Source: Subtercola boreus (GTDB lineage: Bacteria; Actinomycetota; Actinomycetes; Actinomycetales; Microbacteriaceae). From it: 64,000 nt of DNA. The DNA lies in contig NZ_VFOO01000001.1 in the NCBI RefSeq assembly GCF_006716115.1, forward strand, positions 3,472,001 through 3,536,000, in the 5' to 3' direction. The translations under genes and the position numbers were made by a program. Shown piece by piece: positions 1 to 64,000 of this stretch; position 1 is the first letter of the stretch; each line of letters starts with the position of its first letter. Under the pieces are notes generated by a model that made no database searches, was not told the DNA's origin, and was given only the letters and a program-made list of their open reading frames with translations.

Positions 1-910
1 TGCGTGACGCGGTGCTGTTCGAGGTGGTCGCAGACGAGTTTGATCAGCGCGCCGAGGCGGAACCGCTGAGGCTGGATGACCGGGATCCCGAGCGCGATGA
101 GGGGTTCCGCGGTGACCGGTCCCACGGCTGCCGCCAGGACGGCCGACCGGAACCCCCCGGCCACCTCGTTCAGTCTGCCGAGCGCTTCGGCGGTGCTGAT
201 GAGTGCGTGCACAGCCGGCGCGCTCGTGAACGTGACCGCGTCGAGTTGCTGTCCCGCGATGGCCTCGATGAGACGCTCGACCCGCGGATCGGTGGTGTCG
301 GGGCTCAGCCAGCGGTAGGGCGCGACGGTGAGCACCCGGTGCCCTGCGGCGCGCAGCCGGTCGAGTTGGTGTTCGTCGGTGTAGCCGTGCAGCTGGATGG
401 CGACGGTCTGCGGGCTCGAGAAGTCGTTCAGAGTCTTCGTCACGAGACTCGCGGTGGTCTCCTGGTCGCTCATGCCCGTGTCATTGAGTCCAGCCGCGCG
501 GATGCCGCCCCGAGCCTTCGGCCCGCGCACCAGGATGGTCGTGTCCTTCAGGGCGTCGAGCAGCTCGTCGCCGAGGCCATCGGCGTCGGCGACTTCGAAC
601 CATCGGCGGATGCCATACGACGTCGTCGCCAGCAGAACGTCGGGCCGGGCGGCGATCATGGCGCGAGTGTCGGCCAGGATGGGTTCGTCATCGACCCGGT
701 CGGCCATCTTCAGGGTGGGCGCGTGGAGCACGGTCGCCCCCCGGCGCTTCAGCGCGTCGATGAGGTCTTCTGATCGGCGATCGCTCGTCACCCCGATGCG
801 GAAGCCGTCGAGCTGGTCGAAGCGGAACCCGACGGGGGCGGCATCCGTGGCCGGAGCACCGGCGGGAGCCGCCCCTGCCTCGGCGCGACCACTGTCCTCG
901 GCCACGCGGA

Positions 911-914
<4 letters not shown>
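1..914 (-). CDS. hemD: uroporphyrinogen-III synthase, 3' end cut by window edge
   Basis: This reads leftward from a GTG that overlaps the cobA stop (GTGA) and stays open to position 1, about 304 codons. After a short Ala/Gly-rich leader the translation has FDQLDGFRIGVTSDRR, then LLATTSYGIRRWFEVAD, ILVRGPKARGG, and later FTSAPAVHALI and AVGPVTAEPLIALG. These are the alternating half-domains of uroporphyrinogen-III synthase, which closes and flips ring D of hydroxymethylbilane. The synthase region is nearly complete, and the open frame beyond it hints at a C-terminal extension, which some actinobacterial HemD proteins have as a DNA-binding domain. That part lies outside the window. It is last in a nirB-cobA-hemD operon, so its product probably feeds siroheme for NirB. 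Confidence 0.82.
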
Positions 915-1683
<769 letters not shown>

Positions 1684-1687
<4 letters not shown>

Positions 1688-4275
1688 GCGCCCTCGCGAA
1701 CGGGGATCCGTGTCCCGGCCAGCAGGACGCCCTTGCCCTCGGCCCGCTCGGCATCGGTCGGCGGCCGGGACTGGCCCCGTTCGGCGACCCGGAGGTGGCT
1801 CGGGTCGGCCTCGTGCGGGGCGTTGACGAACGTGCGGAACCGGCGGAGCCGTTCCGGGTCCTTCAGGGTGGCAGCCCATTCGTCCTCGTAGTTGTCGATG
1901 TGCCTGGCCATCGCCGACTCGAGCTCGTCGGCCAGGCCGAGTGAATCGTTGACGACCACGTCGTACACGTGGGCGAGGCCGCCCTCGATCTCCTCCATCC
2001 ACCGGGCCGTGCGCTGCAGCCGGTCCCCGGTGCGGATGTAGTACATCATGAAGCGGTCGATGTAGCGCACCAGCGTCTCGTCGTCGATGTCTCCGACGAG
2101 CAGTTGACCGTGGGTCGGCTGGTAGCCGCCGTTGCCCCCGACATACATGTTCCAGCCCTGGTCGGTGGCGATGATACCGACATCCTTGCCCCGGGCCTCG
2201 GCGCATTCACGCGCGCACCCCGAGACGCCGAACTTGAACTTGTGGGGGGCACGAAGGCCCCGGTACCGCAGTTCGAGGCGCACGGCCATGGCGACAGCAT
2301 CCTGAACGCCGAACCGGCACCAGGTCGAGCCGACGCAGCTCTTCACGTTCCGGAGCGCCTTGCCGTAGGCCTGGCCCGACTCGAACCCGGCGTCGACGAG
2401 GCGGCGCCAGATGTCGGGCAGTTGGTCGAGGCGGGCCCCGAACATGTCGATCCGCTGGCCGCCGGTGATCTTCGTGTAGAGCCCGAAATCGATGGCGACC
2501 TGGGCGATGACAGCGAGCTTCTGCGGTGTCACCTCACCCCCGGGCATCCGCGGCACGACGGAGTAGGAGCCGTCACGCTGCAGGTTCGCGAGGGCACGGT
2601 CGTTGGTGTCCTGAAGGCCCGCGCGCCCATCGCCGAGAATGTAGCCCTGGTGCTGGCTGGCGATGATGGATGCGATGACCGGCTTGCAGATGTCGCACCC
2701 GCGCCCGGTTCCATACGTCGAGATGATCTCCTCGAATGAGGTCAGGCCGGTCACCCGCACAGTCTCGAAGAGTTCCTGCCGCGAGAGGGGGAAGTGCTCG
2801 CAGAGAGCCTTCGACACCGTGCGGCCCGACTTCACCAGCTCCGTTTCGAGGATCTTCTTCACGAGGGGCACGCAGGATCCGCACTGCGTGCCGGCTCGGC
2901 TGCACGTCTTCAAGGCGCCGAGCTCGGTGCACGGCTCTCCGTCGGGGGTGCCGATGCCGGCGACCGCCTCGCGGATGGTGTGCGCCGCCACGTTGTTGCA
3001 CGAGCAGACGAGCGCCGCGTCGGGCAGTTCCGTACTGACTGGCCCGTCGCCACCCGCCGCGCTCAGATACGCGCCGGGTTCGTCGGCGAGCACGGCGCCG
3101 AGCAGCGGCCGCAGCAGGGAGTACGGGCTGGCATCGCCCACGAAGACACCGCCGAGCAGCGTCTTGGCGTCGTCGGTCACCACGAGCTTCTGGTAGACCC
3201 CGCGCACGGGATCGGCATAGACCACTTCGAGTGCACCCACCGTCGCACCGAGCGCATCGCCGAAGCTCGCGACGTCGACACCGGCGAGCTTCAATTTGGT
3301 CGCGTCGTCGACCGTGGTGAACTCGGCCCCACCGCCGAGGATGCGGTCGGCCGCCACCTCGGCCATCGCATTGGCCGGAGCGACGAGCCCGGTGCAACGA
3401 CCCTCGAAAGAGGCGACCTCACCGATCGCGAAGACGTCTGGGGCCGATGATCGGCAGTCGGTTCCGATGACGACGCCGCCCCGCGGCCCGAGTTCGAGCC
3501 CTGCCTCGGCAGCCAGCTCGTCCCGGGGCCTGATCCCGATGGCGAAGACGACGAGGTCGGCCTCGAGGCGCTGCCCGTTGTTCAGCCGCACGCCCACCAC
3601 GGTGCTACCGTCGGCGGCGAGTTGGATGTCGCGGGGCCGGGTTCCGAGGTGGAGCGCGATGCCTTTGCTGTCGATGACCCGCCCCAACGCCTGGCCGGCG
3701 CCCTGGTCGAGTTGTGCAGACATCAGCCACGGCCCGGAGTGCACGAGAGCGGATTTCGCTCCGAGGGCCACCAGCCCGCCGGCCGCCTCAAGTCCGAGCA
3801 GTCCGCCGCCTGCGACCACAGCGCGCGGCGGACGACCCAGCGCGTCTGCCAGCCGGGCGACTTCGGCGCGCAGCCAGTCGACGTCGTCGATGGTGCGGTA
3901 GACGCGGATCTGTTCGGCACCGGGGATGTCGGGCACCGGCGCCGACGATCCGGTAGCCAGCACGAGCTGGTCGAACGGCAGACGCTGGCCGTCGCTCGTC
4001 TCGACGATGTGCCCGATCGGATCGATCGAGGTTGCAGAGATCCCTGACAGCACACGCACATGATCGGGATGCCATTCCGTCTGCGCCTGGAGTGACAGGT
4101 CGATCTCCGCATGCAGCCGTTGGCTGAGCGCCACCCGGTCATAGGGCGCGTGCGTCTCCTCGGAGATCACCGTGATCCGCACAGCCAGCTCGGGGTCGCG
4201 TGCACGAAGGGCGTCCGCGGCACGGTGGCCGGCAGGGCCTCCACCGATGATGATGATCTCGCGGGTCGTCGACAT
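1684..4275 (-). CDS. nirB: nitrite reductase [NAD(P)H] large subunit
   Basis: 863 residues. An N-terminal FAD pyridine-nucleotide reductase domain carries GGGPAGH (about residues 11-17) and a second dinucleotide fold GGGLLG (156-161). A BFD-like [2Fe-2S] domain has CSC at 424-426 and CGSC at 465-468. The C-terminal siroheme/[4Fe-4S] domain has the four ligand cysteines C647, C653, C687 and C691 (SCVGSTWC and GCARECAEA). It reduces nitrite to ammonia in the cytoplasm with NirD. The frame can start 45 nt further upstream at 4320, but MSTTREIIII is the usual family start. It is divergent from nirD, which is unusual since the two are normally co-directional, and is followed by cobA and hemD for its siroheme. 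Confidence 0.95.
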
Positions 4276-4320
4276 GTATTCGAGGCTACGTTCGCGGCAT
4301 GACGCCGTCGTTTCTCTCAT

Positions 4321-4413
4321 GTGACGGTCGCGTGACAGACACCCCTCACTCCGAACCGGTCACTGTGAGGCCCGTTTCACGCGCGCGTAACAGGGCAGCG
4401 CGCCAGCCGTAAC
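4321..4413. promoter_or_regulatory. nirB/nirD divergent control region with GlnR-like half sites
   Basis: The gap between nirB and nirD contains GTGAC at 4321 and 4332, 11 bp apart, and GTAAC at 4387 and 4409, exactly 22 bp apart. Actinobacterial GlnR boxes consist of GTNAC and GNAAC half sites repeating every 11 bp, so GTNAC elements recur every 22 bp. The spacing fits, but the intermediate GNAAC half sites between 4387 and 4420 keep only the leading G. Nitrogen control of nirBD by GlnR is known in other actinobacteria, which makes this a reasonable but unproven assignment. Confidence 0.35.
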
Positions 4414-4435
4414 ACAGCCGTCGTAGCGTCGGATC

Positions 4436-4759
4436 ATGACCTGGACCACCGCCTGCGCCACCGCCGAACTCGAGCCGCTCTGGGGCGAGACCGTTCTGCT
4501 CGACGGCCACCAGATCGCGCTCATCAAGATCTCCGACGATGAGCTCTACGCCGTCGGCAACCAGGACCCCCACACCGGCGCCTTCGTGATGGCCAGGGGC
4601 ATCGTCGGCTCCCGCGGCGACGTCCCCACGATCGCCTCGCCGCTGCACAAAGAGGTCTACGACCTCCGAACCGGTGCCGGGCTGTCTCATCCGGACTTGC
4701 GGATCGAGAGCTATCCGAGCCGGGTGGTCGACGGCATGGTCGAGGTGCACCTCCCGTGA
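4436..4759 (+). CDS. nirD: nitrite reductase small subunit
   Basis: 107 residues, the usual NirD length. The translation has VLLDGHQIALIKISDDELYAV, then NQDPHTGAF and SPLHKEVYDLRTG, the Rieske-like beta-fold of NirD. As is normal for NirD, the Cys/His pairs that would hold an iron-sulfur cluster in a true Rieske protein are absent. It acts as the partner of NirB in NADH-dependent nitrite reduction to ammonia. The ATG lies about 160 nt from the divergent nirB start, and the gene's stop overlaps the GTG of the chelatase that follows, so supply of siroheme and of the small subunit are coupled. Confidence 0.92.
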   Translation: MTWTTACATAELEPLWGETVLLDGHQIALIKISDDELYAVGNQDPHTGAFVMARGIVGSRGDVPTIASPLHKEVYDLRTGAGLSHPDLRIESYPSRVVDGMVEVHLP

Positions 4760-5517
4760 GCGCGCCCCTGGCAATCGATCCGCCGGCGCTCCTCGCGATC
4801 TCCCACGGCACATCGTCGACGATCGGCCAGCGCGCCGTGGCTGCACTCGTCGATGCGGTGGCGATCGGATGCCCGGTCACCGCCCTGCCCGGGCATGTCG
4901 ACGTGCAGCAGCCCGACGTTCCCACTGTGCTCTCCTCTCTGCCCCGAGGCCGGGCCGCCGTGATCGTGCCCCTGTTGCTGAGTGCAGGGTTCCATGTTCA
5001 CGTCGACCTGGTGAACGATGCGTCCGTCGACGACCGCATCGTGACCGTCGCCCGTGCTCTGGGGCCCGACGACCGTCTCGTTCGTGTGCTCGCCCGACGC
5101 CTCGGTCAGGCGGGCCTCCTCCCTGACGACGCCGTCGTGCTCGGCTGCGCCGGGTCGAGCGATTCGCGCGCCGTCGACGACTGCTTCGAGATGGCCCGCC
5201 GCCTCGGAGTGGTGCTGCATCGGCCGGTGACGGTCGGATTCATCAGCGCCTCCGCACCCGCACTGCCCTCCGCCATCGCCGAAGCGCGACGGCTGAACCC
5301 GGGCCGCAGGGTGGTCGTCAGCACCTATCTGCTCGCCCCGGGGTACTTCAACGACCTCGCCCACGCGATGGATGCCGATCTGGCCACCGACCCGCTGCTG
5401 GTGCAGGATGCCGCGGCGCCACCCGAGATCGTCTCGATCGTGCTCGATCGCTACGCCGAGTCCGCCGCCGAAACCGCTGCCAGGCAGAGACCTCACACGC
5501 GCCTCGTGGCCTCGTGA
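4756..5517 (+). CDS. sirohydrochlorin chelatase-like protein (CbiX/SirB family)
   Basis: 253 residues starting at a GTG that overlaps the nirD stop (GTGA). The first half has LLAISHGTSS near the N-terminus and VPLLLSAGFHVHVDL in the middle, the metal-binding His region of CbiX/SirB. The second half repeats the fold (VVLGCAGSSDSRAVDD, VVVSTYLLAPGYFNDL), so this is a two-domain CbiX-long-like form. It would insert ferrous iron into sirohydrochlorin to make siroheme for NirB. The alternative, a cobalt chelatase for cobalamin, is less likely in this nitrite-reductase setting. No precorrin-2 dehydrogenase gene is visible next to it. Confidence 0.85.
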   Translation: MSAPLAIDPPALLAISHGTSSTIGQRAVAALVDAVAIGCPVTALPGHVDVQQPDVPTVLSSLPRGRAAVIVPLLLSAGFHVHVDLVNDASVDDRIVTVARALGPDDRLVRVLARRLGQAGLLPDDAVVLGCAGSSDSRAVDDCFEMARRLGVVLHRPVTVGFISASAPALPSAIAEARRLNPGRRVVVSTYLLAPGYFNDLAHAMDADLATDPLLVQDAAAPPEIVSIVLDRYAESAAETAARQRPHTRLVAS

Positions 5518-5647
5518 GCAGAACGTTACCGGGCGGCAATCGCCACGAAACCGCCGCCGGTGGTTGCCGATGGTCGACTGTGACCACGACCCACCCACGC
5601 TCCGCCCCATCCTCTCCTCACACTCACCCGCTCTCGAAAGGAACCCG

Positions 5648-6901
5648 ATGCCGAATCTCTTCACCCCCTACACGCTGAAAGGCGTCACGCTGCGGAACCG
5701 CATCGCGATGTCGCCGATGACCATGTACCGCTCCACCGATGGGAAGCTCGACGACTTCCACCTGATGTACCTCGGGGCCCGCGCGGCCGGCGGCTTCGGT
5801 CTCGTGTTCCCCGAACAGATCGCCATCACCCCTGACGGGCGCACCACCACCCACTGCGCCGGTCTCTACAACGACGATCAGATCGAGGGCCACAAGCGCA
5901 CCGTCGACATGATCAAATCGATGGGCGGCGTAGCCGCCATCCAACTCGGCCACACCGGCCGCAAAGGCAGCCTCGTCACCCCCTGGGAAGGCGGGCACAT
6001 GCTTCCCCCGGAGCACGAAGCCGGCTGGGAGACCCGCGCGCCCTCCGCGATCGCCTACGGCGGGGACATGCCCTACGTGCCCCGCGCACTCACCGTCGAG
6101 GAGATCGCGCAGCTGATGCAGGACTATGCAGACACGGCAGCGCGGGCGGTCGAAGCCGGCTACGAGTGGATCGAGATGCACTTCGCCCACGGCTACCTCG
6201 GCAGCGAGTTCTTCTCCCCCCTCGCCAACCAGCGCACCGACCAGTACGGCGGCAGCCTCGAGAACCGCACCCGCTTCCACCTCGAAGCGCTCGACGCCGT
6301 GCGCGCGGTGCTGCCCGACCGCATCCCCCTCACCATGCGCCTCGGCATCGACGACCTGCACCCTGACGGCGTCACCGTGGACGAGTCCGTGACCGCGATC
6401 GGCTGGATGAAAGACCACGGCCTCGACCTGGCCGACCTGAGTATCGGATTCAACACCGACAACATGAGCGGCGACATCCCGATCGGCGTGCTCGGCGGCA
6501 TGGTCAAGAACGCCACGCGCGTCAAAGAGGAGGTGGGCATTCCAGTCGCCACCAGCTGGAACCTCGGGCAGCCCGAGATCGCCAACCGCGTCATCGAAGA
6601 GAACCTGCTAGACCTCGTCTACCTCGGCCGCCCGGCCCTGGCGAACGCGCACTGGCCGGTCTACGCGGCCCGCGTGCTGGGCTACGCCGACCCCTTCAGC
6701 CTGGTGCCCGAGGACTGGGCCTGGTGGCTCCGCAACCTCCGCGGTGCCGATGAAGCCATCGGCTGGCCCGCCGCCACCAACGGCGCCTCCCTCACCCAGG
6801 TCGCCGGAGTCGCCGCATCGGCCCCGGTCATCGAAGAGTCGCCGGCCCCCGTGAGCATCGACTTCGCCGAGGAGCGCGAAGAAGAGCTCGAGGTCGCCTG
6901 A
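5648..6901 (+). CDS. NADH:flavin oxidoreductase, old yellow enzyme family
   Basis: 417 residues, with a ribosome site (GAAAGGA) just before the ATG. The protein begins MPNLFTPYTLKGVTLRNRI and has GVAAIQLGHTGRKG, EMHFAHGYLGSEF, SPLANQRTDQYGGSLENRTRF and LVYLGRPALANAHWP. These are hallmarks of YqjM-type (thermophilic-like) OYE FMN barrel enzymes, which reduce activated C=C bonds with NAD(P)H. The tail, roughly the last 45 residues, is an acidic low-complexity extension that is unusual for the family. The gene stands alone: 130 nt separate it from the chelatase, and a strong hairpin follows. A frame extending upstream to 5372 is only open by chance across the chelatase gene. Confidence 0.9.
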   Translation: MPNLFTPYTLKGVTLRNRIAMSPMTMYRSTDGKLDDFHLMYLGARAAGGFGLVFPEQIAITPDGRTTTHCAGLYNDDQIEGHKRTVDMIKSMGGVAAIQLGHTGRKGSLVTPWEGGHMLPPEHEAGWETRAPSAIAYGGDMPYVPRALTVEEIAQLMQDYADTAARAVEAGYEWIEMHFAHGYLGSEFFSPLANQRTDQYGGSLENRTRFHLEALDAVRAVLPDRIPLTMRLGIDDLHPDGVTVDESVTAIGWMKDHGLDLADLSIGFNTDNMSGDIPIGVLGGMVKNATRVKEEVGIPVATSWNLGQPEIANRVIEENLLDLVYLGRPALANAHWPVYAARVLGYADPFSLVPEDWAWWLRNLRGADEAIGWPAATNGASLTQVAGVAASAPVIEESPAPVSIDFAEEREEELEVA

Positions 6902-6916
6902 CCTCCAGGCTGATAA

Positions 6917-6960
6917 ACAATGAAGGCTCGAGCCCCCGGGAGGGCTCGAGCCTTCATTGT
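6917..6960 (+). terminator. intrinsic terminator hairpin after the OYE gene
   Basis: A perfect 19-bp stem (6917-6935 paired with 6942-6960) closes a 6-nt loop. It begins 15 nt after the OYE stop. No long U-run follows, only TTGTCTTA, which is common in high-GC actinobacteria. Confidence 0.85.
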
Positions 6961-7294
6961 CTTACCGCAGACGGGTCCCAGTTGAGGAGCTATTGAAGCT
7001 TGCGTGTCGATCCTCGGGTCGACTAAGACTCGTAACCAGTGCCCCAGAAAGGTAAGGTTTTCGAGACACAGGACGTGACTGTGGGATGCCGTGCTGAAAC
7101 GTGTTGTTTTGCAGGAGCCGTGTGTCTAGAAAACTCGTCTTGCTGCACTCGGTGTCTTGTCCCTGATTGGGAGGGTTATTGAGACGCAGGTCGGCGTTTC
7201 ATTGAACGCCGGGCAGCACCGCGATGGATATGGGCTGGGTGTAGGAGACGACCGTCATGGCGTTGGGGGGACCCGTCGCGCCGGTGCGGGGGCG
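6961..7294. other. gene-free stretch of lower GC, with a small hairpin
   Basis: About 330 nt with no convincing gene on either strand and visibly more A/T than its neighbours. The only clear structure is a 7-bp stem, CGGCGTT/AACGCCG at 7192-7211 with a 6-nt loop, which may terminate the leftward dehydrogenase gene. I could not recognise transposase or tRNA remnants in it. Confidence 0.5.
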
Positions 7295-8344
7295 TCAGGG
7301 CAGCAGGATCACCTTTCCGTTCAGGGTGCGGGACTCGGCGAGGGCGAGGGCGGCGGCGGCTTCGGTGAGGGGGAAGCGGGCGGCGATGTTGGCGGCGATG
7401 GTGCCGGTGCGGAGGAGCTCGAAGACGTGACTGAGGTCCTCTTCGAGATGACGACGGAAGCGGGCGGGGCGGAACCGGTGGCCCGCCCACAGGTCGTAGA
7501 AGGTGGCCTTCTTGCCGTTGGGCAGGGCGCTCCAGAGCATGGCCTTGCCGATGGCTTTCATGAACGGGAGGAGGAGGGGGCCGTCTCCGGCGGCGTCCTT
7601 CAGGATGGCGTAGGTCACCAGGGTTCCGCCGCGGCGGAGGAGCGAGAACGAGAGGGCGGTGTTGTCGCCGCCGATGTTGTCGAAGACTGCGGCGACGCCG
7701 GCGGGGGAGTGCTGGCGCACGAGAGTGGCCAGGTTCGGGTCGGCGTAGTCGACGGGGATGACGCCGGCGCGAAGGAGCGCATCGTGGTGGCGGGGGGAGG
7801 CGGCGTCGATGACGGTGACGCCGTGGTGCTTTGCGAGTTGGAGGAGGATGCCGCCCACCCCTCCGTTTGCGCCGAAGACGAGGATGGTCTGGCCGGGCTC
7901 GACCTTCGCAGTGCGGTGAAGCATCTGCCAGGCGGTGACGCCGTTGACGACGACGGTTTCGGCGTCCTCTGGGGTGATTCCGTCGGGCACGAGGATGCTG
8001 TCGCGGGCCTCGACGACGACGTGGGTCGCCCATCCGCCGGTCTTGGTCATGGTCGCCATCCGCTTGCCGATCAGTTGCTGGTCACCGCCGGGACCGACGG
8101 CGAGAACGCGGCCGACGAGGTCGTAACCGGGGGTGAAGGGGAAGGCGGGCTGGCCGAAGTAGCGGCCACGACGCATGGACTGCTCGGCAAAGGAGATTCC
8201 GGTGGCCTCCATCTGCACGAGGAGTTGGCCAGCGGCGGCCGTCGGGGTCTGGCCGGTGGCGAGCTGAAGGCCCGACGGGTCGACCAGGCCGGGCAGCACC
8301 ACCCGGGTGGTCGTGGTGGGAAGGAGTGTGTCTGAGGGGATCAT
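7295..8344 (-). CDS. zinc-independent MDR-type alcohol dehydrogenase / quinone oxidoreductase
   Basis: 349 residues from the chosen ATG, which has GGAAG 6 nt upstream. Other in-frame ATGs lie at 8350 and 8404. The medium-chain dehydrogenase fold is clear: GRYFGQPAFPFTPGYDLVGRV in the catalytic domain, and ILVFGANGGVGGILLQLAKH as the Rossmann NADP-binding loop. The cysteine/histidine zinc ligands are absent, so it belongs with the zeta-crystallin/quinone oxidoreductase branch. It probably reduces quinones or enones with NADPH. It is divergent from a TetR gene, and its promoter overlaps palindromic operators, so it is probably that regulator's main target. The substrate is unknown. Confidence 0.85.
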   Translation of the reverse strand: MIPSDTLLPTTTTRVVLPGLVDPSGLQLATGQTPTAAAGQLLVQMEATGISFAEQSMRRGRYFGQPAFPFTPGYDLVGRVLAVGPGGDQQLIGKRMATMTKTGGWATHVVVEARDSILVPDGITPEDAETVVVNGVTAWQMLHRTAKVEPGQTILVFGANGGVGGILLQLAKHHGVTVIDAASPRHHDALLRAGVIPVDYADPNLATLVRQHSPAGVAAVFDNIGGDNTALSFSLLRRGGTLVTYAILKDAAGDGPLLLPFMKAIGKAMLWSALPNGKKATFYDLWAGHRFRPARFRRHLEEDLSHVFELLRTGTIAANIAARFPLTEAAAALALAESRTLNGKVILLP

Positions 8345-8398
8345 GGTCATCTTCCGGATCGTCACCACATCGTGGCGAGCTGTCACGAAGTTAGTGGT

Positions 8399-8436
8399 CT
8401 TCACATTAGTGAAGGCCTGTTACTCTGTCAATAACA
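8399..8436. promoter_or_regulatory. promoter of the MDR gene with two palindromic operator candidates
   Basis: On the minus strand TTGACA (8431-8426) is followed after 17 nt by TAATGT (8408-8403), a plausible promoter for the dehydrogenase gene. A perfect palindrome, CTTCAC-ATTA-GTGAAG (8399-8414), covers the -10. A second one, TGTTA-N9-TAACA (8418-8436), covers the -35. Both lie just upstream of the divergent TetR gene, as expected for autoregulated TetR sites. Confidence 0.6.
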
Positions 8437-8454
8437 CTTCGGAAGGGTGGCGGC

Positions 8455-9183
8455 ATGAGTTCGACGGCCAGGCCCACAAGGCGCGATGAGCGGCGAGCCC
8501 AGACGGTGCAGGAGATCAAGCAGCTCGCCATGGAACAGATCAGGGTGGGCGGCCCCGACGCCGTGTCCCTGAGCGGGATCGTGCGCGAGATGTCGATGTC
8601 GCCCGCAGCGGTGTACCGGTACTTCGCGAACCGGGATGCCCTCCTGGCCGACCTCGTCGTCGATGCCTACGACGAGCTGGCCGACTACCTCACGGATCTG
8701 GGAGGCGCGCAGGGGTCGCCGGAAGGGCGGTTGGGTGCCGTACTCCGCGGCAGCCGAACGTGGGCCCTCGAGCATCCGAATGCCTATCGGTTGATCTTCC
8801 AGACCAGCATCGGCTCCGGCAAGGATTTCGCTGCGGACCGCACCATCCCCGCGGCATCCCGGAGCATGACGGTGATCATCGGCGCCCTGGCGGGAGTGGC
8901 CGGGCACGCGACATCCAAGCCCGCGACATCCGGGCCCGCAGGCAGCGGCACGCCCGTGAGCGCAGAGGTGACCGAGACCTTCCGCGTCTGGGCGGAGCGC
9001 TCGGGTCTGACCGAATTCCCCGCCGACGTTCTGATGCTCGGGTTCCTCACCTGGACGAGGGTGCACGGAATCATCAGCCTCGAACTCGGCGGCCACCTCG
9101 CGGCCACCGGCATCGGCGCCGAGGTCATCTTCGAGACCGAGGTGGCGAACATCCGCTCGCAGGCGGAGCGCCTGCCCCGGTGA
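8455..9183 (+). CDS. TetR/AcrR family transcriptional regulator
   Basis: 242 residues. The N-terminal helix-turn-helix is typical: AVSLSGIVREMSMSPAAVYRYFANRDALLADLV, about residues 39-70. The C-terminal ligand domain, with SRTWALEHPNAYRLIFQTSIG and WTRVHGIISLELGGHL, resembles the WHG-containing class of TetR C-termini. It probably represses the divergent MDR dehydrogenase gene and itself through the palindromes at 8399-8436. The downstream MFS exporter, in the same direction after about 55 nt, may belong to the same response. The ligand cannot be told from sequence. Confidence 0.9.
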   Translation: MSSTARPTRRDERRAQTVQEIKQLAMEQIRVGGPDAVSLSGIVREMSMSPAAVYRYFANRDALLADLVVDAYDELADYLTDLGGAQGSPEGRLGAVLRGSRTWALEHPNAYRLIFQTSIGSGKDFAADRTIPAASRSMTVIIGALAGVAGHATSKPATSGPAGSGTPVSAEVTETFRVWAERSGLTEFPADVLMLGFLTWTRVHGIISLELGGHLAATGIGAEVIFETEVANIRSQAERLPR

Positions 9184-9238
9184 CGCGTGAGCCTGTTCGG
9201 TGCGTGGAGGACGGCGGAGACTGGCAGACTCACATGCT

Positions 9239-10675
9239 GTGACGTCGCCCCGAACATCCAGGAACCTCGCGCTGCTGGTCGCGGGCACGTTCTTCATGGA
9301 GAACCTCGACGGCACGATCGTCACGACGGCGGCGCCCGCCATCGGCAGCTCGCTCGGCGTGAGCCCTTCGGCGGTGGGCGTGACGATCACCGCGTACCTG
9401 CTCACGCTGGCGGTGCTGGTGCCGATCAGCGGCTGGATCACGCGGCGGTTCGGCGCCCGCCGGGTGTTCGTGCTCGCGATCGTGGTGTTCACGGTCGGCT
9501 CGATCCTCTGCGCGCTGAGCGCCGACCTGCTGCAGCTGACCGCTTTCCGGGTGCTGCAGGCGGCGGGCGGCGCGATGATGGTGCCGGTCGGCCGGCTCGT
9601 GGTTCTGGGGGCGACAGAGCGGAAGGATGTGCTGCGGGCCATCGCGCTGCTCACCTGGCCGGCGCTCGCGGCCCCCGTGATCGCGCCGCTGGCCGGGGGC
9701 ATCATCGTCACGGTCGCGTCGTGGCACTGGATCTTCCTCATCAACGTGCCCCTCGGGGCTGTCGCGATCGTCGCCGCGCTCCGGCTGATGCCGCGCACGG
9801 CCCGCGAGGGCTCCGAGCGGCTCGACTGGCTGGGGTTCGTGTTGATCGGGCTGGGCCTCGGCCTGCTCGTGGGGGCCGGTTCGGCGCTCGCTGACGGTGC
9901 GGCCGTGGCCGACGGCACGGCGGGTGGGATGTTCGTGCCGATCGCCGCGGCGGCAGGGGCTGCGCTGACCATCCTGGCCGTGCTGCATCTGCTCCGCGCC
10001 CGGCATCCGCTGCTCGACCTCCGCGCGCTCGGGATACCGAGCCTCCGGGTGTCGAACGCGGGCGGATCCGTCTTCCGGCTGACGATCAGCGCCATGCCCT
10101 TCCTGCTGCCGCTGCTCTTCCAGGAGAGCTTCGGCCTGACGCCGGTGCTGTCGGGAACGCTCGTGCTGTTCCTGTTCGTCGGCAACCTCGCGATCAAACC
10201 GGCGACGACGGGGCTGATCCGGCGGTTCGGGTTCCGGGCGGTGATCGTGGCGGCGACCGGGGGAGCGGCGCTCAGCATGTTCCTCACGGCCACGCTCGGC
10301 GGCGACACCCCGCTCGGGCTGATCATCGTGCTGATGGTGTTCAGCGGGGTGGTGCGCTCGGTCGGTTTCACGGCCTACAACTCGATCGCCTTCGCCGATG
10401 TGCCGGCCGGGGCGATGACCGAGGTGAACACGCTGACGTCGACGCTGCAGCAGCTGGCCGCGGGGCTCGGGGTGGCCGTGGGCGCGCTGGCGCTGAGGTT
10501 CGGCGAGGTGGTGCAGGCGGCGGGGGCGTCTGCCGCCGCTCCGGATGCCGCACCGGCGTTCGGCGCGTACCCGTTCGCTTTCGTGCTGCTGGGCATCCTG
10601 ACTCTCGTGGCCACCGTCGAGGCGCTGCGTGCGCCCGCCACGATCGGCGCGGGGATCCGCCCGCCCCGCTCCTAG
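9239..10675 (+). CDS. MFS transporter, DHA2-type drug exporter
   Basis: About 478 residues and some 14 hydrophobic segments, as in the DHA2 drug:H+ antiporters. Near the N-terminus LALLVAGTFFMENLDGTIVTTAAPAIG contains the usual D-x-T-I-V pattern of helix 1. The loop GWITRRFGARRVFVLAIVVFTVGS is motif A, and RVLQAAGGAMMVPVGRL is motif B-like. The start is uncertain. GTG at 9239 leaves a short natural N-terminus, while GTG at 9200 adds an Arg-rich leader; neither has a strong ribosome site. It probably exports toxic organic compounds and may be controlled by the preceding TetR. Confidence 0.85.
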   Translation: MTSPRTSRNLALLVAGTFFMENLDGTIVTTAAPAIGSSLGVSPSAVGVTITAYLLTLAVLVPISGWITRRFGARRVFVLAIVVFTVGSILCALSADLLQLTAFRVLQAAGGAMMVPVGRLVVLGATERKDVLRAIALLTWPALAAPVIAPLAGGIIVTVASWHWIFLINVPLGAVAIVAALRLMPRTAREGSERLDWLGFVLIGLGLGLLVGAGSALADGAAVADGTAGGMFVPIAAAAGAALTILAVLHLLRARHPLLDLRALGIPSLRVSNAGGSVFRLTISAMPFLLPLLFQESFGLTPVLSGTLVLFLFVGNLAIKPATTGLIRRFGFRAVIVAATGGAALSMFLTATLGGDTPLGLIIVLMVFSGVVRSVGFTAYNSIAFADVPAGAMTEVNTLTSTLQQLAAGLGVAVGALALRFGEVVQAAGASAAAPDAAPAFGAYPFAFVLLGILTLVATVEALRAPATIGAGIRPPRS

Positions 10676-10742
10676 CTGCATTCGGCCCTGGGCCATCGAT
10701 TCCGCGACCGAGCAGAGGTCACGATCGGGTAACGACGTAAGT

Positions 10743-10777
10743 ATGTCTTGACATTCTAACGAAGGCGAACATACGAT
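10743..10777 (+). promoter_or_regulatory. promoter of the inositol ABC operon with IolR-like operator
   Basis: TTGACA (10748-10753) and TACGAT (10772-10777), 18 nt apart, form a good housekeeping promoter. The -35 lies inside the palindromic site TGTCTTGACA (10744-10753, flanked by TA and TT). This has the TGT-N4-ACA core also found at 15861, 15942 and 29019. A repressor bound here would block the -35. Confidence 0.65.
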
Positions 10778-10866
10778 CAGCACACCCTGGTGTTAGCAAA
10801 GCAGCTATCCGTTCGGTCGCAATGCAGCTACCCCGATGACTCAAAGGAAAGGAGCCCAGGGAAATA

Positions 10867-11919
10867 ATGACGTTCTCCAAGCTCTCCAAGCCCCAAGGCC
10901 TCACCCGCAAGCGCCTGCGCAACGTGCTGTTGGTTGCACCAGCAGTCGTCGCCATGGCAGCCCTCGCCGGCTGCTCCCCCCAGAACGGCGGCACTGCCGC
11001 CTCGACGGGTTCCGCCGACGACTCCAATGTGAACCTCGTCGTCATCGGCGGTGCGTCGGATGACGTGTTCTTCTCGACGGTCAAGCGCGGCATCGACGAC
11101 GCGGCCAAGGTGCCCGAGGCATCCGGTGCGAAGGTCACCTACCTCGCGCTGAAGAACTACGACAACCTCGGCCCGGATGTGGCCCAGCTCATCACCAACG
11201 CGCTCGGCATGAAGCCCAGCGCCATCGCCGTACCCGACTGGGTGCCGACCGCTGAGGACCCGGCGATCCAGTCGGTCATCGCCGCGGGCATCCCCGTCGT
11301 CATCTACAACGCCGGAACGTGGGACCAGGCCGACAAGCTCGGCGCGATGACCTACATCGGCACCGACGAGTACCTCGCGGGCAAGGCTGCCGGCGAAGCG
11401 CTCGGCAAGGCCGGATCTAAGAGTGCTGTCTGCGTCAACACGGTTCCCGGCTCGACGAACCTCGAAGACCGCTGCTCCGGTGTCAAAGACGGCATGACGG
11501 AGTCCGGCGGAACATCCGAGCAGCTCGCCCTCCCCGCGACGAGCTTCGGCAACGCCACGGCCGTGACCCAGGCCATCAAGTCGAACCTGCAGCAGAACAC
11601 CGCGACAGACGCCATCGTCACCGTCGGCGGTTCCGACTCCGAGGCTGCCTTCGCCGCCCTCACGCAGGCCGGCTCGAGCGCCAAGTTCATCACCTTCGGC
11701 AACTCGACGACGGTGGATGAGCGCATCCAGGCCGGCACGCAGCTGGCCTTCATCGACCAGCAGCCGTACGCGCAGGGCTTCTACAGCGTCTCCGCCATGT
11801 GGCAGTACGTCGCCTACGGCCTCGAGCTGCCGACCAAGCCGATCCTCACCGGCCCGGCCGTCATCACGAAGGACAATGTCGCCGCTGTCGTCAGCGGTTC
11901 GCAGGCCGGCGTCCGCTGA
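10867..11919 (+). CDS. sugar ABC transporter substrate-binding lipoprotein, probably inositol
   Basis: 350 residues. The N-terminus has a basic stretch, a hydrophobic segment and the lipobox LAGC (Cys at about 37), so it is a lipoprotein anchored outside the membrane. The mature part is a periplasmic-binding type 1 fold of the ribose/inositol class: VNLVVIGGASDDVFFSTVKRGIDDAA, then IAAGIPVVIYNAG and YIGTDEYLAGKAAGEAL. It is first in an operon with one permease, one single-domain ATPase and a transaldolase-like enzyme. Location beside the iol genes and a shared operator suggest inositol or a close cyclitol as ligand. A related sugar cannot be excluded. Confidence 0.85.
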   Translation: MTFSKLSKPQGLTRKRLRNVLLVAPAVVAMAALAGCSPQNGGTAASTGSADDSNVNLVVIGGASDDVFFSTVKRGIDDAAKVPEASGAKVTYLALKNYDNLGPDVAQLITNALGMKPSAIAVPDWVPTAEDPAIQSVIAAGIPVVIYNAGTWDQADKLGAMTYIGTDEYLAGKAAGEALGKAGSKSAVCVNTVPGSTNLEDRCSGVKDGMTESGGTSEQLALPATSFGNATAVTQAIKSNLQQNTATDAIVTVGGSDSEAAFAALTQAGSSAKFITFGNSTTVDERIQAGTQLAFIDQQPYAQGFYSVSAMWQYVAYGLELPTKPILTGPAVITKDNVAAVVSGSQAGVR

Positions 11920-12015
11920 CCCTCGCTCCACCCGGGTGCCGGGCCCTCCACCAGGGCCCGGCACCATCCCCACCTCGCTAGCCCCACACCCTTTTCACGT
12001 TAGGAAACAGGACAC

Positions 12016-13089
12016 ATGGCAATCGCCGCTCCCTCGGAGGTGAAGACAACCAGGCCGGTTGCCGCACCGCCCGCCCCCCGCAACCAGACGTCGTTCGGCC
12101 GGCTGTCCCGTCGTCCTGAGACGGGCGCCCTCGCCGGAACCGTGCTGGTCTTCGTGATCTTCACCGTTCTGGGTGGCTCGAACTTCGTCTCCATCGGCGG
12201 TGTCGCCAGCTGGATGAACGTCGCTGCCGAGCTCGCCATCATCGCCCTCCCCGTGGGCCTGTTGATGATCGCCGGCGAACTCGACCTCTCGGTGGGCTCT
12301 GTGCTCGCCGCCAGCTCGATGACCATGGCCATCGTGTCGGGTACCTACGGCGCCCCGATGATCGTCGGTATCGTCGCGGCCCTCGCCGTCGGCGCGGCCG
12401 CCGGGTTCATCAACGGCCTCATCGTCTCCCGCACCAACGTGCCGTCGTTCGTCGTGACGCTCGGCATGAACTTCGGCCTGGCCGGCATCACCCTCGGCCT
12501 CTCCCGCCTGATCACGGGCACCACGAACGTTCCGCTCGACCCGGGCCCCTTCTTCAAGGGCCTGTTCGGCAGCCTCCTCGGCGGCCAGTTCGAGGTCGCC
12601 ATCTTCTGGGCCATCGGCGTCGCACTCGTGATCGTCTGGCTGCTGCAGATGACGCCCTTCGGCAACTGGGTCTTCGCGATCGGCGGCGACAAGGAGAGCG
12701 CGCGCGCAACCGGCATCCCGGTCACCCGCGTCAAGATCTCCCTGTTCATGATGAGTGCGATCGGCGCTGCGCTGGTCGGCATCATCCAGACCTGCCTCTA
12801 CAACGGAGCGCAGACCTCCACCGGCCAGTCGTTCGTGTTCAACTCGATCATCGCGGCGGTCATCGGCGGCGTGCTGCTCACCGGTGGCTACGGCTCCGTG
12901 CCCGGCATCATCCTCGGCACGCTCACCTTCGCCATCGTGAGCCAGGGCATCTACACGACCTCGCTGAGCTCCGACTGGGCCAGCTTCATCCTCGGCGCCC
13001 TCCTGCTGGCTGCCGTGCTCATGAACAACACGTTCCGCAAGCTCGCTCTCTCCAGCGGCGTGCGGGCCCCGAAGACGAAGAAGGCGTAG
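12016..13089 (+). CDS. sugar ABC transporter permease (ribose/inositol type)
   Basis: 357 residues with about ten hydrophobic segments of the BPD_transp_2 class. Typical stretches are IALPVGLLMIAGELDLSVGS, GFINGLIVSRTNVPSFVVTLGM and FAIGGDKESARATGIPVTRVK, the last being the cytoplasmic loop that contacts the ATPase. A ribosome site (GGAAACAGGA) precedes the ATG. The soluble N-terminus of about 35 residues is longer than usual. The protein would form a homodimeric membrane channel with the adjacent ATPase, and the pair imports the sugar delivered by the lipoprotein upstream. Confidence 0.92.
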   Translation: MAIAAPSEVKTTRPVAAPPAPRNQTSFGRLSRRPETGALAGTVLVFVIFTVLGGSNFVSIGGVASWMNVAAELAIIALPVGLLMIAGELDLSVGSVLAASSMTMAIVSGTYGAPMIVGIVAALAVGAAAGFINGLIVSRTNVPSFVVTLGMNFGLAGITLGLSRLITGTTNVPLDPGPFFKGLFGSLLGGQFEVAIFWAIGVALVIVWLLQMTPFGNWVFAIGGDKESARATGIPVTRVKISLFMMSAIGAALVGIIQTCLYNGAQTSTGQSFVFNSIIAAVIGGVLLTGGYGSVPGIILGTLTFAIVSQGIYTTSLSSDWASFILGALLLAAVLMNNTFRKLALSSGVRAPKTKKA

Positions 13090-13091
13090 CC

Positions 13092-13883
13092 ATGACCGAA
13101 CCACTGCTCAAGCTCTCCAACGTCGGTAAGAGCTATGCGGGCACCGACGCCCTCGCTGACATCTCGCTGCAGGTGGAGCCCGGCAAGGTACTGTGCCTGC
13201 TCGGCGACAACGGCGCCGGCAAGTCGACCCTGATCAAGATCCTCTCGGGCTTCCACACGCCCACGACGGGCACCGTCGAGATCGGCGGCAAGCCCGTCGT
13301 CTTCCACAGCCCCCGGGATGCCAGCGCCAACGGCATTGCGACCGTGCACCAGTACGGCGGAACCTTCCCCCTGATGACCGTCGGCCGCTCGTTCTTCGTC
13401 GGCGTCGAGCCGACCAAGGGCTGGGGACCGTTCAAGCGGTTCGACAAGGCGAAGGCGAACGAGATCTCGGTGCGCGAGCTGAAGAGCCTCGGCATCACGC
13501 GTATCAACGACGGCAACCGCCTGGTCGGTGGTATGTCGGGTGGTGAGCGCCAGTCGCTCGCGATCGCCCGCGCCGTGTACTTCGGTGCGAAGCTGCTGAT
13601 TCTGGATGAGCCGACCGCCGCCCTCGGTGTGAAGGAGGCCTCGCACGTGCTCCGCATCATCATGCAGGCCCGCAGAAAGGGCATTGCCGTGGTCTTCGTG
13701 ACGCACAACGTGCTGCACGCGATGACCGTCGGCGACAACTTCTCGGTGCTGATCCACGGCCGGCTGGCCGACAGCTTCGCGAAGGGCGAGCGCACCCGCG
13801 AGCAGATCACCGACCTGATGGCCGGTGGCGAGGCGATGGCGGAGCTCGAAGCCGAGATCGCCCAATACGAACAGGAGGCGTGA
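13092..13883 (+). CDS. sugar ABC transporter ATP-binding protein, single domain
   Basis: 263 residues. It carries Walker A GDNGAGKST, the signature MSGGERQSLAIARAV, Walker B LLILDEPTAALG and the switch histidine in VVFVTHN. Ribose-class ATPases such as RbsA usually have two fused domains of about 500 residues, whereas this has only one, as in FrcA-type systems. It therefore probably works as a homodimer. It starts 2 nt after the permease stop, and its own stop is just before the transaldolase-like gene. Confidence 0.92.
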   Translation: MTEPLLKLSNVGKSYAGTDALADISLQVEPGKVLCLLGDNGAGKSTLIKILSGFHTPTTGTVEIGGKPVVFHSPRDASANGIATVHQYGGTFPLMTVGRSFFVGVEPTKGWGPFKRFDKAKANEISVRELKSLGITRINDGNRLVGGMSGGERQSLAIARAVYFGAKLLILDEPTAALGVKEASHVLRIIMQARRKGIAVVFVTHNVLHAMTVGDNFSVLIHGRLADSFAKGERTREQITDLMAGGEAMAELEAEIAQYEQEA

Positions 13884-13888
13884 TCGCC

Positions 13889-15001
13889 ATGACGACGATC
13901 ACCGAGGCGCCGGCCCCGGCATCCACTGCCGACACCGACGTCGAGACGCTTCGTCTCGCCACCCGCTCCACCCCCACGGCCCTCTGGAACGACTCGGCCG
14001 ACCCTGACGAACTGTCGCGGTCGATCGGTTTCGGTGCCGTCGGTGCCACCTGCAACCCGGTGATCGCGCTGGCCGCCATCCGTGCCCACATGGATGTCTG
14101 GGGCCCGCGCATCACGCAGCTCGCCGCTGAGCATCCCACCGCCGGCGAGTCGGAACTCGGCTGGAAGGTCGTGGAGGAACTCTCCGTTCAGGCCGCCGCC
14201 CAGCTGCACCCCGCGTTCGTCGCGAGTGGCGGGCGGAACGGTCGCCTGTCGATCCAGACGGATCCGCGGCTGCACCGTGACGCCGACGCCCTCGTCGAAC
14301 AGGCCGTGCGGTTCAGCGGTCTCGCCGAGAACATCATCGTGAAGATCCCGGCGACCGAGCTCGGAATCCGCGCCATCGAAGAAGCCACGTTCCGCGGGGT
14401 GAGCATCAACGTGACGGTCTCGTTCACGGTGGCGCAGGCCGTCGAGGCGGCCGCGGCGATCGAACGCGGGCTCGACCGGCGCACCGCCGCAGGACTCGAC
14501 GAGCGCGAGTTCGGTTCGGTGGTGACGCTGATGGGCGGGCGCCTCGACGACTGGCTGAAGACGTCGGTCGCACGGGACAGGATCCTGGTCGACCCCGGCT
14601 ACCTCGAGTGGGCCGGTGTCGCTGCGCTGAAGAAGGCGCACGCGATCTTCACCGAGCGCGGGTACCGCTCCCGCGTGCTCTCTGCAGCATTCCGCAACCA
14701 CATGCAGTGGTCGGAGCTGCAGGGCGGCGACCTCGTGGTCTCGCCCCCGTTCGACTGGCAGGCCCGCATCAACGAGAACAGGCTGCCCGTCGAGAACCGC
14801 ATCGACGTGCCCGTCGATCCGCGGATCATCGAGACGCTGCTCGCGAAGGTGCCGGAGTTCCGTCGCGCCTACGAGGTCGACGGGCTGACGCCGGCCGAGT
14901 TCGACACCTTCGGGGCGACCCGGGTGACGCTCCGGCAGTTCCTCGACGCCGACGCCCAGCTCGATGCACTGGTGCGCGACATCCTCATCCCCGCAGCGTG
15001 A
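13889..15001 (+). CDS. transaldolase family protein in the inositol transport operon
   Basis: 370 residues from the ATG at 13889, which has AGGAGG 10 nt upstream. A GTG at 13880 overlaps the ATPase stop but is too close to that ribosome site. The transaldolase barrel is visible in GFGAVGATCNPVIALAAI, ENIIVKIPATELGIRAIEEAT (with the Schiff-base lysine in VKIPAT) and GVSINVTVSFT. The C-terminal half is also typical, with HAIFTERGYRSRVLSAAFRN and GGDLVVSPPFDWQ. True transaldolases belong with transketolase genes. Here the gene is fourth in a sugar ABC operon, so it more likely cleaves or forms a specific cyclitol-derived sugar phosphate. The exact reaction is unknown. Confidence 0.8.
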   Translation: MTTITEAPAPASTADTDVETLRLATRSTPTALWNDSADPDELSRSIGFGAVGATCNPVIALAAIRAHMDVWGPRITQLAAEHPTAGESELGWKVVEELSVQAAAQLHPAFVASGGRNGRLSIQTDPRLHRDADALVEQAVRFSGLAENIIVKIPATELGIRAIEEATFRGVSINVTVSFTVAQAVEAAAAIERGLDRRTAAGLDEREFGSVVTLMGGRLDDWLKTSVARDRILVDPGYLEWAGVAALKKAHAIFTERGYRSRVLSAAFRNHMQWSELQGGDLVVSPPFDWQARINENRLPVENRIDVPVDPRIIETLLAKVPEFRRAYEVDGLTPAEFDTFGATRVTLRQFLDADAQLDALVRDILIPAA

Positions 15002-15003
15002 TC

Positions 15004-15040
15004 ACGGTGCAGCCCGGCACACGCGGCCGGGTTGCACCGT
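15004..15040. terminator. terminator hairpin between transaldolase-like gene and iolR
   Basis: A 14-bp stem, 15004-15017 with 15027-15040, contains one G-U wobble and closes a 9-nt loop. It lies 2 nt after the transaldolase stop and just beyond the convergent regulator stop, so it can serve both directions. Confidence 0.8.
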
Positions 15041-15057
15041 CCCGCTCGGGGCGGGGG

Positions 15058-15819
15058 TCATTTGGCGACGAGGGTCGTCTCGAAGCTGTACATGTCGGGG
15101 CGGTAGGAGTGGTGACCGTACTCGATGGCGCGACCCGAGCTGTCGAAAGCAACACGTTCCATGGTCAGCACGGGGCCGCCCTTGTCGATCTCGAGCAGTT
15201 CCGACTCCTCCCGGTGGGCGCGCCTCGCGCCGATCTTCTGCTGGGCGATGCGGATCGTGACGCCTCGACCACGGAGGATCTGGTAGAGCCCACGCTCCTC
15301 GAGCTGCTGGGTGGTGATGTCGGAGAACTCCGGCGGCAGGTAGTTCTCGAGCATCGCCACGGTCACGCCGTCGGTGCTGCGGGTGCGACGCATGTAGACC
15401 ACGTCGGAGCCTGGTACGACGCCGAGGCTGGTGGCCACGACCTCGGTCGCCGGGCGCATCCCGTGCTCGATGACGTGGGTGCCCGGCTCGTGGTGGGCGC
15501 TCTGCAGGTCTTCGTAGAGACTCGTCAGTTCGACCTGCCGGGTGACTGTGCCCTGCACGACCTGGGTTCCGATGCCGCGGCGACGAACGAGCAGGCCTTT
15601 GTCGACGAGCTCCTGGATGGCCCGCCGCACGGTGGGGCGGGAGAGGCCGAGGCGCTGGCCGATCGCGATCTCGTTCTCGAGCCGCGCGCCGGGCTGAATG
15701 GCTCCGGAGCGGATGGCCGCCTCCAGTCGGCTGGAGACCTGGAAGTAGAGCGGGATCGGCCCGTTGCGGTCGAGATCGAGGAAGAGTTCCTCGGGCCAGA
15801 CGGTCTCGTCGTTCGCCAT
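15058..15819 (-). CDS. iolR: GntR/HutC-family regulator, probable inositol repressor
   Basis: 253 residues with the ribosome site AAAGGAG before the ATG. The N-terminal winged helix is GntR type (LENEIAIGQRLGLSRPTVRRAIQEL, about 47-71, and KGLLVRRRGIGTQVV), followed by a UTRA ligand-binding domain (VVYMRRTRSTDGVTVAMLENYLP). It is divergent from iolC. Perfect or near-perfect TGT-N4-ACA palindromes lie at its own promoter and at the promoters of iolC, the ABC operon and iolT. It is most likely a repressor relieved by an inositol intermediate, comparable to IolR of Corynebacterium. The name is given by role, not by proven orthology. Confidence 0.8.
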   Translation of the reverse strand: MANDETVWPEELFLDLDRNGPIPLYFQVSSRLEAAIRSGAIQPGARLENEIAIGQRLGLSRPTVRRAIQELVDKGLLVRRRGIGTQVVQGTVTRQVELTSLYEDLQSAHHEPGTHVIEHGMRPATEVVATSLGVVPGSDVVYMRRTRSTDGVTVAMLENYLPPEFSDITTQQLEERGLYQILRGRGVTIRIAQQKIGARRAHREESELLEIDKGGPVLTMERVAFDSSGRAIEYGHHSYRPDMYSFETTLVAK

Positions 15820-15856
15820 TCCAGCTCCTTTGATCGGACATTCGCGACGTTACCGC

Positions 15857-15874
15857 ATATTGTCGGAACAATAT
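15857..15874. promoter_or_regulatory. perfect palindromic operator at the iolR promoter
   Basis: ATATTGT-CGGA-ACAATAT is an 18-bp site with 7-bp perfect arms. On the minus strand it overlaps TAATAT, a plausible -10 for the regulator gene, so autorepression is likely. Its core TGTCGGAACA matches the core at three other iol promoters. Confidence 0.65.
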
Positions 15875-15916
15875 TACTCGGCGCGCACTTTGTCGTATCG
15901 AACATCGATCACAGCA

Positions 15917-15951
15917 TTGACGAAATGGGACCTTGTGCTATTGTTAGGACA
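15917..15951 (+). promoter_or_regulatory. iolC operon promoter with IolR-like operator
   Basis: TTGACG (15917-15922) and TATTGT (15939-15944), spaced 16 nt, precede iolC by about 60 nt. The site TGTTAGGACA (15942-15951, flanked by TA) overlaps the end of the -10 and has the shared TGT-N4-ACA core. Confidence 0.6.
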
Positions 15952-16005
15952 TACCTACGGCAGCAATGCCGGCCCACCCTCGATCTGAGAGTTGTACACC
16001 GGAGT

Positions 16006-16962
16006 ATGACGGACACACTTCTTTCCTACGACGTTCTGGCGATCGGCCGACTGGGTGTCGACATCTACCCGCTGCAGAGCGGTGTCGGCCTCGAAGACGT
16101 GCAGACGTTCGGCAAGTACCTCGGCGGCAGCGCGGCGAACGTCAGCGTGGCAGCCGCCCGCTACGACCACCGCGTCGCCCTGGTCTCCCGTGTCGGCGAC
16201 GATCCGTTCGGCCGCTACCTCACCCGCGAGCTCGGCCGCCTCGGTGTCGACAGCCGGTACGTTCCCACCGATCCGAACCTGAAGACGCCGGTGACGTTCT
16301 GCGAGATCTTCCCGCCGGATGACTTCCCCCTCTACTTCTACCGCGAGCCGAAGGCTCCTGACCTGAACGTCGAGACCGACGACCTCGACATCGACGCCGT
16401 GCGCGCCGCCCGCGTCTTCTGGCTGACCGTCACCGGGCTCAGCCAGGAGCCGAGCCGTGCCGCGCACCACGCCGCCCTCACCGCCCGCGGTCGCGCCGAG
16501 CACACCGTGCTCGACCTCGACTACCGCCCGATGTTCTGGGAGACCCCGGCCGCGGCGACCGAGCAGGTCGCCTTCGCCCTCGAGCACGCCACGGTCGCCG
16601 TCGGCAACCGCGAAGAGTGCGAGGTGGCCGTCGGCGAGACGGAGCCGCTCCGCGCCGCCGACGCTCTGCTCGAACGCGGCGTCACGCTGGCGATCGTCAA
16701 GCAGGGCCCGAAGGGCGTGCTCGCGAAGACAGCCGACGAGACCGTCGAGGTTCCCCCGTACTTCGTCGACGTGGTCAACGGCCTCGGTGCCGGCGATGCG
16801 TTCGGCGGGGCGCTCTGCCACGGCCTGCTCGAAGGCTGGGGCCTCGAGCGCATCCTGAAATTCGCAAACGTGGCCGGGGCGCTCGTCGCCTCCCGGCGCG
16901 AATGCTCCACCGCGATGCCGACGACCGCTGAGGTCGACGCCATCCTTCTGACGGGAGTCTGA
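16006..16962 (+). CDS. iolC: 5-dehydro-2-deoxygluconokinase
   Basis: 318 residues of the PfkB sugar-kinase family. Near the N-terminus VLAIGRLGVDIYPLQSG and YLGGSAANVSVAAARY (GGSAAN at 40-45) bind the sugar. VVNGLGAGDAFGGAL near residue 260 is the second PfkB signature, with the catalytic aspartate. The paired arginines and REPKAPDLN are typical of IolC. It phosphorylates 2-deoxy-5-keto-gluconate at C6. It is the first gene of the rightward iol operon, followed after 1 nt by the aldolase-like gene, which acts on its product. No other start codon is available nearby, and the ribosome site is weak. Confidence 0.92.
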   Translation: MTDTLLSYDVLAIGRLGVDIYPLQSGVGLEDVQTFGKYLGGSAANVSVAAARYDHRVALVSRVGDDPFGRYLTRELGRLGVDSRYVPTDPNLKTPVTFCEIFPPDDFPLYFYREPKAPDLNVETDDLDIDAVRAARVFWLTVTGLSQEPSRAAHHAALTARGRAEHTVLDLDYRPMFWETPAAATEQVAFALEHATVAVGNREECEVAVGETEPLRAADALLERGVTLAIVKQGPKGVLAKTADETVEVPPYFVDVVNGLGAGDAFGGALCHGLLEGWGLERILKFANVAGALVASRRECSTAMPTTAEVDAILLTGV

Positions 16963-16963
16963 C

Positions 16964-17875
16964 ATGGGCACCGCCCTCAGCGAATCCGATTTCACCCGTC
17001 TCCGCGATCTGCGGGCCAGCCGGCCCGGTGCCATCGCCGACGCCCTGGCCGCGCGAACGCGCCGCGAAGTGCTGCGGGGTGATGGCCGGATCTTCATCGT
17101 CGCCGCCGATCATCCCGCCCGCGGAGCCCTCGCGGTCGGCACCGACCCCACCGCGATGGCGAACCGGTACGAGCTGCTCGACCGGCTCGCGATCGCGCTC
17201 AGCAGGCCCGGCGTCGACGGAGTGCTCGGCACTCCCGACATCATCGACGACCTCGCTGCTCTCGGCCTGCTCGACGACAAGATCATCGTCGGATCGATGA
17301 ACCGCGGCGGTCTCCGCGGTGCTGCCTTCGAGATGGACGACCGCTACACCGGCTACGACGTGGCCTCGATGGCGGCGGCGGGCATCGACTTCGCCAAGAC
17401 GCTCATCCGCGTGAACCTGGCGGATCCCGCGACCGCGCCCACTCTCGAAGCGACCGCCCGAGCTGTGACCGAGGCCGCAGCCGCAGGCCTGCCGATCATG
17501 CTGGAGCCGTTCATGAGCCGCTGGGTCGACGGCCGGATCGTCAACGACCTCACCGCCGACGATGTGATCCTCTCGCTCTCGATCGCAGCGGGGCTCGGCG
17601 CGAGCAGTGCCTATACCTGGATGAAGCTGCCCGTCGTTCCCGACATGGAACGGGTGATGGCGTCCACCACCATGCCCACCCTGCTGCTCGGCGGCGACTC
17701 GGGCGCAGACCCCGACGAGACCTTCGCCGCCTGGGAGGACGCGCTGACGCTTCCCGGCGTGCGCGGCCTGACCGTCGGCCGCACGCTGCTCTACCCGCCC
17801 GACGGTGACGTGGCCGCTGCGGTGGACACGGCGGCGCGCATGGTGCACCCGAGCGTGCTCTCCCGGGCATCCTGA
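16964..17875 (+). CDS. Cgl0158-type (beta/alpha)8 aldolase, probable IolJ substitute
   Basis: 303 residues. The translation has IFIVAADHPARGALAVG, VDGVLGTPDIIDDLA, FAKTLIRVNLADPAT and LPIMLEPFMSRWVDGRIVN, features of DeoC/LacD-like class I aldolase barrels, with candidate lysines in FAKT and WMKLP. The family is found in actinobacterial inositol clusters. Classic iolJ, the class II aldolase that splits 2-deoxy-5-keto-gluconate-6-phosphate into dihydroxyacetone phosphate and malonate semialdehyde, is not in this window. This gene sits directly between the kinase (1 nt gap) and iolA, which uses malonate semialdehyde, so it very likely does that cleavage. Confidence 0.8.
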   Translation: MGTALSESDFTRLRDLRASRPGAIADALAARTRREVLRGDGRIFIVAADHPARGALAVGTDPTAMANRYELLDRLAIALSRPGVDGVLGTPDIIDDLAALGLLDDKIIVGSMNRGGLRGAAFEMDDRYTGYDVASMAAAGIDFAKTLIRVNLADPATAPTLEATARAVTEAAAAGLPIMLEPFMSRWVDGRIVNDLTADDVILSLSIAAGLGASSAYTWMKLPVVPDMERVMASTTMPTLLLGGDSGADPDETFAAWEDALTLPGVRGLTVGRTLLYPPDGDVAAAVDTAARMVHPSVLSRAS

Positions 17876-17924
17876 ACCGCCTGGCCCGCTACACCGCCTG
17901 AACCGCCCGGCTCGCTGAACCGCC
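17873..17924 (+). repeat. three copies of a 9-bp repeat between aldolase gene and iolA
   Basis: TGAACCGCC occurs at 17873-17881, 17899-17907 and 17916-17924. The first copy contains the stop codon of the aldolase gene. The spacer is otherwise low-complexity C-rich sequence up to the iolA ribosome site. Confidence 0.7.
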
Positions 17925-17957
17925 TGACCCCCGAACCCCCGAATTGAGGAAGAACCC

Positions 17958-19502
17958 ATGAGTACGATCGACCTGAACCCCGACACCACCACCGACGACG
18001 CCGTCACCGAACTGCCCACCGTGCCGCACTGGATCAACGGTGCCGCGTACCCCTCGACGAGCGGCCGGGTCGGCGATGTCTACGACCCCGCCCTCGGAGT
18101 CGTCACCAAGCACGTCGCGCTCGCCGACAAGGCCGAGATCGAAGCGGCGATCGCCAGTGCCGCCGCGGCCTTCCCCGCCTGGCGCGACACGTCGCTCGCG
18201 AAGCGCCAGACGATCATGTTCAAGTTCCGCCAGCTGCTCGACGACCGCAAGGGCGAGCTCGCCGAGATCATCACGAGCGAGCACGGCAAGGTCGTCAGCG
18301 ACGCCCTCGGCGAGATCAGCCGCGGCCAGGAGGTCGCCGAGTTCGCGACGGGTCTCGCGCACCACCTGAAGGGCGAGTTCAGCGAGCAGGTCTCCACCGG
18401 CATCGACGTGTACTCCACCAAGCAGCCGCTCGGCGTGGTCGGCATCATCTCGCCGTTCAACTTCCCGGCCATGGTGCCGTCGTGGTTCTTCCCGATCGCG
18501 ATCGCTGCGGGCAACGCTGTCGTGCTGAAGCCCAGCGAGAAGGACCCGTCGGCCGCCAACTGGCTCGCAGAGCTCTGGAAGGAGGCCGGTCTTCCCGACG
18601 GCATCTTCACCGTGCTGCACGGCGACAAGGAGGCGGTGGATGGCCTCCTCACCCACCCCGAAGTGAAGTCGATCTCGTTCGTCGGTTCCACGCCCATCGC
18701 GCGCTACGTCTACGAGACCGGAACCCAGCACGGCAAGCGCGTGCAGGCCCTCGGCGGGGCGAAGAACCACATGCTGGTGCTTCCGGATGCCGACCTCGAC
18801 CTCGTGGCAGACGCCGCCATCAACTCGGGCTTCGGTTCGGCCGGTGAGCGCTGCATGGCGATCTCGGTCGTCGTGGCCGTCGAGCCGGTCGCCGACCCGC
18901 TGATCGCGAAGATCACCGAGCGCATGGCGAAGCTCCGCACGGGGGATGGCCGCCGCGGCTGCGACATGGGACCGCTCGTCACCAAGGTGCACCGCGACAA
19001 GGTCGCCTCCTACATCGAGATCGCCGAGGAAGACGGCGCGACGATCGTCGTCGACGGCCGCGATGTCGTGCCGGACGGGGACCCGAACGGCTTCTGGCTC
19101 GGCCCGACACTGATCGACAGCATGCCGACCTCCTCGCGGGCGTACACCGAGGAGATCTTCGGCCCGGTGCTCGCCATCGTGCGCGTCTCCACCTACGAAG
19201 AGGGCGTCAAGCTCATCAACGACGGTGCATTCGGCAATGGAACCGCGATCTTCACGAACGACGGGGGAGCGGCACGCCGCTTCCAGAACGAGATCCAGGT
19301 CGGCATGATCGGCATCAACGTGCCGATCCCCGTGCCGGTCGCGACGTTCTCGTTCGGTGGCTGGAAGGCCTCCCTGTTCGGTGACACCAAAGCACACGGC
19401 GCCGAAGGTGTGCGATTCTTCACCCAGCAGAAGGCGATCACCAGCCGCTGGCTCGACCCGAGCCATGGCGGCATCAACCTCGGGTTCCCGCAGAACGACT
19501 AG
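17958..19502 (+). CDS. iolA: methylmalonate/malonate-semialdehyde dehydrogenase (CoA-acylating)
   Basis: 514 residues of the aldehyde dehydrogenase superfamily. Visible are GVVGIISPFNFPAMVPSWFFPIAI, LKPSEKDPSAANWLAEL, FVGSTPIARYVYE and the catalytic cysteine in GSAGERCMA (C299). The MMSDH features include NHMLVLPDADLD and the FSFGGWKASLFGD end motif. It converts malonate semialdehyde to acetyl-CoA and CO2 in inositol catabolism and methylmalonate semialdehyde to propionyl-CoA in valine catabolism. A ribosome site (GAGGAAG) precedes the ATG. It is in the middle of the iol operon, which fits the first role. Confidence 0.95.
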   Translation: MSTIDLNPDTTTDDAVTELPTVPHWINGAAYPSTSGRVGDVYDPALGVVTKHVALADKAEIEAAIASAAAAFPAWRDTSLAKRQTIMFKFRQLLDDRKGELAEIITSEHGKVVSDALGEISRGQEVAEFATGLAHHLKGEFSEQVSTGIDVYSTKQPLGVVGIISPFNFPAMVPSWFFPIAIAAGNAVVLKPSEKDPSAANWLAELWKEAGLPDGIFTVLHGDKEAVDGLLTHPEVKSISFVGSTPIARYVYETGTQHGKRVQALGGAKNHMLVLPDADLDLVADAAINSGFGSAGERCMAISVVVAVEPVADPLIAKITERMAKLRTGDGRRGCDMGPLVTKVHRDKVASYIEIAEEDGATIVVDGRDVVPDGDPNGFWLGPTLIDSMPTSSRAYTEEIFGPVLAIVRVSTYEEGVKLINDGAFGNGTAIFTNDGGAARRFQNEIQVGMIGINVPIPVPVATFSFGGWKASLFGDTKAHGAEGVRFFTQQKAITSRWLDPSHGGINLGFPQND

Positions 19503-19514
19503 CACGAGTCACCC

Positions 19515-19552
19515 GCACCACCGCAAAGCACCACCGCCTTCAGCACCACCGC
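19515..19552 (+). repeat. three copies of a 10-bp repeat between iolA and iolB
   Basis: GCACCACCGC occurs at 19515-19524, 19528-19537 and 19543-19552, with near-identical spacers. It lies in the 67-nt spacer just upstream of the iolB ribosome site. Confidence 0.7.
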
Positions 19553-19569
19553 CTTCCCAGGAGCAGCAG

Positions 19570-20490
19570 ATGACCGACCAACGATGGTTCCACCGCCGCG
19601 GCACGCTCGCGCAGGGCGGCTGGCAGAGCGTCGTCGACGCCTCCACTCCGGGCTGGGCGCACACGGGCATCCGTGTCGCCGAGCTCGGGGAGGGCGGTGT
19701 GCCGAGCCTCGATCTCGCCGAGACGGGGATCGAGCGCATCGTCGTTCCCCTGGCGGGCTCATTCACGGTGACATATTCCGAGAACGGAATGGATGAGGTG
19801 GTCGAGCTCGCGGGGCGGCCGACGGTCTTCGACGGCCCCACCGATGTGCTGTACCTGTCGGCCGCGGCCACCGCGACCATCTGGGGAACCGGGCGGGTCG
19901 CCGTGGCGACCTCGCCGACCACGGAGCTCCACCCGACACGGCACATTCCGGCGTCGGACACTCCCGTCGAGTTGCGGGGGGCCGCGGCATCCAGTCGCCA
20001 GGTGCACAACTTCGGCACCCCTGCGGCTCTGGATGCGGCCCGGCTGATCGTCTGCGAAGTCATCACGCCGGCCGAGAACTGGTCGTCGTACCCGCCGCAC
20101 AAGCACGACGAACACGTGCCCGGCCACGAGTCGCGGCTCGAGGAGATCTACTACTTCGAGTCGGCGCCGGCGCGGAACGGCAACGCTGCACCCACGCCGG
20201 AAGCCTCCTTCGGCATGTTCAGCACCTACTCGTCGCCCGCCGGAGCAATCGAGATCGACGCCCGGGTGCAGACCGGCGACATCGCCCTGGTGCCCTACGG
20301 CTACCACGGCCCGGCCGTGGCAGCCCCGGGCTACGACCTCTACTACCTGAACGTCATGGCCGGACCCGATGCCGAACGCATCTGGCTGATCAGCGACGAT
20401 CCCGCCCACGCCTGGGTACGCACCACCTGGGAGGGCCAGGCGGTCGACGCCCGCCTTCCCTACACGAACCAGAAGGACCAGACCTCATGA
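19570..20490 (+). CDS. iolB: 5-deoxy-glucuronate isomerase
   Basis: 306 residues from an ATG preceded by CAGGAGCAG. The protein is a bicupin. The second half holds the metal-site motif YPPHKHDEH, then RLEEIYYFE and ALVPYGYHGPAVAAPGYDLYYLNVMAG, all diagnostic of IolB. It isomerises 5-deoxy-glucuronate to 2-deoxy-5-keto-gluconate, the IolC substrate. Its stop overlaps the iolD start (ATGA), so the two are translationally coupled. The frame is open upstream into iolA but that part is antisense-like. Confidence 0.94.
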   Translation: MTDQRWFHRRGTLAQGGWQSVVDASTPGWAHTGIRVAELGEGGVPSLDLAETGIERIVVPLAGSFTVTYSENGMDEVVELAGRPTVFDGPTDVLYLSAAATATIWGTGRVAVATSPTTELHPTRHIPASDTPVELRGAAASSRQVHNFGTPAALDAARLIVCEVITPAENWSSYPPHKHDEHVPGHESRLEEIYYFESAPARNGNAAPTPEASFGMFSTYSSPAGAIEIDARVQTGDIALVPYGYHGPAVAAPGYDLYYLNVMAGPDAERIWLISDDPAHAWVRTTWEGQAVDARLPYTNQKDQTS

Positions 20491-22397
20491 CCACCAAGCG
20501 CATGACCGTGAGCCAGGCACTGGTCGAGTTCCTCGGCCACCAGTACACCGTCGACGGCGACATCAGGGAACGCACGATCCCCGGGATGTTCGGCATCTTC
20601 GGCCACGGCAACGTCGCCGGCATCGGGCAGGCGCTGAAGCAGTTCAACGTCGACCAGCCCGACCTGATGCCCTATTACCAGGCGCGGAACGAGCAGGCGA
20701 TGGTGCACCAGTCTGTGGGCTACGCGCGGATGCACCGCCGCCGGGCGACGTTCGCGTCAGCTGCCTCGGTGGGGCCGGGCGCGGCGAATATGCTGACCGG
20801 TGCAGCCCTGGCGACGGCGAACCGGATGCCCGCCCTGCTGCTCCCGAGCGACACCTTCGCCACGCGCGTGGCCGACCCGGTGCTGCAGCAGCTCGAACTG
20901 CCGCACGACATCGGCATCACGGTGAACGACGCGTTCCGCCCGCTCTCGCGGTTCTTCGACCGCGTGCAGCGGCCCGAGCAGCTCTACTCCATCGCCCTCG
21001 CAGCGATGCGCGTGCTGACCGACCCCGCAGAGACCGGGGCGGTCACGATAGCCCTCCCCGAAGACGTGCAGGCCGAGGCCGTGGATGTTCCGCTGGAGTT
21101 CCTGCAGGACCGCGAGTGGCACATCCGTCGACCGCTCCCCGAGCGTGCAGCCCTCGCCCGTGCCGTCGCGGCGATCCGCGCGGCGAAGCGACCGCTGATC
21201 GTGGCCGGCGGCGGCGTGCTCTACTCGAGCGCCGAGGGCGCGCTCCGTGCCTTCGTGGAGGCCACGGGCATCCCGGTCGGCACTTCGCAGGCCGGCGGCG
21301 GCGTGCTCGACTGGGACCACCCGCAGAACCTCGGCGGCATCGGCGCGACGGGAACCCTCGCCGCCAACCGCATCGCCGCGGAGGCCGACCTGATCATCGG
21401 CATCGGCACACGCTACAGCGACTTCACCACGGCCTCACGCACGGCCTTCCAGAACCCGGGCGTGCAGTTCGTGAACATCAACGTGGCCTCGTTCGACGCC
21501 TACAAGCACGGCACGCAGCTGCCGGTCGTGGCGGATGCCCGGGAGACCCTCGAAGCGCTCTCGACGTCGCTCGGCGACCTCCGCGTCGACCCCGCGTACG
21601 CCGAGCGCATCCGTTCGGAGAAGGCCGCGTGGGACGCGTCGGTCGACGATGCCTTCGCGCCGTCGGGGCTCGCCCTGCCCGGCCAGACCGAGATCATCGG
21701 CGTCGTCCAGTCGTCGAGCGATCCCGAAGACGTCATCGTGCAGGCCGCCGGATCACTGCCCGGGGACCTCCACAAGCTCTGGCGCACTCGCGACCCGCTC
21801 GGTTACCACGTCGAATATGCCTTCTCGTGCATGGGTTACGAGATCGCCGGCGGGCTCGGCGCGAAGCGCGGCGCCCTCGCCGACGGCTCCGACCGCGACG
21901 TCATCGTGATGGTCGGAGACGGTTCGTACCTCATGCTGAACACCGAACTCGTCACGGCCGTCGCCGAGGGCATCAAGGTCATCGTCGTGCTCATCCAGAA
22001 CCACGGTTACGCCTCGATCGGTCACCTGTCGGAGACGGTCGGTTCCGAGCGTTTCGGCACGTGGTACCGGGAATACGACGGGGCGGCGAAGAACTTCCAG
22101 GGAGAACAGATCCTGCCCGTCGACCTCGCGATGAATGCGCGGAGCTACGGCCTCGACGTCATCGAAGTCGAGCCGGGTGCCGGCGCGATCGACGACCTGC
22201 GGGCTGCCATGGCGGTGGCGAAGGCGTCGGAGCGTTCCACGTTCATCCACATCAACAGCGACCCCCTGCTCTACTCGCCTGACGGCGCGGGCTGGTGGGA
22301 TGTGCCCGTCGCCGAGGTCTCGACGATCGAGAGCACGCGGGCCGCCCGGGTCGACTATCTCGAAAGCCAGTCGCACCAGAAGCCGCTGCTGGGCTGA
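20487..22397 (+). CDS. iolD: 3D-trihydroxycyclohexane-1,2-dione hydrolase
   Basis: 636 residues of the thiamine-diphosphate enzyme superfamily, with three domains in the usual order. The N-terminal PYR domain has GMFGIFGHGNVAGIGQAL and YQARNEQAMVHQSVGYA (catalytic glutamate). The middle domain has KRPLIVAGGGVLYS. The C-terminal PP domain has MVGDGSYLMLNTELVTA, the GDG-N28-type cofactor motif. It hydrolytically opens the trione ring produced by IolE to 5-deoxy-glucuronate. It is coupled to iolB by a 4-nt overlap. Confidence 0.95.
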   Translation: MTTKRMTVSQALVEFLGHQYTVDGDIRERTIPGMFGIFGHGNVAGIGQALKQFNVDQPDLMPYYQARNEQAMVHQSVGYARMHRRRATFASAASVGPGAANMLTGAALATANRMPALLLPSDTFATRVADPVLQQLELPHDIGITVNDAFRPLSRFFDRVQRPEQLYSIALAAMRVLTDPAETGAVTIALPEDVQAEAVDVPLEFLQDREWHIRRPLPERAALARAVAAIRAAKRPLIVAGGGVLYSSAEGALRAFVEATGIPVGTSQAGGGVLDWDHPQNLGGIGATGTLAANRIAAEADLIIGIGTRYSDFTTASRTAFQNPGVQFVNINVASFDAYKHGTQLPVVADARETLEALSTSLGDLRVDPAYAERIRSEKAAWDASVDDAFAPSGLALPGQTEIIGVVQSSSDPEDVIVQAAGSLPGDLHKLWRTRDPLGYHVEYAFSCMGYEIAGGLGAKRGALADGSDRDVIVMVGDGSYLMLNTELVTAVAEGIKVIVVLIQNHGYASIGHLSETVGSERFGTWYREYDGAAKNFQGEQILPVDLAMNARSYGLDVIEVEPGAGAIDDLRAAMAVAKASERSTFIHINSDPLLYSPDGAGWWDVPVAEVSTIESTRAARVDYLESQSHQKPLLG

Positions 22398-22448
22398 CCT
22401 TCCCACTCTTCACAGAACAACGACCACAACCTCACAGGAGAAAAAGAC

Positions 22449-23462
22449 ATGACTGAAGATCTGCGCGTCGGCGTCGTCGGCGCCGGCCTCATGGGAGCCG
22501 ACCACATCGCCCGAATCACGAACCGCACGAGCGGAGCCATCGTCTCGGCCATCGTCGAGCCCGACGCGGGCCGCGCTGCTGCGGCAGCCGCGAACGCTCC
22601 GGGTGCGCTCACGTTCACGCGCATCGAGGACGCCATCGCCGCCGATGCCGTCGACGCTGTGCTGATCGCGACACCCGGCCAGTTCCACGAGCCGGTGCTC
22701 GTGCCCGCGCTCGAGGCGAAGCTGCCGATCCTCTGCGAGAAGCCGCTCACCCCCGACTCCGCCACGTCGTGGAAGATCCTCGAACTCGAGCAGAAGCTCG
22801 ACCGGCCGCACATCCAGGTCGGCTTCATGCGCCGCTTCGACGCGGAATACCAGAAGCTCCGCGAACTCATCACCTCGGGCGACGCCGGCGAACTGCTGAT
22901 GCTGCGCGCCGTGCACCGCAACCCGTCTGTCGGCGACAGCTACACGCAGTCCATGCTGATCACCGACTCCGTCGTGCACGAGTTCGACGTCGTGCCGTGG
23001 CTCGCCGGCTCCGGAGTCAAGACCGTCGAGGTGAAGTACCCCCGCCGCAACGACCTCTCGCCCGAGCACCTGCGGGAGCCGATCCTCGTGCTGATGGAAC
23101 TCGAGAACGGCGTCTTCGTCGACGTGGAGATGAACGTCAGCATCCAGTTCGGCTACCAGGTCGCCACCGAGGCCGTGTTCCAGAAGGGTCTCGCCCGCAT
23201 CGGCCAGCCCTCGGGCCTCCAGACCTGGAAGGACGGAAAGTTCGAGGTCGCCGAGCACACCAGCTTCGTCACCCGTTTCGCCTCGGCCTACGACGTGCAG
23301 GTGCAGCGCTGGGTCGACGCGGTTCGCGCCGGTACGCTCGTCGACGGGCCGAACTCGTGGGACGGCTACCGCGTCGCCCTCGCCTGCGAGGCCGGCGTGA
23401 AGGCCCTCGACGGTGGCATCATCTCGGTCGAAGCCCCCGAACGCCCCGCGTTCTACGCGTAA
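22449..23462 (+). CDS. iolG: inositol 2-dehydrogenase, Gfo/Idh/MocA family
   Basis: 337 residues, with CAGGAGAAAAA before the ATG. The N-terminal Rossmann fold has VGVVGAGLMGADHIARI, and ILCEKPLTPD carries the conserved E-K-P motif. The catalytic D-x3-H pair lies in ITDSVVHEFDVVPWL. It oxidises myo-inositol to scyllo-inosose with NAD+, the first catabolic step. It is in the forward iol operon between iolD and iolH. A second Gfo/Idh enzyme at 24398-25459 probably has a related but different cyclitol substrate. Confidence 0.92.
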   Translation: MTEDLRVGVVGAGLMGADHIARITNRTSGAIVSAIVEPDAGRAAAAAANAPGALTFTRIEDAIAADAVDAVLIATPGQFHEPVLVPALEAKLPILCEKPLTPDSATSWKILELEQKLDRPHIQVGFMRRFDAEYQKLRELITSGDAGELLMLRAVHRNPSVGDSYTQSMLITDSVVHEFDVVPWLAGSGVKTVEVKYPRRNDLSPEHLREPILVLMELENGVFVDVEMNVSIQFGYQVATEAVFQKGLARIGQPSGLQTWKDGKFEVAEHTSFVTRFASAYDVQVQRWVDAVRAGTLVDGPNSWDGYRVALACEAGVKALDGGIISVEAPERPAFYA

Positions 23463-23472
23463 GGAGCCAGCC

Positions 23473-24342
23473 ATGGTGCGCATCGCCCTCGACCCCACCC
23501 CCTACCACCACGACTTCGGGCTGCTCGAGTTCCCCGACATCGCGGCGCGGCTCGGCTATGAGCACCTGCAGCTGACGCCGCACGTCGACTTCACGCCGTT
23601 CTTCCGGTACCCGAAGGCCGACGATGCGCTGGTGCGTGCGCTTGCCAAGCGGGCCTCGGACGCCGGGGTCACATTCCCGGCGATCCTGCCGGTGCAGCGT
23701 CTCTCCTCGCCCGACGAGCAGCTCAGGCTGACCGCGGTCAAGAACTTCCACCGCGTCATCCAACTCGCCGTGCAGCTGGAGATCCCGGTGATCAACACCG
23801 AGTTCTCGGGCCGGCCCGAGCTGGCCGAGGAGTCGGAGGCGGCGTTCTACCGGTCGATGGATGACCTGCTGCCCCTCCTCGAATCGGAGGGGCTGCGGAT
23901 CAACTTCGATCCGCACCCCGACGACTTCGTCGAAGACGGGCTGGAGGCGTGGCGGGTGCTCCGCGGGCTCAACTCCCCGGCCGTGGGCTTCGTGTACGTG
24001 GCCTCGCACACCTTCCACTACGGCGACCGGGCGGCCACGCTCATCCCGGAGCTCGGTGACCGCCTGGCCACCGTCTACGCAGCCGACACCTTCGACCACC
24101 ACCGTTCGCACGGGCTGCGCTACATCTCGAACCCGCCCGGCAACACGGCACGTGTACACCAGCACCTGCGGATCGGCGACGGCGACGTCGACTTCGAGGC
24201 GCTCTTCGCCCTGCTCGGCACCTCGGGCTTCCTCGACCGCCCCGACTCCCTGATCGTGTCGAACGTCTTCGCCGAAGACGAGGCCGCCGACGAGGTCTCG
24301 CGCTTCCAGCTGCAGCGCCTGCGGGAGCTCGCCGGCCTCTGA
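23473..24342 (+). CDS. iolH: IolH-type sugar phosphate isomerase/epimerase
   Basis: 289 residues from an ATG with AAGGAG upstream. The protein begins MVRIALDPTPYHHDFGLLEF and has EHLQLTPHVDFTPFFRYPKADD, NTEFSGRPELAEESEAAFYRSM and INFDPHPDDFVEDGLEAW. It ends with FLDRPDSLIVSNVFAEDE. This is close to IolH, a xylose-isomerase-like TIM barrel whose His/Asp/Glu residues bind a divalent metal. Its exact inositol-pathway reaction is not settled. It is last in the rightward operon, and a hairpin follows. Confidence 0.88.
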   Translation: MVRIALDPTPYHHDFGLLEFPDIAARLGYEHLQLTPHVDFTPFFRYPKADDALVRALAKRASDAGVTFPAILPVQRLSSPDEQLRLTAVKNFHRVIQLAVQLEIPVINTEFSGRPELAEESEAAFYRSMDDLLPLLESEGLRINFDPHPDDFVEDGLEAWRVLRGLNSPAVGFVYVASHTFHYGDRAATLIPELGDRLATVYAADTFDHHRSHGLRYISNPPGNTARVHQHLRIGDGDVDFEALFALLGTSGFLDRPDSLIVSNVFAEDEAADEVSRFQLQRLRELAGL

Positions 24343-24348
24343 TCGCCC

Positions 24349-24367
24349 GGTGCGGGTGCGCCGCACC
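24349..24367. terminator. small hairpin between convergent iol operons
   Basis: GGTGCGG-GTGCG-CCGCACC has a perfect 7-bp stem. It lies 6 nt after the iolH stop, in the 55-nt gap between convergent operons. No U-tract is present, so it is a probable but weak bidirectional terminator. Confidence 0.5.
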
Positions 24368-24397
24368 TCGTCCTGCGAGCGGGGGCGGGGTGGGTGG

Positions 24398-25459
24398 TCA
24401 GGGGAGGGGGAGGGTGACCGAGCGGCCCTCCGTGGCGCTCTGGCGCGCGGCATCCAGGATCTCGAGGGTGTGGAGGGCCTCAGTGAGCAACACCGGGGGC
24501 GGGCCTTCCCCGCGTACGGCCGCGAGCAGCTGCACGTAGTACTGCGTGTAGTCGCCCGCAGCGGAGGGGATGCTGCGGGGGCCTGCGGCGGTGCGGAGGG
24601 TGCCCCAGCGTGCGGGCTCCTCGACGCCCCAACCCGATCCGTGGGTCGCGGGGCGGAGTCCGCTGAAGAGCTGGCGCACCTGCACGTCGGTCATCGCTGA
24701 GACGTAGGAGCCGGCGCTGCCATAGGCGAGGATCTCGCGCTCGTGCAGGTGGTTGAGCTTGCTCGACGAGACGGTCGTGTAGACGCCGTTGGCGTGGTGG
24801 AGGTTGACGACGAAGCCGCAGTCGACCTCGACGCCATCGATGCGGGTGAGGTCGAGGTGAGCGTCCACGCGGGCGACGGGGCCGAAGAGGTGCGTCATCT
24901 GGTCGACGAGGTGGGCTCCGAGGTCGCGGAGCAGCCCGTGGGCGGGCCCGGTCTCCAGGGTGGCGGGGTCGTCGAGATCGAAGCGGGAGTTGACACGCCA
25001 GACGTCACCGAGCCCGCCTTCAGTGATGAGGGCTCTGAGGGTCACGATGTCGGTGTCGAGGCGCCTGTTGTGGAAGACGGTGAGGATGCGGCCCGACCGG
25101 GCAGCGGCGTCGGCCAGCAGCCGTCCCGCCGCGGCATCCGGGGCGAACGGTTTGTCGGCGACGGTGTGCACGCCGCGCTCCAGGGCCCGGAGCACGAGGT
25201 CCTGGCGCGTCTCCGGGGGAGTGGTGATGACGACGGCGTCGACCCCGGCATCGAGCAGGGCGTCGAGCGAGTCGAAGGCGGGGACGCCGGGAGCTTCGGT
25301 CGCGAGCAGGGCCCGCCGGTCATCCGATCGTGTGACGACGCCGGTGAGCTCCCAGCCGGGCACGGCCTGGATGAACGGGGTGTGGAAGAAGTGGCCGCCG
25401 GCGCCGTAACCGACGACACCGATGCGGCGGCGGTCGGCCGCGCCTATCCGGTCGCCCAT
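24398..25459 (-). CDS. Gfo/Idh/MocA family oxidoreductase, second in the iol region
   Basis: 353 residues. The N-terminal NAD fold has RIGVVGYGAGGHFFHTPFI, and HTVADKPFAPD is the E/D-K-P region. LLRDLGAHLVDQMTHLFGPV carries the D-x3-H catalytic pair. It resembles the YdgJ/IolX/IolU type more than IolG, with the aromatic GGHFFHTPF loop. A role with scyllo- or another inositol isomer, or an NADP-linked step, is plausible. It is last in the leftward iolT operon, and its ATG shares one base with the stop of the preceding isomerase gene (TGATG). Confidence 0.82.
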   Translation of the reverse strand: MGDRIGAADRRRIGVVGYGAGGHFFHTPFIQAVPGWELTGVVTRSDDRRALLATEAPGVPAFDSLDALLDAGVDAVVITTPPETRQDLVLRALERGVHTVADKPFAPDAAAGRLLADAAARSGRILTVFHNRRLDTDIVTLRALITEGGLGDVWRVNSRFDLDDPATLETGPAHGLLRDLGAHLVDQMTHLFGPVARVDAHLDLTRIDGVEVDCGFVVNLHHANGVYTTVSSSKLNHLHEREILAYGSAGSYVSAMTDVQVRQLFSGLRPATHGSGWGVEEPARWGTLRTAAGPRSIPSAAGDYTQYYVQLLAAVRGEGPPPVLLTEALHTLEILDAARQSATEGRSVTLPLP

Positions 25460-26478
25460 CAGGCGGACCCGACCAACGAGGCGCTGAGCGCCGCATCCGC
25501 CTCGAGCAGCACGGCGGAGGCCACCTCGAGCCCTTCGATGCGGCCGAGCGAGACGTCTTCGTGCTCGATGTTCACGAGCATGTCGGGGTCGACCTCGTGG
25601 AGGGCCCGCAGGAACTCGGTCCAGTAGGCGACGTCATGGCCGCGGCCGAGCGCGACGAAGTCCCACGCGGCATCCTTCGGCCACTCGTTGGCCCACTCGT
25701 CGCCGCCCAGGTTGGTACGCGGTTCGTCGGGGGAGAGCCGGCGGAACCGGTTGTCGAGCACGCCGTAGAGCGCCGCCGCCGCGGTGTTGATGCGCACGTC
25801 TTTGGCTGCCGCGTGGAAGATGAGGGGGCCGAGATGGCGGATGACCGCGACGGGATCCATCTGCTGCCAGAAGAGGTGGGAGGCATCCAGTTCCACGCCG
25901 AGGTTTGTGGCGCCGGTGAGGTCGACGAGCTTCACGATGTCGGCCGCGTTGAAGACGAGGTTCTGTGGGTGAAGTTCGAGGGCGACCTTCACGTCGTGGT
26001 CGGCGGCGAGGCGGTCGGTCTCCCGCCAGAAGTCGGCGGCGATCCGCCACTGGTGGTCAAGTACGTCGAGGGCGGCCGAGTTCCAGGCGTTCACGATCCA
26101 GCTCGGTTGAGTGACGCCGGGTTCGCCGCCGGGCAGGCCCGACATGGTGACGACGCGGTGCTGGCCGAGACGTTCGGCCAGTCGGATGCTGCGGCGCACG
26201 TCTTCGGCGTGCCTGTCGCCGATCGCGGCTGTGGGGTGCAGCGGGTTTCCGTTGCAGTTTAGCCCGGCGATGCTGACCCCGGTGCCCTCGAACAGCCCGA
26301 GGAAGTCGTCACGTGCAGTGTCGGAGACGAGGATGTCGTCGAAGGTCGGGATGTGCGTGGCGGGGAGGAATCCGCCGGAGTTCAGCTCGATGCCGGTGAG
26401 GCCGAGCCCCGCAATGACCGTGATCGCCTCGGGCAGGGTGCGGTCGTGCAGGATCGCGTTGTAGACACCGAGCTTCAT
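25459..26478 (-). CDS. xylose-isomerase-like TIM barrel, sugar phosphate isomerase/epimerase
   Basis: 339 residues from an ATG preceded by GAAGGAGAAC. The protein begins MKLGVYNAILHDRTLPEAI and has GLNCNGNPLHPTAAIGDRHAED, VALELHPQNLVFN, LGVELDASHLFWQQMDP and MLVNIEHEDVSLGRIEGL. The Glu, His, Asp and Glu/His positions of a metal-dependent AP_endonuc_2-type isomerase are present. It sits between iolE and the second Gfo/Idh gene, so it may isomerise an inosose (IolI-like) or another cyclitol ketone. I do not assign a gene symbol because IolI proteins are shorter. Confidence 0.8.
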   Translation of the reverse strand: MKLGVYNAILHDRTLPEAITVIAGLGLTGIELNSGGFLPATHIPTFDDILVSDTARDDFLGLFEGTGVSIAGLNCNGNPLHPTAAIGDRHAEDVRRSIRLAERLGQHRVVTMSGLPGGEPGVTQPSWIVNAWNSAALDVLDHQWRIAADFWRETDRLAADHDVKVALELHPQNLVFNAADIVKLVDLTGATNLGVELDASHLFWQQMDPVAVIRHLGPLIFHAAAKDVRINTAAAALYGVLDNRFRRLSPDEPRTNLGGDEWANEWPKDAAWDFVALGRGHDVAYWTEFLRALHEVDPDMLVNIEHEDVSLGRIEGLEVASAVLLEADAALSASLVGSA

Positions 26479-26528
26479 CTTCAGTTCTCCTTCGATGGCG
26501 ACGAGGTACCCGTCAGTTCTTGTGCCGG

Positions 26529-27458
26529 TCAGTGGATGCGCGCGTGCGAGGTGCAGCTGAAGATGTTCTCGCGGGTGCGCGTCGCGATGCCGAGCGGCAG
26601 ATCGATGTCGGTGCCGTACATGTCCTGCTCGACGATGCCGAAGATCGAGGAGTCGAGGGCTGCGACGGCATCGATGATCGGGCCGAGCTCGGGCACGCCG
26701 GCATCCGTGCTGCCCGGCTCGCACATGATGCCCTCGGTGACGGCTGTGGCGAACGGCACGTCGTTCTTCAGCACGTCGAAGAGCAGTGACGTGTCGACCT
26801 GCTTGAGGTGCAGGTAGCCGATCCGCTCGGGGTAGGCCGCGATGAGCTTCAGGTTGTCGCCGCCGTAGTAGGAGAAGTGGCCGGTGTCGAGGCAGAGGTT
26901 CGTGAACGCGGCATCCGTCTCGTGCAGGAAACGCTCGACCTCCTTGTAGGTGCCCACGTGGCTGTCGGCGTGCGAGTGGAACTGCTGCTTCACGCCGAAT
27001 TCCTCCAGCAACGCCTTTCCGAGCTTGTCGTGGCCCGCGGCGAGCTTCTTCCAGTGCTCGTCGTCGAGGGTGCGCGCCTCGAGCACTTCGCTCGTCGAAT
27101 CGCTCCGCCAGAGATCGGGGATGACGACCAGGTGCTCGGCGCCGAGTTTCGTAGCGAGCCCTGCCACCTCGAGAGCCTGGTCCCAGGCGCGCTTCCACTG
27201 GTCCTCGCCCTTGTGGAATCCCGTGAACACGGTGCCGGCCGAGAGCTTCAGCCCGCGGGACTCGAGCTCGTCCTGCAGCTGGTTCGGGTCGGTCGGCAGG
27301 TAGCCGTAGGGTCCGAGCTCGATCCACGAGTAGCCGGCCTTCTGCACCTCGTCGAGGAAACGCGGCCACGGGATCTGGCCCGGGTCGTTCGGGAACCACA
27401 CCCCCCAGGAGTCAGGGGCGGTTCCGATGCGGATGCTGTGGGTGGATGAATCGGTCAT
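26529..27458 (-). CDS. iolE: inosose dehydratase
   Basis: 309 residues. The start MTDSSTHSIRIGTAPDSWGVWF has AAGGAG about 11 nt upstream. The IGTAPDSWGVWFPNDP opening, IELGPYGYLPTD, QFHSHADSHVGTYKEVERFL, LCLDTGHFSYYGGD and IGYLHLKQV are IolE motifs, with metal ligands in the HSHADSH and DTGH regions. It dehydrates 2-keto-myo-inositol to the 1,2-dione that IolD hydrolyses. It is separated from the other core iol genes and lies in the opposite-strand operon behind iolT. Confidence 0.93.
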   Translation of the reverse strand: MTDSSTHSIRIGTAPDSWGVWFPNDPGQIPWPRFLDEVQKAGYSWIELGPYGYLPTDPNQLQDELESRGLKLSAGTVFTGFHKGEDQWKRAWDQALEVAGLATKLGAEHLVVIPDLWRSDSTSEVLEARTLDDEHWKKLAAGHDKLGKALLEEFGVKQQFHSHADSHVGTYKEVERFLHETDAAFTNLCLDTGHFSYYGGDNLKLIAAYPERIGYLHLKQVDTSLLFDVLKNDVPFATAVTEGIMCEPGSTDAGVPELGPIIDAVAALDSSIFGIVEQDMYGTDIDLPLGIATRTRENIFSCTSHARIH

Positions 27459-27515
27459 GGCAGTGCTGCTCCTTCGAAGCAAGGGTGTGAGAGGGGGCGA
27501 ATCGGGCTGCGCGGT

Positions 27516-28958
27516 TCAGCGCCGGGATTTGGCGAGGGCCGCGTTCACCTGGATGGTCGAGATGGCCTGCGTGCGGAAATCGTTCTCGATCTCCTCCAGG
27601 GAGCGACCCTTCGTCTCGGGCACGGTGCGAGCGACGAAGACGAGCGAGATCAGGTTGATCAGCACGAACAGCGCGAAAGTACCGGTGGAGCCGAGCGCCT
27701 CGTTCACGATCGGGAACAGGAACGAGATCGCGGCGTTGACGGTCCACAGCACGAAGACGGCGATCCCCATCGCGAAACCGCGGATGGCCAGCGGGAAGAT
27801 CTCCGACAGCAGCAGCCAGACGCAGGTGCCGATGAAGCACTGCACGAAGGCGACGAACAGCATCATGCAGGCGAGGATCAGGTAGCTCGTGGCATCCGAC
27901 TGCGGCAGGGTGAACGTGATGGCGAGCAGGGCCTGCGCGGCGACGACGCCGGAGAACCCGATGATCAGCATCTTCTTGCGCCCCACGAAACCGAGCAGCC
28001 AGATGCCGAGGATGGTCGTGACGACGCTCGTCGCACCGACACCGATGGTGGCGACCAGCGATGCGCTCACCCCGAGCCCGCTGGACTCCAGGATCGTCGG
28101 CGCGTAGTAGTTCACGGTGTTGATGCCGGTCGCCTGTTGCACGATCGCGAGGCCGCAGCCCACGTAGAGCAGGCGCCTCATCCAGCGGTTGGCCTTGAGG
28201 TCGCGCCAGGCCTGGCCGCGCTCCTGCGAGGCGTTCTTCGTGCTGGTGACGATCTCGTCGTAGTCGTGCTTCGCCTCGGAGCCCGTGCGGCTCAGTTCGA
28301 GGATCTCGCGGGCCCGGTCGAAACGACCCTTGATGGCGAGGAACCGCGGTGATTCGGGCAGGACGAGCATTCCGATCAGCAGGGCGAGCGCGGGGATCGT
28401 CGCGACACCCAGCATGACGCGCCAGACCGAGGGGTCGTGGATGAGTGCATCGAGCGCGGCGTTGATGGCGAACGCCAGCATCTGGCCGGTCACGATCATG
28501 AGTTCGTTGATCGTCACCATGCGACCGCGGAGGTGCGTGGGCGCCATCTCGGCCAGGTACAGCGGGCAGGTCACGGCCGCGGCCCCCACCCCGAGGCCCA
28601 GCACGATGCGGGCGATGATCATCACGGCAACGGTCGGCGCGAGCGCGCAGCCGATGGCACCGATGAAGAAGGTGATGGCGCAGGCGATGAGGGTGCCGCG
28701 TCGGCCGATCCGGTCGGCGAGCCGGCCACCGATCAGGGCGCCGCCGGCGGCGCCGGGGAAGAGCAGGGCGCTCACGACGAGCGCCTCCTCGACCGAGTTC
28801 ATCTGCAGGGCATCCTTCATGTAGAGGAGCGCGCCCGAGATGACCCCGGTGTCATAGCCGAAGAGCAGGCCGCCGAGGGTCGAGATGATGGTGAGTTTGA
28901 CGAGATAGCCGCGGTGTGCGCCGCCGGCTCGCTGCGAGCCGAGTGAAGCCGAAGTCAC
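27516..28958 (-). CDS. iolT: MFS sugar porter, probable myo-inositol transporter
   Basis: 480 residues from a GTG with GGAGAGG 8 nt upstream. Twelve membrane segments are expected. Sugar-porter signatures are present: GGLLFGYDTGVISGALLY, GGRLADRIGRRGTL, GRMVTINELMIVTGQML, LPESPRFLAIKGR and the end motif VPETKGRSLEEIEND. It is a proton-coupled sugar/cyclitol symporter. It leads the leftward operon iolT-iolE-isomerase-dehydrogenase, and its promoter carries an IolR-like site. The region therefore has two uptake routes, this one and the ABC system. Confidence 0.9.
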   Translation of the reverse strand: MTSASLGSQRAGGAHRGYLVKLTIISTLGGLLFGYDTGVISGALLYMKDALQMNSVEEALVVSALLFPGAAGGALIGGRLADRIGRRGTLIACAITFFIGAIGCALAPTVAVMIIARIVLGLGVGAAAVTCPLYLAEMAPTHLRGRMVTINELMIVTGQMLAFAINAALDALIHDPSVWRVMLGVATIPALALLIGMLVLPESPRFLAIKGRFDRAREILELSRTGSEAKHDYDEIVTSTKNASQERGQAWRDLKANRWMRRLLYVGCGLAIVQQATGINTVNYYAPTILESSGLGVSASLVATIGVGATSVVTTILGIWLLGFVGRKKMLIIGFSGVVAAQALLAITFTLPQSDATSYLILACMMLFVAFVQCFIGTCVWLLLSEIFPLAIRGFAMGIAVFVLWTVNAAISFLFPIVNEALGSTGTFALFVLINLISLVFVARTVPETKGRSLEEIENDFRTQAISTIQVNAALAKSRR

Positions 28959-29017
28959 GTGATGAACCTCTCCGTTGAGATGAACCGGACCGAGAATCGG
29001 TCTCCTCATAAGTTCTA

Positions 29018-29033
29018 ATGTAATGACATAGTA
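29018..29033 (-). promoter_or_regulatory. iolT promoter and IolR-like operator
   Basis: On the minus strand TTGACC (29058-29053) and TACTAT (29033-29028), 19 nt apart, form a possible promoter. It is followed immediately by TATGTCATTACATT, which has the TGT-N4-ACA core (29019-29028 on the plus strand: TGTAATGACA). The operator begins inside the -10, about 60 nt upstream of the start codon. Confidence 0.6.
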
Positions 29034-29088
29034 ACCCACGAGGTGCGGGAGAGGTCAAGCGGGCGGTCGGTTCGGCCCGGGTAGTGGC

Positions 29089-30378
29089 TCAGAGCCTCGC
29101 GATCCGGTCGATGTCCTCGAGGAACGCTGCCGCGACATCCGCTGACACCGTCGCCCGGGTCTCGCCGATGGCGTGCAGGTAGTCGGCGGTCTGCGGGCCC
29201 GACGCGCGAGGCGCGCCATCCTGCTCGGGGTAGAGCGCCGCCTCGAGCGCACGCTGGGAGGCCTTCCGCGCCGCGTACTCGATGTCGGCGGGGGAGAAGC
29301 CCTCGGTGCGGGCGACCAGCGCTGCCAGGTCGACGCCGTCGAGGGACTGCGCCGGGATGTAGCGTGCCCAGATCGACGCCCGGGCATCCTCGTCGGGCAG
29401 ACCGATGGGAATCACATAGTCGAAGCGGCCGTGCCGGAGGAAGGCGGTGTCGAGCGAGCGGATGAAGTTCGTGGCGCACACCAGCAGGCGGTTCGGCTGG
29501 TCGCGGAAGGTCGGGATGATCTTCAGCAGTTCGTTCGTCACGCCCTGCATCGCCGACGGCGGCTCGCCGCCCCGCTGCACGGCGATCTCCTCGACCTCGT
29601 CGATGAACACCACGGCGTGCTCGAGGTCGGCGATCTTCGTGAACGTCTCTCGGAGGGCGCCGGCGAGGCCCGCCGGATCGCTCGCCAACCGGGACGGGAA
29701 CACCTCGACGAACGACCACTCGAGCCGCGAGGCGATCGCCCGGGCGAAAGTCGTCTTGCCGGTGCCGGGAGGGCCGAAGAGCACCACCGCGCTCGGCGGT
29801 TGCACGCCGAACTGGTCGGCGAGATCACTGTTTGCGAGTGGCATCACCAGCCGGCGTTCGAGCAGCTCCTTCTCCTTCGCCATGCCGCCGATCGAGGTCC
29901 AGAGCCCGCGCGGCAGGATCCGTCCGCCCAGTTCGCTGAGGGCGCTGAGCTCGTTCCTCTGAACCGGGATGCGGCGTTCGAGATAGCGGAGGTTCTTCTT
30001 CGTCTCGAAGCCCTGCTCGCTGAACGCGCCCACCCGCACGGCTGTCTCAGGCAGCAGCACAGACAGCTTCGACAGGCCGAGCGGCGCCATGCGCTTCTCG
30101 AGGGCGGCAAGGAGCGTGCCGCCGATGCCCCGGCGCTGGTGCTTCTCGGCCGTGGCGAGGAACACGATCCAGCCTTGGGCGTGCGCGGCTCGGCCGACGG
30201 CTGCACCGATCACCACGTCGTCGACGACGGCGACCACGGCATGGTCCTGCTGGCACGAGGCCAACACCTCGGGCAGGCTGTAGACCGGTTCGGTCTGGGC
30301 TAGCCGCATCTCCTCCCAGAGGTGCAGGATGCGGTCGATGTCGTCGGGCTGGAAGTCGCGGATGCGCACCGTGGTCAT
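29089..30378 (-). CDS. GNAT acetyltransferase fused to AAA+ ATPase
   Basis: 429 residues with two domains. Residues 1-140 are a GNAT fold: RIRDFQPDDIDRILHLWEEM, FLATAEKHQRRGIGGTLL (acetyl-CoA loop QRRGIG at 81-86) and GAFSEQGFE. Residues 145-429 are an AAA+ module of the Cdc48/FtsH/VPS4 type: Walker A GPPGTGKTT (202-210), Walker B VVFIDEVEE, sensor CATN (301-304), an arginine region RHGRFDYVIPIGLPD and a C-terminal helical lid FSPADIEYAARKA. Such a fusion suggests ATP-driven remodelling of a protein that is acetylated, or that supplies the target. It is not obviously part of a neighbouring operon. The function is unknown. Confidence 0.85.
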   Translation of the reverse strand: MTTVRIRDFQPDDIDRILHLWEEMRLAQTEPVYSLPEVLASCQQDHAVVAVVDDVVIGAAVGRAAHAQGWIVFLATAEKHQRRGIGGTLLAALEKRMAPLGLSKLSVLLPETAVRVGAFSEQGFETKKNLRYLERRIPVQRNELSALSELGGRILPRGLWTSIGGMAKEKELLERRLVMPLANSDLADQFGVQPPSAVVLFGPPGTGKTTFARAIASRLEWSFVEVFPSRLASDPAGLAGALRETFTKIADLEHAVVFIDEVEEIAVQRGGEPPSAMQGVTNELLKIIPTFRDQPNRLLVCATNFIRSLDTAFLRHGRFDYVIPIGLPDEDARASIWARYIPAQSLDGVDLAALVARTEGFSPADIEYAARKASQRALEAALYPEQDGAPRASGPQTADYLHAIGETRATVSADVAAAFLEDIDRIARL

Positions 30379-30391
30379 GGCGGGAGGCCCG

Positions 30392-30796
30392 TCAGGCCCG
30401 GGTGCGCGTCGACCAGAGCGCGACCGCGATGAGGAGCGGCTGGAAGACCAGGCGGATGGCGCGCTTCCGGTCAGTGTCGAGCCCGAAGGCGTCGCGGTGG
30501 TGCACGAGCTGGGCGATGTTGCCCGGGAACACTGCGGCGAAGAACGCGGCCGCGATGCCGCCGACGGTTCGGCGGGCGCTGCCCCGCGTCACGAGGAGGG
30601 CGGCGCCGAGGCCGATCTCGACGACGCCGGAGGCCAGCACGGTGGTGTCGGTCTTCAGCGGCACGAAATCAGGCACCTGCGCGCGGAAGTCGTCGCGGGC
30701 GAAGGTGAGGTGGCTGGCGCCCGCGAAGACGAGCGCACCGCCGAGCAGGAGGCGGGCGATGGTGCGTGCGGGGGAAGTCGACGATGAGCGGGCCAT
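30392..30796 (-). CDS. DoxX-like small membrane protein
   Basis: 134 residues with about four hydrophobic helices. The opening, ARLLLGGALVFAGASHLTFARDDF, and then VEIGLGAALL and AAAFFAAVFPGNIAQLVHHRDAFGLD, resemble the DoxX/DUF4267-like family of small integral membrane proteins. The family includes subunits of quinone-linked complexes but most members are uncharacterised. It is 13 nt upstream of the GNAT-AAA+ gene in the same direction, so the two may be cotranscribed. A truncated MerR domain lies directly in front of it. Confidence 0.75.
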   Translation of the reverse strand: MARSSSTSPARTIARLLLGGALVFAGASHLTFARDDFRAQVPDFVPLKTDTTVLASGVVEIGLGAALLVTRGSARRTVGGIAAAFFAAVFPGNIAQLVHHRDAFGLDTDRKRAIRLVFQPLLIAVALWSTRTRA

Positions 30797-30935
30797 CGCG
30801 CCATCCTATCGACGCGGCTTCGCAGTCGTCACCCTCCCGGTCGCCGGGCCGCGGGATGCCGACCTCGTCGTCGTGTCGGATGGTGCGGAGGGACATGCTT
30901 GACTTCTCTGCGAGCTCACCGATCCGCGTCATCAT
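30797..30935 (-). pseudogene. remnant of a MerR-family regulator (N-terminal helix-turn-helix only)
   Basis: From the tandem ATG ATG at 30935, the minus strand reads MMTRIGELAEKSSMSLRTIR followed by HDDEVGIPRPGDREGD. This is the start of a MerR protein (compare the family pattern RIGELAxxxGLSxRTIRHYDEVGL), with the invariant tyrosine changed to aspartate. After about 40 residues similarity stops, and the frame runs into the doxX gene as antisense-like sequence. The wing, dimerisation helix and effector domain are missing, so this looks like a decayed regulator. Confidence 0.65.
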
Positions 30936-31017
30936 GGATGTTCGCAGAACGGTGCGCCGTCTCAGTGCCCACCGGCGCCCCGGCCTTCGAGGCGGGTGCC
31001 CACCTCCGAAGGACCTC

Positions 31018-32532
31018 ATGCCCCCCGCCAGTGCACCGAAATCCGCCGCGACGCCGGGGCTCCCCGCGACGTTCGGCGTGCGCGACGTCCTGCGCTCGCC
31101 CAGGCTGCTCACCCGTGAGGCGCTCGCGGGCATCGTCACCACGCTCGCGCTGGTACCCGAGGTCATCTCGTTCTCGGTCATCGCCGGCGTCGACCCGCTC
31201 GTCAGCCTCGTCTCCTCGATCGTGCTCGTGCTGACGATGACGTTCCTCGGCGGTCGCCCCGCGATGGTCACCGCCGCAGCCGGATCCGTCGCCCTCGTCG
31301 TGGCGCCGCTGGTGCACGAACACGGCACGCAGTACGTGCTCCCGGCGGTCATCCTCGCCGGCATCGTGCAGATCGTCTTCGGGCTCACCGGTCTCGCGCG
31401 GCTGATGCGGTTCATCCCGCGCTCGGTCATGATCGGGTTCGTGAACGCCCTGGGCATCCTCATCTTCGTGGCGCAGGTGCCGCACCTCATCGACGTGCCG
31501 TGGATCGTCTACCCGCTGTTCGCGGTGACGGTGGCGATCATCCTGGTGCTGCCGCGGTTCACGAAGGCGGTTCCGGCGCCGCTGGTCGCGATCGTTGTCG
31601 TCACGGCCCTGGTCGTGGCGGCTGGGCTGATGGTTCCGGATGTCGCGGACGAGGGCCCCCTCACCGGCGGGTTGCCCGGCCTCACCCCCTTTCTCGTTCC
31701 GCTGAACCTCGAGACGGTGCAGATCATCTGGCCGACAGCGCTCAGCGTGGCGTTCGTCGGGCTCATGGAGACCCTGCTCACCGCGAAACTCGTCGACGAG
31801 CTCACCGACACGCCCTCCCACAAGGGTCGCGAGTCCTGGGCGCTCGGGGTGGCGAACATCGCGGCCGGTTTCTATGGCGGCATCGCCGGCTGCGCCATGA
31901 TCGGCCAGACCATCGTGAACGTGAAGATCGGCCGGGCCCGCACGAGGGTCTCGACGTTTTTCGCAGGCCTTGTGCTGCTCGCGCTCGTCACCGGGCTGAG
32001 CGGCGTGATGGGGCGCATCCCGATGGTGGCGCTCGCCGCGGTGATGATGATCGTAGCGATCACGACGGTCGACTGGCACAGCGTGAGGCCGTCGACGCTC
32101 CGGCGGATGCCCGTTCCCGAGACCCTCGTGATGGTCGTGACCGTCGTGGTGGTGGTCGCCACCGGCAACCTCGCGATCGGCGTGATCGTCGGGGTGGTGC
32201 TCGCGATGGTCCTCTTCGCACGGCGGGTCGCGCACGTCATCCGTGTGGAGCGCCTTGTCGCGGACGACGGGCTGTCGGTGCACTACGTCATCGACGGGCC
32301 GCTCTTCTTCCGCAGCAGCAACGACCTCGTCGACCGGTTCTCGTACGCCGACGATCCGCCCGTGGCGACGCTCGACTTCAGCCGGGCGCAGGTCTGGGAC
32401 GCCTCCAGCGTCGCCGCGCTCGACTCGATCGAGACGAAGTTCGCCGCCCACAGCGTGGCCGTCACCATCAGCGGCCTCGACGACCGCAGCGCGCGGATGC
32501 ACCGCCGCCTCACCGGCACCCTCGGCGCCTGA
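31018..32532 (+). CDS. SulP family anion transporter with STAS domain
   Basis: 504 residues from an ATG with GAAGGA upstream. The sulfate-permease fold is visible in EALAGIVTTLALVPEVISFSVIAGVDPL, GGRPAMVTAAAGSVALVVAPL, FIPRSVMIGFVNALGILIF and AGFYGGIAGCAMIGQTIVN. The C-terminal STAS domain spans about residues 410-500 (VIDGPLFFRSSNDLVDRF, VATLDFSRAQVWDASSVAALD). Substrates of bacterial SulP proteins include sulfate, bicarbonate and dicarboxylates. No carbonic anhydrase or sulfate-assimilation gene lies beside it to choose between them. The upstream in-frame extension is antisense-like. Confidence 0.9.
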   Translation: MPPASAPKSAATPGLPATFGVRDVLRSPRLLTREALAGIVTTLALVPEVISFSVIAGVDPLVSLVSSIVLVLTMTFLGGRPAMVTAAAGSVALVVAPLVHEHGTQYVLPAVILAGIVQIVFGLTGLARLMRFIPRSVMIGFVNALGILIFVAQVPHLIDVPWIVYPLFAVTVAIILVLPRFTKAVPAPLVAIVVVTALVVAAGLMVPDVADEGPLTGGLPGLTPFLVPLNLETVQIIWPTALSVAFVGLMETLLTAKLVDELTDTPSHKGRESWALGVANIAAGFYGGIAGCAMIGQTIVNVKIGRARTRVSTFFAGLVLLALVTGLSGVMGRIPMVALAAVMMIVAITTVDWHSVRPSTLRRMPVPETLVMVVTVVVVVATGNLAIGVIVGVVLAMVLFARRVAHVIRVERLVADDGLSVHYVIDGPLFFRSSNDLVDRFSYADDPPVATLDFSRAQVWDASSVAALDSIETKFAAHSVAVTISGLDDRSARMHRRLTGTLGA

Positions 32533-32565
32533 CCTCCAGCCCCGTCCCTCCTGCGGCTTCGTGAC

Positions 32566-33252
32566 GGGTGGGGCAGCGGTGTGATTGCCCGCCTCGCGGT
32601 GGATCTGCGGGCTGAATTCCCGCAGATGACGGGACTTTCGCGAAGCAACCTCCACTACATGCGCGGCTTGGCGGCGGCGTGGCCGGAGCGGTCCGCAATT
32701 GTCCAACAGCCTGTTGGACAATTGCCGTGGGGTCATATCACCGTCCTGTTGGACAGGTTCGAGCAACAACCCGCCCGGGACTGGTACGCCGCCGAGGCCG
32801 TTGCGCACGGTTGGTCCCGCAACGTTCTGCTCAACCAGATCAAGAACCGCACGCTGGAGCGCTCGGGGGCCGCTCCGAGCAATTTCGAGGCCAAGCTCCC
32901 GCATCCCGACTCTGAGCTCGCCCAGCAGATCGCCAAGGATCCCTACGTCTTCGACTTCCTCGGGCTCGGTGAGGAGGTGGCCGAACGGCAGCTTGAGAGG
33001 GCGTTGACCGACCGGATGGAGGAGACCCTCCGTGAGTTGGGGCAGGGCTTTGCCTTCGTCGGCAGGCAGGTGCACTTCGATGTCGGCGGTGACGACTTCC
33101 TGATCTGCGGCAGCCGCAACGACCACACGGTCCGATACTCGCTCGGCCGGTCGGACTCGCCGATGGCCGTCGCGACCTACGCCTACGAGTCGTTGCCACC
33201 CGCTGAGCAAGCGGCTCTTCCAGACGCCGACGTTCTCGTCTGGGCGCTCTGA
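32566..33252 (+). pseudogene. DUF1016/YhcG-type PDDEXK protein relic lacking its nuclease core
   Basis: Homology to the YhcG family begins without a start codon at 32566 (DGWGSGVIARLAVDLRAEF), just after the sulP stop. The first usable codon is GTG at 32581. The frame then matches the family well: GLSRSNLHYMRGLAAAWPE, QQPVGQLPWGHITVLLD, LAQQIAKDPYVFDFLGL and ELGQGFAFVGRQVHFDVGGDDF. At about 33099 the protein jumps straight to LICGSRNDHTVRYSLG, a motif that normally follows some 50 residues later. The missing block, usually reading like FYIDLLFFH...VVVELK...GQLGFY, is the PDDEXK catalytic centre. So both the N-terminus and the active site are gone. Confidence 0.8.
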
Positions 33253-33284
33253 TCTGGGTGGGGGCTGGGGGGGTGGAGTGCGGG

Positions 33285-33875
33285 TCAGTGCGGGAGCACG
33301 CGGTGCACCGAGGCGATGTAGGCGTCGGCGTCGAAGGCCGGGAAGACCGCCGACTGCACGATGTAGCCCTGGGCGAGGCCGATCGCCGCGGGCATCAGGG
33401 CCGCCGTCCATTCGCGCGCCGCGTCCTCGGCGAGTGATTCGTGCTCGACGGCCCAGCGCATGAAGTAGTGGTCGTAGGCCTCCCGAATGTCGCCGAAGAC
33501 CGTCCAGAGCAGTTCGCGCACGCCGTCTTCGACCATCGCCTGGGCCCACACCTGAAGCAGCAGTGGCGGTTTCGCGACGTCGCCGGACAGTCCGGTCATC
33601 ATGCGCGAGACCACGTCGGCTGGGGAGGGGGCCGCGTCGCCGGAGAGTTCGCGGAGGTCGGCGACTCGGTGGCCGATCACCTCGCGCGCGGCCGCCATCA
33701 TGATGTCGTGTTTGCCCTCGAAGTGACCGTAGATCGCGCCGGCCGAGAGCCCGGACTCCGCAATGATGTCGGTCATGGATGTCGCGGCGAAACCCCGTGC
33801 CTGGAAGCAGCGCAGCGCCGCGGCCGTGATCTCGTCACGCCGGGCCTCACGGTATTCGGCGGTCACCTTGGGCAT
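33285..33875 (-). CDS. TetR/AcrR family regulator
   Basis: 196 residues from the ATG at 33875, with GAGGTGA just upstream. A longer frame to 33938 runs through the operator and is less likely. The helix-turn-helix reads FAATSMTDIIAESGLSAGAIYGHFEGKHDI near residues 27-56. The C-terminal domain (MTGLSGDVAKPPLLLQVWAQAM) is of the common TetR_C type. It is divergent from a frameshifted ABC-2-type membrane protein, and both starts flank palindromic sites. This TetR/membrane-protein pairing is frequent in actinobacteria. Confidence 0.88.
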   Translation of the reverse strand: MPKVTAEYREARRDEITAAALRCFQARGFAATSMTDIIAESGLSAGAIYGHFEGKHDIMMAAAREVIGHRVADLRELSGDAAPSPADVVSRMMTGLSGDVAKPPLLLQVWAQAMVEDGVRELLWTVFGDIREAYDHYFMRWAVEHESLAEDAAREWTAALMPAAIGLAQGYIVQSAVFPAFDADAYIASVHRVLPH

Positions 33876-33896
33876 CGTCACCTCATTCGAAGAAAA

Positions 33897-33958
33897 AGAA
33901 TGTTCGTTCTTGACGCCGAGTCTAGGCGCAGACATCATATAAAGAAAGAACGTTCTTT
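33897..33958. promoter_or_regulatory. paired TetR operator candidates
   Basis: AAAGAACGTTCTTT (33945-33958) is a perfect 14-bp palindrome 12 nt upstream of the membrane-protein ATG. AAGAA-TGTTCG-TTCTT (33897-33912) is an imperfect version near the tetR start. Both contain GAACG/CGTTC-type half sites, so one regulator could bind both. Confidence 0.6.
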
Positions 33959-33970
33959 TTTGAAAGGCTC

Positions 33971-35091
33971 ATGATGACTGACAACACCCTCACGACCACA
34001 CCGCCCACCCCCACGCCGTGGCGTCGCATCGTCGGCGTCGGAGTGGCGCTCGCAGTGGTGTCGGAATCATCGTGCTCGCCTTCTCGTGGCCGTCCGTCAC
34101 GTCGTCGGTCAAGAACCTGCCGCTCGCTGTGGCGGGCCCCGAGTCTGCGGTGAGCCAGGTGGAGTCGGCGCTCTCAACTGCGTCCCCCGGCACCTTCGCT
34201 TTCGTCGGTGCCGACGACCGGGCCGGTGCCGTGTCGAAGATCGAGTCCCGCGAGGTCTACGGGGCGATCGTGCTCGACTCAGCGCCGGAGGTTCTCACGT
34301 CGTCGGCGGCGAGCCCGGTGGTGAGCCAGTTGCTCACGGGGCTGGCGCCGAAGCTCCAGGCGCAGCTCAGCGCCGCGGCGACCGCAGCCGGTGGGTCGGC
34401 CGTGACCGTCGCTGTCACCGATGTGGTGCCGCTCGCCGCATCCGACCCCCGCGGTTCGGGTCTGACGGCCGCGGCGTTCCCGCTGACGCTGGGCGGGATG
34501 CTCGGCGGGATCCTCGCGACGATTCTGATCGTCGGCGCGTGGCGGAGGGTGGTCGCGATCACCGTCTACGTGGTGGTGGCGGGGGTCGCGCTCGAGGGGA
34601 TCCTCGGCGGCTGGTTCGGTGCGCTGCAGGGCGACTTCTTCGTGAACGCGGGTGCGATCGCGCTCACGCTGCTGGCCGTCAGTGCCACGATCGTCGGCGT
34701 CGCCTCGCTCGTCGGCCGGGCGGGGATCGCGGTGGGGCCGGTGCTCTTCCTGCTCATCGCGAACCCGATCTCGTCGGCGACGCAGCCGCTGGAGTTCCTG
34801 CCGCAGCCGTGGGGCGCCGTGGGCCAGTGGTTCCCGCGGGGGGCGGGTTCGACGCTGCTGCGCGACCTGTCGTACTTCCCGAGCGCGAACCTGCTGTTCC
34901 CCTGGCTCGTGGTCGCCAGCTGGGCGGCGCTCGGCATCGTGCTGGCGTTGGCGGGCCACTTCCGGGAGGGCGTCCGCGCCCGGTTCACCAACGAAGTGCT
35001 GCCGGAGCACGCCGTTCACGGGGCGCACGCCGCCACGCCCGCGCACCCGGCGCACACCGCCACGCCCACTCACCCGGCCCACGCCGCCTGA
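33971..35091 (+). pseudogene. YhgE/Pip-like ABC-2-type membrane protein, frameshifted
   Basis: The ATG at 33971 (MMTDNTLTTTPPTPTPWRRI) opens a frame that runs VGVGVALAV and then leaves the membrane-protein reading at about 34057-34060. The continuation, VGIIVLAFSWPSVTSSVKNLPLAV, is in another frame, consistent with loss of one base in GCAGTGGTGTCGG. Joined, the protein would be about 373 residues: one N-terminal helix, a 130-residue extracytoplasmic domain (VAGPESAVSQVESAL, REVYGAIVLDS), then five or six helices as in ABC-2/YhgE-type proteins. The tail is His-rich (HAVHGAHAATPAHPAHTA). Either a true mutation or a sequencing error. Confidence 0.75.
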
Positions 35092-35113
35092 CCCGCCCCC
35101 GGGGCGGGGCTTT
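35092..35113 (+). terminator. terminator hairpin after the ABC-2-type gene
   Basis: CCCGCC (35092-35097) pairs with GGCGGG (35103-35108) across a 5-nt loop, followed by GCTTTG. It lies directly after the stop codon. Next to it GTAAC-GGCGT-ATTAC (35114-35128) is a small imperfect palindrome of unknown role in the leader of the Liv operon. Confidence 0.6.
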
Positions 35114-35222
35114 GTAACGGCGTATTACGGGGCGGCGGCGGCCGGTGCCAGCGGGCTTCTAGCATGGCGAAAGTACATGCAGGGCAATCACCCGCTCACC
35201 CTCCTCCCCGAAAGGCCTCGTC

Positions 35223-36374
35223 ATGAAGAAGATCCTCCGACGCGCAGCCGTGACCTCCGTCGCCACCCTCGCCATCCTGGGTCTCGCCGCCTGCAGCACC
35301 GCGGAGAACTCGTCCGCCGGTTCCGCTGACGGAACGGTCTACTTCGGGGTCTCCGCGGCGCAGACCGGCCAGTACGCGCAGTACGGCCAGCAGTTCAAGG
35401 AGGCCTTCGACCTCGCGGTCGACGAGGTGAACGCGAACGGCGGGATCAACGGCCAGAAGGTCGCCCTGAAGTACGAGGACTCGCAGTCCGACCCGAAGCA
35501 GTCGGTCGCGGTGGCGCAGAAGTTCGTCGGCGACAGCGACATCAGCCTGGTGTTCGGGGACTACTCCTCCGCGGCATCCATTCCGGCCTCGCCGATCTAC
35601 ACGCAGGGCAAACTGCTGCAGTACGGCTTCAACAACTCGAACCCCGACTTCACCGCCAAGGGTTCCGACTACCAGTGGTCGACCTCGATCACCACGACGG
35701 CGAGCTACGTCTGGACGGCCGACTACATCAAGAAGCAGGGCGTCAACACGGTCGGCCTGACCTACCTGAACACGGCCGACTGGGGCATCCCGGCCTACAA
35801 CGCGTTCAAGGACGAGGCCGACAAGATCGGCCTGAAGATCGTCGACGCCGAAGGTGTGCTCGACACCTCCGACGACTACCGGCCCTCGCTCAGCAAGGCC
35901 GTCGCCGACTCTCCCGACGCCTTCGTGCACATCGGCTACGGACCCGATGCCGCGAAGATCGTCACCCAGCTCCGTGCGATCGGCTACGACAAGACGTTCT
36001 ACGGCGGGCAGGACGAGCAGTCGTTCGACGGCACGCCCGATGCTGCAGGATCCGTCATCGGCGCCCAGTTCATCGAGACGAATCCCGACCCCGCGGTCGC
36101 GAAGTTCGTCGCGGCGTTCAAGGCCAAGTACCCGAACGAGACCGCGGTGACGAGCTTCGAGGCCGGTGCCTATGACGCCCTCTACGTGGCGGTGGCCGCT
36201 GCGAAGGCCGGCGGCGCCACGCGCGACGGCATCCTGAAGGGCTTCCAGGAGCTGAAGGACGTGCCGAGCGTCGTCTACGGAACGATCAGCCTCGACCCGA
36301 CCACGCGCCGGGTGCAGTCGCCGCAGCTCACCCCGACCATCCTCACCGACGGCAAGTGGGTCGCCGAGAGTTGA
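35223..36374 (+). CDS. Liv-type ABC transporter substrate-binding lipoprotein
   Basis: 383 residues, with GAAAGGCC before the ATG. The signal peptide ends in the lipobox LAAC (Cys at about 23). The mature domain is the LivJ class: VYFGVSAAQTGQYAQYGQQFKEAFDLAVDEVNANGGINGQKV, with DDSQSDP-like segment YEDSQSDPKQSVAVAQKF. It opens an operon with a fused permease, two ATPases, a luciferase-like monooxygenase and two AhpD-fold proteins. In that company the ligand is probably not simply a branched-chain amino acid but the substrate of the oxidising enzymes. The ligand itself is unknown. Confidence 0.87.
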   Translation: MKKILRRAAVTSVATLAILGLAACSTAENSSAGSADGTVYFGVSAAQTGQYAQYGQQFKEAFDLAVDEVNANGGINGQKVALKYEDSQSDPKQSVAVAQKFVGDSDISLVFGDYSSAASIPASPIYTQGKLLQYGFNNSNPDFTAKGSDYQWSTSITTTASYVWTADYIKKQGVNTVGLTYLNTADWGIPAYNAFKDEADKIGLKIVDAEGVLDTSDDYRPSLSKAVADSPDAFVHIGYGPDAAKIVTQLRAIGYDKTFYGGQDEQSFDGTPDAAGSVIGAQFIETNPDPAVAKFVAAFKAKYPNETAVTSFEAGAYDALYVAVAAAKAGGATRDGILKGFQELKDVPSVVYGTISLDPTTRRVQSPQLTPTILTDGKWVAES

Positions 36375-38173
36375 TCGACACCCTGATCGCAGGACTGCTC
36401 CGGGGGAACGTCTACGCCCTCGGAGCGGTCGGCATCTCGCTGGTCTTCGGCGTGATGAACGTCGTCAACTTCGCCCAGTTCTCGTTCTTCGGCCTGGGCG
36501 CCATACTGGCATGGTTCTTCGTGGCCGAACTCGGGCTGCCGTTCTGGATCGCGCTGCCGCTTGTTCTCGTCATCTGCGCGGGGCTCGGGCTCGTGATCAA
36601 CATCTCCGTGGTGCGCCCGCTCGCGAAGTACCTGCCGCTCGCGGCGATGCTCTCGACCTACGCCGTCTCGCAGATCCTCGACAACGTGTCGCAGATCGCG
36701 TTCACCGCCCAGTTCCAGGTGTTCCCGAAGGTGCTGCCCACGTCGAACCTGCAGATCGGCAACATGCGGTTCGGCACGTCTGACGTGGTGATGCTCGGCA
36801 CGACCGCGGTCATCATGGTCGGCATCTCGCTGTTCCTGAAGTACGGCAAGCTCGGCCGCGCCATCCGTGCCACCTCCCAGGACCAGGAGGCGGCCCTGCA
36901 GATGGGCATCCCCGTCGGGCTGGTGCAGAACGTCTCGTTCGTCATCGCCTCGGCGCTCGGCGGCCTCGCGGGCGTGTTCATCGCGCTCTACGTGGGGGTC
37001 GCGAACCCCGGTTCGGGGCTGAACATCGGCCTCACAGCCTTCGTGGCAGCGACCCTCGGCGGCCTCGGCTCGCTCGTCGGGGCTGTCGTGGGCGGCTTCG
37101 TGCTGGGCATCCTCGAAGCCTTCGGCATCCACTTCTTCGGCGACACCGCGCGCCAGATCATCGTCTTCGTGGTTCTGATCGTGGTGCTCATCGTGCGGCC
37201 CGGCGGTCTGTTCGGCAAGGTGCCGCTGCTCTCGGCGGAACCGTTGACGGGCACGTTCCTCGGAAAGGGGAGACCGCTGCGCATCCCGCGCTGGGTCTGG
37301 CCGGCCGCGTTCGTCGTGCTCGGAGTGCTGGTTCCCGTGTTCGCGAACAACTACATCCTCACCACGGGCACGCAGGTACTGATCTACGCGATCATCGCCG
37401 CCGGGTTCACGGTCACGGCGGGCCAGGCGGGCGTACTCGCCCTCGGACAGGCCGGCCCGATCGCCATCGGCGCCTACATGTCGGCGGTGCTGACGCTCTA
37501 CCTGCACTTCCCGTTCTGGGTGGCGTTGCCGCTCGCCGGGCTCGTGTCGGCGATCGTCGCCTCGATCCTCGCCTCGCCCATCTGGGGCGTGAAGGGGCAC
37601 TACATCTCGATTGCGACGCTCGGCCTGGGGATCGCGATCGTCGCGGTGATCCAGCTGGTCTTCCCGCAGGGCATCTACAACATCCCGGTGCCCGAGTTCT
37701 TCGGCACCCCGCTCTCGACCCCGCTGGCGTACTACCTGATCGACTTCGTGGTGCTCGTCATCACGCTGGTCATCATGTGGCGCATCCGCGGCTCGCACCT
37801 CGGCAAGGTGATCTCGAGCGTCGGGGCGGATGAGGTCGCGGCCCTGGCGTCGGGCGTGCGGGGGCGCAACTACAAGGCGCTCGCGTTCGCGATCTCGGCA
37901 TTCTTCGCGGGTATCGGCGGGTCGCTGCTCGCGCACCAGTACACCTACATCGATCCGACGATCTTCACGATGATGATGTCGCTGCTGGTGGTGACCATCG
38001 TGATCCTCGGTGGCATCAACCTGCCCTACGGCGCGGTCGTCGGGTCGATCATCCTGATCGGTGCGATGGAGCTGCTGCGGTTCACGCCGGAACTCCGGAT
38101 CATCGTCTACGGCCTGGTACTGATCCTCGTGGTGAGGTTCCGTCCCGGGGGAATCCTGGTGAGGAAGTCATGA
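36356..38173 (+). CDS. fused LivH-LivM type ABC permease
   Basis: 605 residues in two permease halves. Residues 1-290 are LivH-like (GNVYALGAVGISLVFGVMNVVNFAQFSFF, ATSQDQEAALQMGI). Residues 310-605 are LivM-like (GFTVTAGQAGVLALGQAGPIAIGAYMSA, GKVISSVGADEVAALASGVR, LAHQYTYIDPTIF). In most Liv systems these are separate proteins. The annotated GTG overlaps the binding-protein gene by 19 nt. A TTG at 36371 that overlaps its stop (TTGA) is a serious alternative. The 3' end overlaps the first ATPase gene (ATGA). Confidence 0.9.
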   Translation: MGRRELIDTLIAGLLRGNVYALGAVGISLVFGVMNVVNFAQFSFFGLGAILAWFFVAELGLPFWIALPLVLVICAGLGLVINISVVRPLAKYLPLAAMLSTYAVSQILDNVSQIAFTAQFQVFPKVLPTSNLQIGNMRFGTSDVVMLGTTAVIMVGISLFLKYGKLGRAIRATSQDQEAALQMGIPVGLVQNVSFVIASALGGLAGVFIALYVGVANPGSGLNIGLTAFVAATLGGLGSLVGAVVGGFVLGILEAFGIHFFGDTARQIIVFVVLIVVLIVRPGGLFGKVPLLSAEPLTGTFLGKGRPLRIPRWVWPAAFVVLGVLVPVFANNYILTTGTQVLIYAIIAAGFTVTAGQAGVLALGQAGPIAIGAYMSAVLTLYLHFPFWVALPLAGLVSAIVASILASPIWGVKGHYISIATLGLGIAIVAVIQLVFPQGIYNIPVPEFFGTPLSTPLAYYLIDFVVLVITLVIMWRIRGSHLGKVISSVGADEVAALASGVRGRNYKALAFAISAFFAGIGGSLLAHQYTYIDPTIFTMMMSLLVVTIVILGGINLPYGAVVGSIILIGAMELLRFTPELRIIVYGLVLILVVRFRPGGILVRKS

Positions 38174-39023
38174 GCGATCAGCTGCTGCAGGTCGACGGTC
38201 TCGAGCGGCACTTCGACGGGTTGAAGGCGGTGGACGGCATCTCGTTCAGCGTCGCGCCGGGCGAGGTCGTGTCGATCATCGGCCCGAACGGCTCGGGCAA
38301 GACCACCACGCTGAACCTGGTGAGCGGCGCGATCCGCCCGCACGGCGGATCCATCACCCTCGCGGGCGCGCGCATCGACAGGGCCGACAGTGCGCGCATC
38401 GCCGAGCACGGCATTGCGCGCACCTTCCAGAACGGGCGTGTCTTCGCGACCCTCTCGGTGGCCGACAACATCGAGGTGGGGATGCACTCGACACTGACGG
38501 CCAGCCGGCCGTTCCGCGGGCTGTCGAACCTGTTCCTGCTGCGCTGGATCCCGCTGCTCGGCGAACTGTTCATCGCGATCGTCGGCACTCCCGCCTCACG
38601 GCGCGAGGGGCGGATGATCGCCGACGGTGTCGATGCGGAGATCCACCGGTTCGAGGCCCGCCTCGGGCCGCGGCGGCACGACCCCGCCTACTCCCTGAGC
38701 TACGCCAACCGCCGCCGCACCGAGATCGCGCGGGCGATGGCGCAGAAACCTAAGCTGCTGGTGCTCGACGAACCGACCGCGGGAATGAACCAGTCCGAGA
38801 CATCCGAGGTGCTGCAGCAACTGCTCGACCTGAAGGCCGAGGGGCAGGCGATCCTGCTGGTGGAGCACAAGCTCGACCTCGTGATGCGGGTCTCCGACCG
38901 GGTGATCGTGATGGACGGCGGGCGGATCATCGCCGAGGGCGCGCCCGAGGTCGTGCGGCACGATCCCGCCGTGATCGAGGCCTACATCGGGCGCCGGCGC
39001 GAAGCGAAACGGGGTGGTGCAGC

Positions 39024-39027
<4 letters not shown>
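38170..39027 (+). CDS. LivG-type ABC transporter ATPase
   Basis: 285 residues. Walker A GPNGSGKTT, Q-loop region IARTFQNGRVF, signature SYANRRRTEIARAMA, Walker B LLVLDEPTAGM and H-loop VEHKLDLVM are all present. A roughly 55-residue segment between the Q-loop and the signature (FRGLSNLFLLRWIPLLGELF onward) is typical of LivG but rather hydrophobic here. The gene overlaps the permease stop (ATGA) and the next ATPase gene, so stoichiometric translation is likely. Confidence 0.93.
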
Positions 39028-39745
<718 letters not shown>

Positions 39746-39749
<4 letters not shown>

Positions 39750-40750
39750 CGTCCCCTCGTCTCGGCTATTTCACCCGGCTGCTCGGCGACGCACCGCCGC
39801 GGGAGCGCTATCGCAACGCCCTCGCGCAGTTCGTGCGCGCCGAGGAGCTCGGGTTCGACACGGGGTGGGTGGCGCAGCACCACTTCCACCGCGATGAGGG
39901 CGGCTTGCCGTCGCCGTTCGTCTTCCTCGCACAGGTGGCGGCCCGCACGTCTCGCATCACCCTGGCCACGGGCATCGTGACGCTGCCGCTCGAAGCACCG
40001 CTGCGGGTCGCCGAAGACGCTGCCGTGCTGTGGCTGCTCAGCGACGGCCGCTTCGAGCTCGGGATCGGGTCGGGGGGCACCGCGACATCCTTCCCGCCGT
40101 TCGGACTCGAGGTGGATGACCGGCCGGCCACCTACGTCGCCAACAAGCAGATCGTGCTGGGCGCGCTCCGCGGTGAGACGCTGACGACCGACGACGGTGC
40201 GCTCTACCCGCCCGCCCCCGGCCTCGCGGACACGCTCTGGGAGGCGACCTTCTCGGTGAGCGGCGCAGCACGGATCGGCGCCGAGGGGCACGGCCTGCTG
40301 CTGTCGCGCACCCAGCCGAGGCCCACGTTCACCGGTCGAGGCTCCGCGCCCGACCAGCTCGCCCTCGTCGAGGCGTACCGGGCGGCCCTGCCCACCGGGG
40401 TGGCACCGCGCATCATGGCGTCGCGCTCGGCGCTGGTCGTCGACACCGATGAGGATGCCCGGCGGTGGCGTGCGCAGGGCATCGACCACTCGCGGCCGAT
40501 GCTCGCCGCGCAGGGTGTCCCGGTGCCTCCTGAGGTCGATGACGCATCGCTTGCGGCGTACCTCGACCTGCACGTCGGCACCGTGTCGCAGGTTCTGGCG
40601 TCACTCGGCAGCGACCCGATCCTGCCGCTCGCGACCGACATCGTCTTCCAGCCGCACCCCGTCGACCCGCCGCACGAGGTGGTTCTGCGCTCGCTCGAAC
40701 TGCTCGCGCGGGAGGTCGCGCCGGCGCTCGGCTGGGTGCCCCAGAGCTGA
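39746..40750 (+). CDS. LLM-class flavin monooxygenase, KPN_01858-like
   Basis: 334 residues from an ATG overlapping the LivF stop. The luciferase-like barrel is visible: RLGYFTRLLG, AEELGFDTGWVAQHHFHRDEGGLPSPFVFLAQVAARTSRI, GTGIVTLPLEAPLRVAEDAAVLW-like segment and RFELGIGSGGTATSFPPFG. From memory this is the type named putative FMN-dependent luciferase-like monooxygenase of the KPN_01858 family, which recurs with Liv transporters and the two following CMD proteins. It would use reduced flavin to oxidise a small imported compound. The substrate is unknown. Confidence 0.82.
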
Positions 40751-40770
40751 TGAACCCCCGAAAGGACACC

Positions 40771-41376
40771 ATGGCCCCCTCCATCACCCACGTCACCGAC
40801 GTCATCGACCACCTGATCGGCGCAGAGGAGGGCGACGCGCTCTTCGCGCTCCGCACCCAGCGTCCCGACGCGAAGCAGAACGCCCAGGCGAGCTTCGACG
40901 CCCTGTTCGCCTCCGACGACCTCTCGCAGGTCAGTCAACTCGAACGGCTCGCCGTCGCGTACTTCACGGTCGCGCTCTCGCAGAGCCCCACCGCCGGTTT
41001 CTACTGGGACCTGCTCGACGCCGAGTCGCCCGAGGTGCTCGGGGCGCTCGCGGCGGCGCTGCCGACCGCCGTCACCACCGGCCCGTACGGCGACTACCCC
41101 GAGGGGCCGCTGTCGGTCGAGAATGTCGCCGGGTTGCACTGGGCTCCGGATGCCGCACTCACGGCCGTCGTCGGGGAACGTCTCGGCGCCGCCCTCGCCC
41201 ACACGCACCTGCTCGTGTACCGGCCGCGCGAATCGTCTCCGGATGCCCTGCAGGCGCTGCTTGACGCAGGCTGGTCGACCACCGGAGTCGTCACGCTCTC
41301 GCAGCTCGTCGCGTTTCTCAGCTTCCAGCTCCGCGTGGTCGCGGGCCTCACCGCCCTGAAAGGGGAACTCGCATGA
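40771..41376 (+). CDS. CMD/AhpD-fold protein, Avi_7170-like
   Basis: 201 residues from an ATG with GAAAGGA upstream; an earlier ATG at 40750 overlaps the monooxygenase stop. The protein reads DVIDHLIGAEEGDALFALRTQRPDAKQNAQASFDALF, LERLAVAYFTVALS and VVTLSQLVAFLSFQLRVVAGL. No CxxC pair is present, unlike the next gene. I recall such proteins as the CMD domain Avi_7170 family, always next to the Avi_7169-type alkylhydroperoxidase. The two probably form a hetero-oligomer in which this is the non-catalytic partner. Confidence 0.75.
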   Translation: MAPSITHVTDVIDHLIGAEEGDALFALRTQRPDAKQNAQASFDALFASDDLSQVSQLERLAVAYFTVALSQSPTAGFYWDLLDAESPEVLGALAAALPTAVTTGPYGDYPEGPLSVENVAGLHWAPDAALTAVVGERLGAALAHTHLLVYRPRESSPDALQALLDAGWSTTGVVTLSQLVAFLSFQLRVVAGLTALKGELA

Positions 41377-41975
41377 CCGACACCGTGATCCGGCACACGT
41401 TCGACGCGCCCAACGCCTTCACCCAGGCCGAGCTCGGCTGGGAGCCCTGGCTCGAACCGCTGCCGCTCGGCGAGCTCACCGAGCGGCACTACCTCGGCCT
41501 CGTCGACAAGCGCCGCGCCTCGAACCCGTACTTCCGGCTGCTCGTGCGGGACCCCGACATCCTCGGCGCCCGCACCCGCACCGACAACGACATCTTCTAC
41601 AACGAGAAGGGCGGCCTGTCGCGCGCCCTGCGGGAACTGTCTGCGGCGAGTGCCTCACGCACGAACGGCTGCATCTTCTGCGCCTCGGTGCACTCGCGGT
41701 TCGCGGCCCACCACTCGAAGCGACCTGACGACGTGCAGCGCCTGCTCGACGACGGCACGTCCGCGCCGCAGGACGATCCGGCGTGGCGAGCGGTGATCGA
41801 TGCCTCCGTCGCCCTGACGGTCACCCCCGGCGAATTCGGTGCGTCACAGGTGCGCGCGCTCCGCGAGGCGGGCCTCGACGACCTCGCGATCGCCGACGCC
41901 ATCCACGGCGCCGCCTTCTTCAACTGGGCCAACCGGCTCATGCTGTCGCTGGGTGAGCCGACTCCGCCGCAGTAG
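41373..41975 (+). CDS. alkylhydroperoxidase-like protein, Avi_7169-like
   Basis: 200 residues from an ATG overlapping the previous stop (ATGA). The AhpD redox motif is intact: NGCIFCASVHSRFAAHHS, with C100, C103 and H107. Other segments are LLVRDPDILGARTRTDNDIFYNEKGGLSRALREL and IADAIHGAAFFNWANRLM. It probably reduces peroxides or acts as a thiol relay for the flavin enzyme upstream. Its last 38 nt overlap the 3' end of a convergent LLM gene on the other strand. Confidence 0.82.
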   Translation: MTDTVIRHTFDAPNAFTQAELGWEPWLEPLPLGELTERHYLGLVDKRRASNPYFRLLVRDPDILGARTRTDNDIFYNEKGGLSRALRELSAASASRTNGCIFCASVHSRFAAHHSKRPDDVQRLLDDGTSAPQDDPAWRAVIDASVALTVTPGEFGASQVRALREAGLDDLAIADAIHGAAFFNWANRLMLSLGEPTPPQ

Positions 41976-42954
41976 CAAGCACCTGTGCGAGCGCGGTCAC
42001 CGCAGCGAACGGATCCGGTCCGACCGGGATCATCACCGAGGAGGTCACCCCCGCTTCGTGGAGTTCCCGCAGGCGGTGGATGACCGTTGCGGGGCTTCCG
42101 GCGAGGGAGAGCTGTGCCACCCACTCGTCGGGGAGCCGCGCGGCGAACTCCGCACGGCTGCCCGCTTCCGCCCTGAGGCGGGCGAGGTCAGTCGCGAAGG
42201 CCAGCGGAGCGAGGTGCGGGGCCCAGTCGGGCTCGCCGATCCATTCGAGTCCCGGGCGGGCGGCGGCCCAGGCCTCGGCGTCCGTGTCCCTGACCACGGC
42301 CACGTTGTACGCGACGATGCGGTGCGGGGTCGGGCTGGCGATGCGGCCCAGGGCCTCGCGCACGTACTCCGGGGTGCTGGGCTCGGCGAGCACGGTCCCG
42401 TCCGCGATGCGCCCCGACGCCGCGAGCGACCGCGGCCCCCGCACCCCGAGCAGGATGTCCGGCACGACGGCGGGGAGGGCCGAAGCATCCAGTCCCACAT
42501 CGTGGAGCTCGACGCGGCCGTCCGCCGTGACGCGCTCACCGTTCAGCAGCGATCTCAGGGCGCGCACGTGTTCCTCGAGGAGCTGCAGAGGGCGTGCCTG
42601 CCACGCACCGACCGAGGCGATCCAGGCCGGCATGCCGTGGCCGATCCCGACATCGACCCGGCCAGGGTACAGCTGCGCGAGGGTCGCGATCTCCATCGCC
42701 TCGAAGGCGACGTTGCGCACGGCTGCGGGCAGGATGCCGATGCCGACCCGGATCCGGTCGGTGCGGGCGAGAACGGAAGCGGCCTGGGCTATGCCTCCGC
42801 GGAACCCGAGATCTTCGACGACCCACAGTTCGTCGAACCCGAGCTCCTCGACCCGCGAGGCGAAGCGCAGAACGTCTGCTGCAGCGATGTCCCGGGGGAG
42901 CATGATGCCCTGGGCGAACCCGGTCATGCTCACCCTCCTCCCCGCCTCGGTCAT
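41938..42954 (-). CDS. LLM-class flavin-dependent oxidoreductase
   Basis: 338 residues from an ATG overlapping the permease stop (ATGA). The F420/FMN luciferase-like fold is visible: FASRVEELGFDELWVVEDLGFRGGIAQAASVLARTDRIRVGIGILP, LYPGRVDVGIGHGMPAWIASVGAW and DILLGVRGPRSLAASGRIADG. It looks closer to the F420-dependent methylene-tetrahydromethanopterin-reductase-like class than the enzyme at 39746. It is translationally coupled to an APC amino-acid-type permease, so it may act on the imported compound. Confidence 0.82.
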   Translation of the reverse strand: MTEAGRRVSMTGFAQGIMLPRDIAAADVLRFASRVEELGFDELWVVEDLGFRGGIAQAASVLARTDRIRVGIGILPAAVRNVAFEAMEIATLAQLYPGRVDVGIGHGMPAWIASVGAWQARPLQLLEEHVRALRSLLNGERVTADGRVELHDVGLDASALPAVVPDILLGVRGPRSLAASGRIADGTVLAEPSTPEYVREALGRIASPTPHRIVAYNVAVVRDTDAEAWAAARPGLEWIGEPDWAPHLAPLAFATDLARLRAEAGSRAEFAARLPDEWVAQLSLAGSPATVIHRLRELHEAGVTSSVMIPVGPDPFAAVTALAQVLATAAESAHPATA

Positions 42955-44483
42955 CGCACCTCGACGGCTTCGTCGTCAGGGTGCTCCTGCGCATAGGCGG
43001 CGCCGGCGTGGCCGGTACGCACACGACGCCTCACGACAATGATGTACCAGAGCGCCGCGAGAACGAGGATCCCGCCGAACACGAATCCGTTTCCTGCGAA
43101 CGCCGGCAGGAACAGGAGGGCCATCTCCACCGTCAGGAACACGATGAGAGCGACGACGAGCAGCGGGATCCGCGCTCGTCCGAGGTTGAACGTTCCCGGT
43201 TCCGGCTCGGGCACCCTGCCGCGCACCGACGCGATCAGCAGTCCGACGGTCTGCAACACGTAGGTGGTGAAGAAGGCGAGGGTGGCGATGCCGAGGAAGT
43301 AGTTGAACGCCTGCGGGCTCACCAGGGCAGAGAGCAGCATCAGCACGGAGACGACACCCAGCGTGATGACAGCAGTCGACGGGGTCTTGCGCTCGGGCGA
43401 GACGTGCCGGAGGGCCCGGGAGAAGGGCATCATGTTGTCCCGCGACATCGAGTAGAGCAGTCGGGTGCCCACCAGCACGTTGGCGAGCAGGCAGACGAGG
43501 ATGTTCGTGAGGGCCACCGCGACGACGATCTTCGCGAACACCGGTCCGAGCTGCTGGGAGATGATCTCCTCGATCGGCGTGGACGACCCGGCGACGGCCG
43601 ACGCGTCCTTGATGGCGAGCACGTAGACGAGGTACATCAGGAACTCGATCACACACGACGTTGCGAAGGCGTAGAACATGGTGCGCGGGATGACCCGCCG
43701 TGCGTTCTTCGTCTCTTCTGCCACATCGGCGACGGCCTCGACGCCCACGAGCCCGAAGAACGGCCCGAGAGAGGCGGCGAGCCAGGCGAGGATGTACGGC
43801 GTCGCCTCATCGGAGCTCTTGCCCTCGAAGAGCGACGAGAACGGCTGCGCGTTGTCGGGGACGAGAAAGACCACGACCGCGATCACCAGAGTGACGCCCA
43901 CCGTGACGACGATCTCGAGCCCGACGCCGATGTTGTTGATGAAGGTCGCGAGGCGCACCCGGTAGGCGTTGATCGTCACGCAGACGAGAACGACGCCGAT
44001 CGCGATGAAGATCTGCCCGGCCTGGGTGAGATCCCAGTCGAAGACGCTGCCGAGGTAGCCGGCGAAGATGTAGCCGAGGCTCGTCATGCCGCTGACCCAG
44101 CCGATCAGCGCGGCGAACCCGGTGAACCAGCCGAAGCCGGGTCCGTTGAGTCGGCTCGTCCACTGGTAGGCGTAGCCCGCCAGGGGAAGCTTCGCTGCGA
44201 TGTCTGCGGCGATGAGTGTCCAGAGCAGAAAGACGGGTATCGCCAGGAACAGGGTCCAGATGAACGGGGATCCGGCGTTGAGGTATCCCGCCCCGAATCC
44301 GGTGAACACGGCCGTTGTCGCGCTGATGGTGGAGAAGCCGATGGCGAACGAGGCCACTCTGCCGACCGAACGGTCGAGCTTCTGGGTGTAACCGAACTCC
44401 GCCAGGCGAGCGTCTTCATCGCCTGCCACGAAGCCCGTCGATGATCTGCCGACGTGTTCGGAGGGAGGTACCGGATCAATCAT
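42951..44483 (-). CDS. APC family amino acid/amine permease
   Basis: 510 residues from the ATG at 44483, with GAGGAG 9 nt upstream. Twelve or so helices are expected. Motifs include FAIGFSTISATTAVFTGFGAGYLNAG, PLAGYAYQWTSRLNGPGFGWFTGFAALIGWVSG, GVEAVADVAEETKNARRVIPR and ILVCLLANVLVGTRLLYSMSRDNMMPFS. These are typical of the ACT/GABA/polyamine branch of APC transporters. It is coupled to the LLM oxidoreductase and lies behind the LysR gene in the same direction. The substrate, an amine or amino acid, is unproven. Confidence 0.88.
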   Translation of the reverse strand: MIDPVPPSEHVGRSSTGFVAGDEDARLAEFGYTQKLDRSVGRVASFAIGFSTISATTAVFTGFGAGYLNAGSPFIWTLFLAIPVFLLWTLIAADIAAKLPLAGYAYQWTSRLNGPGFGWFTGFAALIGWVSGMTSLGYIFAGYLGSVFDWDLTQAGQIFIAIGVVLVCVTINAYRVRLATFINNIGVGLEIVVTVGVTLVIAVVVFLVPDNAQPFSSLFEGKSSDEATPYILAWLAASLGPFFGLVGVEAVADVAEETKNARRVIPRTMFYAFATSCVIEFLMYLVYVLAIKDASAVAGSSTPIEEIISQQLGPVFAKIVVAVALTNILVCLLANVLVGTRLLYSMSRDNMMPFSRALRHVSPERKTPSTAVITLGVVSVLMLLSALVSPQAFNYFLGIATLAFFTTYVLQTVGLLIASVRGRVPEPEPGTFNLGRARIPLLVVALIVFLTVEMALLFLPAFAGNGFVFGGILVLAALWYIIVVRRRVRTGHAGAAYAQEHPDDEAVEVR

Positions 44484-44605
44484 GGGTGTTGCTCCTCGCT
44501 TCATGGTGACACGGCCCGGACGGTCCGCGTCTGTGAAGTGAAGTGAAGCGGGATCGGCCCCCGGCGGGAAGTCGACATTTCCTATCTATTCATAACCAGA
44601 ACTGA

Positions 44606-45511
44606 TCACTGTCCGGCATCAGGGCGCGGAGGCACGCGGTCGAGCATGTGCTGCACCAGCTTTCGGGCCGACGCCGACAATCGCTCCGGGTTCCAGGCCA
44701 GGGCTGTATAACTGATCGGCCGGTCGACGATCGGCACGAAGCGGATGCCCGGCCGCACGTACAGCCGCACCATCGACGACGTCGTGAAGCTCACCCCGAT
44801 CCCGGTGGAGACCAACATCGTCTCGGCCTCGTAGGTCGCCGCCTCGGCGGCGATCACAGCGGGTCGGCCCTGCCGGGCATCCAGAGCCATCCAGTAGTCC
44901 CGCCAGATTCCGGCGGACGACGGCGCGACGACGATCGGTTCGTCGAGCAGTTCGGCGATGCGGAGTTCGGTCCGCTCCGCCAGTCGGTGAGTGCGCGGCA
45001 GGCAGGCGACCCAGGTCTCCTCGGCGACGACGGCCATCTCGAGCCCGAGCACGTCGACGGGAGGGCGGATCAGGGCCACATCCGAGGTGCCGGCCGCCAG
45101 TCCCGCGGTCGGATCGGAGAAGTTGTGCTCGATGGTCTCGACGGTGATGCCCGGGAGTTCCGCCTCCAGGCCCTCGATGAGCTGGAAGAGCAGGTCGGCT
45201 CCCGTGCCGATGAGGTAGCCGATCCGCACATGTCCGCGATCGACGAGGGTCGAGGCCGCATCGAGTGCCGCATCCACTCCGCGAAGGGCGGAGCGCACGG
45301 AGGGCAGCCACTCCGTGCCGAACCCTGTGAGGGTGACGGAGCGGGTGTCCCGGTCGAACAGCCGCGCCCCGATGAGCTGTTCGAGCTGGCGGATGGCCGC
45401 CGAGAGTGCGGGCTGCGAGATGTAGAGCGTCTCAGCGGCCCGGCGGTAGTTCAGTTCCCTGCTGAGGGCGTCGAAATACCGCAGGAGTTGCAGGGTGACG
45501 TTCTGGCTCAT
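44606..45511 (-). CDS. LysR family transcriptional regulator
   Basis: 301 residues, the usual LTTR length. The N-terminal winged helix reads LLRYFDALSRELNYRRAAETLYISQPALSAAIRQLEQLIGARLFDRDTRSVTLT. The effector domain follows from about residue 92 (VRIGYLIGTGADLLFQLIEGL). It is divergent from the yjbQ-kinase-isomerase operon and upstream of the permease/LLM genes, so it could control either or both. GATA-N9-TATC in the divergent gap is a candidate site. Confidence 0.9.
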   Translation of the reverse strand: MSQNVTLQLLRYFDALSRELNYRRAAETLYISQPALSAAIRQLEQLIGARLFDRDTRSVTLTGFGTEWLPSVRSALRGVDAALDAASTLVDRGHVRIGYLIGTGADLLFQLIEGLEAELPGITVETIEHNFSDPTAGLAAGTSDVALIRPPVDVLGLEMAVVAEETWVACLPRTHRLAERTELRIAELLDEPIVVAPSSAGIWRDYWMALDARQGRPAVIAAEAATYEAETMLVSTGIGVSFTTSSMVRLYVRPGIRFVPIVDRPISYTALAWNPERLSASARKLVQHMLDRVPPRPDAGQ

Positions 45512-45532
45512 GAAAGGCCACCACCTCCGATT

Positions 45533-45549
45533 GATAGCTTCCGGTTATC
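45533..45549. promoter_or_regulatory. LysR-type site candidate in the lysR/yjbQ gap
   Basis: GATA-N9-TATC is a 17-bp dyad with T-N11-A character about 20 nt upstream of lysR. Related sequence (CTATC-N5-ATAACC) occurs at 44582-44597 in front of the permease gene. Only the dyad is seen; binding is inferred from position. Confidence 0.4.
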
Positions 45550-45637
45550 GCATCATCGTACCTGTGAACTTCCGCCCTCCCACAGGTGCACGCCAAGCTG
45601 ATCCGACATCCGCACCCGATGGAGAGCTGGAAACGAC

Positions 45638-46135
45638 ATGGTCACCCACCGCCGCACGATCACCCTCGAGACACCGGCCCGCCAGGAGTTCTTCGACGTC
45701 ACCCCGCAGCTGCTGGAGTTCATCGCCTCGTCAGGTCTGACCGACGGCATCGCGATCGTCTACTCCCCGCACACCAGCTGCTGCGTGCTCATCCAGGAGG
45801 AATCCGAGGACACGACCTACTACGGCACCCAGCTGGTGCTGCAGGACACCCTGAACGTGCTCGCGAAGATCGCTCCGCCGACCCGGCACGAGGGCCAGTA
45901 CCTGCACCCGGGCCCGATCCACATCCGGAACGCCGCCGAACTCCGCGGCGAGCTGCCCGAGTGGGGGCTGAACACCGACGGTCACATCCTGTCGTCGATC
46001 CTCGGGCGTTCGGAAGTCGTTCCCATCGCCGACGGCGCGGCCGTTCTCGGAGAGTTCGGCCGGGTCTACTTCGGCGATCTCGACGCGGTGCGGGCCCGCA
46101 CGCGCTCGGTGCACGTCCAGCTCATCGGGGGTTGA
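45638..46135 (+). CDS. YjbQ/UPF0047 family protein
   Basis: 165 residues. The family core is complete: ITLETPARQEFFDVTPQLLEFIASSG, IAIVYSPHTSCCVLIQEE, and HPGPIHIRNAAELRGELPEWGLNTDGHILSSILGRSEVVPI. YjbQ proteins show weak thiamine-phosphate synthase activity in vitro and their true role is unclear. Here the gene heads an operon with a sugar kinase and two isomerases, and the kinase starts 2 nt after its stop. That context suggests a metabolic step on a phosphorylated sugar more than thiamine synthesis. Confidence 0.85.
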   Translation: MVTHRRTITLETPARQEFFDVTPQLLEFIASSGLTDGIAIVYSPHTSCCVLIQEESEDTTYYGTQLVLQDTLNVLAKIAPPTRHEGQYLHPGPIHIRNAAELRGELPEWGLNTDGHILSSILGRSEVVPIADGAAVLGEFGRVYFGDLDAVRARTRSVHVQLIGG

Positions 46136-46137
46136 GC

Positions 46138-47616
46138 GTGCTGGTCTATGCGGTGGATGTCGGCACGACCAACGTGAAGGTCGTGCTCTACGACGAAGTT
46201 CTCACGAGGTTGGCCGTCGCCTCCGCAGAGGCCCAGTACTCCCGTTCCGGCAACCGGGTCGAGTTCGATCCGGCCGGGCTCTTCGAGCTCGTGCTCGGCC
46301 TGATCGCCGAGTGTGCGGGCGCGGTGCACGGCACGGTGGGCCAGGATGCGGTCATCTCGCTCACCGGGCAGGCCGAGTCGCTCGTGCTGAACGATTCCGC
46401 CGGCTCGCCCGTGCGCCCGGCGATGTCGTGGCTCGACGACCGGGCCACCGCCGAAGCCGCGGAGCTCGGCGCGCACTTCGGCGACGACGAGGCCTTCGCC
46501 ATCACCGGGGAGCCGTTCCCTTCAGCCACCTGGCCGGCGGCGAAACTGCGCTGGCTCCGCCGGCACGAACCCGAGACACTTGCGGCCACACACGAGGTGC
46601 TGATGGTCAAGGACGACCTGGTCAGACGCTTCACGGGCACCGCGGCCGGGGAGCTCACCACGCGCGGCTTCACCTACTTCTGGAACGTGCCGGCCGGTGA
46701 GTACTGGGATGACATGCTCGCCTTCTGCGGAGTGCCCGACGATTCCCTGCCGCAGGTCGTGCCGGCGGGCACCGATCTCGGCCCCGTCGCATCCGCTGTC
46801 GAAAGGCGCCTCCCGCCCGCCCGGAGCTACCGGCTGAATGCCGGTGCACTCGACCACTTCGCGGCCATGGTCGGCACGGGCTCGTACGCTCCGGGAGTCG
46901 TGAGCGAGTCGGCCGGCACCGTGCTGTCGCTGTCGATGCTCGACACCGAATGGTCTTTCGACACGGCGACGAAGGTCTCGTTCCATCCGTCGCTGGATGC
47001 CCGGGGAACGCTCCTCTTCAGCGGAGCGGACAGCGGGGGAGTCGCGCTGGAGTGGTACCGCCGCGAGGGATTGGACGGGATGACGTTCGCCGACCTCGAG
47101 AAGAGTCTCAGCGCGCGCACCGTCGCCACGGCAGAGGCCCCGATCTTCCTGCCCTATCTGACCGGCATCAACCCACCCGACTTCCACCCGAGTGCGCGAG
47201 GCGCCTTCCTCGGCCTCGAACTCGGCCACGACCGCATCGACCTGGCCTACGCCGTCGAAGAGGGAATCGCGCATCTCCTCCGCCGGAACGTCGACTATCT
47301 GGGGGGAAGCGTGCGCGAGATCGTCTCCACCGGCGGCGGAGCGGACTCGCCCTTCTGGAGCCAGCTGAAGGCAGACGTCTGCAACGTCGGTGTGCTCGTG
47401 CCCGACGAGCGGGAGGCCACCTGCCGGGGGGCGGCGGTGCTGGCGCTGGTGGCCGCCGGCGAACTCGCCAGCCTCAGCGACGCGGCTGCCCTCAGCCAGC
47501 CCGCGGTCTCGCGGTTCCGGCCATCCCCCTCACCCGAGCGCGAAGCGCGCTACCGCCTCTTCGACGACTACCTTCACCGCCTCTACCCGAGCGCTTCCGA
47601 AACGGAGAACCGATGA
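46138..47616 (+). CDS. FGGY family carbohydrate kinase
   Basis: 492 residues from GTG at 46138; a TTG at 46132 overlapping the yjbQ stop is an alternative. The N-terminal ATPase fold reads VYAVDVGTTNVKVVLYDE (phosphate-1 loop DVGTTN), followed by ISLTGQAESLVLND and MSWLDDRATAEA. The C-terminal half has ESAGTVLSLSM, FLPYLTGINPPDFHPSARGAFLGLELGH and VSTGGGADSPFWSQLKADV, the adenosine-binding region. It resembles xylulokinase/gluconokinase/erythritol-kinase types, and the substrate cannot be fixed. The next three enzymes (isomerase, triose-phosphate-isomerase-like, SDR) suggest a tetrose or pentose route. Confidence 0.88.
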   Translation: MLVYAVDVGTTNVKVVLYDEVLTRLAVASAEAQYSRSGNRVEFDPAGLFELVLGLIAECAGAVHGTVGQDAVISLTGQAESLVLNDSAGSPVRPAMSWLDDRATAEAAELGAHFGDDEAFAITGEPFPSATWPAAKLRWLRRHEPETLAATHEVLMVKDDLVRRFTGTAAGELTTRGFTYFWNVPAGEYWDDMLAFCGVPDDSLPQVVPAGTDLGPVASAVERRLPPARSYRLNAGALDHFAAMVGTGSYAPGVVSESAGTVLSLSMLDTEWSFDTATKVSFHPSLDARGTLLFSGADSGGVALEWYRREGLDGMTFADLEKSLSARTVATAEAPIFLPYLTGINPPDFHPSARGAFLGLELGHDRIDLAYAVEEGIAHLLRRNVDYLGGSVREIVSTGGGADSPFWSQLKADVCNVGVLVPDEREATCRGAAVLALVAAGELASLSDAAALSQPAVSRFRPSPSPEREARYRLFDDYLHRLYPSASETENR

Positions 47617-48422
47617 TTACGCTGGCCTGCTCCTCACCCATGGTGCCGGGCTCGACCCTCACCGAGAAGGCCGAACTGCTGGGCCGCTGGGGCTACGGCG
47701 GGATCGCCGTCTTCCAGCCGCTGCAGGACTGGACCGAGGATGTTCGTGCCGAACTGGTCGCGCTCGAGGGCAGAACCGGTGTGCGCCCGGTCGAGTTCGT
47801 GCTGGTCGACGAGATCTACGGCAGAGCGATGTCGGCCGATCCTGACCTCCGGGCGCGCTGCCGCGCGATGTACCGCGAGGCGGCCGGAGTGTGCGCCGAG
47901 CTCGGTGCCGTCACGGAGATCGAGTACGAATACGGGCCGCAGGATCCGCTGCCGCTGTTCGAGCCGTTCCAGCAGCTCGACGACGAACAGAGGGCCGGGT
48001 TCATCTCCTTCTACCGGGAGTTACTCGACATCGTGCAGGGAACCGCGGGCCGGGTGCTGCTCGAGCCCTTGAACCGGTACGAGAGCCGGTACCTGAACCT
48101 CGCGGCAGACAACCTCGCGATCATCGATGCGGTCGCCCACCCGAACGCGGGCCTCCTGCCCGACACCTTCCACATGTCGATCGAGGAGGCGGACATCGCC
48201 GAAACGCTGCGCCGTGCCGGATTCAGGATCGCCCACGTGCATCTCGGCGACAACAACCGCCTGCTGCCCGGGCACGGCCGACTGGACTGGCCGGGCATCT
48301 TCGGGGCGCTGGCAGAGGTCGGCTACGACGGCTGGGTCAACCTCGAGTGCTCGACCGAAGGCGATCCCGCCCTCACCCTGCCGGCGAGCGCCGCCTTCCT
48401 CCGAACGCTGATCGACGCATGA
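47613..48422 (+). CDS. xylose-isomerase-like TIM barrel isomerase/epimerase
   Basis: 269 residues from an ATG overlapping the kinase stop (ATGA). The protein reads LLGRWGYGGIAVFQPLQDW, LLEPLNRYESRYLNLAADNLAIID, AGLLPDTFHMSIEEADI and IAHVHLGDNNRLLPGHGRLDW. These are the Glu, Asp/His, His and Glu metal-site segments of hydroxypyruvate-isomerase/tagatose-epimerase-like enzymes. It could interconvert a ketose or ketose phosphate before or after the kinase. It overlaps the next gene by 4 nt. Confidence 0.85.
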   Translation: MITLACSSPMVPGSTLTEKAELLGRWGYGGIAVFQPLQDWTEDVRAELVALEGRTGVRPVEFVLVDEIYGRAMSADPDLRARCRAMYREAAGVCAELGAVTEIEYEYGPQDPLPLFEPFQQLDDEQRAGFISFYRELLDIVQGTAGRVLLEPLNRYESRYLNLAADNLAIIDAVAHPNAGLLPDTFHMSIEEADIAETLRRAGFRIAHVHLGDNNRLLPGHGRLDWPGIFGALAEVGYDGWVNLECSTEGDPALTLPASAAFLRTLIDA

Positions 48423-49144
48423 GCGCCGTGCTGGCCGGGCCCTTCTTCGAGATCGGGCCGAAGAACCTGCTGCGGCGGGTGCAGATCGAGGCGCTGGCGC
48501 GAGCCGCGGGCCTGGCGGGTGCAGACTTCGGTGTGACCGTCGTGATCACCGTTCCCACGGCGCTCATCGCCCCCATCGCCGACCTCCGCACCGGCGTGCT
48601 CGTCTACGCGCAGGAGCTCGGAGCAGACCTCCCCGGGGACTCGTTCGGCACCGTGACGGCCGAGGCCCTCGTCGACGCCGGTGCCGACGGAGTCATGCTG
48701 AACCACGACAGGCACCCGCTCGACGACGCCGGCCTCCGGCAGGCCGTCAGCCGAACAGAGGGCACAGGCCTCGGCAGCATCGTCTGCGCCGGGTCGGAGG
48801 CCGACGCGCTGCGGTTCGCAGGGCTGGCGCCGGACGCCATCCTGTTCGAGCCGCCGGAGCTGATCGGCACGGCCGGAGCGGCTGGGGTGGCCCCGCGCGA
48901 CTGGATCCCCCGCTCGAACCACGCCGTCAGGCAGGGCGCCTCCGGCGTGCTCATGATGCACGCCGGAGGCGTCACCTCACCCGCGGTCGTGCGTTCGATC
49001 ATGGCCGCCGGCGCCGACGGCTCGGGATCGACCAGCGGCATCCTCGGTTCCGCCGATCCCCGGGCCGCCGCGCGGCTCTACATCGAAGCCGCGCGTGCCG
49101 GCTGGAACGACGCCCACGACACCCCTTCGCACCCCACCCATTAA
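48419..49144 (+). CDS. archaeal-type triose-phosphate isomerase-like protein
   Basis: 241 residues, from an ATG overlapping the previous stop. The sequence follows the short archaeal TIM pattern rather than the bacterial one. FFEIGPKNLL holds K15, LVYAQELGADLPGDSFGTVTAEAL matches the archaeal YAQHxDxxxPGSxTG block, VMLNHDRHPL holds H96, and ILFEPPELIGTAGAAG holds E144. All three catalytic residues are conserved, but the YAQH histidine is Glu. The cell surely has an ordinary tpiA elsewhere, so this one probably isomerises a four-carbon or related phosphate made by the kinase. Similar TIM-like proteins serve erythritol pathways. Confidence 0.82.
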   Translation: MSAVLAGPFFEIGPKNLLRRVQIEALARAAGLAGADFGVTVVITVPTALIAPIADLRTGVLVYAQELGADLPGDSFGTVTAEALVDAGADGVMLNHDRHPLDDAGLRQAVSRTEGTGLGSIVCAGSEADALRFAGLAPDAILFEPPELIGTAGAAGVAPRDWIPRSNHAVRQGASGVLMMHAGGVTSPAVVRSIMAAGADGSGSTSGILGSADPRAAARLYIEAARAGWNDAHDTPSHPTH

Positions 49145-49154
49145 GGAGCACACA

Positions 49155-49922
49155 ATGCAGACCACACTCACCGGCAAGACGGCCGTCATCACTGGAGGTG
49201 CTCGCGGGATCGGACTCACCGTGGCGCGCGCCCTCGCCGCCGATGGCGCCGACATCGCACTGTTCGACCTGCTCGACACCGTCGAGGAGACCGCCCAGCA
49301 GATCGCAGACGAATTCGGCGTGCGGGCCATGGGCCAGAAGCTCGACGTCACCGACCAGGCGGCGACGGCTGCCGCCTTCGCTGCGGTCACCGCGCGTCTC
49401 AGCGTTCCCCAGGTGCTTCTCACGGCCGCGGGCATCGAGATCAACGGCGACTCCGTCGACGTCACCGCCGCCCAGTGGCGGAAGGTGATCGACGTCAACC
49501 TGACGGGCACCTTCTTCTCTGCGCAGGCCTTCGGCCACGGACTGTTGGAGGCGGGACTGCCCGGAAGCGCCATCCTCATCTCGTCGATGTCGGGGCTCAT
49601 CGTGAACGTTCCCCAGTGGGCGGCCTCGTACAACTCCTCCAAGGCGGCTGTGGCCCATCTCGGGAAGTCGCTGGCCGTCGAATGGGCCTCGGCGAACATC
49701 CGGGTCAACTCGATGGCGCCCGGCTATGTGCTCACCGACCTGACCCGACAGATCATCGAGAAGGAACCGTCGCTCCACGACGAGTGGGTCGCACTCATCC
49801 CGCAGCGCCGCATGGCCACGCCCGACGATCTCACCGGACTGGTGAGCTTCCTCGCGTCCGACGTCTCGAGCTACATCACCGGCCAGCAGATCGTCATCGA
49901 CGGCGGCTACACGGCGATCTGA
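49155..49922 (+). CDS. short-chain dehydrogenase/reductase (sugar/polyol type)
   Basis: 255 residues, with AAGGAG before the ATG. TGGARGIG (13-20) is the cofactor loop, DVTDQAA and LTAAGIEI follow, and ILISSMSGL plus ASYNSSKAAV supply the catalytic Ser-Tyr-Lys. The end, SSYITGQQIVIDGGYTAI, is typical of classical SDRs. D35-like FDLLDT after beta-2 favours NAD(H). It is last in the operon and probably oxidises the sugar alcohol or reduces a keto-sugar linked to the kinase and isomerases. Confidence 0.9.
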   Translation: MQTTLTGKTAVITGGARGIGLTVARALAADGADIALFDLLDTVEETAQQIADEFGVRAMGQKLDVTDQAATAAAFAAVTARLSVPQVLLTAAGIEINGDSVDVTAAQWRKVIDVNLTGTFFSAQAFGHGLLEAGLPGSAILISSMSGLIVNVPQWAASYNSSKAAVAHLGKSLAVEWASANIRVNSMAPGYVLTDLTRQIIEKEPSLHDEWVALIPQRRMATPDDLTGLVSFLASDVSSYITGQQIVIDGGYTAI

Positions 49923-49982
49923 GCCGATCGCCGCCCCGCAGAGCCGCGATCTGATCTGCAGCGCCCGTCTGGAGTGCCCGAA

Positions 49983-50030
49983 GGGACCCATATCGTTCCA
50001 TGCTCGGTCGCATTCATCGATATGGGTCCC
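49983..50030. repeat. inverted repeat with 13-bp arms between convergent genes
   Basis: GGGACCCATATCG (49983-49995) and its exact complement CGATATGGGTCCC (50018-50030) flank a 22-nt centre, in which ATGC/GCAT forms a nested 4-bp stem. It lies 60 nt after the SDR stop and 20 nt after the convergent amidase stop. It may be a bidirectional terminator, although the wide loop is not typical. Confidence 0.65.
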
Positions 50031-50050
50031 CTCGCCGGCGCCAGGCCGGG

Positions 50051-51928
50051 TCAGTTCGAACGCAGGTTGCGCCTCCGGCGGGTGAGGCCGAGGGTCACGG
50101 CGCCTCCGATGAGCAGCACCAGGCCGGCGAGGCCGCTCGCGGCGGCGCCATCCATTCCTGTCGCGGCCAGCGTGGGGTTCGAGCCCCCGGCGACGGCCGT
50201 TGAAGACGGCGACGGCACGGCGGTCGGGGCGGCGGTCTCAGTCGGCGTGGGCGTGGGCGTGGGCGTCGCCGGGATCGCGTGCACCAGCTCCGGCGTCGTC
50301 GACGGCGCGAGGCGGTGCAGGGTGGCCTGCTCGTAGTCGTACGACATCGACAGCAGTTCGGCGTCATGACTGCGCTGGGCCACGAGCTCGAGCCCCGCGG
50401 ATTCGCCGGTCGACGTGAATCCGGCCGGCAGCGAGACCGACGGCACGCCGGTGTTCGCGCCCACGTCGCAGAAGGTCGTGCCCGACCAGTCAGGCGTTGC
50501 GGAGCCTGCGCTGGTGGGCATGGCCAGGGCGTCGAGGTCGTGGTCGACGAAGTACTCGTCCATCGCCTTCTTGCCCGCCTCCTGCTCGGCGATCGCCGCG
50601 TCGTAGGTGGGGTTCGGGATGTCGGCACCGGCCAGGAAGAAGTCGATGTCGCCCTGCGTGAGGGACGACTTCCCGTCGGCGATGATGTCTTCGAAGGTGA
50701 GCTTGTCCTTCGGCTCGGCCAGCGCCGCGAGGCCCTCGGGCCAGGTCGCTTCGGTCGTGGCGAAGAACGAGGCGATGCTGGAGCGCATGTCGGTGTAGCC
50801 GGCGCTCTTCAGCGTGCCCGAGACGAAGGCGTGGTTGAAGTCGGGCACGGGAACGATTTCGGCGCCCTGGGCCTTCAGGTCGGCGACGGCCTTGTCGAAG
50901 AGCGCGATCTGCTCGGCGAACCCGGGGCGGGCCTGCTCGTCGGCGGTGTAGTCGTACTGCACGTAGCCGATGCGCTTGCCCTCCAGCGCGGTGTCACTGA
51001 GGCCGGAGACGAACGTGGCGGGGTTCTGCTCGTTCGCGATGACGGTTCTCGGGTCGGCCGGGTCGTAGCCGGCGAGCACCTGCATCAGCAGGGCCGCATC
51101 CGTGACCGTCTTGGTCATCGGGCCGGAGACGTCCTGCGGCGCGCTCAGCGGCACGACCCCGGCGACACTCGTAAGGCCCATCGTGGGGCGGTAGCCGACG
51201 AGGCTCTCATGGGCGCTCGGGCCGACGATCGAGCCGCAGGTGTCGGTGCCGAGACCTGCGGGGCCGAAGCTCGCTGCGACGGCTGCGCCGGTTCCGCCGC
51301 TCGACCCACTGGCGCTGTTGGCCTGGTTGTAGGCGTTGTTCGTGCGACCCCGCTCCGAGCTGAGCGTGAAGGTGCCGTGCCAGGCGAATTCCGACATGTT
51401 GGTCTTTGCCAGGATGATCGCGCCCGCGTCACGCAGCCGAGCGACGGCGGTCGAGTCGAGTTTCGTCTGGTAGGTGCGGAGCGAGACGCTGCCGGCGGTC
51501 GTCGGCATGTCGAAGGTGGCGTAGTTGTCTTTGACGAGGATGGGCACGCCGTGCAGCGGGCCGCGGAGCTTGCCGGCCGCACGTTCGGCATCGAGCGTCG
51601 CCGCGGTTGCGAGGGCCTCAGGGTTCTCGCGGATGATCGCCGCGAGGCCGGGCTGCGTGCCGTACGGGGTGTCGTATGCCGCGATGCGGTCGAGGTACTC
51701 CTGCGTCAGCGCGACGGAGGTCGTCTCGCCCGACGCCAGCAGCGCGAGGATGTCGGTGACGCCGAGGTCGACGACATCGGGGGCGGCGACCGCTGGGGAG
51801 ACGGCGGTCGGCGCGGCGAAAACGGCAGGGGCGAGGACGGAGGAGGTGACAGCGAAACCGGCGCAGATGGCGGTCACGGCAGCGGCGCGGGAGAAGGTGC
51901 GCAGAGAGGTGGTTCGAGGGGGCAACAC
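50051..51928 (-). CDS. secreted, sortase-anchored amidase
   Basis: About 625 residues from GTG 51928, with GGAAC just upstream. An N-terminal signal peptide (LRTFSRAAAVTAICAGFAV then APAVFAAPTA) is followed by an amidase-signature enzyme. The catalytic triad is visible: Lys in VPILVKDNYA, Ser in SASGSSGGTGAA and Ser in GTDTCGSIVG. After a Pro/Thr-rich linker (TPTPTPTPTE), the C-terminus has LAATG, a hydrophobic helix and RRRR, a sorting signal of the LAxTG type used by actinobacterial class E sortases. It probably hydrolyses amides or peptides at the cell wall. The longer upstream frame to 52171 is antisense-like. Confidence 0.87.
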   Translation of the reverse strand: MLPPRTTSLRTFSRAAAVTAICAGFAVTSSVLAPAVFAAPTAVSPAVAAPDVVDLGVTDILALLASGETTSVALTQEYLDRIAAYDTPYGTQPGLAAIIRENPEALATAATLDAERAAGKLRGPLHGVPILVKDNYATFDMPTTAGSVSLRTYQTKLDSTAVARLRDAGAIILAKTNMSEFAWHGTFTLSSERGRTNNAYNQANSASGSSGGTGAAVAASFGPAGLGTDTCGSIVGPSAHESLVGYRPTMGLTSVAGVVPLSAPQDVSGPMTKTVTDAALLMQVLAGYDPADPRTVIANEQNPATFVSGLSDTALEGKRIGYVQYDYTADEQARPGFAEQIALFDKAVADLKAQGAEIVPVPDFNHAFVSGTLKSAGYTDMRSSIASFFATTEATWPEGLAALAEPKDKLTFEDIIADGKSSLTQGDIDFFLAGADIPNPTYDAAIAEQEAGKKAMDEYFVDHDLDALAMPTSAGSATPDWSGTTFCDVGANTGVPSVSLPAGFTSTGESAGLELVAQRSHDAELLSMSYDYEQATLHRLAPSTTPELVHAIPATPTPTPTPTETAAPTAVPSPSSTAVAGGSNPTLAATGMDGAAASGLAGLVLLIGGAVTLGLTRRRRNLRSN

Positions 51929-52041
51929 GGTTCCAAACTCTGAGAGAACTGACAGTGGATTGCCAGTTTCATGCAGGCAGATTTCGCCGGTGTTTCCGCA
52001 GTGGGTCGGTCTCATGACTGTGGCGGGCGCGGCCCACCGCG

Positions 52042-52941
52042 TCACGTGCCGCTTGTCGCCCCGACCCGTCGCCCGCGCTTCAGAAGGCGCGACGCGCCCA
52101 TCACGATCACGGCGACGATCGCACCGAGCACCAGCCCGAACACGGCCGACAGCGCGGTGTCGGCGATCCACACGACGACGGGGCCGGCCGCCTCGATCGC
52201 ATCGGTGACGGCGTGCACCAGGTCGGCCGGGGCGTGCCAGAACGTCTCGGCCAGGTTCGCGATCACCAGGTGCCCGCCCACCCAGAGCATGGCGACGGTT
52301 CCGACCACGCTGATCACCCGGAAGACGGTGGGCATAGCCGCGACGATCCGCGCGCCGGCTCGACGGATCCGCCTCTCCCCGCTCTTCATGAGCCGCAGCC
52401 CGATGTCGTCGATCTTGACCAGCAGGGCGACAGCGCCGTACACCAGCGCCGTCATACCGAGGCCGATCACCACCAGGGCGGCCAGCGTCATCCAGATTTC
52501 CGCTTCGGGGTCAAGGCTCGCCAGCGCGATGAGCATGATCTCCGTGCTCAGGATGAGGTCGGTGCGGATGGCGCCGAACACCAGCTTCTTCTCGTCCCGC
52601 GGTTCGGCATCGTCGCTGGCGTGGTGCGCGCCGAACCATTCCGAGACCTTCTCGGCGCCTTCGAAGCACAGGTACGTGCCGCCGACGAGGAGAAGGAACG
52701 GGAGCACGCCGGGGGCGAACGCGGAGAGCAGCAGCGCGAGCGGGATGATGATGACGAACTTGTTGAACAGGCTGCCGAGCGCGATGCGCCAGACGACGGG
52801 GAGCTCGCGGGCAGGCGTCAGCCCCTGCACGTACTGCGGGGTGACGGCCGCATCGTCGATGACGACCCCGGCGGTCTTCGCGCTCGCCTTCAGGGCAGCG
52901 GTCAGGATGTCATCGACGACGGCGAGGAGGCCGACCGACAT
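52042..52941 (-). CDS. DUF808 (YedI-like) membrane protein
   Basis: 299 residues. The translation reads LLAVVDDILTAALKASAKTAGVVIDDAAVTPQYVQGL, GSLFNKFVIIIPLALLLSAF, GTYLCFEGAEKVSEW, then EKKLVFGAIRTDLILSTEIMLIAL. These are the hallmark segments of the DUF808/YedI family, which has several membrane helices. The function is unknown. It is 114 nt upstream of the amidase gene in the same direction. A cotranscript is possible but not indicated. Confidence 0.87.
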   Translation of the reverse strand: MSVGLLAVVDDILTAALKASAKTAGVVIDDAAVTPQYVQGLTPARELPVVWRIALGSLFNKFVIIIPLALLLSAFAPGVLPFLLLVGGTYLCFEGAEKVSEWFGAHHASDDAEPRDEKKLVFGAIRTDLILSTEIMLIALASLDPEAEIWMTLAALVVIGLGMTALVYGAVALLVKIDDIGLRLMKSGERRIRRAGARIVAAMPTVFRVISVVGTVAMLWVGGHLVIANLAETFWHAPADLVHAVTDAIEAAGPVVVWIADTALSAVFGLVLGAIVAVIVMGASRLLKRGRRVGATSGT

Positions 52942-53032
52942 GGTGTTCTCCTAGGCGGGACGGGTCGTGCTGCGACCGGGGCGGCGGGGACGGTTCCCAC
53001 AGTAGCGTCTGCCCGGAGAGGGATCCTGAGCG

Positions 53033-53938
53033 CTACTGCTCGAGGGCGGTGTGGAGGGTGCGCACGATCTCGGCGCGTGCGGTGCGACCGGTACGGGTGG
53101 GCAGCAGCGGGTAGACGTGCACCTCGCCGGTGCCCTCGCGGAAGTCGAGTGCGACGCCCGCCGCAGCCGCCTTCTCGACGAGCAGGTGCGCATCCGGGTT
53201 CAGCACATCACGGGTCCCGGTGTAGAGCGTCAGCGGGCCGAGCCCCGCCAGGTCGCCGAAGAGCGGGCTGACGACCGGGTCGAGGAGGTCGCGGTCACCC
53301 CGCCAGAGCTCGGCCAGCACCTTGCCGCCCGGCGTCGCCAGCCACGGATCGGTCGGCTGCACGACCGGGATGCGCGGGTTGCTCCAGCTGAGGTCGAGGG
53401 CCGGCGAGATCAGCACGGTGCGCGGCACGGTGATTCCGTGGTCGTCGCGGAGGGCCAGGGCGGCCGAGAGCGCGATCTGCCCGCCCGCCGAGTCGCCCGC
53501 CAGGCAGGTGGTGCCGAACTGCTCCCGGGAACGTCGAACGAGGTCGACGACCCCGGCGGCCGCTTCGGCTGCGTCACCGAACGGCACCAGCGGATAGATC
53601 GGCAGGATGACCGTGGTGCCCGACTCGGCCGCGATCTGTGCCGCGAGCTGCCAGTGCTGGCTGACGATCTCGTTCACCCAACCGCCGCCGTGCACGTAGA
53701 CCACGCAGCCGTCCGGCGCACCGGTCAGCGGGCTGATCGTGTACACCGGCCACGACAGATCGGTGCGCCAGACGTCGACCCGCACATCCTCGCGCAGGCG
53801 GCCGGGCGGCCCGTAGGAGGCTGGCCGGAGTTCGCGCTCCCGCACCCGCCGCCTGGCGGCCTCCGCAGTCACGAAGATGCGGTTCGCCCGCATCGCGCGG
53901 AGCGCCGGGGGGATGAAAGAACTCGGAACGGTCACCAT
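53033..53938 (-). CDS. alpha/beta hydrolase, HSL/fold-3 type
   Basis: 301 residues from the ATG at 53938. An ATG at 53992 extends the frame but starts within the palindromic repeat. The oxyanion motif HGGGW is at 83-87, the nucleophile S150 lies in GDSAGG, the acid aspartate in YTGTRDVLNPDAH and the histidine in GEVHVYPLL. This is the esterase/lipase class related to hormone-sensitive lipase. It follows the inverted-repeat element at 53991-54069. The substrate is unknown. Confidence 0.87.
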   Translation of the reverse strand: MVTVPSSFIPPALRAMRANRIFVTAEAARRRVRERELRPASYGPPGRLREDVRVDVWRTDLSWPVYTISPLTGAPDGCVVYVHGGGWVNEIVSQHWQLAAQIAAESGTTVILPIYPLVPFGDAAEAAAGVVDLVRRSREQFGTTCLAGDSAGGQIALSAALALRDDHGITVPRTVLISPALDLSWSNPRIPVVQPTDPWLATPGGKVLAELWRGDRDLLDPVVSPLFGDLAGLGPLTLYTGTRDVLNPDAHLLVEKAAAAGVALDFREGTGEVHVYPLLPTRTGRTARAEIVRTLHTALEQ

Positions 53939-53990
53939 CGCCCCATTCTGCTCCTCCCCGCCCCCCGCCCACCCTCCGCGCGGGCTCGTC

Positions 53991-54069
53991 ATCGAATCGA
54001 TTCGATGGGACGCAAACTGCTCTCAAGCCGCCCCAGAGCAGCAGTTGGGGTCCTTTCGAATCGATTCGA
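53991..54069. repeat. 79-bp imperfect inverted repeat with a palindrome at each end
   Basis: ATCGAATCGATTCGAT (53991-54006) is a perfect palindrome, and TCGAATCGATTCGA recurs at 54056-54069. Between them the sequences also mirror each other: GGAC-N3-AACTGC...TCT on the left and the complement of GGAC-N3-AACTGCTGCTCT on the right. The arms of about 30-35 bp are thus largely complementary around an 11-nt loop. This may be a small palindromic mobile element or a pair of LacI-type operators. Confidence 0.7.
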
Positions 54070-54129
54070 CGCAAGGGGAGAGGGCGCGGAGGCGCGCGGG
54101 AGCGCGAGGCCGCGGGGGCGCGGGGCGGG

Positions 54130-55092
54130 TCAGTGGGCGGCGGGGGCGTGCTTCCAGAAGCCCGAGAACGTGATGCGCGACTTCGGCAGGCCGGCCCGGT
54201 GCAGGGCGCGGCGACCCTCGGTGGCGAGCGTCGACTCGCCCACGATGAACGCATAGTCGTGCGGATGCGGCGTGATCTTCGCGCGCAACGCCTCGAGCGC
54301 GCCGTGTCCGGGTGATGGATGCCCGGCCGCCCGGTCCGCACGAGCGTGGTGCCGGGCGGGACCGGCACCGGCCGGAACGCTGCGGAGCGCTGACGGCGCG
54401 GCCGCGGCATCCTCCGCCCCGGCACTCGTCTCGGCCGACGACCCGGGTGATGGATGCCCGGCGGCACCGCCGCGCACCACCCACGTGACCTCGACCCCCG
54501 CGGGCGCCCGGAGCGTCTCGACATCGGCAGAGGACGGCACCTCGATGATGGCCGTGCCGGTGACGCCCGGGTCGAGGTCCCGCAGAATGCCGCGGAGCGC
54601 CGGCAGACCGCTCTCGTCGGAGACGAGGTGCACGCCGCGCAGGTCGGCCGGCGGGTCGAACATCGGCCCCTGGTCGAGGAGCGCCACCGGCGAGCCGACC
54701 GCGGCGGTGGTCGCCCAGATGGCCACGCCGCCCGTGACCTCGCCAGCGGCATCCCGGTGGATCACGACGTCGATGTCGAGCTCGGTGCGCCCGTCGACCG
54801 TGCGGAAGTCGGCCACGGTGTAGTTGCTGCAGTGCGGCCGGGTCTCCTCGGGAATAGCCAGGTAGTGCTTGTACCAGCCGCGCCCGGTCACAGCGGGCAG
54901 GTGCAGCGGTGAACCTGCGACCGGGGGCAGGAACAGTCGGAACCAGTGGTCGAAACCGGTCCATTCGAATGCCGAGAGCGTATCGCCCGTGATCGTCACG
55001 CGCTGGAACGACGGCGAGAGCCGTTCGGAGCGGGAGATCACCGCGCTGAACAGCTGGGGGTCGGTCGGCATGAGTCGGGGATAGCGGGCCAT
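54130..55092 (-). CDS. siderophore-interacting protein, FAD-dependent ferric reductase
   Basis: 320 residues; the start MARYPRLMPTDPQLFSAVI lies 13 nt from the iron box. The FAD domain reads RSERLSPSFQRVTITG, GFDHWFRLFLPP and SNYTVADFR. The NAD(P)H domain has VALLDQGPMFDPP, HLVSDESGLPALRGILRDL and the end motif KSRITFSGFWKHAPA. It releases iron from ferric siderophores in the cytoplasm. SIP proteins are usually 260-290 residues. The extra length is an Ala/Pro-rich insert around residue 205-265 that contains AGHPSPG twice. It is divergent from the FecCD-type importer genes. Confidence 0.9.
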   Translation of the reverse strand: MARYPRLMPTDPQLFSAVISRSERLSPSFQRVTITGDTLSAFEWTGFDHWFRLFLPPVAGSPLHLPAVTGRGWYKHYLAIPEETRPHCSNYTVADFRTVDGRTELDIDVVIHRDAAGEVTGGVAIWATTAAVGSPVALLDQGPMFDPPADLRGVHLVSDESGLPALRGILRDLDPGVTGTAIIEVPSSADVETLRAPAGVEVTWVVRGGAAGHPSPGSSAETSAGAEDAAAAPSALRSVPAGAGPARHHARADRAAGHPSPGHGALEALRAKITPHPHDYAFIVGESTLATEGRRALHRAGLPKSRITFSGFWKHAPAAH

Positions 55093-55105
55093 GCAGACAA
55101 GCTTA

Positions 55106-55124
55106 TTAGGTAAGGCTACGCTTA
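55106..55124. promoter_or_regulatory. iron box (DtxR/IdeR type) between SIP and permease genes
   Basis: TTAGGTAAGGCTACGCTTA matches the 19-bp consensus TTAGGTTAGGCTAACCTAA at 15 positions. It is 14 nt from the SIP start and 5 nt from the FecCD start, so one bound repressor would shut off both directions when iron is plentiful. Confidence 0.8.
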
Positions 55125-55128
55125 CAAG

Positions 55129-56139
55129 ATGCACCGCACTCAGACTCGTCGATCCTCGCGCGCCGTCGTGCTGATCGTGCTCGGGGCGTCGGTCGTCGCG
55201 TTCTCGTTCCTGAGCCTGATGCTCGGCAGCAACCTGATCGGTCCCGATGCCGTCGTGACCGGGCTCTTCGATCCGTCCCGCGATGTCGGCGCCGTCGTCT
55301 GGGGCTCCCGCGTGCCGCGCACCGTGCTCGGCCTCCTCGTGGGGTTCTGTCTCGGCGTGGCCGGCGCGGTCATGCAGGGCCAGACCCGCAATCCGCTCGC
55401 CGATCCGGGGCTGTTCGGTGTCTCGGCCGGCGCCAGCTTCGCCGTGGTCATCGGCGTGTACGTGCTCGGCACGAGCTCGGTGCTGACGACGCTCTGGCTC
55501 GCGCTCGTGGGGGCCACGGTGGCGAGCGTCGTGGTGTTCGGGGTCGCTGCGATGGGCCGGGGCCTCTCCAGCCCGGTTCCGCTGGCGATAGCAGGCACCG
55601 CCGTCTCGGCTCTGCTGGTCGCGCTCACCTCGTTCCTCGTGTTGAGCGACGAGACGACACTCTCGGCGTATCGCATCTGGGTCGTCGGGTCGCTCTCGGG
55701 TCGCTCGCTCACCGGTGTGGATGCCGCACTGCTCTTCGCGGGTGTCGGAATGGTCTTCGCCGCCGCCAACATCCGGTCGCTCAACAACCTCGCCCTCGGC
55801 ACCGAACTCGCCAGCGGTCTCGGCGAGAGCCTGCTGCGCGCCCGCCTCGTGGGTCTCGCCGCGATCACGCTGCTCACCGCCGCCGCGGTCGCGATCTCGG
55901 GTCCGATCGGTTTCGTGGGTCTGACGGCCCCGCACATCGCGCGCCGCCTGGTGGGCGGCGATAACCACTGGCTGCTTCCGGCCTCCGGTCTCGTCGGCGC
56001 CTGCGTTCTGCTCGCCGCCGACGTGCTGGGCCGGATGATCGGGGGCAACGCCGAGGTCTCGGTGGGTGTCGTGCTCACGGTGATGGGCGGCATCGTCTTC
56101 ATCTCGATCGTGCGGCGCGGAAAGATGGCGACCCTGTGA
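55129..56139 (+). CDS. siderophore ABC transporter permease, FecCD family (1)
   Basis: 336 residues with about ten helices. The family motifs are GSRVPRTVLGLLVGFCLGVAGAVMQGQTRNPLADPGLFGVSAGASFAVV near residues 60-107, and ISGPIGFVGLTAPHIARRLVGGDNHWLLPASGLVGA near 260-300. It pairs with the second permease to form the heterodimeric membrane channel for a ferric siderophore. The ATG lies just after the iron box, giving a very short leader. Its stop overlaps the GTG of the next permease gene. Confidence 0.93.
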   Translation: MHRTQTRRSSRAVVLIVLGASVVAFSFLSLMLGSNLIGPDAVVTGLFDPSRDVGAVVWGSRVPRTVLGLLVGFCLGVAGAVMQGQTRNPLADPGLFGVSAGASFAVVIGVYVLGTSSVLTTLWLALVGATVASVVVFGVAAMGRGLSSPVPLAIAGTAVSALLVALTSFLVLSDETTLSAYRIWVVGSLSGRSLTGVDAALLFAGVGMVFAAANIRSLNNLALGTELASGLGESLLRARLVGLAAITLLTAAAVAISGPIGFVGLTAPHIARRLVGGDNHWLLPASGLVGACVLLAADVLGRMIGGNAEVSVGVVLTVMGGIVFISIVRRGKMATL

Positions 56140-57209
56140 CGAAGCAACTCGACCGTCCCGTCTACGCCGACGGCCACCGCTTCTTCGGCCGGCACTGGCG
56201 GGGGCGCGTGGTGATCGTCACGATCGTGCTGCTCGTCGTCGTCGTGCTGCTCGGCATCCTGGGTATCCTCGCCGGGTCGTCGTCGCTGACGGTTCCGGAT
56301 GTCGTCGAGACCCTGCTCGGGGCCGGAACGCGCGCCCAGAACCTCATCGTGATCGACCTCCGCCTGCCGCGCGTGGTCGGCGGCCTGCTCGTCGGCGCAG
56401 CACTCGGACTCGCGGGCGCGCTGACGCAGACGTTCGCGCGCAACCCGCTCGCGACGCCGGACATCATCGGCGTGACATCCGGAGCCAGCCTCGGCGCCGT
56501 CGCGGCCATCGTGCTCGCGGGCGGCACCTATTCCGTCGCCGCGGGCCTGCTCACGATCGGACTGCCGGCCATCGCCACCATCGGCGCCCTGGTCACCGCC
56601 GCGATCGTCTACGGCCTCTCCTGGCGGGGCGGGGTCGACAGCTACCGGCTGATCCTGATCGGGATCGGCGCCACCGCGACCCTCACCGGCATCACGAGCT
56701 ACCTCATCGCGAAGGCGCAGATCACCGAGGCCGCGACGGCCGCCCAGTGGCTCGTCGGCAGCCTGTCGGGCATCTCGTGGGCGAGCGTCTGGCCGGTGCT
56801 GGTCGTGCTGCTGATCGTTACCCCCATCGCCCTCGTGCAGTCGACGAACCTCGACATCAGCCAGCTCGGCGACGACGTGTCGACGGGGTTGGGTGTCGCC
56901 ATCCAGCGCCACCGCGTGATCGTGATCGTCTGCGCGGTGCTGCTGACGGCGGCGGCAGTGTCGGCGAGCGGGCCGATCGAGTTCGTGGCGTTCGTCGCCC
57001 CGCAGATCGCCCGGCGGCTGGCGAAGACCGGGCGGCCGCCGCTGCTCGCGTCCGGCCTCCTGGGCGCTGTCATCGTGGTCGGCGGCGACGCTCTGGCCCG
57101 CGGGGTGCTCCCGGGGGAGATCCCGGTCGGCATCATCACGGCGATCGTCGGCGCGCCATACCTGATCTGGCTGCTAACGCGGCGCAATTCCAAGGAGAGC
57201 AACGCGTGA
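56136..57209 (+). CDS. siderophore ABC transporter permease, FecCD family (2)
   Basis: 357 residues from a GTG overlapping the previous stop (GTGA). Motifs are DLRLPRVVGGLLVGAALGLAGALTQTFARNPLATPDIIGVTSGAS and ASGPIEFVAFVAPQIARRLAKTGRPPLLASGLLGA. The N-terminus of about 25 soluble residues is a little longer than in the first permease. It would form the second half of the channel. The ATPase gene starts within its stop codon. Confidence 0.93.
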   Translation: MTKQLDRPVYADGHRFFGRHWRGRVVIVTIVLLVVVVLLGILGILAGSSSLTVPDVVETLLGAGTRAQNLIVIDLRLPRVVGGLLVGAALGLAGALTQTFARNPLATPDIIGVTSGASLGAVAAIVLAGGTYSVAAGLLTIGLPAIATIGALVTAAIVYGLSWRGGVDSYRLILIGIGATATLTGITSYLIAKAQITEAATAAQWLVGSLSGISWASVWPVLVVLLIVTPIALVQSTNLDISQLGDDVSTGLGVAIQRHRVIVIVCAVLLTAAAVSASGPIEFVAFVAPQIARRLAKTGRPPLLASGLLGAVIVVGGDALARGVLPGEIPVGIITAIVGAPYLIWLLTRRNSKESNA

Positions 57210-58066
57210 ACGCGACATCCACTGCTGTGCACACGATCGAGGCGACCGGCGTCGGCCTTTCGCCGAAGCTCGCGCTGGAGGCCCGGGGCGTCACGCTCGC
57301 CTACGAGCGCACCGTCATCTTCGAAGGGCTCGACCTGGCGATCGCCGAAGGCCAGGTCACCACGCTCATCGGGGCGAACGGCAGCGGCAAGTCGACGCTC
57401 CTGAAGGCGTTCGGGCGGCTGCTCGCACCGAGCGCGGGCTCCGTCGAGCTGAACGGGCGGCCGGTGAAGTCGATGGGCACCCGGGATGTCGCGCGGTTGC
57501 TCGCGATCCTGCCGCAGAAGCCGCTCACCCCCTCTGCGACGACTGTGCGCGACCTCGTGTCGCGCGGGAGGCACCCGCACCAGAGCCTCCTGCGCCCGTG
57601 GACGCCGAACGACTCCCGCGTGGTCGACGCGGCGCTCGCCGCCACCGGGCTCAGCGACCTCGAGGGCCGTGACGCCGGTTCGCTCTCGGGCGGGCAGTTG
57701 CAGCGGGCGTGGATCGCCCTCATCCTCGCGCAGGAGGCCCCGACCATCCTGCTCGACGAACCGACGACGTTCCTCGACCTCGCCCACCAGCTCGACGTGT
57801 TGCGCCTGGTGCGAACGATCAACCGTGAGCGCGGAGCGACCGTCGTGATGGTGCTGCACGACCTCACGCTGGCCGGCCGGTACTCCGACCGGCTGGTCGT
57901 GGTGGGGGAGGGCCGCGTGATCGCCGACGGCACGCCGTGGGAGGTGCTGACGCCCGACATCCTGAGCACGGCTTTCGGGCTCGACGCCCTGGTGATCCCC
58001 GATCCGAGCAGTGGGTCGCCGCTCATCGTGCCGGTGGATCCCGATCCCGGCTCGACCACAGCGTAA
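57206..58066 (+). CDS. siderophore ABC transporter ATPase
   Basis: 286 residues from GTG 57206, overlapping the permease stop, with AAGGAGAGC upstream. Walker A is GANGSGKST, followed by LLAILPQKPLTPSATTVRDLVSRGRHPHQS, the signature LSGGQLQRAWIALILAQ, Walker B ILLDEPTTFLD and the switch MVLHDLTLAGRYSD. It is the FepC/FecE class. The last codons overlap the second iron box that precedes the binding-protein gene. Confidence 0.94.
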   Translation: MNATSTAVHTIEATGVGLSPKLALEARGVTLAYERTVIFEGLDLAIAEGQVTTLIGANGSGKSTLLKAFGRLLAPSAGSVELNGRPVKSMGTRDVARLLAILPQKPLTPSATTVRDLVSRGRHPHQSLLRPWTPNDSRVVDAALAATGLSDLEGRDAGSLSGGQLQRAWIALILAQEAPTILLDEPTTFLDLAHQLDVLRLVRTINRERGATVVMVLHDLTLAGRYSDRLVVVGEGRVIADGTPWEVLTPDILSTAFGLDALVIPDPSSGSPLIVPVDPDPGSTTA

Positions 58067-58082
58067 GGATAGGCTAACCTAA
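58064..58082 (+). promoter_or_regulatory. second iron box, in front of the siderophore-binding protein gene
   Basis: TAAGGATAGGCTAACCTAA matches the 19-bp DtxR/IdeR consensus at 17 positions and is better than the one at 55106. It begins at the TAA stop of the ATPase gene and ends 5 nt before the next start codon. The binding protein can therefore be controlled separately from the permeases. Confidence 0.85.
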
Positions 58083-58087
58083 CTTCT

Positions 58088-59110
58088 GTGAAACATTCCC
58101 GCGCATTGCGCCGCTCGGCGCTCATCCTCGCCCCTGTCCTCGCCCTCGCGGCCCTCTCCGGCTGCTCGTCCGCCTCGACGAGCGACGCCGGTGCCGCCGG
58201 TACCAGCAACGCCGCCGCCTCGGGCGAGTGGAGCTACACCGACGACACCGGCAAGACCGTCACCCTCGACCACCAGCCGGAGAACGTGGCGAGCTACGCC
58301 GACTACGCGCTCGGCCTGCTGAGCTACGGCATCGACCCGGTGGCGATCTTCGGCCGCGTCGACGTGGCGAGCGACGAGCGCTTCGCGCCCTACGACATTT
58401 CGAAGACCGCGATCGTCGGCAACAGCTACGGCGAGATCGACCTCGAGAAGCTCGCCGAGACGGCGCCCGACCTGATCATCACGGGCATCTACCCGACCGA
58501 TCGCGAGGGCACCCTCGACCTCACCGGCCCGCTCTACGGGCTCGCCGACACCGAGCAGCAGGCCCAGCTCGAGAAGATCGCGCCCGTCGTGGCCATCGAG
58601 GTCGGCGGTAAGGGCATCGACGTCATCAACAGTCTCAACCGTCTCTCGGAGTCGCTCGGCGCCAGCGCCGACACGGTCGCCGCCGCGAAGACGAAGTACG
58701 ACGCCGCTGCCGCCGACCTCACCGCGGCGACGGCCGAGAACCCGATCGAGATCACCCAGATGTACGCCGATGCCGACGGCATCTATGTGACCAAGACCGC
58801 CGACGAGCCCGAGACCGAGCTCTACGCGAGCCTCGGTGTGACGTTCACCAACAAGAACCCCGACGGCTACTACTACTGGGACATCTACAGCTGGGAGAAC
58901 GCGGGCCAGGTGATGAGCGGCGATGTGCTGCTCGTCAACGTCGAAGGCTTCCAGAAGGACGACCTGCTCGCCCAGGCCACCTTCGCCAGCGACAAGGCGC
59001 TCGTCGCCGGCCAGATCCACCCCTGGAACCAGGCCGCCCTCGACTACGCGTCACAGGCCGCGCACATGACCGAGCTCGCCTCGATCATCCGCGACTCGAA
59101 GAAGCTCTGA
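58088..59110 (+). CDS. ferric siderophore-binding lipoprotein
   Basis: 340 residues (GTG start, 5 nt after the iron box). The signal peptide ends in LSGC (Cys about 27), giving a lipoprotein. The mature part is the FepB/FhuD class: YTDDTGKTVTLDHQPENVASYADYALGLLSYGIDPVAIFG, LAETAPDLIITGIY and AKTKYDAAAADL. It would deliver a ferric siderophore to the two FecCD permeases. The very short leader implies transcription starting close to or at the start codon. The stop overlaps the hydrolase gene that follows. Confidence 0.9.
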   Translation: MKHSRALRRSALILAPVLALAALSGCSSASTSDAGAAGTSNAAASGEWSYTDDTGKTVTLDHQPENVASYADYALGLLSYGIDPVAIFGRVDVASDERFAPYDISKTAIVGNSYGEIDLEKLAETAPDLIITGIYPTDREGTLDLTGPLYGLADTEQQAQLEKIAPVVAIEVGGKGIDVINSLNRLSESLGASADTVAAAKTKYDAAAADLTAATAENPIEITQMYADADGIYVTKTADEPETELYASLGVTFTNKNPDGYYYWDIYSWENAGQVMSGDVLLVNVEGFQKDDLLAQATFASDKALVAGQIHPWNQAALDYASQAAHMTELASIIRDSKKL

Positions 59111-59856
59111 CCCTCCTGTATTCCGAGACGCTCGGTTCGGGCGAGCCGCTGCTCCTGCTGCACGGGGGTTTCGCCTCGCTCGAACCGCTGCGTCCGCTCG
59201 CGGTCGCGCTTTCGGCCGGGTTCGAGGTGCACACGCTCGAGCGCCCCGGCCACGGTCGCACGCCCGACCGCCCGGGCCCGTACGGCTACGACGAGATGGT
59301 TCTGGATGCGCTCGCCTTCCTCGATGCGTCTGCCCTGAATGCCGTGCACATCGTCGGGTTCAGCGACGGTGCCAACATCGCGCTGATGCTGGCCCTCGGG
59401 CATCCATCGCGCGTGCTCTCGCTCACAGCGATCAGCGGCAACCTCGACCCCGGCGGGTTCATCGGAACCGTGGCGGACGTCGACCCGAACGAGGAGCCGC
59501 CCGACTGGCAGGGCAGGGAGCGCGATGACTACAACGCGCTCTCGCCCGACGGCCCGGATCACGCGCGCACTGTCATCGGCAAGCTCCGCCGGCTCTGGGT
59601 GACCGAGCCGCAGATCGCCCCGTCGTCGCTGGCGGCCATCGCCGCACCGGCCCTGATCGTCTCGGGCGACCGCGACACCATCCGGGTCGACCACAGCGCC
59701 CTGATCGCCGCGTCGATCCCCAGCGCGCAACTCTGCATCGTGCCGGGCTCCACCCACGGCATCATCGAGGAGCGGCTCGACTTCGTGACCGACGTCGTGC
59801 GCGACTTTCTCGGGTCGCTCGCGGCCCGCGGTCGCGCGCCGTCTTCGACGGCGTGA
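59107..59856 (+). CDS. alpha/beta hydrolase in the siderophore operon, probable CTG start
   Basis: 249 residues if started at CTG 59107, which overlaps the binding-protein stop (CTGA). From this point the frame reads TLLYSETLGSGEPLLLLHGGFASLEPL, which supplies the first strand and the HGG oxyanion motif (19-21). The only standard start in the frame is GTG 59227, which would delete that essential part. The nucleophile serine is in HIVGFSDGANIAL, the aspartate in VSGDRDTIRVDH, and the histidine in PGSTHGIIEERL. It may hydrolyse the siderophore to release iron, or have another esterase role. It is convergent with the next gene (3 nt gap). Confidence 0.78.
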   Translation: MTLLYSETLGSGEPLLLLHGGFASLEPLRPLAVALSAGFEVHTLERPGHGRTPDRPGPYGYDEMVLDALAFLDASALNAVHIVGFSDGANIALMLALGHPSRVLSLTAISGNLDPGGFIGTVADVDPNEEPPDWQGRERDDYNALSPDGPDHARTVIGKLRRLWVTEPQIAPSSLAAIAAPALIVSGDRDTIRVDHSALIAASIPSAQLCIVPGSTHGIIEERLDFVTDVVRDFLGSLAARGRAPSSTA

Positions 59857-59859
59857 TGT

Positions 59860-61092
59860 TCAGAACGCCGAGATGCCCGTGATCGCCCGGCCGACGACGA
59901 GAGTGTTGATCTCGTAGCTGCCCTCGTAGCTGAAGATCGCCTCGGCGTCGGCGAACGCGCGGGCCATGCCGTAGTCGGTGCTGATGCCGTTGCCGCCGAG
60001 GATGCCGCGGCCGAGGGCCACGGATTCGCGCATCCGCGCACTGCAGGCGGCCTTCGCCAGCGCGGCCTGCTCGGAGTGCAGCGTTCCCGCCTGCTGGAGT
60101 TGGGCGATCCGCACCATCGTGCCGAGCGAGGTCGTCGCGTTCTCGAGCAGGCGCACCAGCTTGTCCTGCACGAGCTGGAAGGATGCCAGCGGCTTGCCGA
60201 ACTGTTCACGCCCCAGCGCGTACTCGAGAGCGCAGTCGTAGGCCGCGAACTGCAGTCCGACCGACTGCCACGCCACCCACACCCGCGAGTTCATCAGCAG
60301 GCCGTTGGTCTCCCGGAAGCTGGTTGCACCGGCGAGCCGGTCGGCCTCGGGCACGCGCACCCGGTCGAGCAGGATGTCGGCGTTCTGCGTGATCCGCAGG
60401 GCGAACTTGTTCTCGATCTTCGACACGTGCAGCCCCGGGGCGTCGTGCTGCACGATGAACCCCTTGATCTCGCCGTCCGCGGTGTCGCGGGCCCAGACCA
60501 GGATGGTGTCGGCGAACGTGGCGTTCCCGATCCACCGTTTCGCGCCGCAGAGGATCCAGCTGTCACCGTCGCGGGTCGCCGTCGTCGTCATCGCCCGGGA
60601 GATGTCGGAACCGTGATCCGGTTCGGTGAGCGCGAAGGCGCCGACCGTGCGGAGGCTGAGCAGATCGGGGAGGTATCGCGCCCGCTGCTCGTCGGACCCG
60701 AACTGCTCGATCGCTCCCGCGAAGAGAACACTGTGCACGCCGAGGAACGTGGAGACCGATGCGTCGACGCGGGCGAGCTCCAGGTGCATGAAGCCGTGCA
60801 GCAGGGCTGAGCCGGTGCCGGCGCAGGTTCCGGTGCTGGCGCCCAGCCGCACGAGATCCAGGTCGGCGAGTGCGGGGAGGACCTCGAACGGGAACGTCGC
60901 CGCATTCCAGTGCCCGGGGATGACCGGGCGGATGTCTGCCTCGAACACCGCCTGCGCGTGCTCGAGCCGCCGGAGTTCTGACGGGTCGAGGAGGTCCCGG
61001 TAGCCGAGGAAGTCTCCCCGGGCATCCGTCGACGCGCGCTCGGGAGTGGCTGCGCGGGGACGGTCGTATCGCGTATCGGTTATCGTGCTCAT
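59860..61092 (-). CDS. acyl-CoA dehydrogenase
   Basis: 410 residues from the ATG at 61092, with AGAGGA just upstream. FAD-binding and catalytic motifs are FALTEPDHGSDISRAMTTTATRDGDSWILCGAKRWIGNATFADTIL, YALGREQFGKPLASFQLVQDKLV and IFSYEGSYEINTLVVGRAITGI. The last block, with the glutamate in YEGSYEIN, resembles glutaryl-CoA dehydrogenase and related acyl-CoA dehydrogenases. It probably oxidises a short or branched acyl-CoA. It is divergent from an Lrp/AsnC regulator with a palindrome in the gap. Confidence 0.9.
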   Translation of the reverse strand: MSTITDTRYDRPRAATPERASTDARGDFLGYRDLLDPSELRRLEHAQAVFEADIRPVIPGHWNAATFPFEVLPALADLDLVRLGASTGTCAGTGSALLHGFMHLELARVDASVSTFLGVHSVLFAGAIEQFGSDEQRARYLPDLLSLRTVGAFALTEPDHGSDISRAMTTTATRDGDSWILCGAKRWIGNATFADTILVWARDTADGEIKGFIVQHDAPGLHVSKIENKFALRITQNADILLDRVRVPEADRLAGATSFRETNGLLMNSRVWVAWQSVGLQFAAYDCALEYALGREQFGKPLASFQLVQDKLVRLLENATTSLGTMVRIAQLQQAGTLHSEQAALAKAACSARMRESVALGRGILGGNGISTDYGMARAFADAEAIFSYEGSYEINTLVVGRAITGISAF

Positions 61093-61148
61093 CAGGTCCT
61101 CTTCGACTCGGTAGTGCAGGATGCTCATCCAGCCTCTCTCTCGCCGGA

Positions 61149-61162
61149 AGGTTGCACAACCT
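61149..61162. promoter_or_regulatory. AGGTTG-CA-CAACCT dyad between acyl-CoA dehydrogenase and Lrp genes
   Basis: The site has perfect 6-bp arms and lies in the divergent gap. The inner GTTGCACAAC also occurs at 63184-63193 in front of the SMP-30 gene, so both may be bound by the same regulator, possibly the adjacent Lrp-type protein. Confidence 0.45.
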
Positions 61163-61216
61163 CCCGTCTTGACACAGTGCAGATCACCCAACCAACAGGG
61201 CTCAGGGAGTGGCAGA

Positions 61217-61702
61217 ATGGGCGACATGCCCACCGTTGACGCGACCGACGCCCGAATCCTGCTGGCCCTCGCCGCCGACGCCCGACTCTCCGGCGTGGAG
61301 CTCGCCCAACGGCTCGGTCTGTCGCGCAACACGGTGCAGGCCCGACTGGCCCGGCTGGAGGCCGGCGGCATCCTCGGATCCGTCGACCGGCGCGTCTCCC
61401 ACCGGGCGCTTGGCTACCCGCTGACGGCCTTCGTCTCCGCCCAGGTCGAGCAGAGTCACCTGGCCGAGATCGAGGAGGCGCTGGCTGGGATCGACGAGGT
61501 GGTCGAGCTGCACGGAGTGACGGGGGCCTCGGATCTGGTCATCCGCGTGGTCGCCCACGACACCGACGACCTCTACCGCATTGCGGGTGTGATCCTCGCG
61601 ACGCCCGGTGTGCGGCGTACGGAGATCGCGCTCTCGATGCGCGAGATGGTGCCGTTCCGCACAGCGCCGCTCCTCCGGCGGCGGGCCGGGACCGGTCGCT
61701 AG
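61217..61702 (+). CDS. Lrp/AsnC family transcriptional regulator
   Basis: 161 residues from ATG 61217 (GGGAG 8 nt upstream); ATG 61226 is a possible start. The winged helix reads TDARILLALAADARLSGVELAQRLGLSRNTVQARLARLEAGGIL. The RAM ligand domain follows with LTAFVSAQVEQSHLAEIEEALAGIDEVVELHGVTGASDLVIRV. It is divergent from the acyl-CoA dehydrogenase gene and likely controls it, by analogy with BkdR-like regulators of branched-chain catabolism. Confidence 0.9.
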   Translation: MGDMPTVDATDARILLALAADARLSGVELAQRLGLSRNTVQARLARLEAGGILGSVDRRVSHRALGYPLTAFVSAQVEQSHLAEIEEALAGIDEVVELHGVTGASDLVIRVVAHDTDDLYRIAGVILATPGVRRTEIALSMREMVPFRTAPLLRRRAGTGR

Positions 61703-61792
61703 CCGTTCGGTACATGCGGTCGCCAGCTGACCTGCCGACTCGCCGGTGTTCGGTGCTTCCGACCGGGGGGTCTCAACTGCAAGGATGAGCGC

Positions 61793-62248
61793 ATGACGAC
61801 GCCATCGATTGCTCCCGTGCCGCTCTCCCAGCCGTACTACAACGCTCCGTTCGGTGAGGCAGTGCGCCGGTTCTACAAGAAGTACGCGACCTTCTCCGGG
61901 CGGGCGAGCCGCGCCGAGTACTGGTGGTGGGCGCTCGTCGCCGCGATCGTCAATCTGGTGCTCCAGACGATCATCCAGGCCAGCGGCGTCGGCCGGCTGA
62001 ACGCCGACGGGACCATGGGCAACCCGGGGCCGGTGGGCGTCCTGGCCGCGATCATCCTCTTCGTGTGGGTTCTCGCCACCATCGTGCCGACCATCGCGTT
62101 GACCGTGCGGCGCCTCCACGACACCGACCGGTCGGGCTGGTGGGTGTTCATCGCCCTCGTTCCGCTCGTCGGCGGGATCGTGCTGCTGGTGTTCACGCTG
62201 TCGGCGCCGGTGCCGGCTGGGGAGCGGTTCGACCTGAAGGCGGCCTGA
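61793..62248 (+). CDS. DUF805 membrane protein
   Basis: 151 residues. The DUF805 pattern is clear: FYKKYATFSGRASRAEYWWWALVAAIVNL, then IVPTIALTVRRLHDTDRSGWWVFIALVPLVGGIVLLVFT. Three or four membrane helices are expected. The function of the family is unknown. It is convergent with the SMP-30 gene, across a 48-nt spacer containing the repeated string GGCGTCGGGCG. Confidence 0.88.
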   Translation: MTTPSIAPVPLSQPYYNAPFGEAVRRFYKKYATFSGRASRAEYWWWALVAAIVNLVLQTIIQASGVGRLNADGTMGNPGPVGVLAAIILFVWVLATIVPTIALTVRRLHDTDRSGWWVFIALVPLVGGIVLLVFTLSAPVPAGERFDLKAA

Positions 62249-62296
62249 CGCGAGTCGGCGGCGGGCGTCGGGCGGCAGGCGTTAGGCGTCGGGCGC

Positions 62297-63166
62297 TCAG
62301 CCCGCGAAGGGCCGGGCCTCCACGCCGCGCACACCGGCTTGTGCCGTGAAGAGCGAGCCCGCGGCGGGCTCGTCGCCGACAGCCAGGTTCTCCCGCGACG
62401 TCGTGATGAACAGCGTGCTGCGGTCAGGGCCGCCGAGGCAGCACGAGGTCACCTTCGACACCGGCAGCTCGACGATGTCGGCGAGGATGCCGCGGCTGTC
62501 GTAGTGGTGCACGGCCGAGCCGCCGTAGAGGGCGACCCACACGCCGTCGAGTTCGTCGACCCACAGTCCGTCGGGAAACCCGCGCCCCTCCTCGATCGAC
62601 GCGAACGGGCGCCGGCCGGTGAGCGCCGAACCCGCGTCGGCCTCCGCATGCACGTCGACGTCGAACACGTCGATGCGCCTGGTCTCTGAGTCGATGTAGT
62701 ACATCCGCTCGCCCGACGCGGTGAAACCGAGCCCGTTCGAGGTCGTCACGTCGCCCCAGAGCCGCTCGGTGCTGCCGTCCGTGTTCAGGCGGAACATCTC
62801 TCCGCCGCCGGTGTCGCCGGCGTACGCGAGAGAGCCGCAGAGCATCCGCCCCTCCGGATCGCAGCCGCCTTCATTGAACCGGCGGGCGGAATCCGTCCAG
62901 AGCGGTGGGGTCGCGAATTCCTGCACATCGCCCTGCCAGAGCGTGAACTCGCGCTCGGTCACCACGAGCATCCCGCCGTTCAGTCGTGGCCTGACGGCCG
63001 CTGCGACGGGGGAGCCCACGGGCATCCGGGAGACCTCACCGGTGTCCGGATGCAGCGACAGCACCGCCCCGGCGAGCATGTCGACCCACTTGAGTCCGCC
63101 CCACAGGTCGCTCCAGACGGCACCCTCACCGTGATGGGTCACGGGGTCGGTGAGCTGCTCTGCCAT
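62297..63166 (-). CDS. SMP-30/gluconolactonase family protein
   Basis: 289 residues from ATG 63166, with GGAG 8 nt upstream. ATGs at 63172 and 63190 are alternatives. The six-bladed propeller is evident from the N-terminal HHGEGAVWSDLWGGLKWVDM (the metal-binding Glu), NEGGCDPEGRMLCGSLAY, TTSNGLGFTASGERMYYIDSETRRIDVFD and GFPDGLWVDELDGVWVALYGG. Such enzymes hydrolyse sugar lactones with a divalent metal. No sugar dehydrogenase gene is next to it, so the lactone is unknown. Confidence 0.9.
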   Translation of the reverse strand: MAEQLTDPVTHHGEGAVWSDLWGGLKWVDMLAGAVLSLHPDTGEVSRMPVGSPVAAAVRPRLNGGMLVVTEREFTLWQGDVQEFATPPLWTDSARRFNEGGCDPEGRMLCGSLAYAGDTGGGEMFRLNTDGSTERLWGDVTTSNGLGFTASGERMYYIDSETRRIDVFDVDVHAEADAGSALTGRRPFASIEEGRGFPDGLWVDELDGVWVALYGGSAVHHYDSRGILADIVELPVSKVTSCCLGGPDRSTLFITTSRENLAVGDEPAAGSLFTAQAGVRGVEARPFAG

Positions 63167-63183
63167 CGCCATGTCTCCAGTGT

Positions 63184-63354
63184 GTTGCACAACGATCCGA
63201 TTCTGAGAAGAGACACATTCGTTATCGATTCGTTATTTTTCCAAGCTAACCCCCCGAATGGGGGTCTGATCAGCGTTTTGCCTGACCAGGGCTCAGAGAG
63301 CTCTGCCAGAAGAACGGCGGGTGTACGGATCGGTAATGCGGAGTTCACATGAAC
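63184..63354. promoter_or_regulatory. control region between SMP-30 and secreted LTD protein
   Basis: The 250-nt gap holds GTTGCACAAC (63184-63193), two copies of ATTCGTTAT exactly 11 bp apart (63217 and 63228), an ACCCCC/GGGGGT hairpin (63249-63265) and the dyad GTTCA-CA-TGAAC (63343-63354). The 11-bp direct repeat resembles the spacing of actinobacterial PHO boxes. It is unusually AT-rich around 63210-63245. Confidence 0.45.
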
Positions 63355-63419
63355 CACGCAGGATCCATCACAGGCGCATCGACTCTCTGCGCGCCAGTCG
63401 ACACAAGGAGACCACCCGA

Positions 63420-64000
63420 ATGCGCCACAGATTCACCAGGCGATCCCAGCTGGGCATCGCCGTTCTCGCCGCCCTCGGGCTGGCCGCAGCGCCGCTCGCG
63501 GCCACGCCCGCCCTGGCGAACACCGCCGGCACCGGCGTCATCATCACCGAGGCCTACCTCAACGGCGGCAGCGCCGGAGCGACCTACCTCAACAAGTTCG
63601 TCGAGCTCTACAACCCGACGAACGCACCGATCTCGCTGTCGTCGATGTCGCTGCAGTACCGGTCGGCAACGGGCACCGCGAACCCGACCGCGACCCTCCC
63701 GCTCACCGGGACGATCGCAGCGAAGGGCCACTACCTCATCGGCGGTTCGTCGAACGCGGCCAACGGTGCCGCGCTCCCGACTCCCGACCAGACCATCGGC
63801 GCCTCGTTCGCCGCGGGCGGCGGAACCCTGTTCCTCGCGAACCAGACCACCGCGCTGACCGCCCCGCCCACCGGCTCGGTGAAGGGCAACAGCGCCATCG
63901 TCGACCTGCTCGGCTACGGCACGTCGAACACGTTCGAGACCACGGCTGCCCCCGCGGCATCCGTCACCACCTCGCTCGCCCGCACCAGCAGCGGGACCGA
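63420..64000 (+). CDS. secreted lamin-tail-domain protein, 3' end beyond the window
   Basis: At least 193 residues, open at the window end. The signal peptide is MRHRFTRRSQLGIAVLAALG followed by LAAAPLAATPALA and a likely cleavage before NTAGTG. Then comes a lamin tail domain: VIITEAYLNGGSAGATYLNKFVELYNPTNAPISLSSMSLQYRS, TIAAKGHYLIGGSSN and AIVDLLGYGTSNTFETTAAPA. This domain opens extracellular nucleases and phosphoesterases of the ExeM/NucH type in actinobacteria. Whether a nuclease domain follows cannot be seen. Confidence 0.85.
   Translation, partial: MRHRFTRRSQLGIAVLAALGLAAAPLAATPALANTAGTGVIITEAYLNGGSAGATYLNKFVELYNPTNAPISLSSMSLQYRSATGTANPTATLPLTGTIAAKGHYLIGGSSNAANGAALPTPDQTIGASFAAGGGTLFLANQTTALTAPPTGSVKGNSAIVDLLGYGTSNTFETTAAPAASVTTSLARTSSGT

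What the first reader, a model, noticed from the sequence alone, without database searches (positions are those of the whole stretch)
35223..41975. Transport-oxidation operon: Liv-type importer, luciferase-like monooxygenase and two AhpD-fold proteins
Seven genes are linked by 4-nt overlaps or very short gaps: binding protein, fused LivH-LivM, LivG, LivF, KPN_01858-like monooxygenase, Avi_7170-like and Avi_7169-like proteins. I recall the last three as a recurring set of unknown function. A dedicated ABC importer tied to a flavin monooxygenase and a thiol peroxidase pair implies uptake and oxidative breakdown of a specific compound, with the AhpD pair handling peroxide or a peroxy product.
Basis: partly seen in the sequence, partly recalled or inferred. 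Interest (0 to 1): 0.7.

Follow-up and report, generated by a model that had tools for sequence, protein, structure and literature searches.

The report
Probable sulfur-scavenging importer and oxygenase operon
A seven-gene bacterial operon that pairs an importer with an oxygen-using flavin enzyme and a two-part redox protein is probably a kit for extracting sulfur from organic compounds when sulfur is scarce, which would give a job to three conserved protein families that have none assigned.

Summary
The operon is real: seven genes, 35223-41975 +, joined mostly by 4-nt overlaps. The last three exceed the cut-offs of TIGR04027, TIGR04029 and TIGR04030 and travel together: CMD2 lies beside the monooxygenase (LLM) in 78 of 80 loci, and in 296 class genomes all 7 with the LLM over cut-off have CMD1 close by, one as a partial match. 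The importer in front is interchangeable: Liv-type in 29 of 80 loci, Opp-type in 48. Binding protein, LLM and CMD1 have almost no Met or Cys (1 of 382, 2 of 333, 0 of 200), like E. coli TauA, TauD and SsuE and unlike its Opp and Liv proteins; Enterobacterales and rhizobial versions show this strongly, and sulfur genes sit beside the operon in several genomes. I read it as organosulfur scavenging under sulfur limitation. The AhpD pair is not two peroxidases: only CMD2 has CxxC. In Enterobacterales the two are fused, modelled like Sestrin2 and homologous to E. coli YciW. Weak depletion in six alphaproteobacterial Liv loci counts against. Substrate, expression and chemistry are untested.

The parts
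35223..36374 (+). Liv-type (HAAT) lipoprotein substrate-binding protein; 1 Cys (lipobox) and no Met after the start in 382 residues
   Evidence: model; pocket alignment
36371..38173 (+). fused LivH-LivM permease, TTG start
38170..39027 (+). LivG-type ATPase
39024..39749 (+). LivF-type ATPase
39746..40750 (+). luciferase-like monooxygenase, TIGR04027 (KPN_01858 family); solved relative 8K74
40771..41376 (+). CMD1, TIGR04029 (Avi_7170 family), no Cys and no internal Met; ATG 40750 is the alternative start
41373..41975 (+). CMD2, TIGR04030 (Avi_7169 family), AhpD-type CxxCxxxH motif (NGCIFCASVH)

Best explanation
The operon is a sulfur-scavenging system, made when sulfate and cysteine are short. 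The Liv-type importer brings in a small organosulfur compound, probably one with an acid group but without a free leucine-like amino group (inferred). The LLM, fed with reduced FMN by a reductase encoded elsewhere (inferred), oxidises it in a pocket with conserved arginines, so that a sulfur species usable for cysteine synthesis, sulfite or a thiol, is released (inferred from related two-component FMNH2 desulfurases). CMD1 and CMD2 form one pseudo-symmetric AhpD-fold unit: CMD1 structural, CMD2 bearing the CxxC site, which reduces a peroxy or sulfur-oxidised product (inferred). Shown here: gene set, linkage, importer interchange, Met/Cys depletion, sulfur-gene neighbours in some genomes, CMD1-CMD2 fusion in relatives, presence and absence of CxxC. 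Not shown: expression, substrate, chemistry.
For: Met+Cys: binding protein 1/382, LLM 2/333, CMD1 0/200, CMD2 3/199 (two are the CxxC), against a mean of 1.99% over 237 genes of the same genome; 12 of 200,000 random gene triples are as low as the first three. By lineage (80 of 86 loci): Enterobacterales binding protein 0.21%, LLM 0.88%, fused CMD 0.84%, flanks 3.46%; rhizobial group 0.36%, 0.38%, CMD1 0.33%, flanks 2.76%; actinobacteria 0.62%, 0.48%, CMD1 0.09%, flanks 2.28%. E. coli controls: TauA 0/319, SsuE 0, TauD 0.35%, SsuA 0.94%, SsuD 1.05%; Opp 2.0-7.7%, Liv 2.5-6.5%. Six of the seven own-genome LLMs lower than this one lie in an island with SsuD-like and NtaA-type LLMs, an O-acetylhomoserine sulfhydrylase, a PatB-type lyase and a TIGR04028-like binding protein. 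Neighbours elsewhere: sulfhydrylase-type protein and low-sulfur LLMs beside the Liv-form operon of Cryobacterium, TauA and an SfnB-like protein, CysB-family regulator, MetQ. KPN_01858 is raised together with TauC in iron-limited Klebsiella (passage). Fused CMD1-CMD2 is homologous to E. coli YciW, which a review says may act in cysteine-to-methionine metabolism (passage). Peroxidases LsfA and Ohr rise in sulfur-starved P. aeruginosa (passages).
Against: In the six alphaproteobacterial Liv loci the depletion is weak (binding protein 1.79%, LLM 2.39%, CMD1 1.35%, flanks 3.16%). LivHM, LivG and LivF of the window are not depleted, though TauB/C and SsuB/C are only mildly so. Another HAAT binding protein of the genome is also low (2 in 313), as is the membrane gene just upstream, 34018-35091 (1 in 356). 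YciW itself has 2.7% Met+Cys and no CxxC. No flavin reductase (PF01613) lies in the window or the sulfur island, and the 8K74 paper reports activity with NADPH, none with FMN or FMNH2 (section read). The neighbours were read where annotation or low Met/Cys pointed to them; no enrichment test against random flanks was made. No sulfur gene known to act in the pathway is in the window operon.
Confidence: 0.72

Rival explanations
1. One reading: uptake and oxidative breakdown of a specific compound as carbon or nitrogen source, with CMD2 disposing of peroxide; sulfur plays no part, and low Met/Cys is coincidence or protection from oxidation.
For: Importer plus monooxygenase plus AhpD-type protein fits any oxidative catabolism; depletion is weak in one lineage; other low Met/Cys genes exist in this genome.
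Against: Depletion recurs in three lineages and, in the Opp form, reaches permease and ATPase proteins; low Met/Cys LLMs of the own genome cluster with sulfur genes.
Confidence: 0.15
2. An oxidant-defence or detoxification operon: the LLM and CMD2 remove a toxic or peroxidised compound brought in by chance.
For: CMD2 has the AhpD-type motif and is over the cut-offs of TIGR01926 and TIGR00778.
Against: A high-affinity importer is hard to reconcile with detoxification; only one of the two CMD proteins has CxxC.
Confidence: 0.05
3. An ordinary branched-chain amino acid importer that happens to lie before unrelated genes.
For: Liv-type sequence and fold.
Against: Liv genes precede the same triad in 29 of 80 loci of actinobacteria and alphaproteobacteria; LivJ Glu226 position is Gln or Ser in 25 of 25 (the amino-group role of Glu226 is recalled).
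Confidence: 0.03
4. Polymer oxidation: the LLM family exists to cleave poly(acrylic acid), as published for Klebsiella PCX02514 (8K74).
For: Same family (E 3.4e-96); activity, binding and mutants reported (abstract and two sections read).
Against: kcat 0.00214 per second on a synthetic polymer; does not explain the importers or the Met/Cys depletion.
Confidence: 0.02

Closest known systems
KPN_01854-01858 / Avi_7169-7170 gene set (NCBIfam TIGR04028, TIGR04027, TIGR04029, TIGR04030)
   Same: LLM, CMD1 and CMD2 over cut-off, in the same order behind an importer
   Different: Liv-type importer with fused LivHM in place of the Opp-type importer with TIGR04028 binding protein; CMD1 and CMD2 separate, not fused as in 34 of 37 Enterobacterales loci
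ssu and tau sulfonate systems of E. coli
   Same: dedicated importer plus oxygenase; Met/Cys-poor binding protein and enzyme
   Different: LLM is not matched by the SsuD model TIGR03565 in the list; different importer class; no SsuE-type reductase in the operon; an AhpD-fold pair is added
NtaA/DmoA- and CmoJ-type organosulfur monooxygenase clusters
   Same: works like them: importer plus FMN-type LLM; such genes are neighbours in several genomes
   Different: LLM belongs to TIGR04027, not TIGR03860. CmoJ-type pathways are recalled
Sestrin2 and E. coli YciW (two AhpD-like halves)
   Same: fused CMD1-CMD2 model aligns to Sestrin2 over both halves, Z 23.9, rmsd 3.0, 270 residues; 26% identity to YciW over 336 residues, E 5e-20
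   Different: CxxC is in the C-terminal half; the Sestrin active Cys is in the N-terminal half (passages); YciW has no CxxC

Membership tests
TIGR04027 LLM_KPN_01858 | score over curated cut-off 412.9 | tested here: met
   432.5 bits
TIGR04029 CMD_Avi_7170 | score over curated cut-off 100.75 | tested here: met
   181.5 bits
TIGR04030 perox_Avi_7169 | score over curated cut-off 233.15 | tested here: met
   264.8 bits
KPN_01854-type operon | TIGR04028 (Opp-type) binding protein | tested here: not met
   binding protein is Liv-type
AhpD-type thiol peroxidase | CxxCxxxH motif in CMD2 | tested here: met
   NGCIFCASVH; TIGR01926 160.1 bits and TIGR00778 38.6 bits, both over cut-off
AhpD-type thiol peroxidase | CxxCxxxH motif in CMD1 | tested here: not met
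   no Cys in CMD1
SsuD alkanesulfonate monooxygenase | match to TIGR03565 | tested here: not met
   absent from the 25 best of 26 families listed for the LLM
Leu/Ile/Val binding protein | LivJ pocket residues, Glu226 included | tested here: not met
   Gln or Ser at the Glu226 position in 25 of 25, other pocket residues mostly kept; alignment only
Sulfur-starvation-induced organosulfur scavenging operon | Met/Cys-poor binding protein and enzyme | tested here: met
   weak in six alphaproteobacterial Liv loci
Sulfur-starvation-induced organosulfur scavenging operon | induction by sulfur limitation and release of sulfur from an organic compound | not testable with these tools
   needs culture and enzyme assays
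Sestrin-like fused AhpD pair | two AhpD-like halves as one pseudo-symmetric unit | tested here: inconclusive
   seen in the model of the fused Rahnella protein; window CMD1 and CMD2 are separate and no complex was predicted

The most novel reading that the evidence does not exclude
The triad is a distinct organosulfur-opening chemistry in which the LLM's product is handed to an obligatory CMD1-CMD2 heterodimer of Sestrin-like build, one dead half and one CxxC half, served by whichever importer, Liv or Opp, delivers the substrate; E. coli YciW would be a descendant of the same redox partner that lost the motif, tying its reported cysteine/methionine role to this pathway.
Probability: 0.35. Interest if true: 0.8.

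Novelty: new variant of a known kind. Interest (0 to 1): 0.62.

Why it matters
NCBIfam lists the three families as hypothetical equivalogs; the matches found here span actinobacteria, rhizobia and Enterobacterales. A sulfur-scavenging role is directly testable by growth, proteomics and binding assays, would re-interpret a published poly(acrylic acid) enzyme, and would tie an AhpD-fold pair of Sestrin-like build, and E. coli YciW, to sulfur metabolism. The swap of two unrelated importer classes before one enzymatic core also narrows what the substrate can be.

Tried and rejected
Literature searches for the family names, LLM plus alkylhydroperoxidase plus ABC transporter, sulfate starvation plus LLM and alkylhydroperoxidase/taurine/sulfur starvation listed no paper that I could see to assign this gene set to sulfur; that covers those searches of the open-access library only, and from the listings I opened only a few papers. 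Two searches for papers on low-sulfur proteins gave little; the titles of Baudouin-Cornu 2001 and Mazel and Marliere 1989 were seen in a reference list and their content is recalled.

The convergent LLM2-permease-LysR set at 41938-45511 and the upstream TetR gene were considered part of the system and set aside: none has a tblastn match at 1e-8 in the held parts of the seven loci looked at, L004-L010, some of which hold little flank. The promoter and terminator scan found no more than shuffled sequence gives (1 against 0.7, 3 against 3.0). A flavin reductase search found seven in the own genome, none in the window or the sulfur island. The importer label on the LLM tree needs two changes but starred branches force one, so a single origin of the Liv form is not excluded; the careful tree did not finish and the quick tree was used. 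CMD1 alone found no solved relative by sequence at E 1. The binomial p-values assume even Met/Cys use and were replaced by resampling; the group of three or four proteins was chosen after seeing the counts.

Rows dropped: one search uses 80 of 86 loci (L039, L060, L083, L086, L087, L088 left out: no importer, or a partial or cut one). The simple gene caller missed genes, so counts per role are smaller than the number of loci (for instance 23 LLMs from 37 Enterobacterales loci).
Full report
Observation. The seven genes lie at 35223-41975 on the + strand, joined by 4-nt overlaps except between the LLM and CMD1. LLM, CMD1 and CMD2 pass the curated cut-offs of TIGR04027, TIGR04029 and TIGR04030; the importer proteins are Liv/urea-like but stay below the cut-offs of the models listed. 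The LivHM start is a TTG that overlaps the stop of the binding protein gene. CMD1 most likely starts at 40771.

Linkage. A scan for relatives of the LLM kept 80 named loci, the best of 301. CMD2 follows within 1.5 kb in 78 of 80; the exceptions are two Belnapia loci, L039 and L064. Independently, of 296 genomes of the class, 7 have TIGR04027 over its cut-off; six of these have TIGR04029 over its cut-off beside it, and the seventh (G037) has a partial 66.7-bit match about 270 bases downstream of the LLM. None of the six genomes with TIGR04029 over its cut-off lacks the LLM. Eleven further genomes hold a TIGR04027-like LLM at E 1e-70 or better but below the cut-off; none of them has TIGR04029 over its cut-off.

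Interchangeable importer. In front of the triad stands a Liv-type importer in 29 of 80 loci (23 actinobacterial, 6 alphaproteobacterial), an Opp-type importer in 48, none in 2, and one contig is cut. Annotated plasmids call the Opp-form binding protein TIGR04028. On the LLM tree the Liv label needs two changes, of which starred branches force one (quick tree).

Met and Cys depletion. Proteins made under sulfur starvation tend to be poor in sulfur amino acids (recalled principle; titles of two papers seen). Here the binding protein has 1 in 382 residues, the LLM 2 in 333, CMD1 0 in 200 and CMD2 3 in 199, two of them its CxxC, against a mean of 1.99% over 237 genes from twenty 20-kb stretches spread over the same genome. 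LivHM, LivG and LivF are ordinary (2.2, 2.1, 3.3%). Of 200,000 random triples 12, and of random quartets 33, were as low; the grouping was chosen after looking, so these are guides. Over 80 of 86 loci the pattern repeats in three lineages and is weak in the fourth, the six alphaproteobacterial Liv loci. In Enterobacterales the Opp permease and ATPase proteins are depleted too (0.55-1.14%, flanks 3.46%), and the binding protein of about 540 residues has 0.21%. E. coli controls fit: TauA 0 of 319, SsuE 0, TauD 0.35%, SsuA 0.94%, SsuD 1.05%, TauB/C and SsuB/C 1.9-2.4%, Opp 2.0-7.7%, Liv 2.5-6.5%. Low values also occur elsewhere in this genome: 1 in 356 in the gene just upstream and 2 in 313 in another HAAT binding protein, while a third HAAT has 8 in 323.

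Sulfur context. The own genome holds 40 LLMs. Over the Pfam-matched stretch the window LLM is 8th lowest in Met+Cys, and six of the seven lower ones lie at 1.313-1.349 Mb. There NCBIfam finds four NtaA/DmoA-type LLMs (two over cut-off), a CE1758-type and an SsuD-like LLM (both below cut-off), an O-acetylhomoserine sulfhydrylase-type protein (TIGR01326, just over cut-off), a PatB-type C-S lyase (below cut-off) and a TIGR04028-like binding protein (328 bits, cut-off 468.5; 0.56% Met+Cys). In Cryobacterium breve (L008) the Liv-form operon is followed within 7 kb by an NtaA-type LLM (0.23%), a sulfhydrylase-type protein (0.5%) and a CE1758-type LLM without Met or Cys (all below cut-off). Elsewhere the triad has, nearby, a taurine binding protein (over cut-off) and an SfnB-like protein (below) in Allorhizobium, a CysB-family regulator (over) in Variovorax and a MetQ lipoprotein (over) in Sodalis, or annotated amidohydrolase and VOC genes in Pantoea and a VOC gene in Erwinia. 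I inspected flanks where annotation or low Met/Cys pointed to them and made no enrichment test. In the Klebsiella proteome paper KPN_01858 and TauC are named in one sentence as raised under iron limitation (passage).

The LLM. PDB 8K74 is a family member (E 3.4e-96). Its paper (abstract, passages, sections 2.2 and 2.4 read) reports poly(acrylic acid) oxidation with NADPH, kcat 0.00214 per second, no activity with FMN or FMNH2, and five pocket residues. Four have counterparts conserved in 29 aligned members: Arg11 29 of 29, Arg126 28, Ser187 29, Arg188 25 and otherwise Lys; the fifth, His253, falls in a poorly aligned stretch. An arginine-lined pocket suits an anion. I regard the polymer activity as incidental; its lack of FMNH2 use counts against my mechanism.

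The AhpD pair. CMD2 has NGCIFCASVH; CMD1 has no Cys. In 34 of 37 Enterobacterales loci one frame of 363-400 residues covers both; the other three were not resolved. The Rahnella fusion model (pLDDT 91, pTM 0.92) matches Sestrin2 over both halves (Foldseek E 2.9e-5; VIA-align Z 23.9, rmsd 3.0, 270 aligned; best single AhpD-type chain Z 13.4). Bacterial two-AhpD proteins with a Cys-free N-terminal half are already described as Sestrin analogues (PMC11429811, passages); the link to this operon is mine. E. coli YciW is a homologue (26% over 336 residues, E 5e-20; hhalign probability 97.6), without CxxC and with ordinary Met+Cys, 2.7%; the review says it may act in cysteine-to-methionine metabolism, citing Kawano 2015, which I did not see. 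The pair is best read as one unit with a single redox site, by analogy with the fusion.

The binding protein. The model (pLDDT 85) is a generic HAAT fold. Against LivJ, positions Ser79, Tyr202 and Phe276 are kept in 25 of 25, Tyr18 in 24, Thr102 is Ser in 25, Tyr150 is Trp in 25, and Glu226 is Gln in 19 and Ser in 6. The LivJ contacts were seen in a docking passage (PMC6983066) except Glu226, whose contact to the amino group is recalled. A ligand with an acid group but no free alpha-amino group is suggested, not shown.

Verdict. An organosulfur-scavenging operon is the best reading (0.72).

Noticed in passing
G000:C1 1.313-1.349 Mb (L118, L132, L133): An island with six LLMs that have almost no Met or Cys in their matched stretches, beside sulfhydrylase-, C-S-lyase- and SsuD-like genes and a TIGR04028-like binding protein: a second probable sulfur-scavenging region.
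   Followed up: partly
window 41938-45511: A convergent set on the - strand: a second, Mer/F420-type LLM, an amino acid permease-type transporter and a LysR regulator; no match in the held parts of seven related loci.
   Followed up: partly
window 34018-35091: A membrane protein with a weak ABC-2 match (below cut-off) just upstream of the operon has 1 Met/Cys in 356 residues.
   Followed up: no
window 30766-32532: SulP-family permease with a STAS domain 2.7 kb upstream of the operon; Met+Cys not depleted (4.1%).
   Followed up: no
G000:C1:88829-89524: Another LLM without Met or Cys in its matched stretch lies outside the sulfur island; role unknown.
   Followed up: no
L068 2790-6473: Pectobacterium polonicum has two tandem TIGR04028-like binding protein genes before the operon.
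   Followed up: no
L014 and L015: Leifsonia aquatica DSM 20146 has copies of the operon at both ends of one contig with identical LLMs, perhaps a circular molecule with repeated ends.
   Followed up: no
L008 16184-16936 (-): A frame that looks by eye like a flavin reductase lies among the sulfur genes after the Cryobacterium operon; not tested by any search.
   Followed up: no
L133 3183-4196 (-): An SBP_bac_3-type binding protein with 1 Met/Cys in 336 residues stands beside the SsuD-like LLM of the own genome.
   Followed up: no
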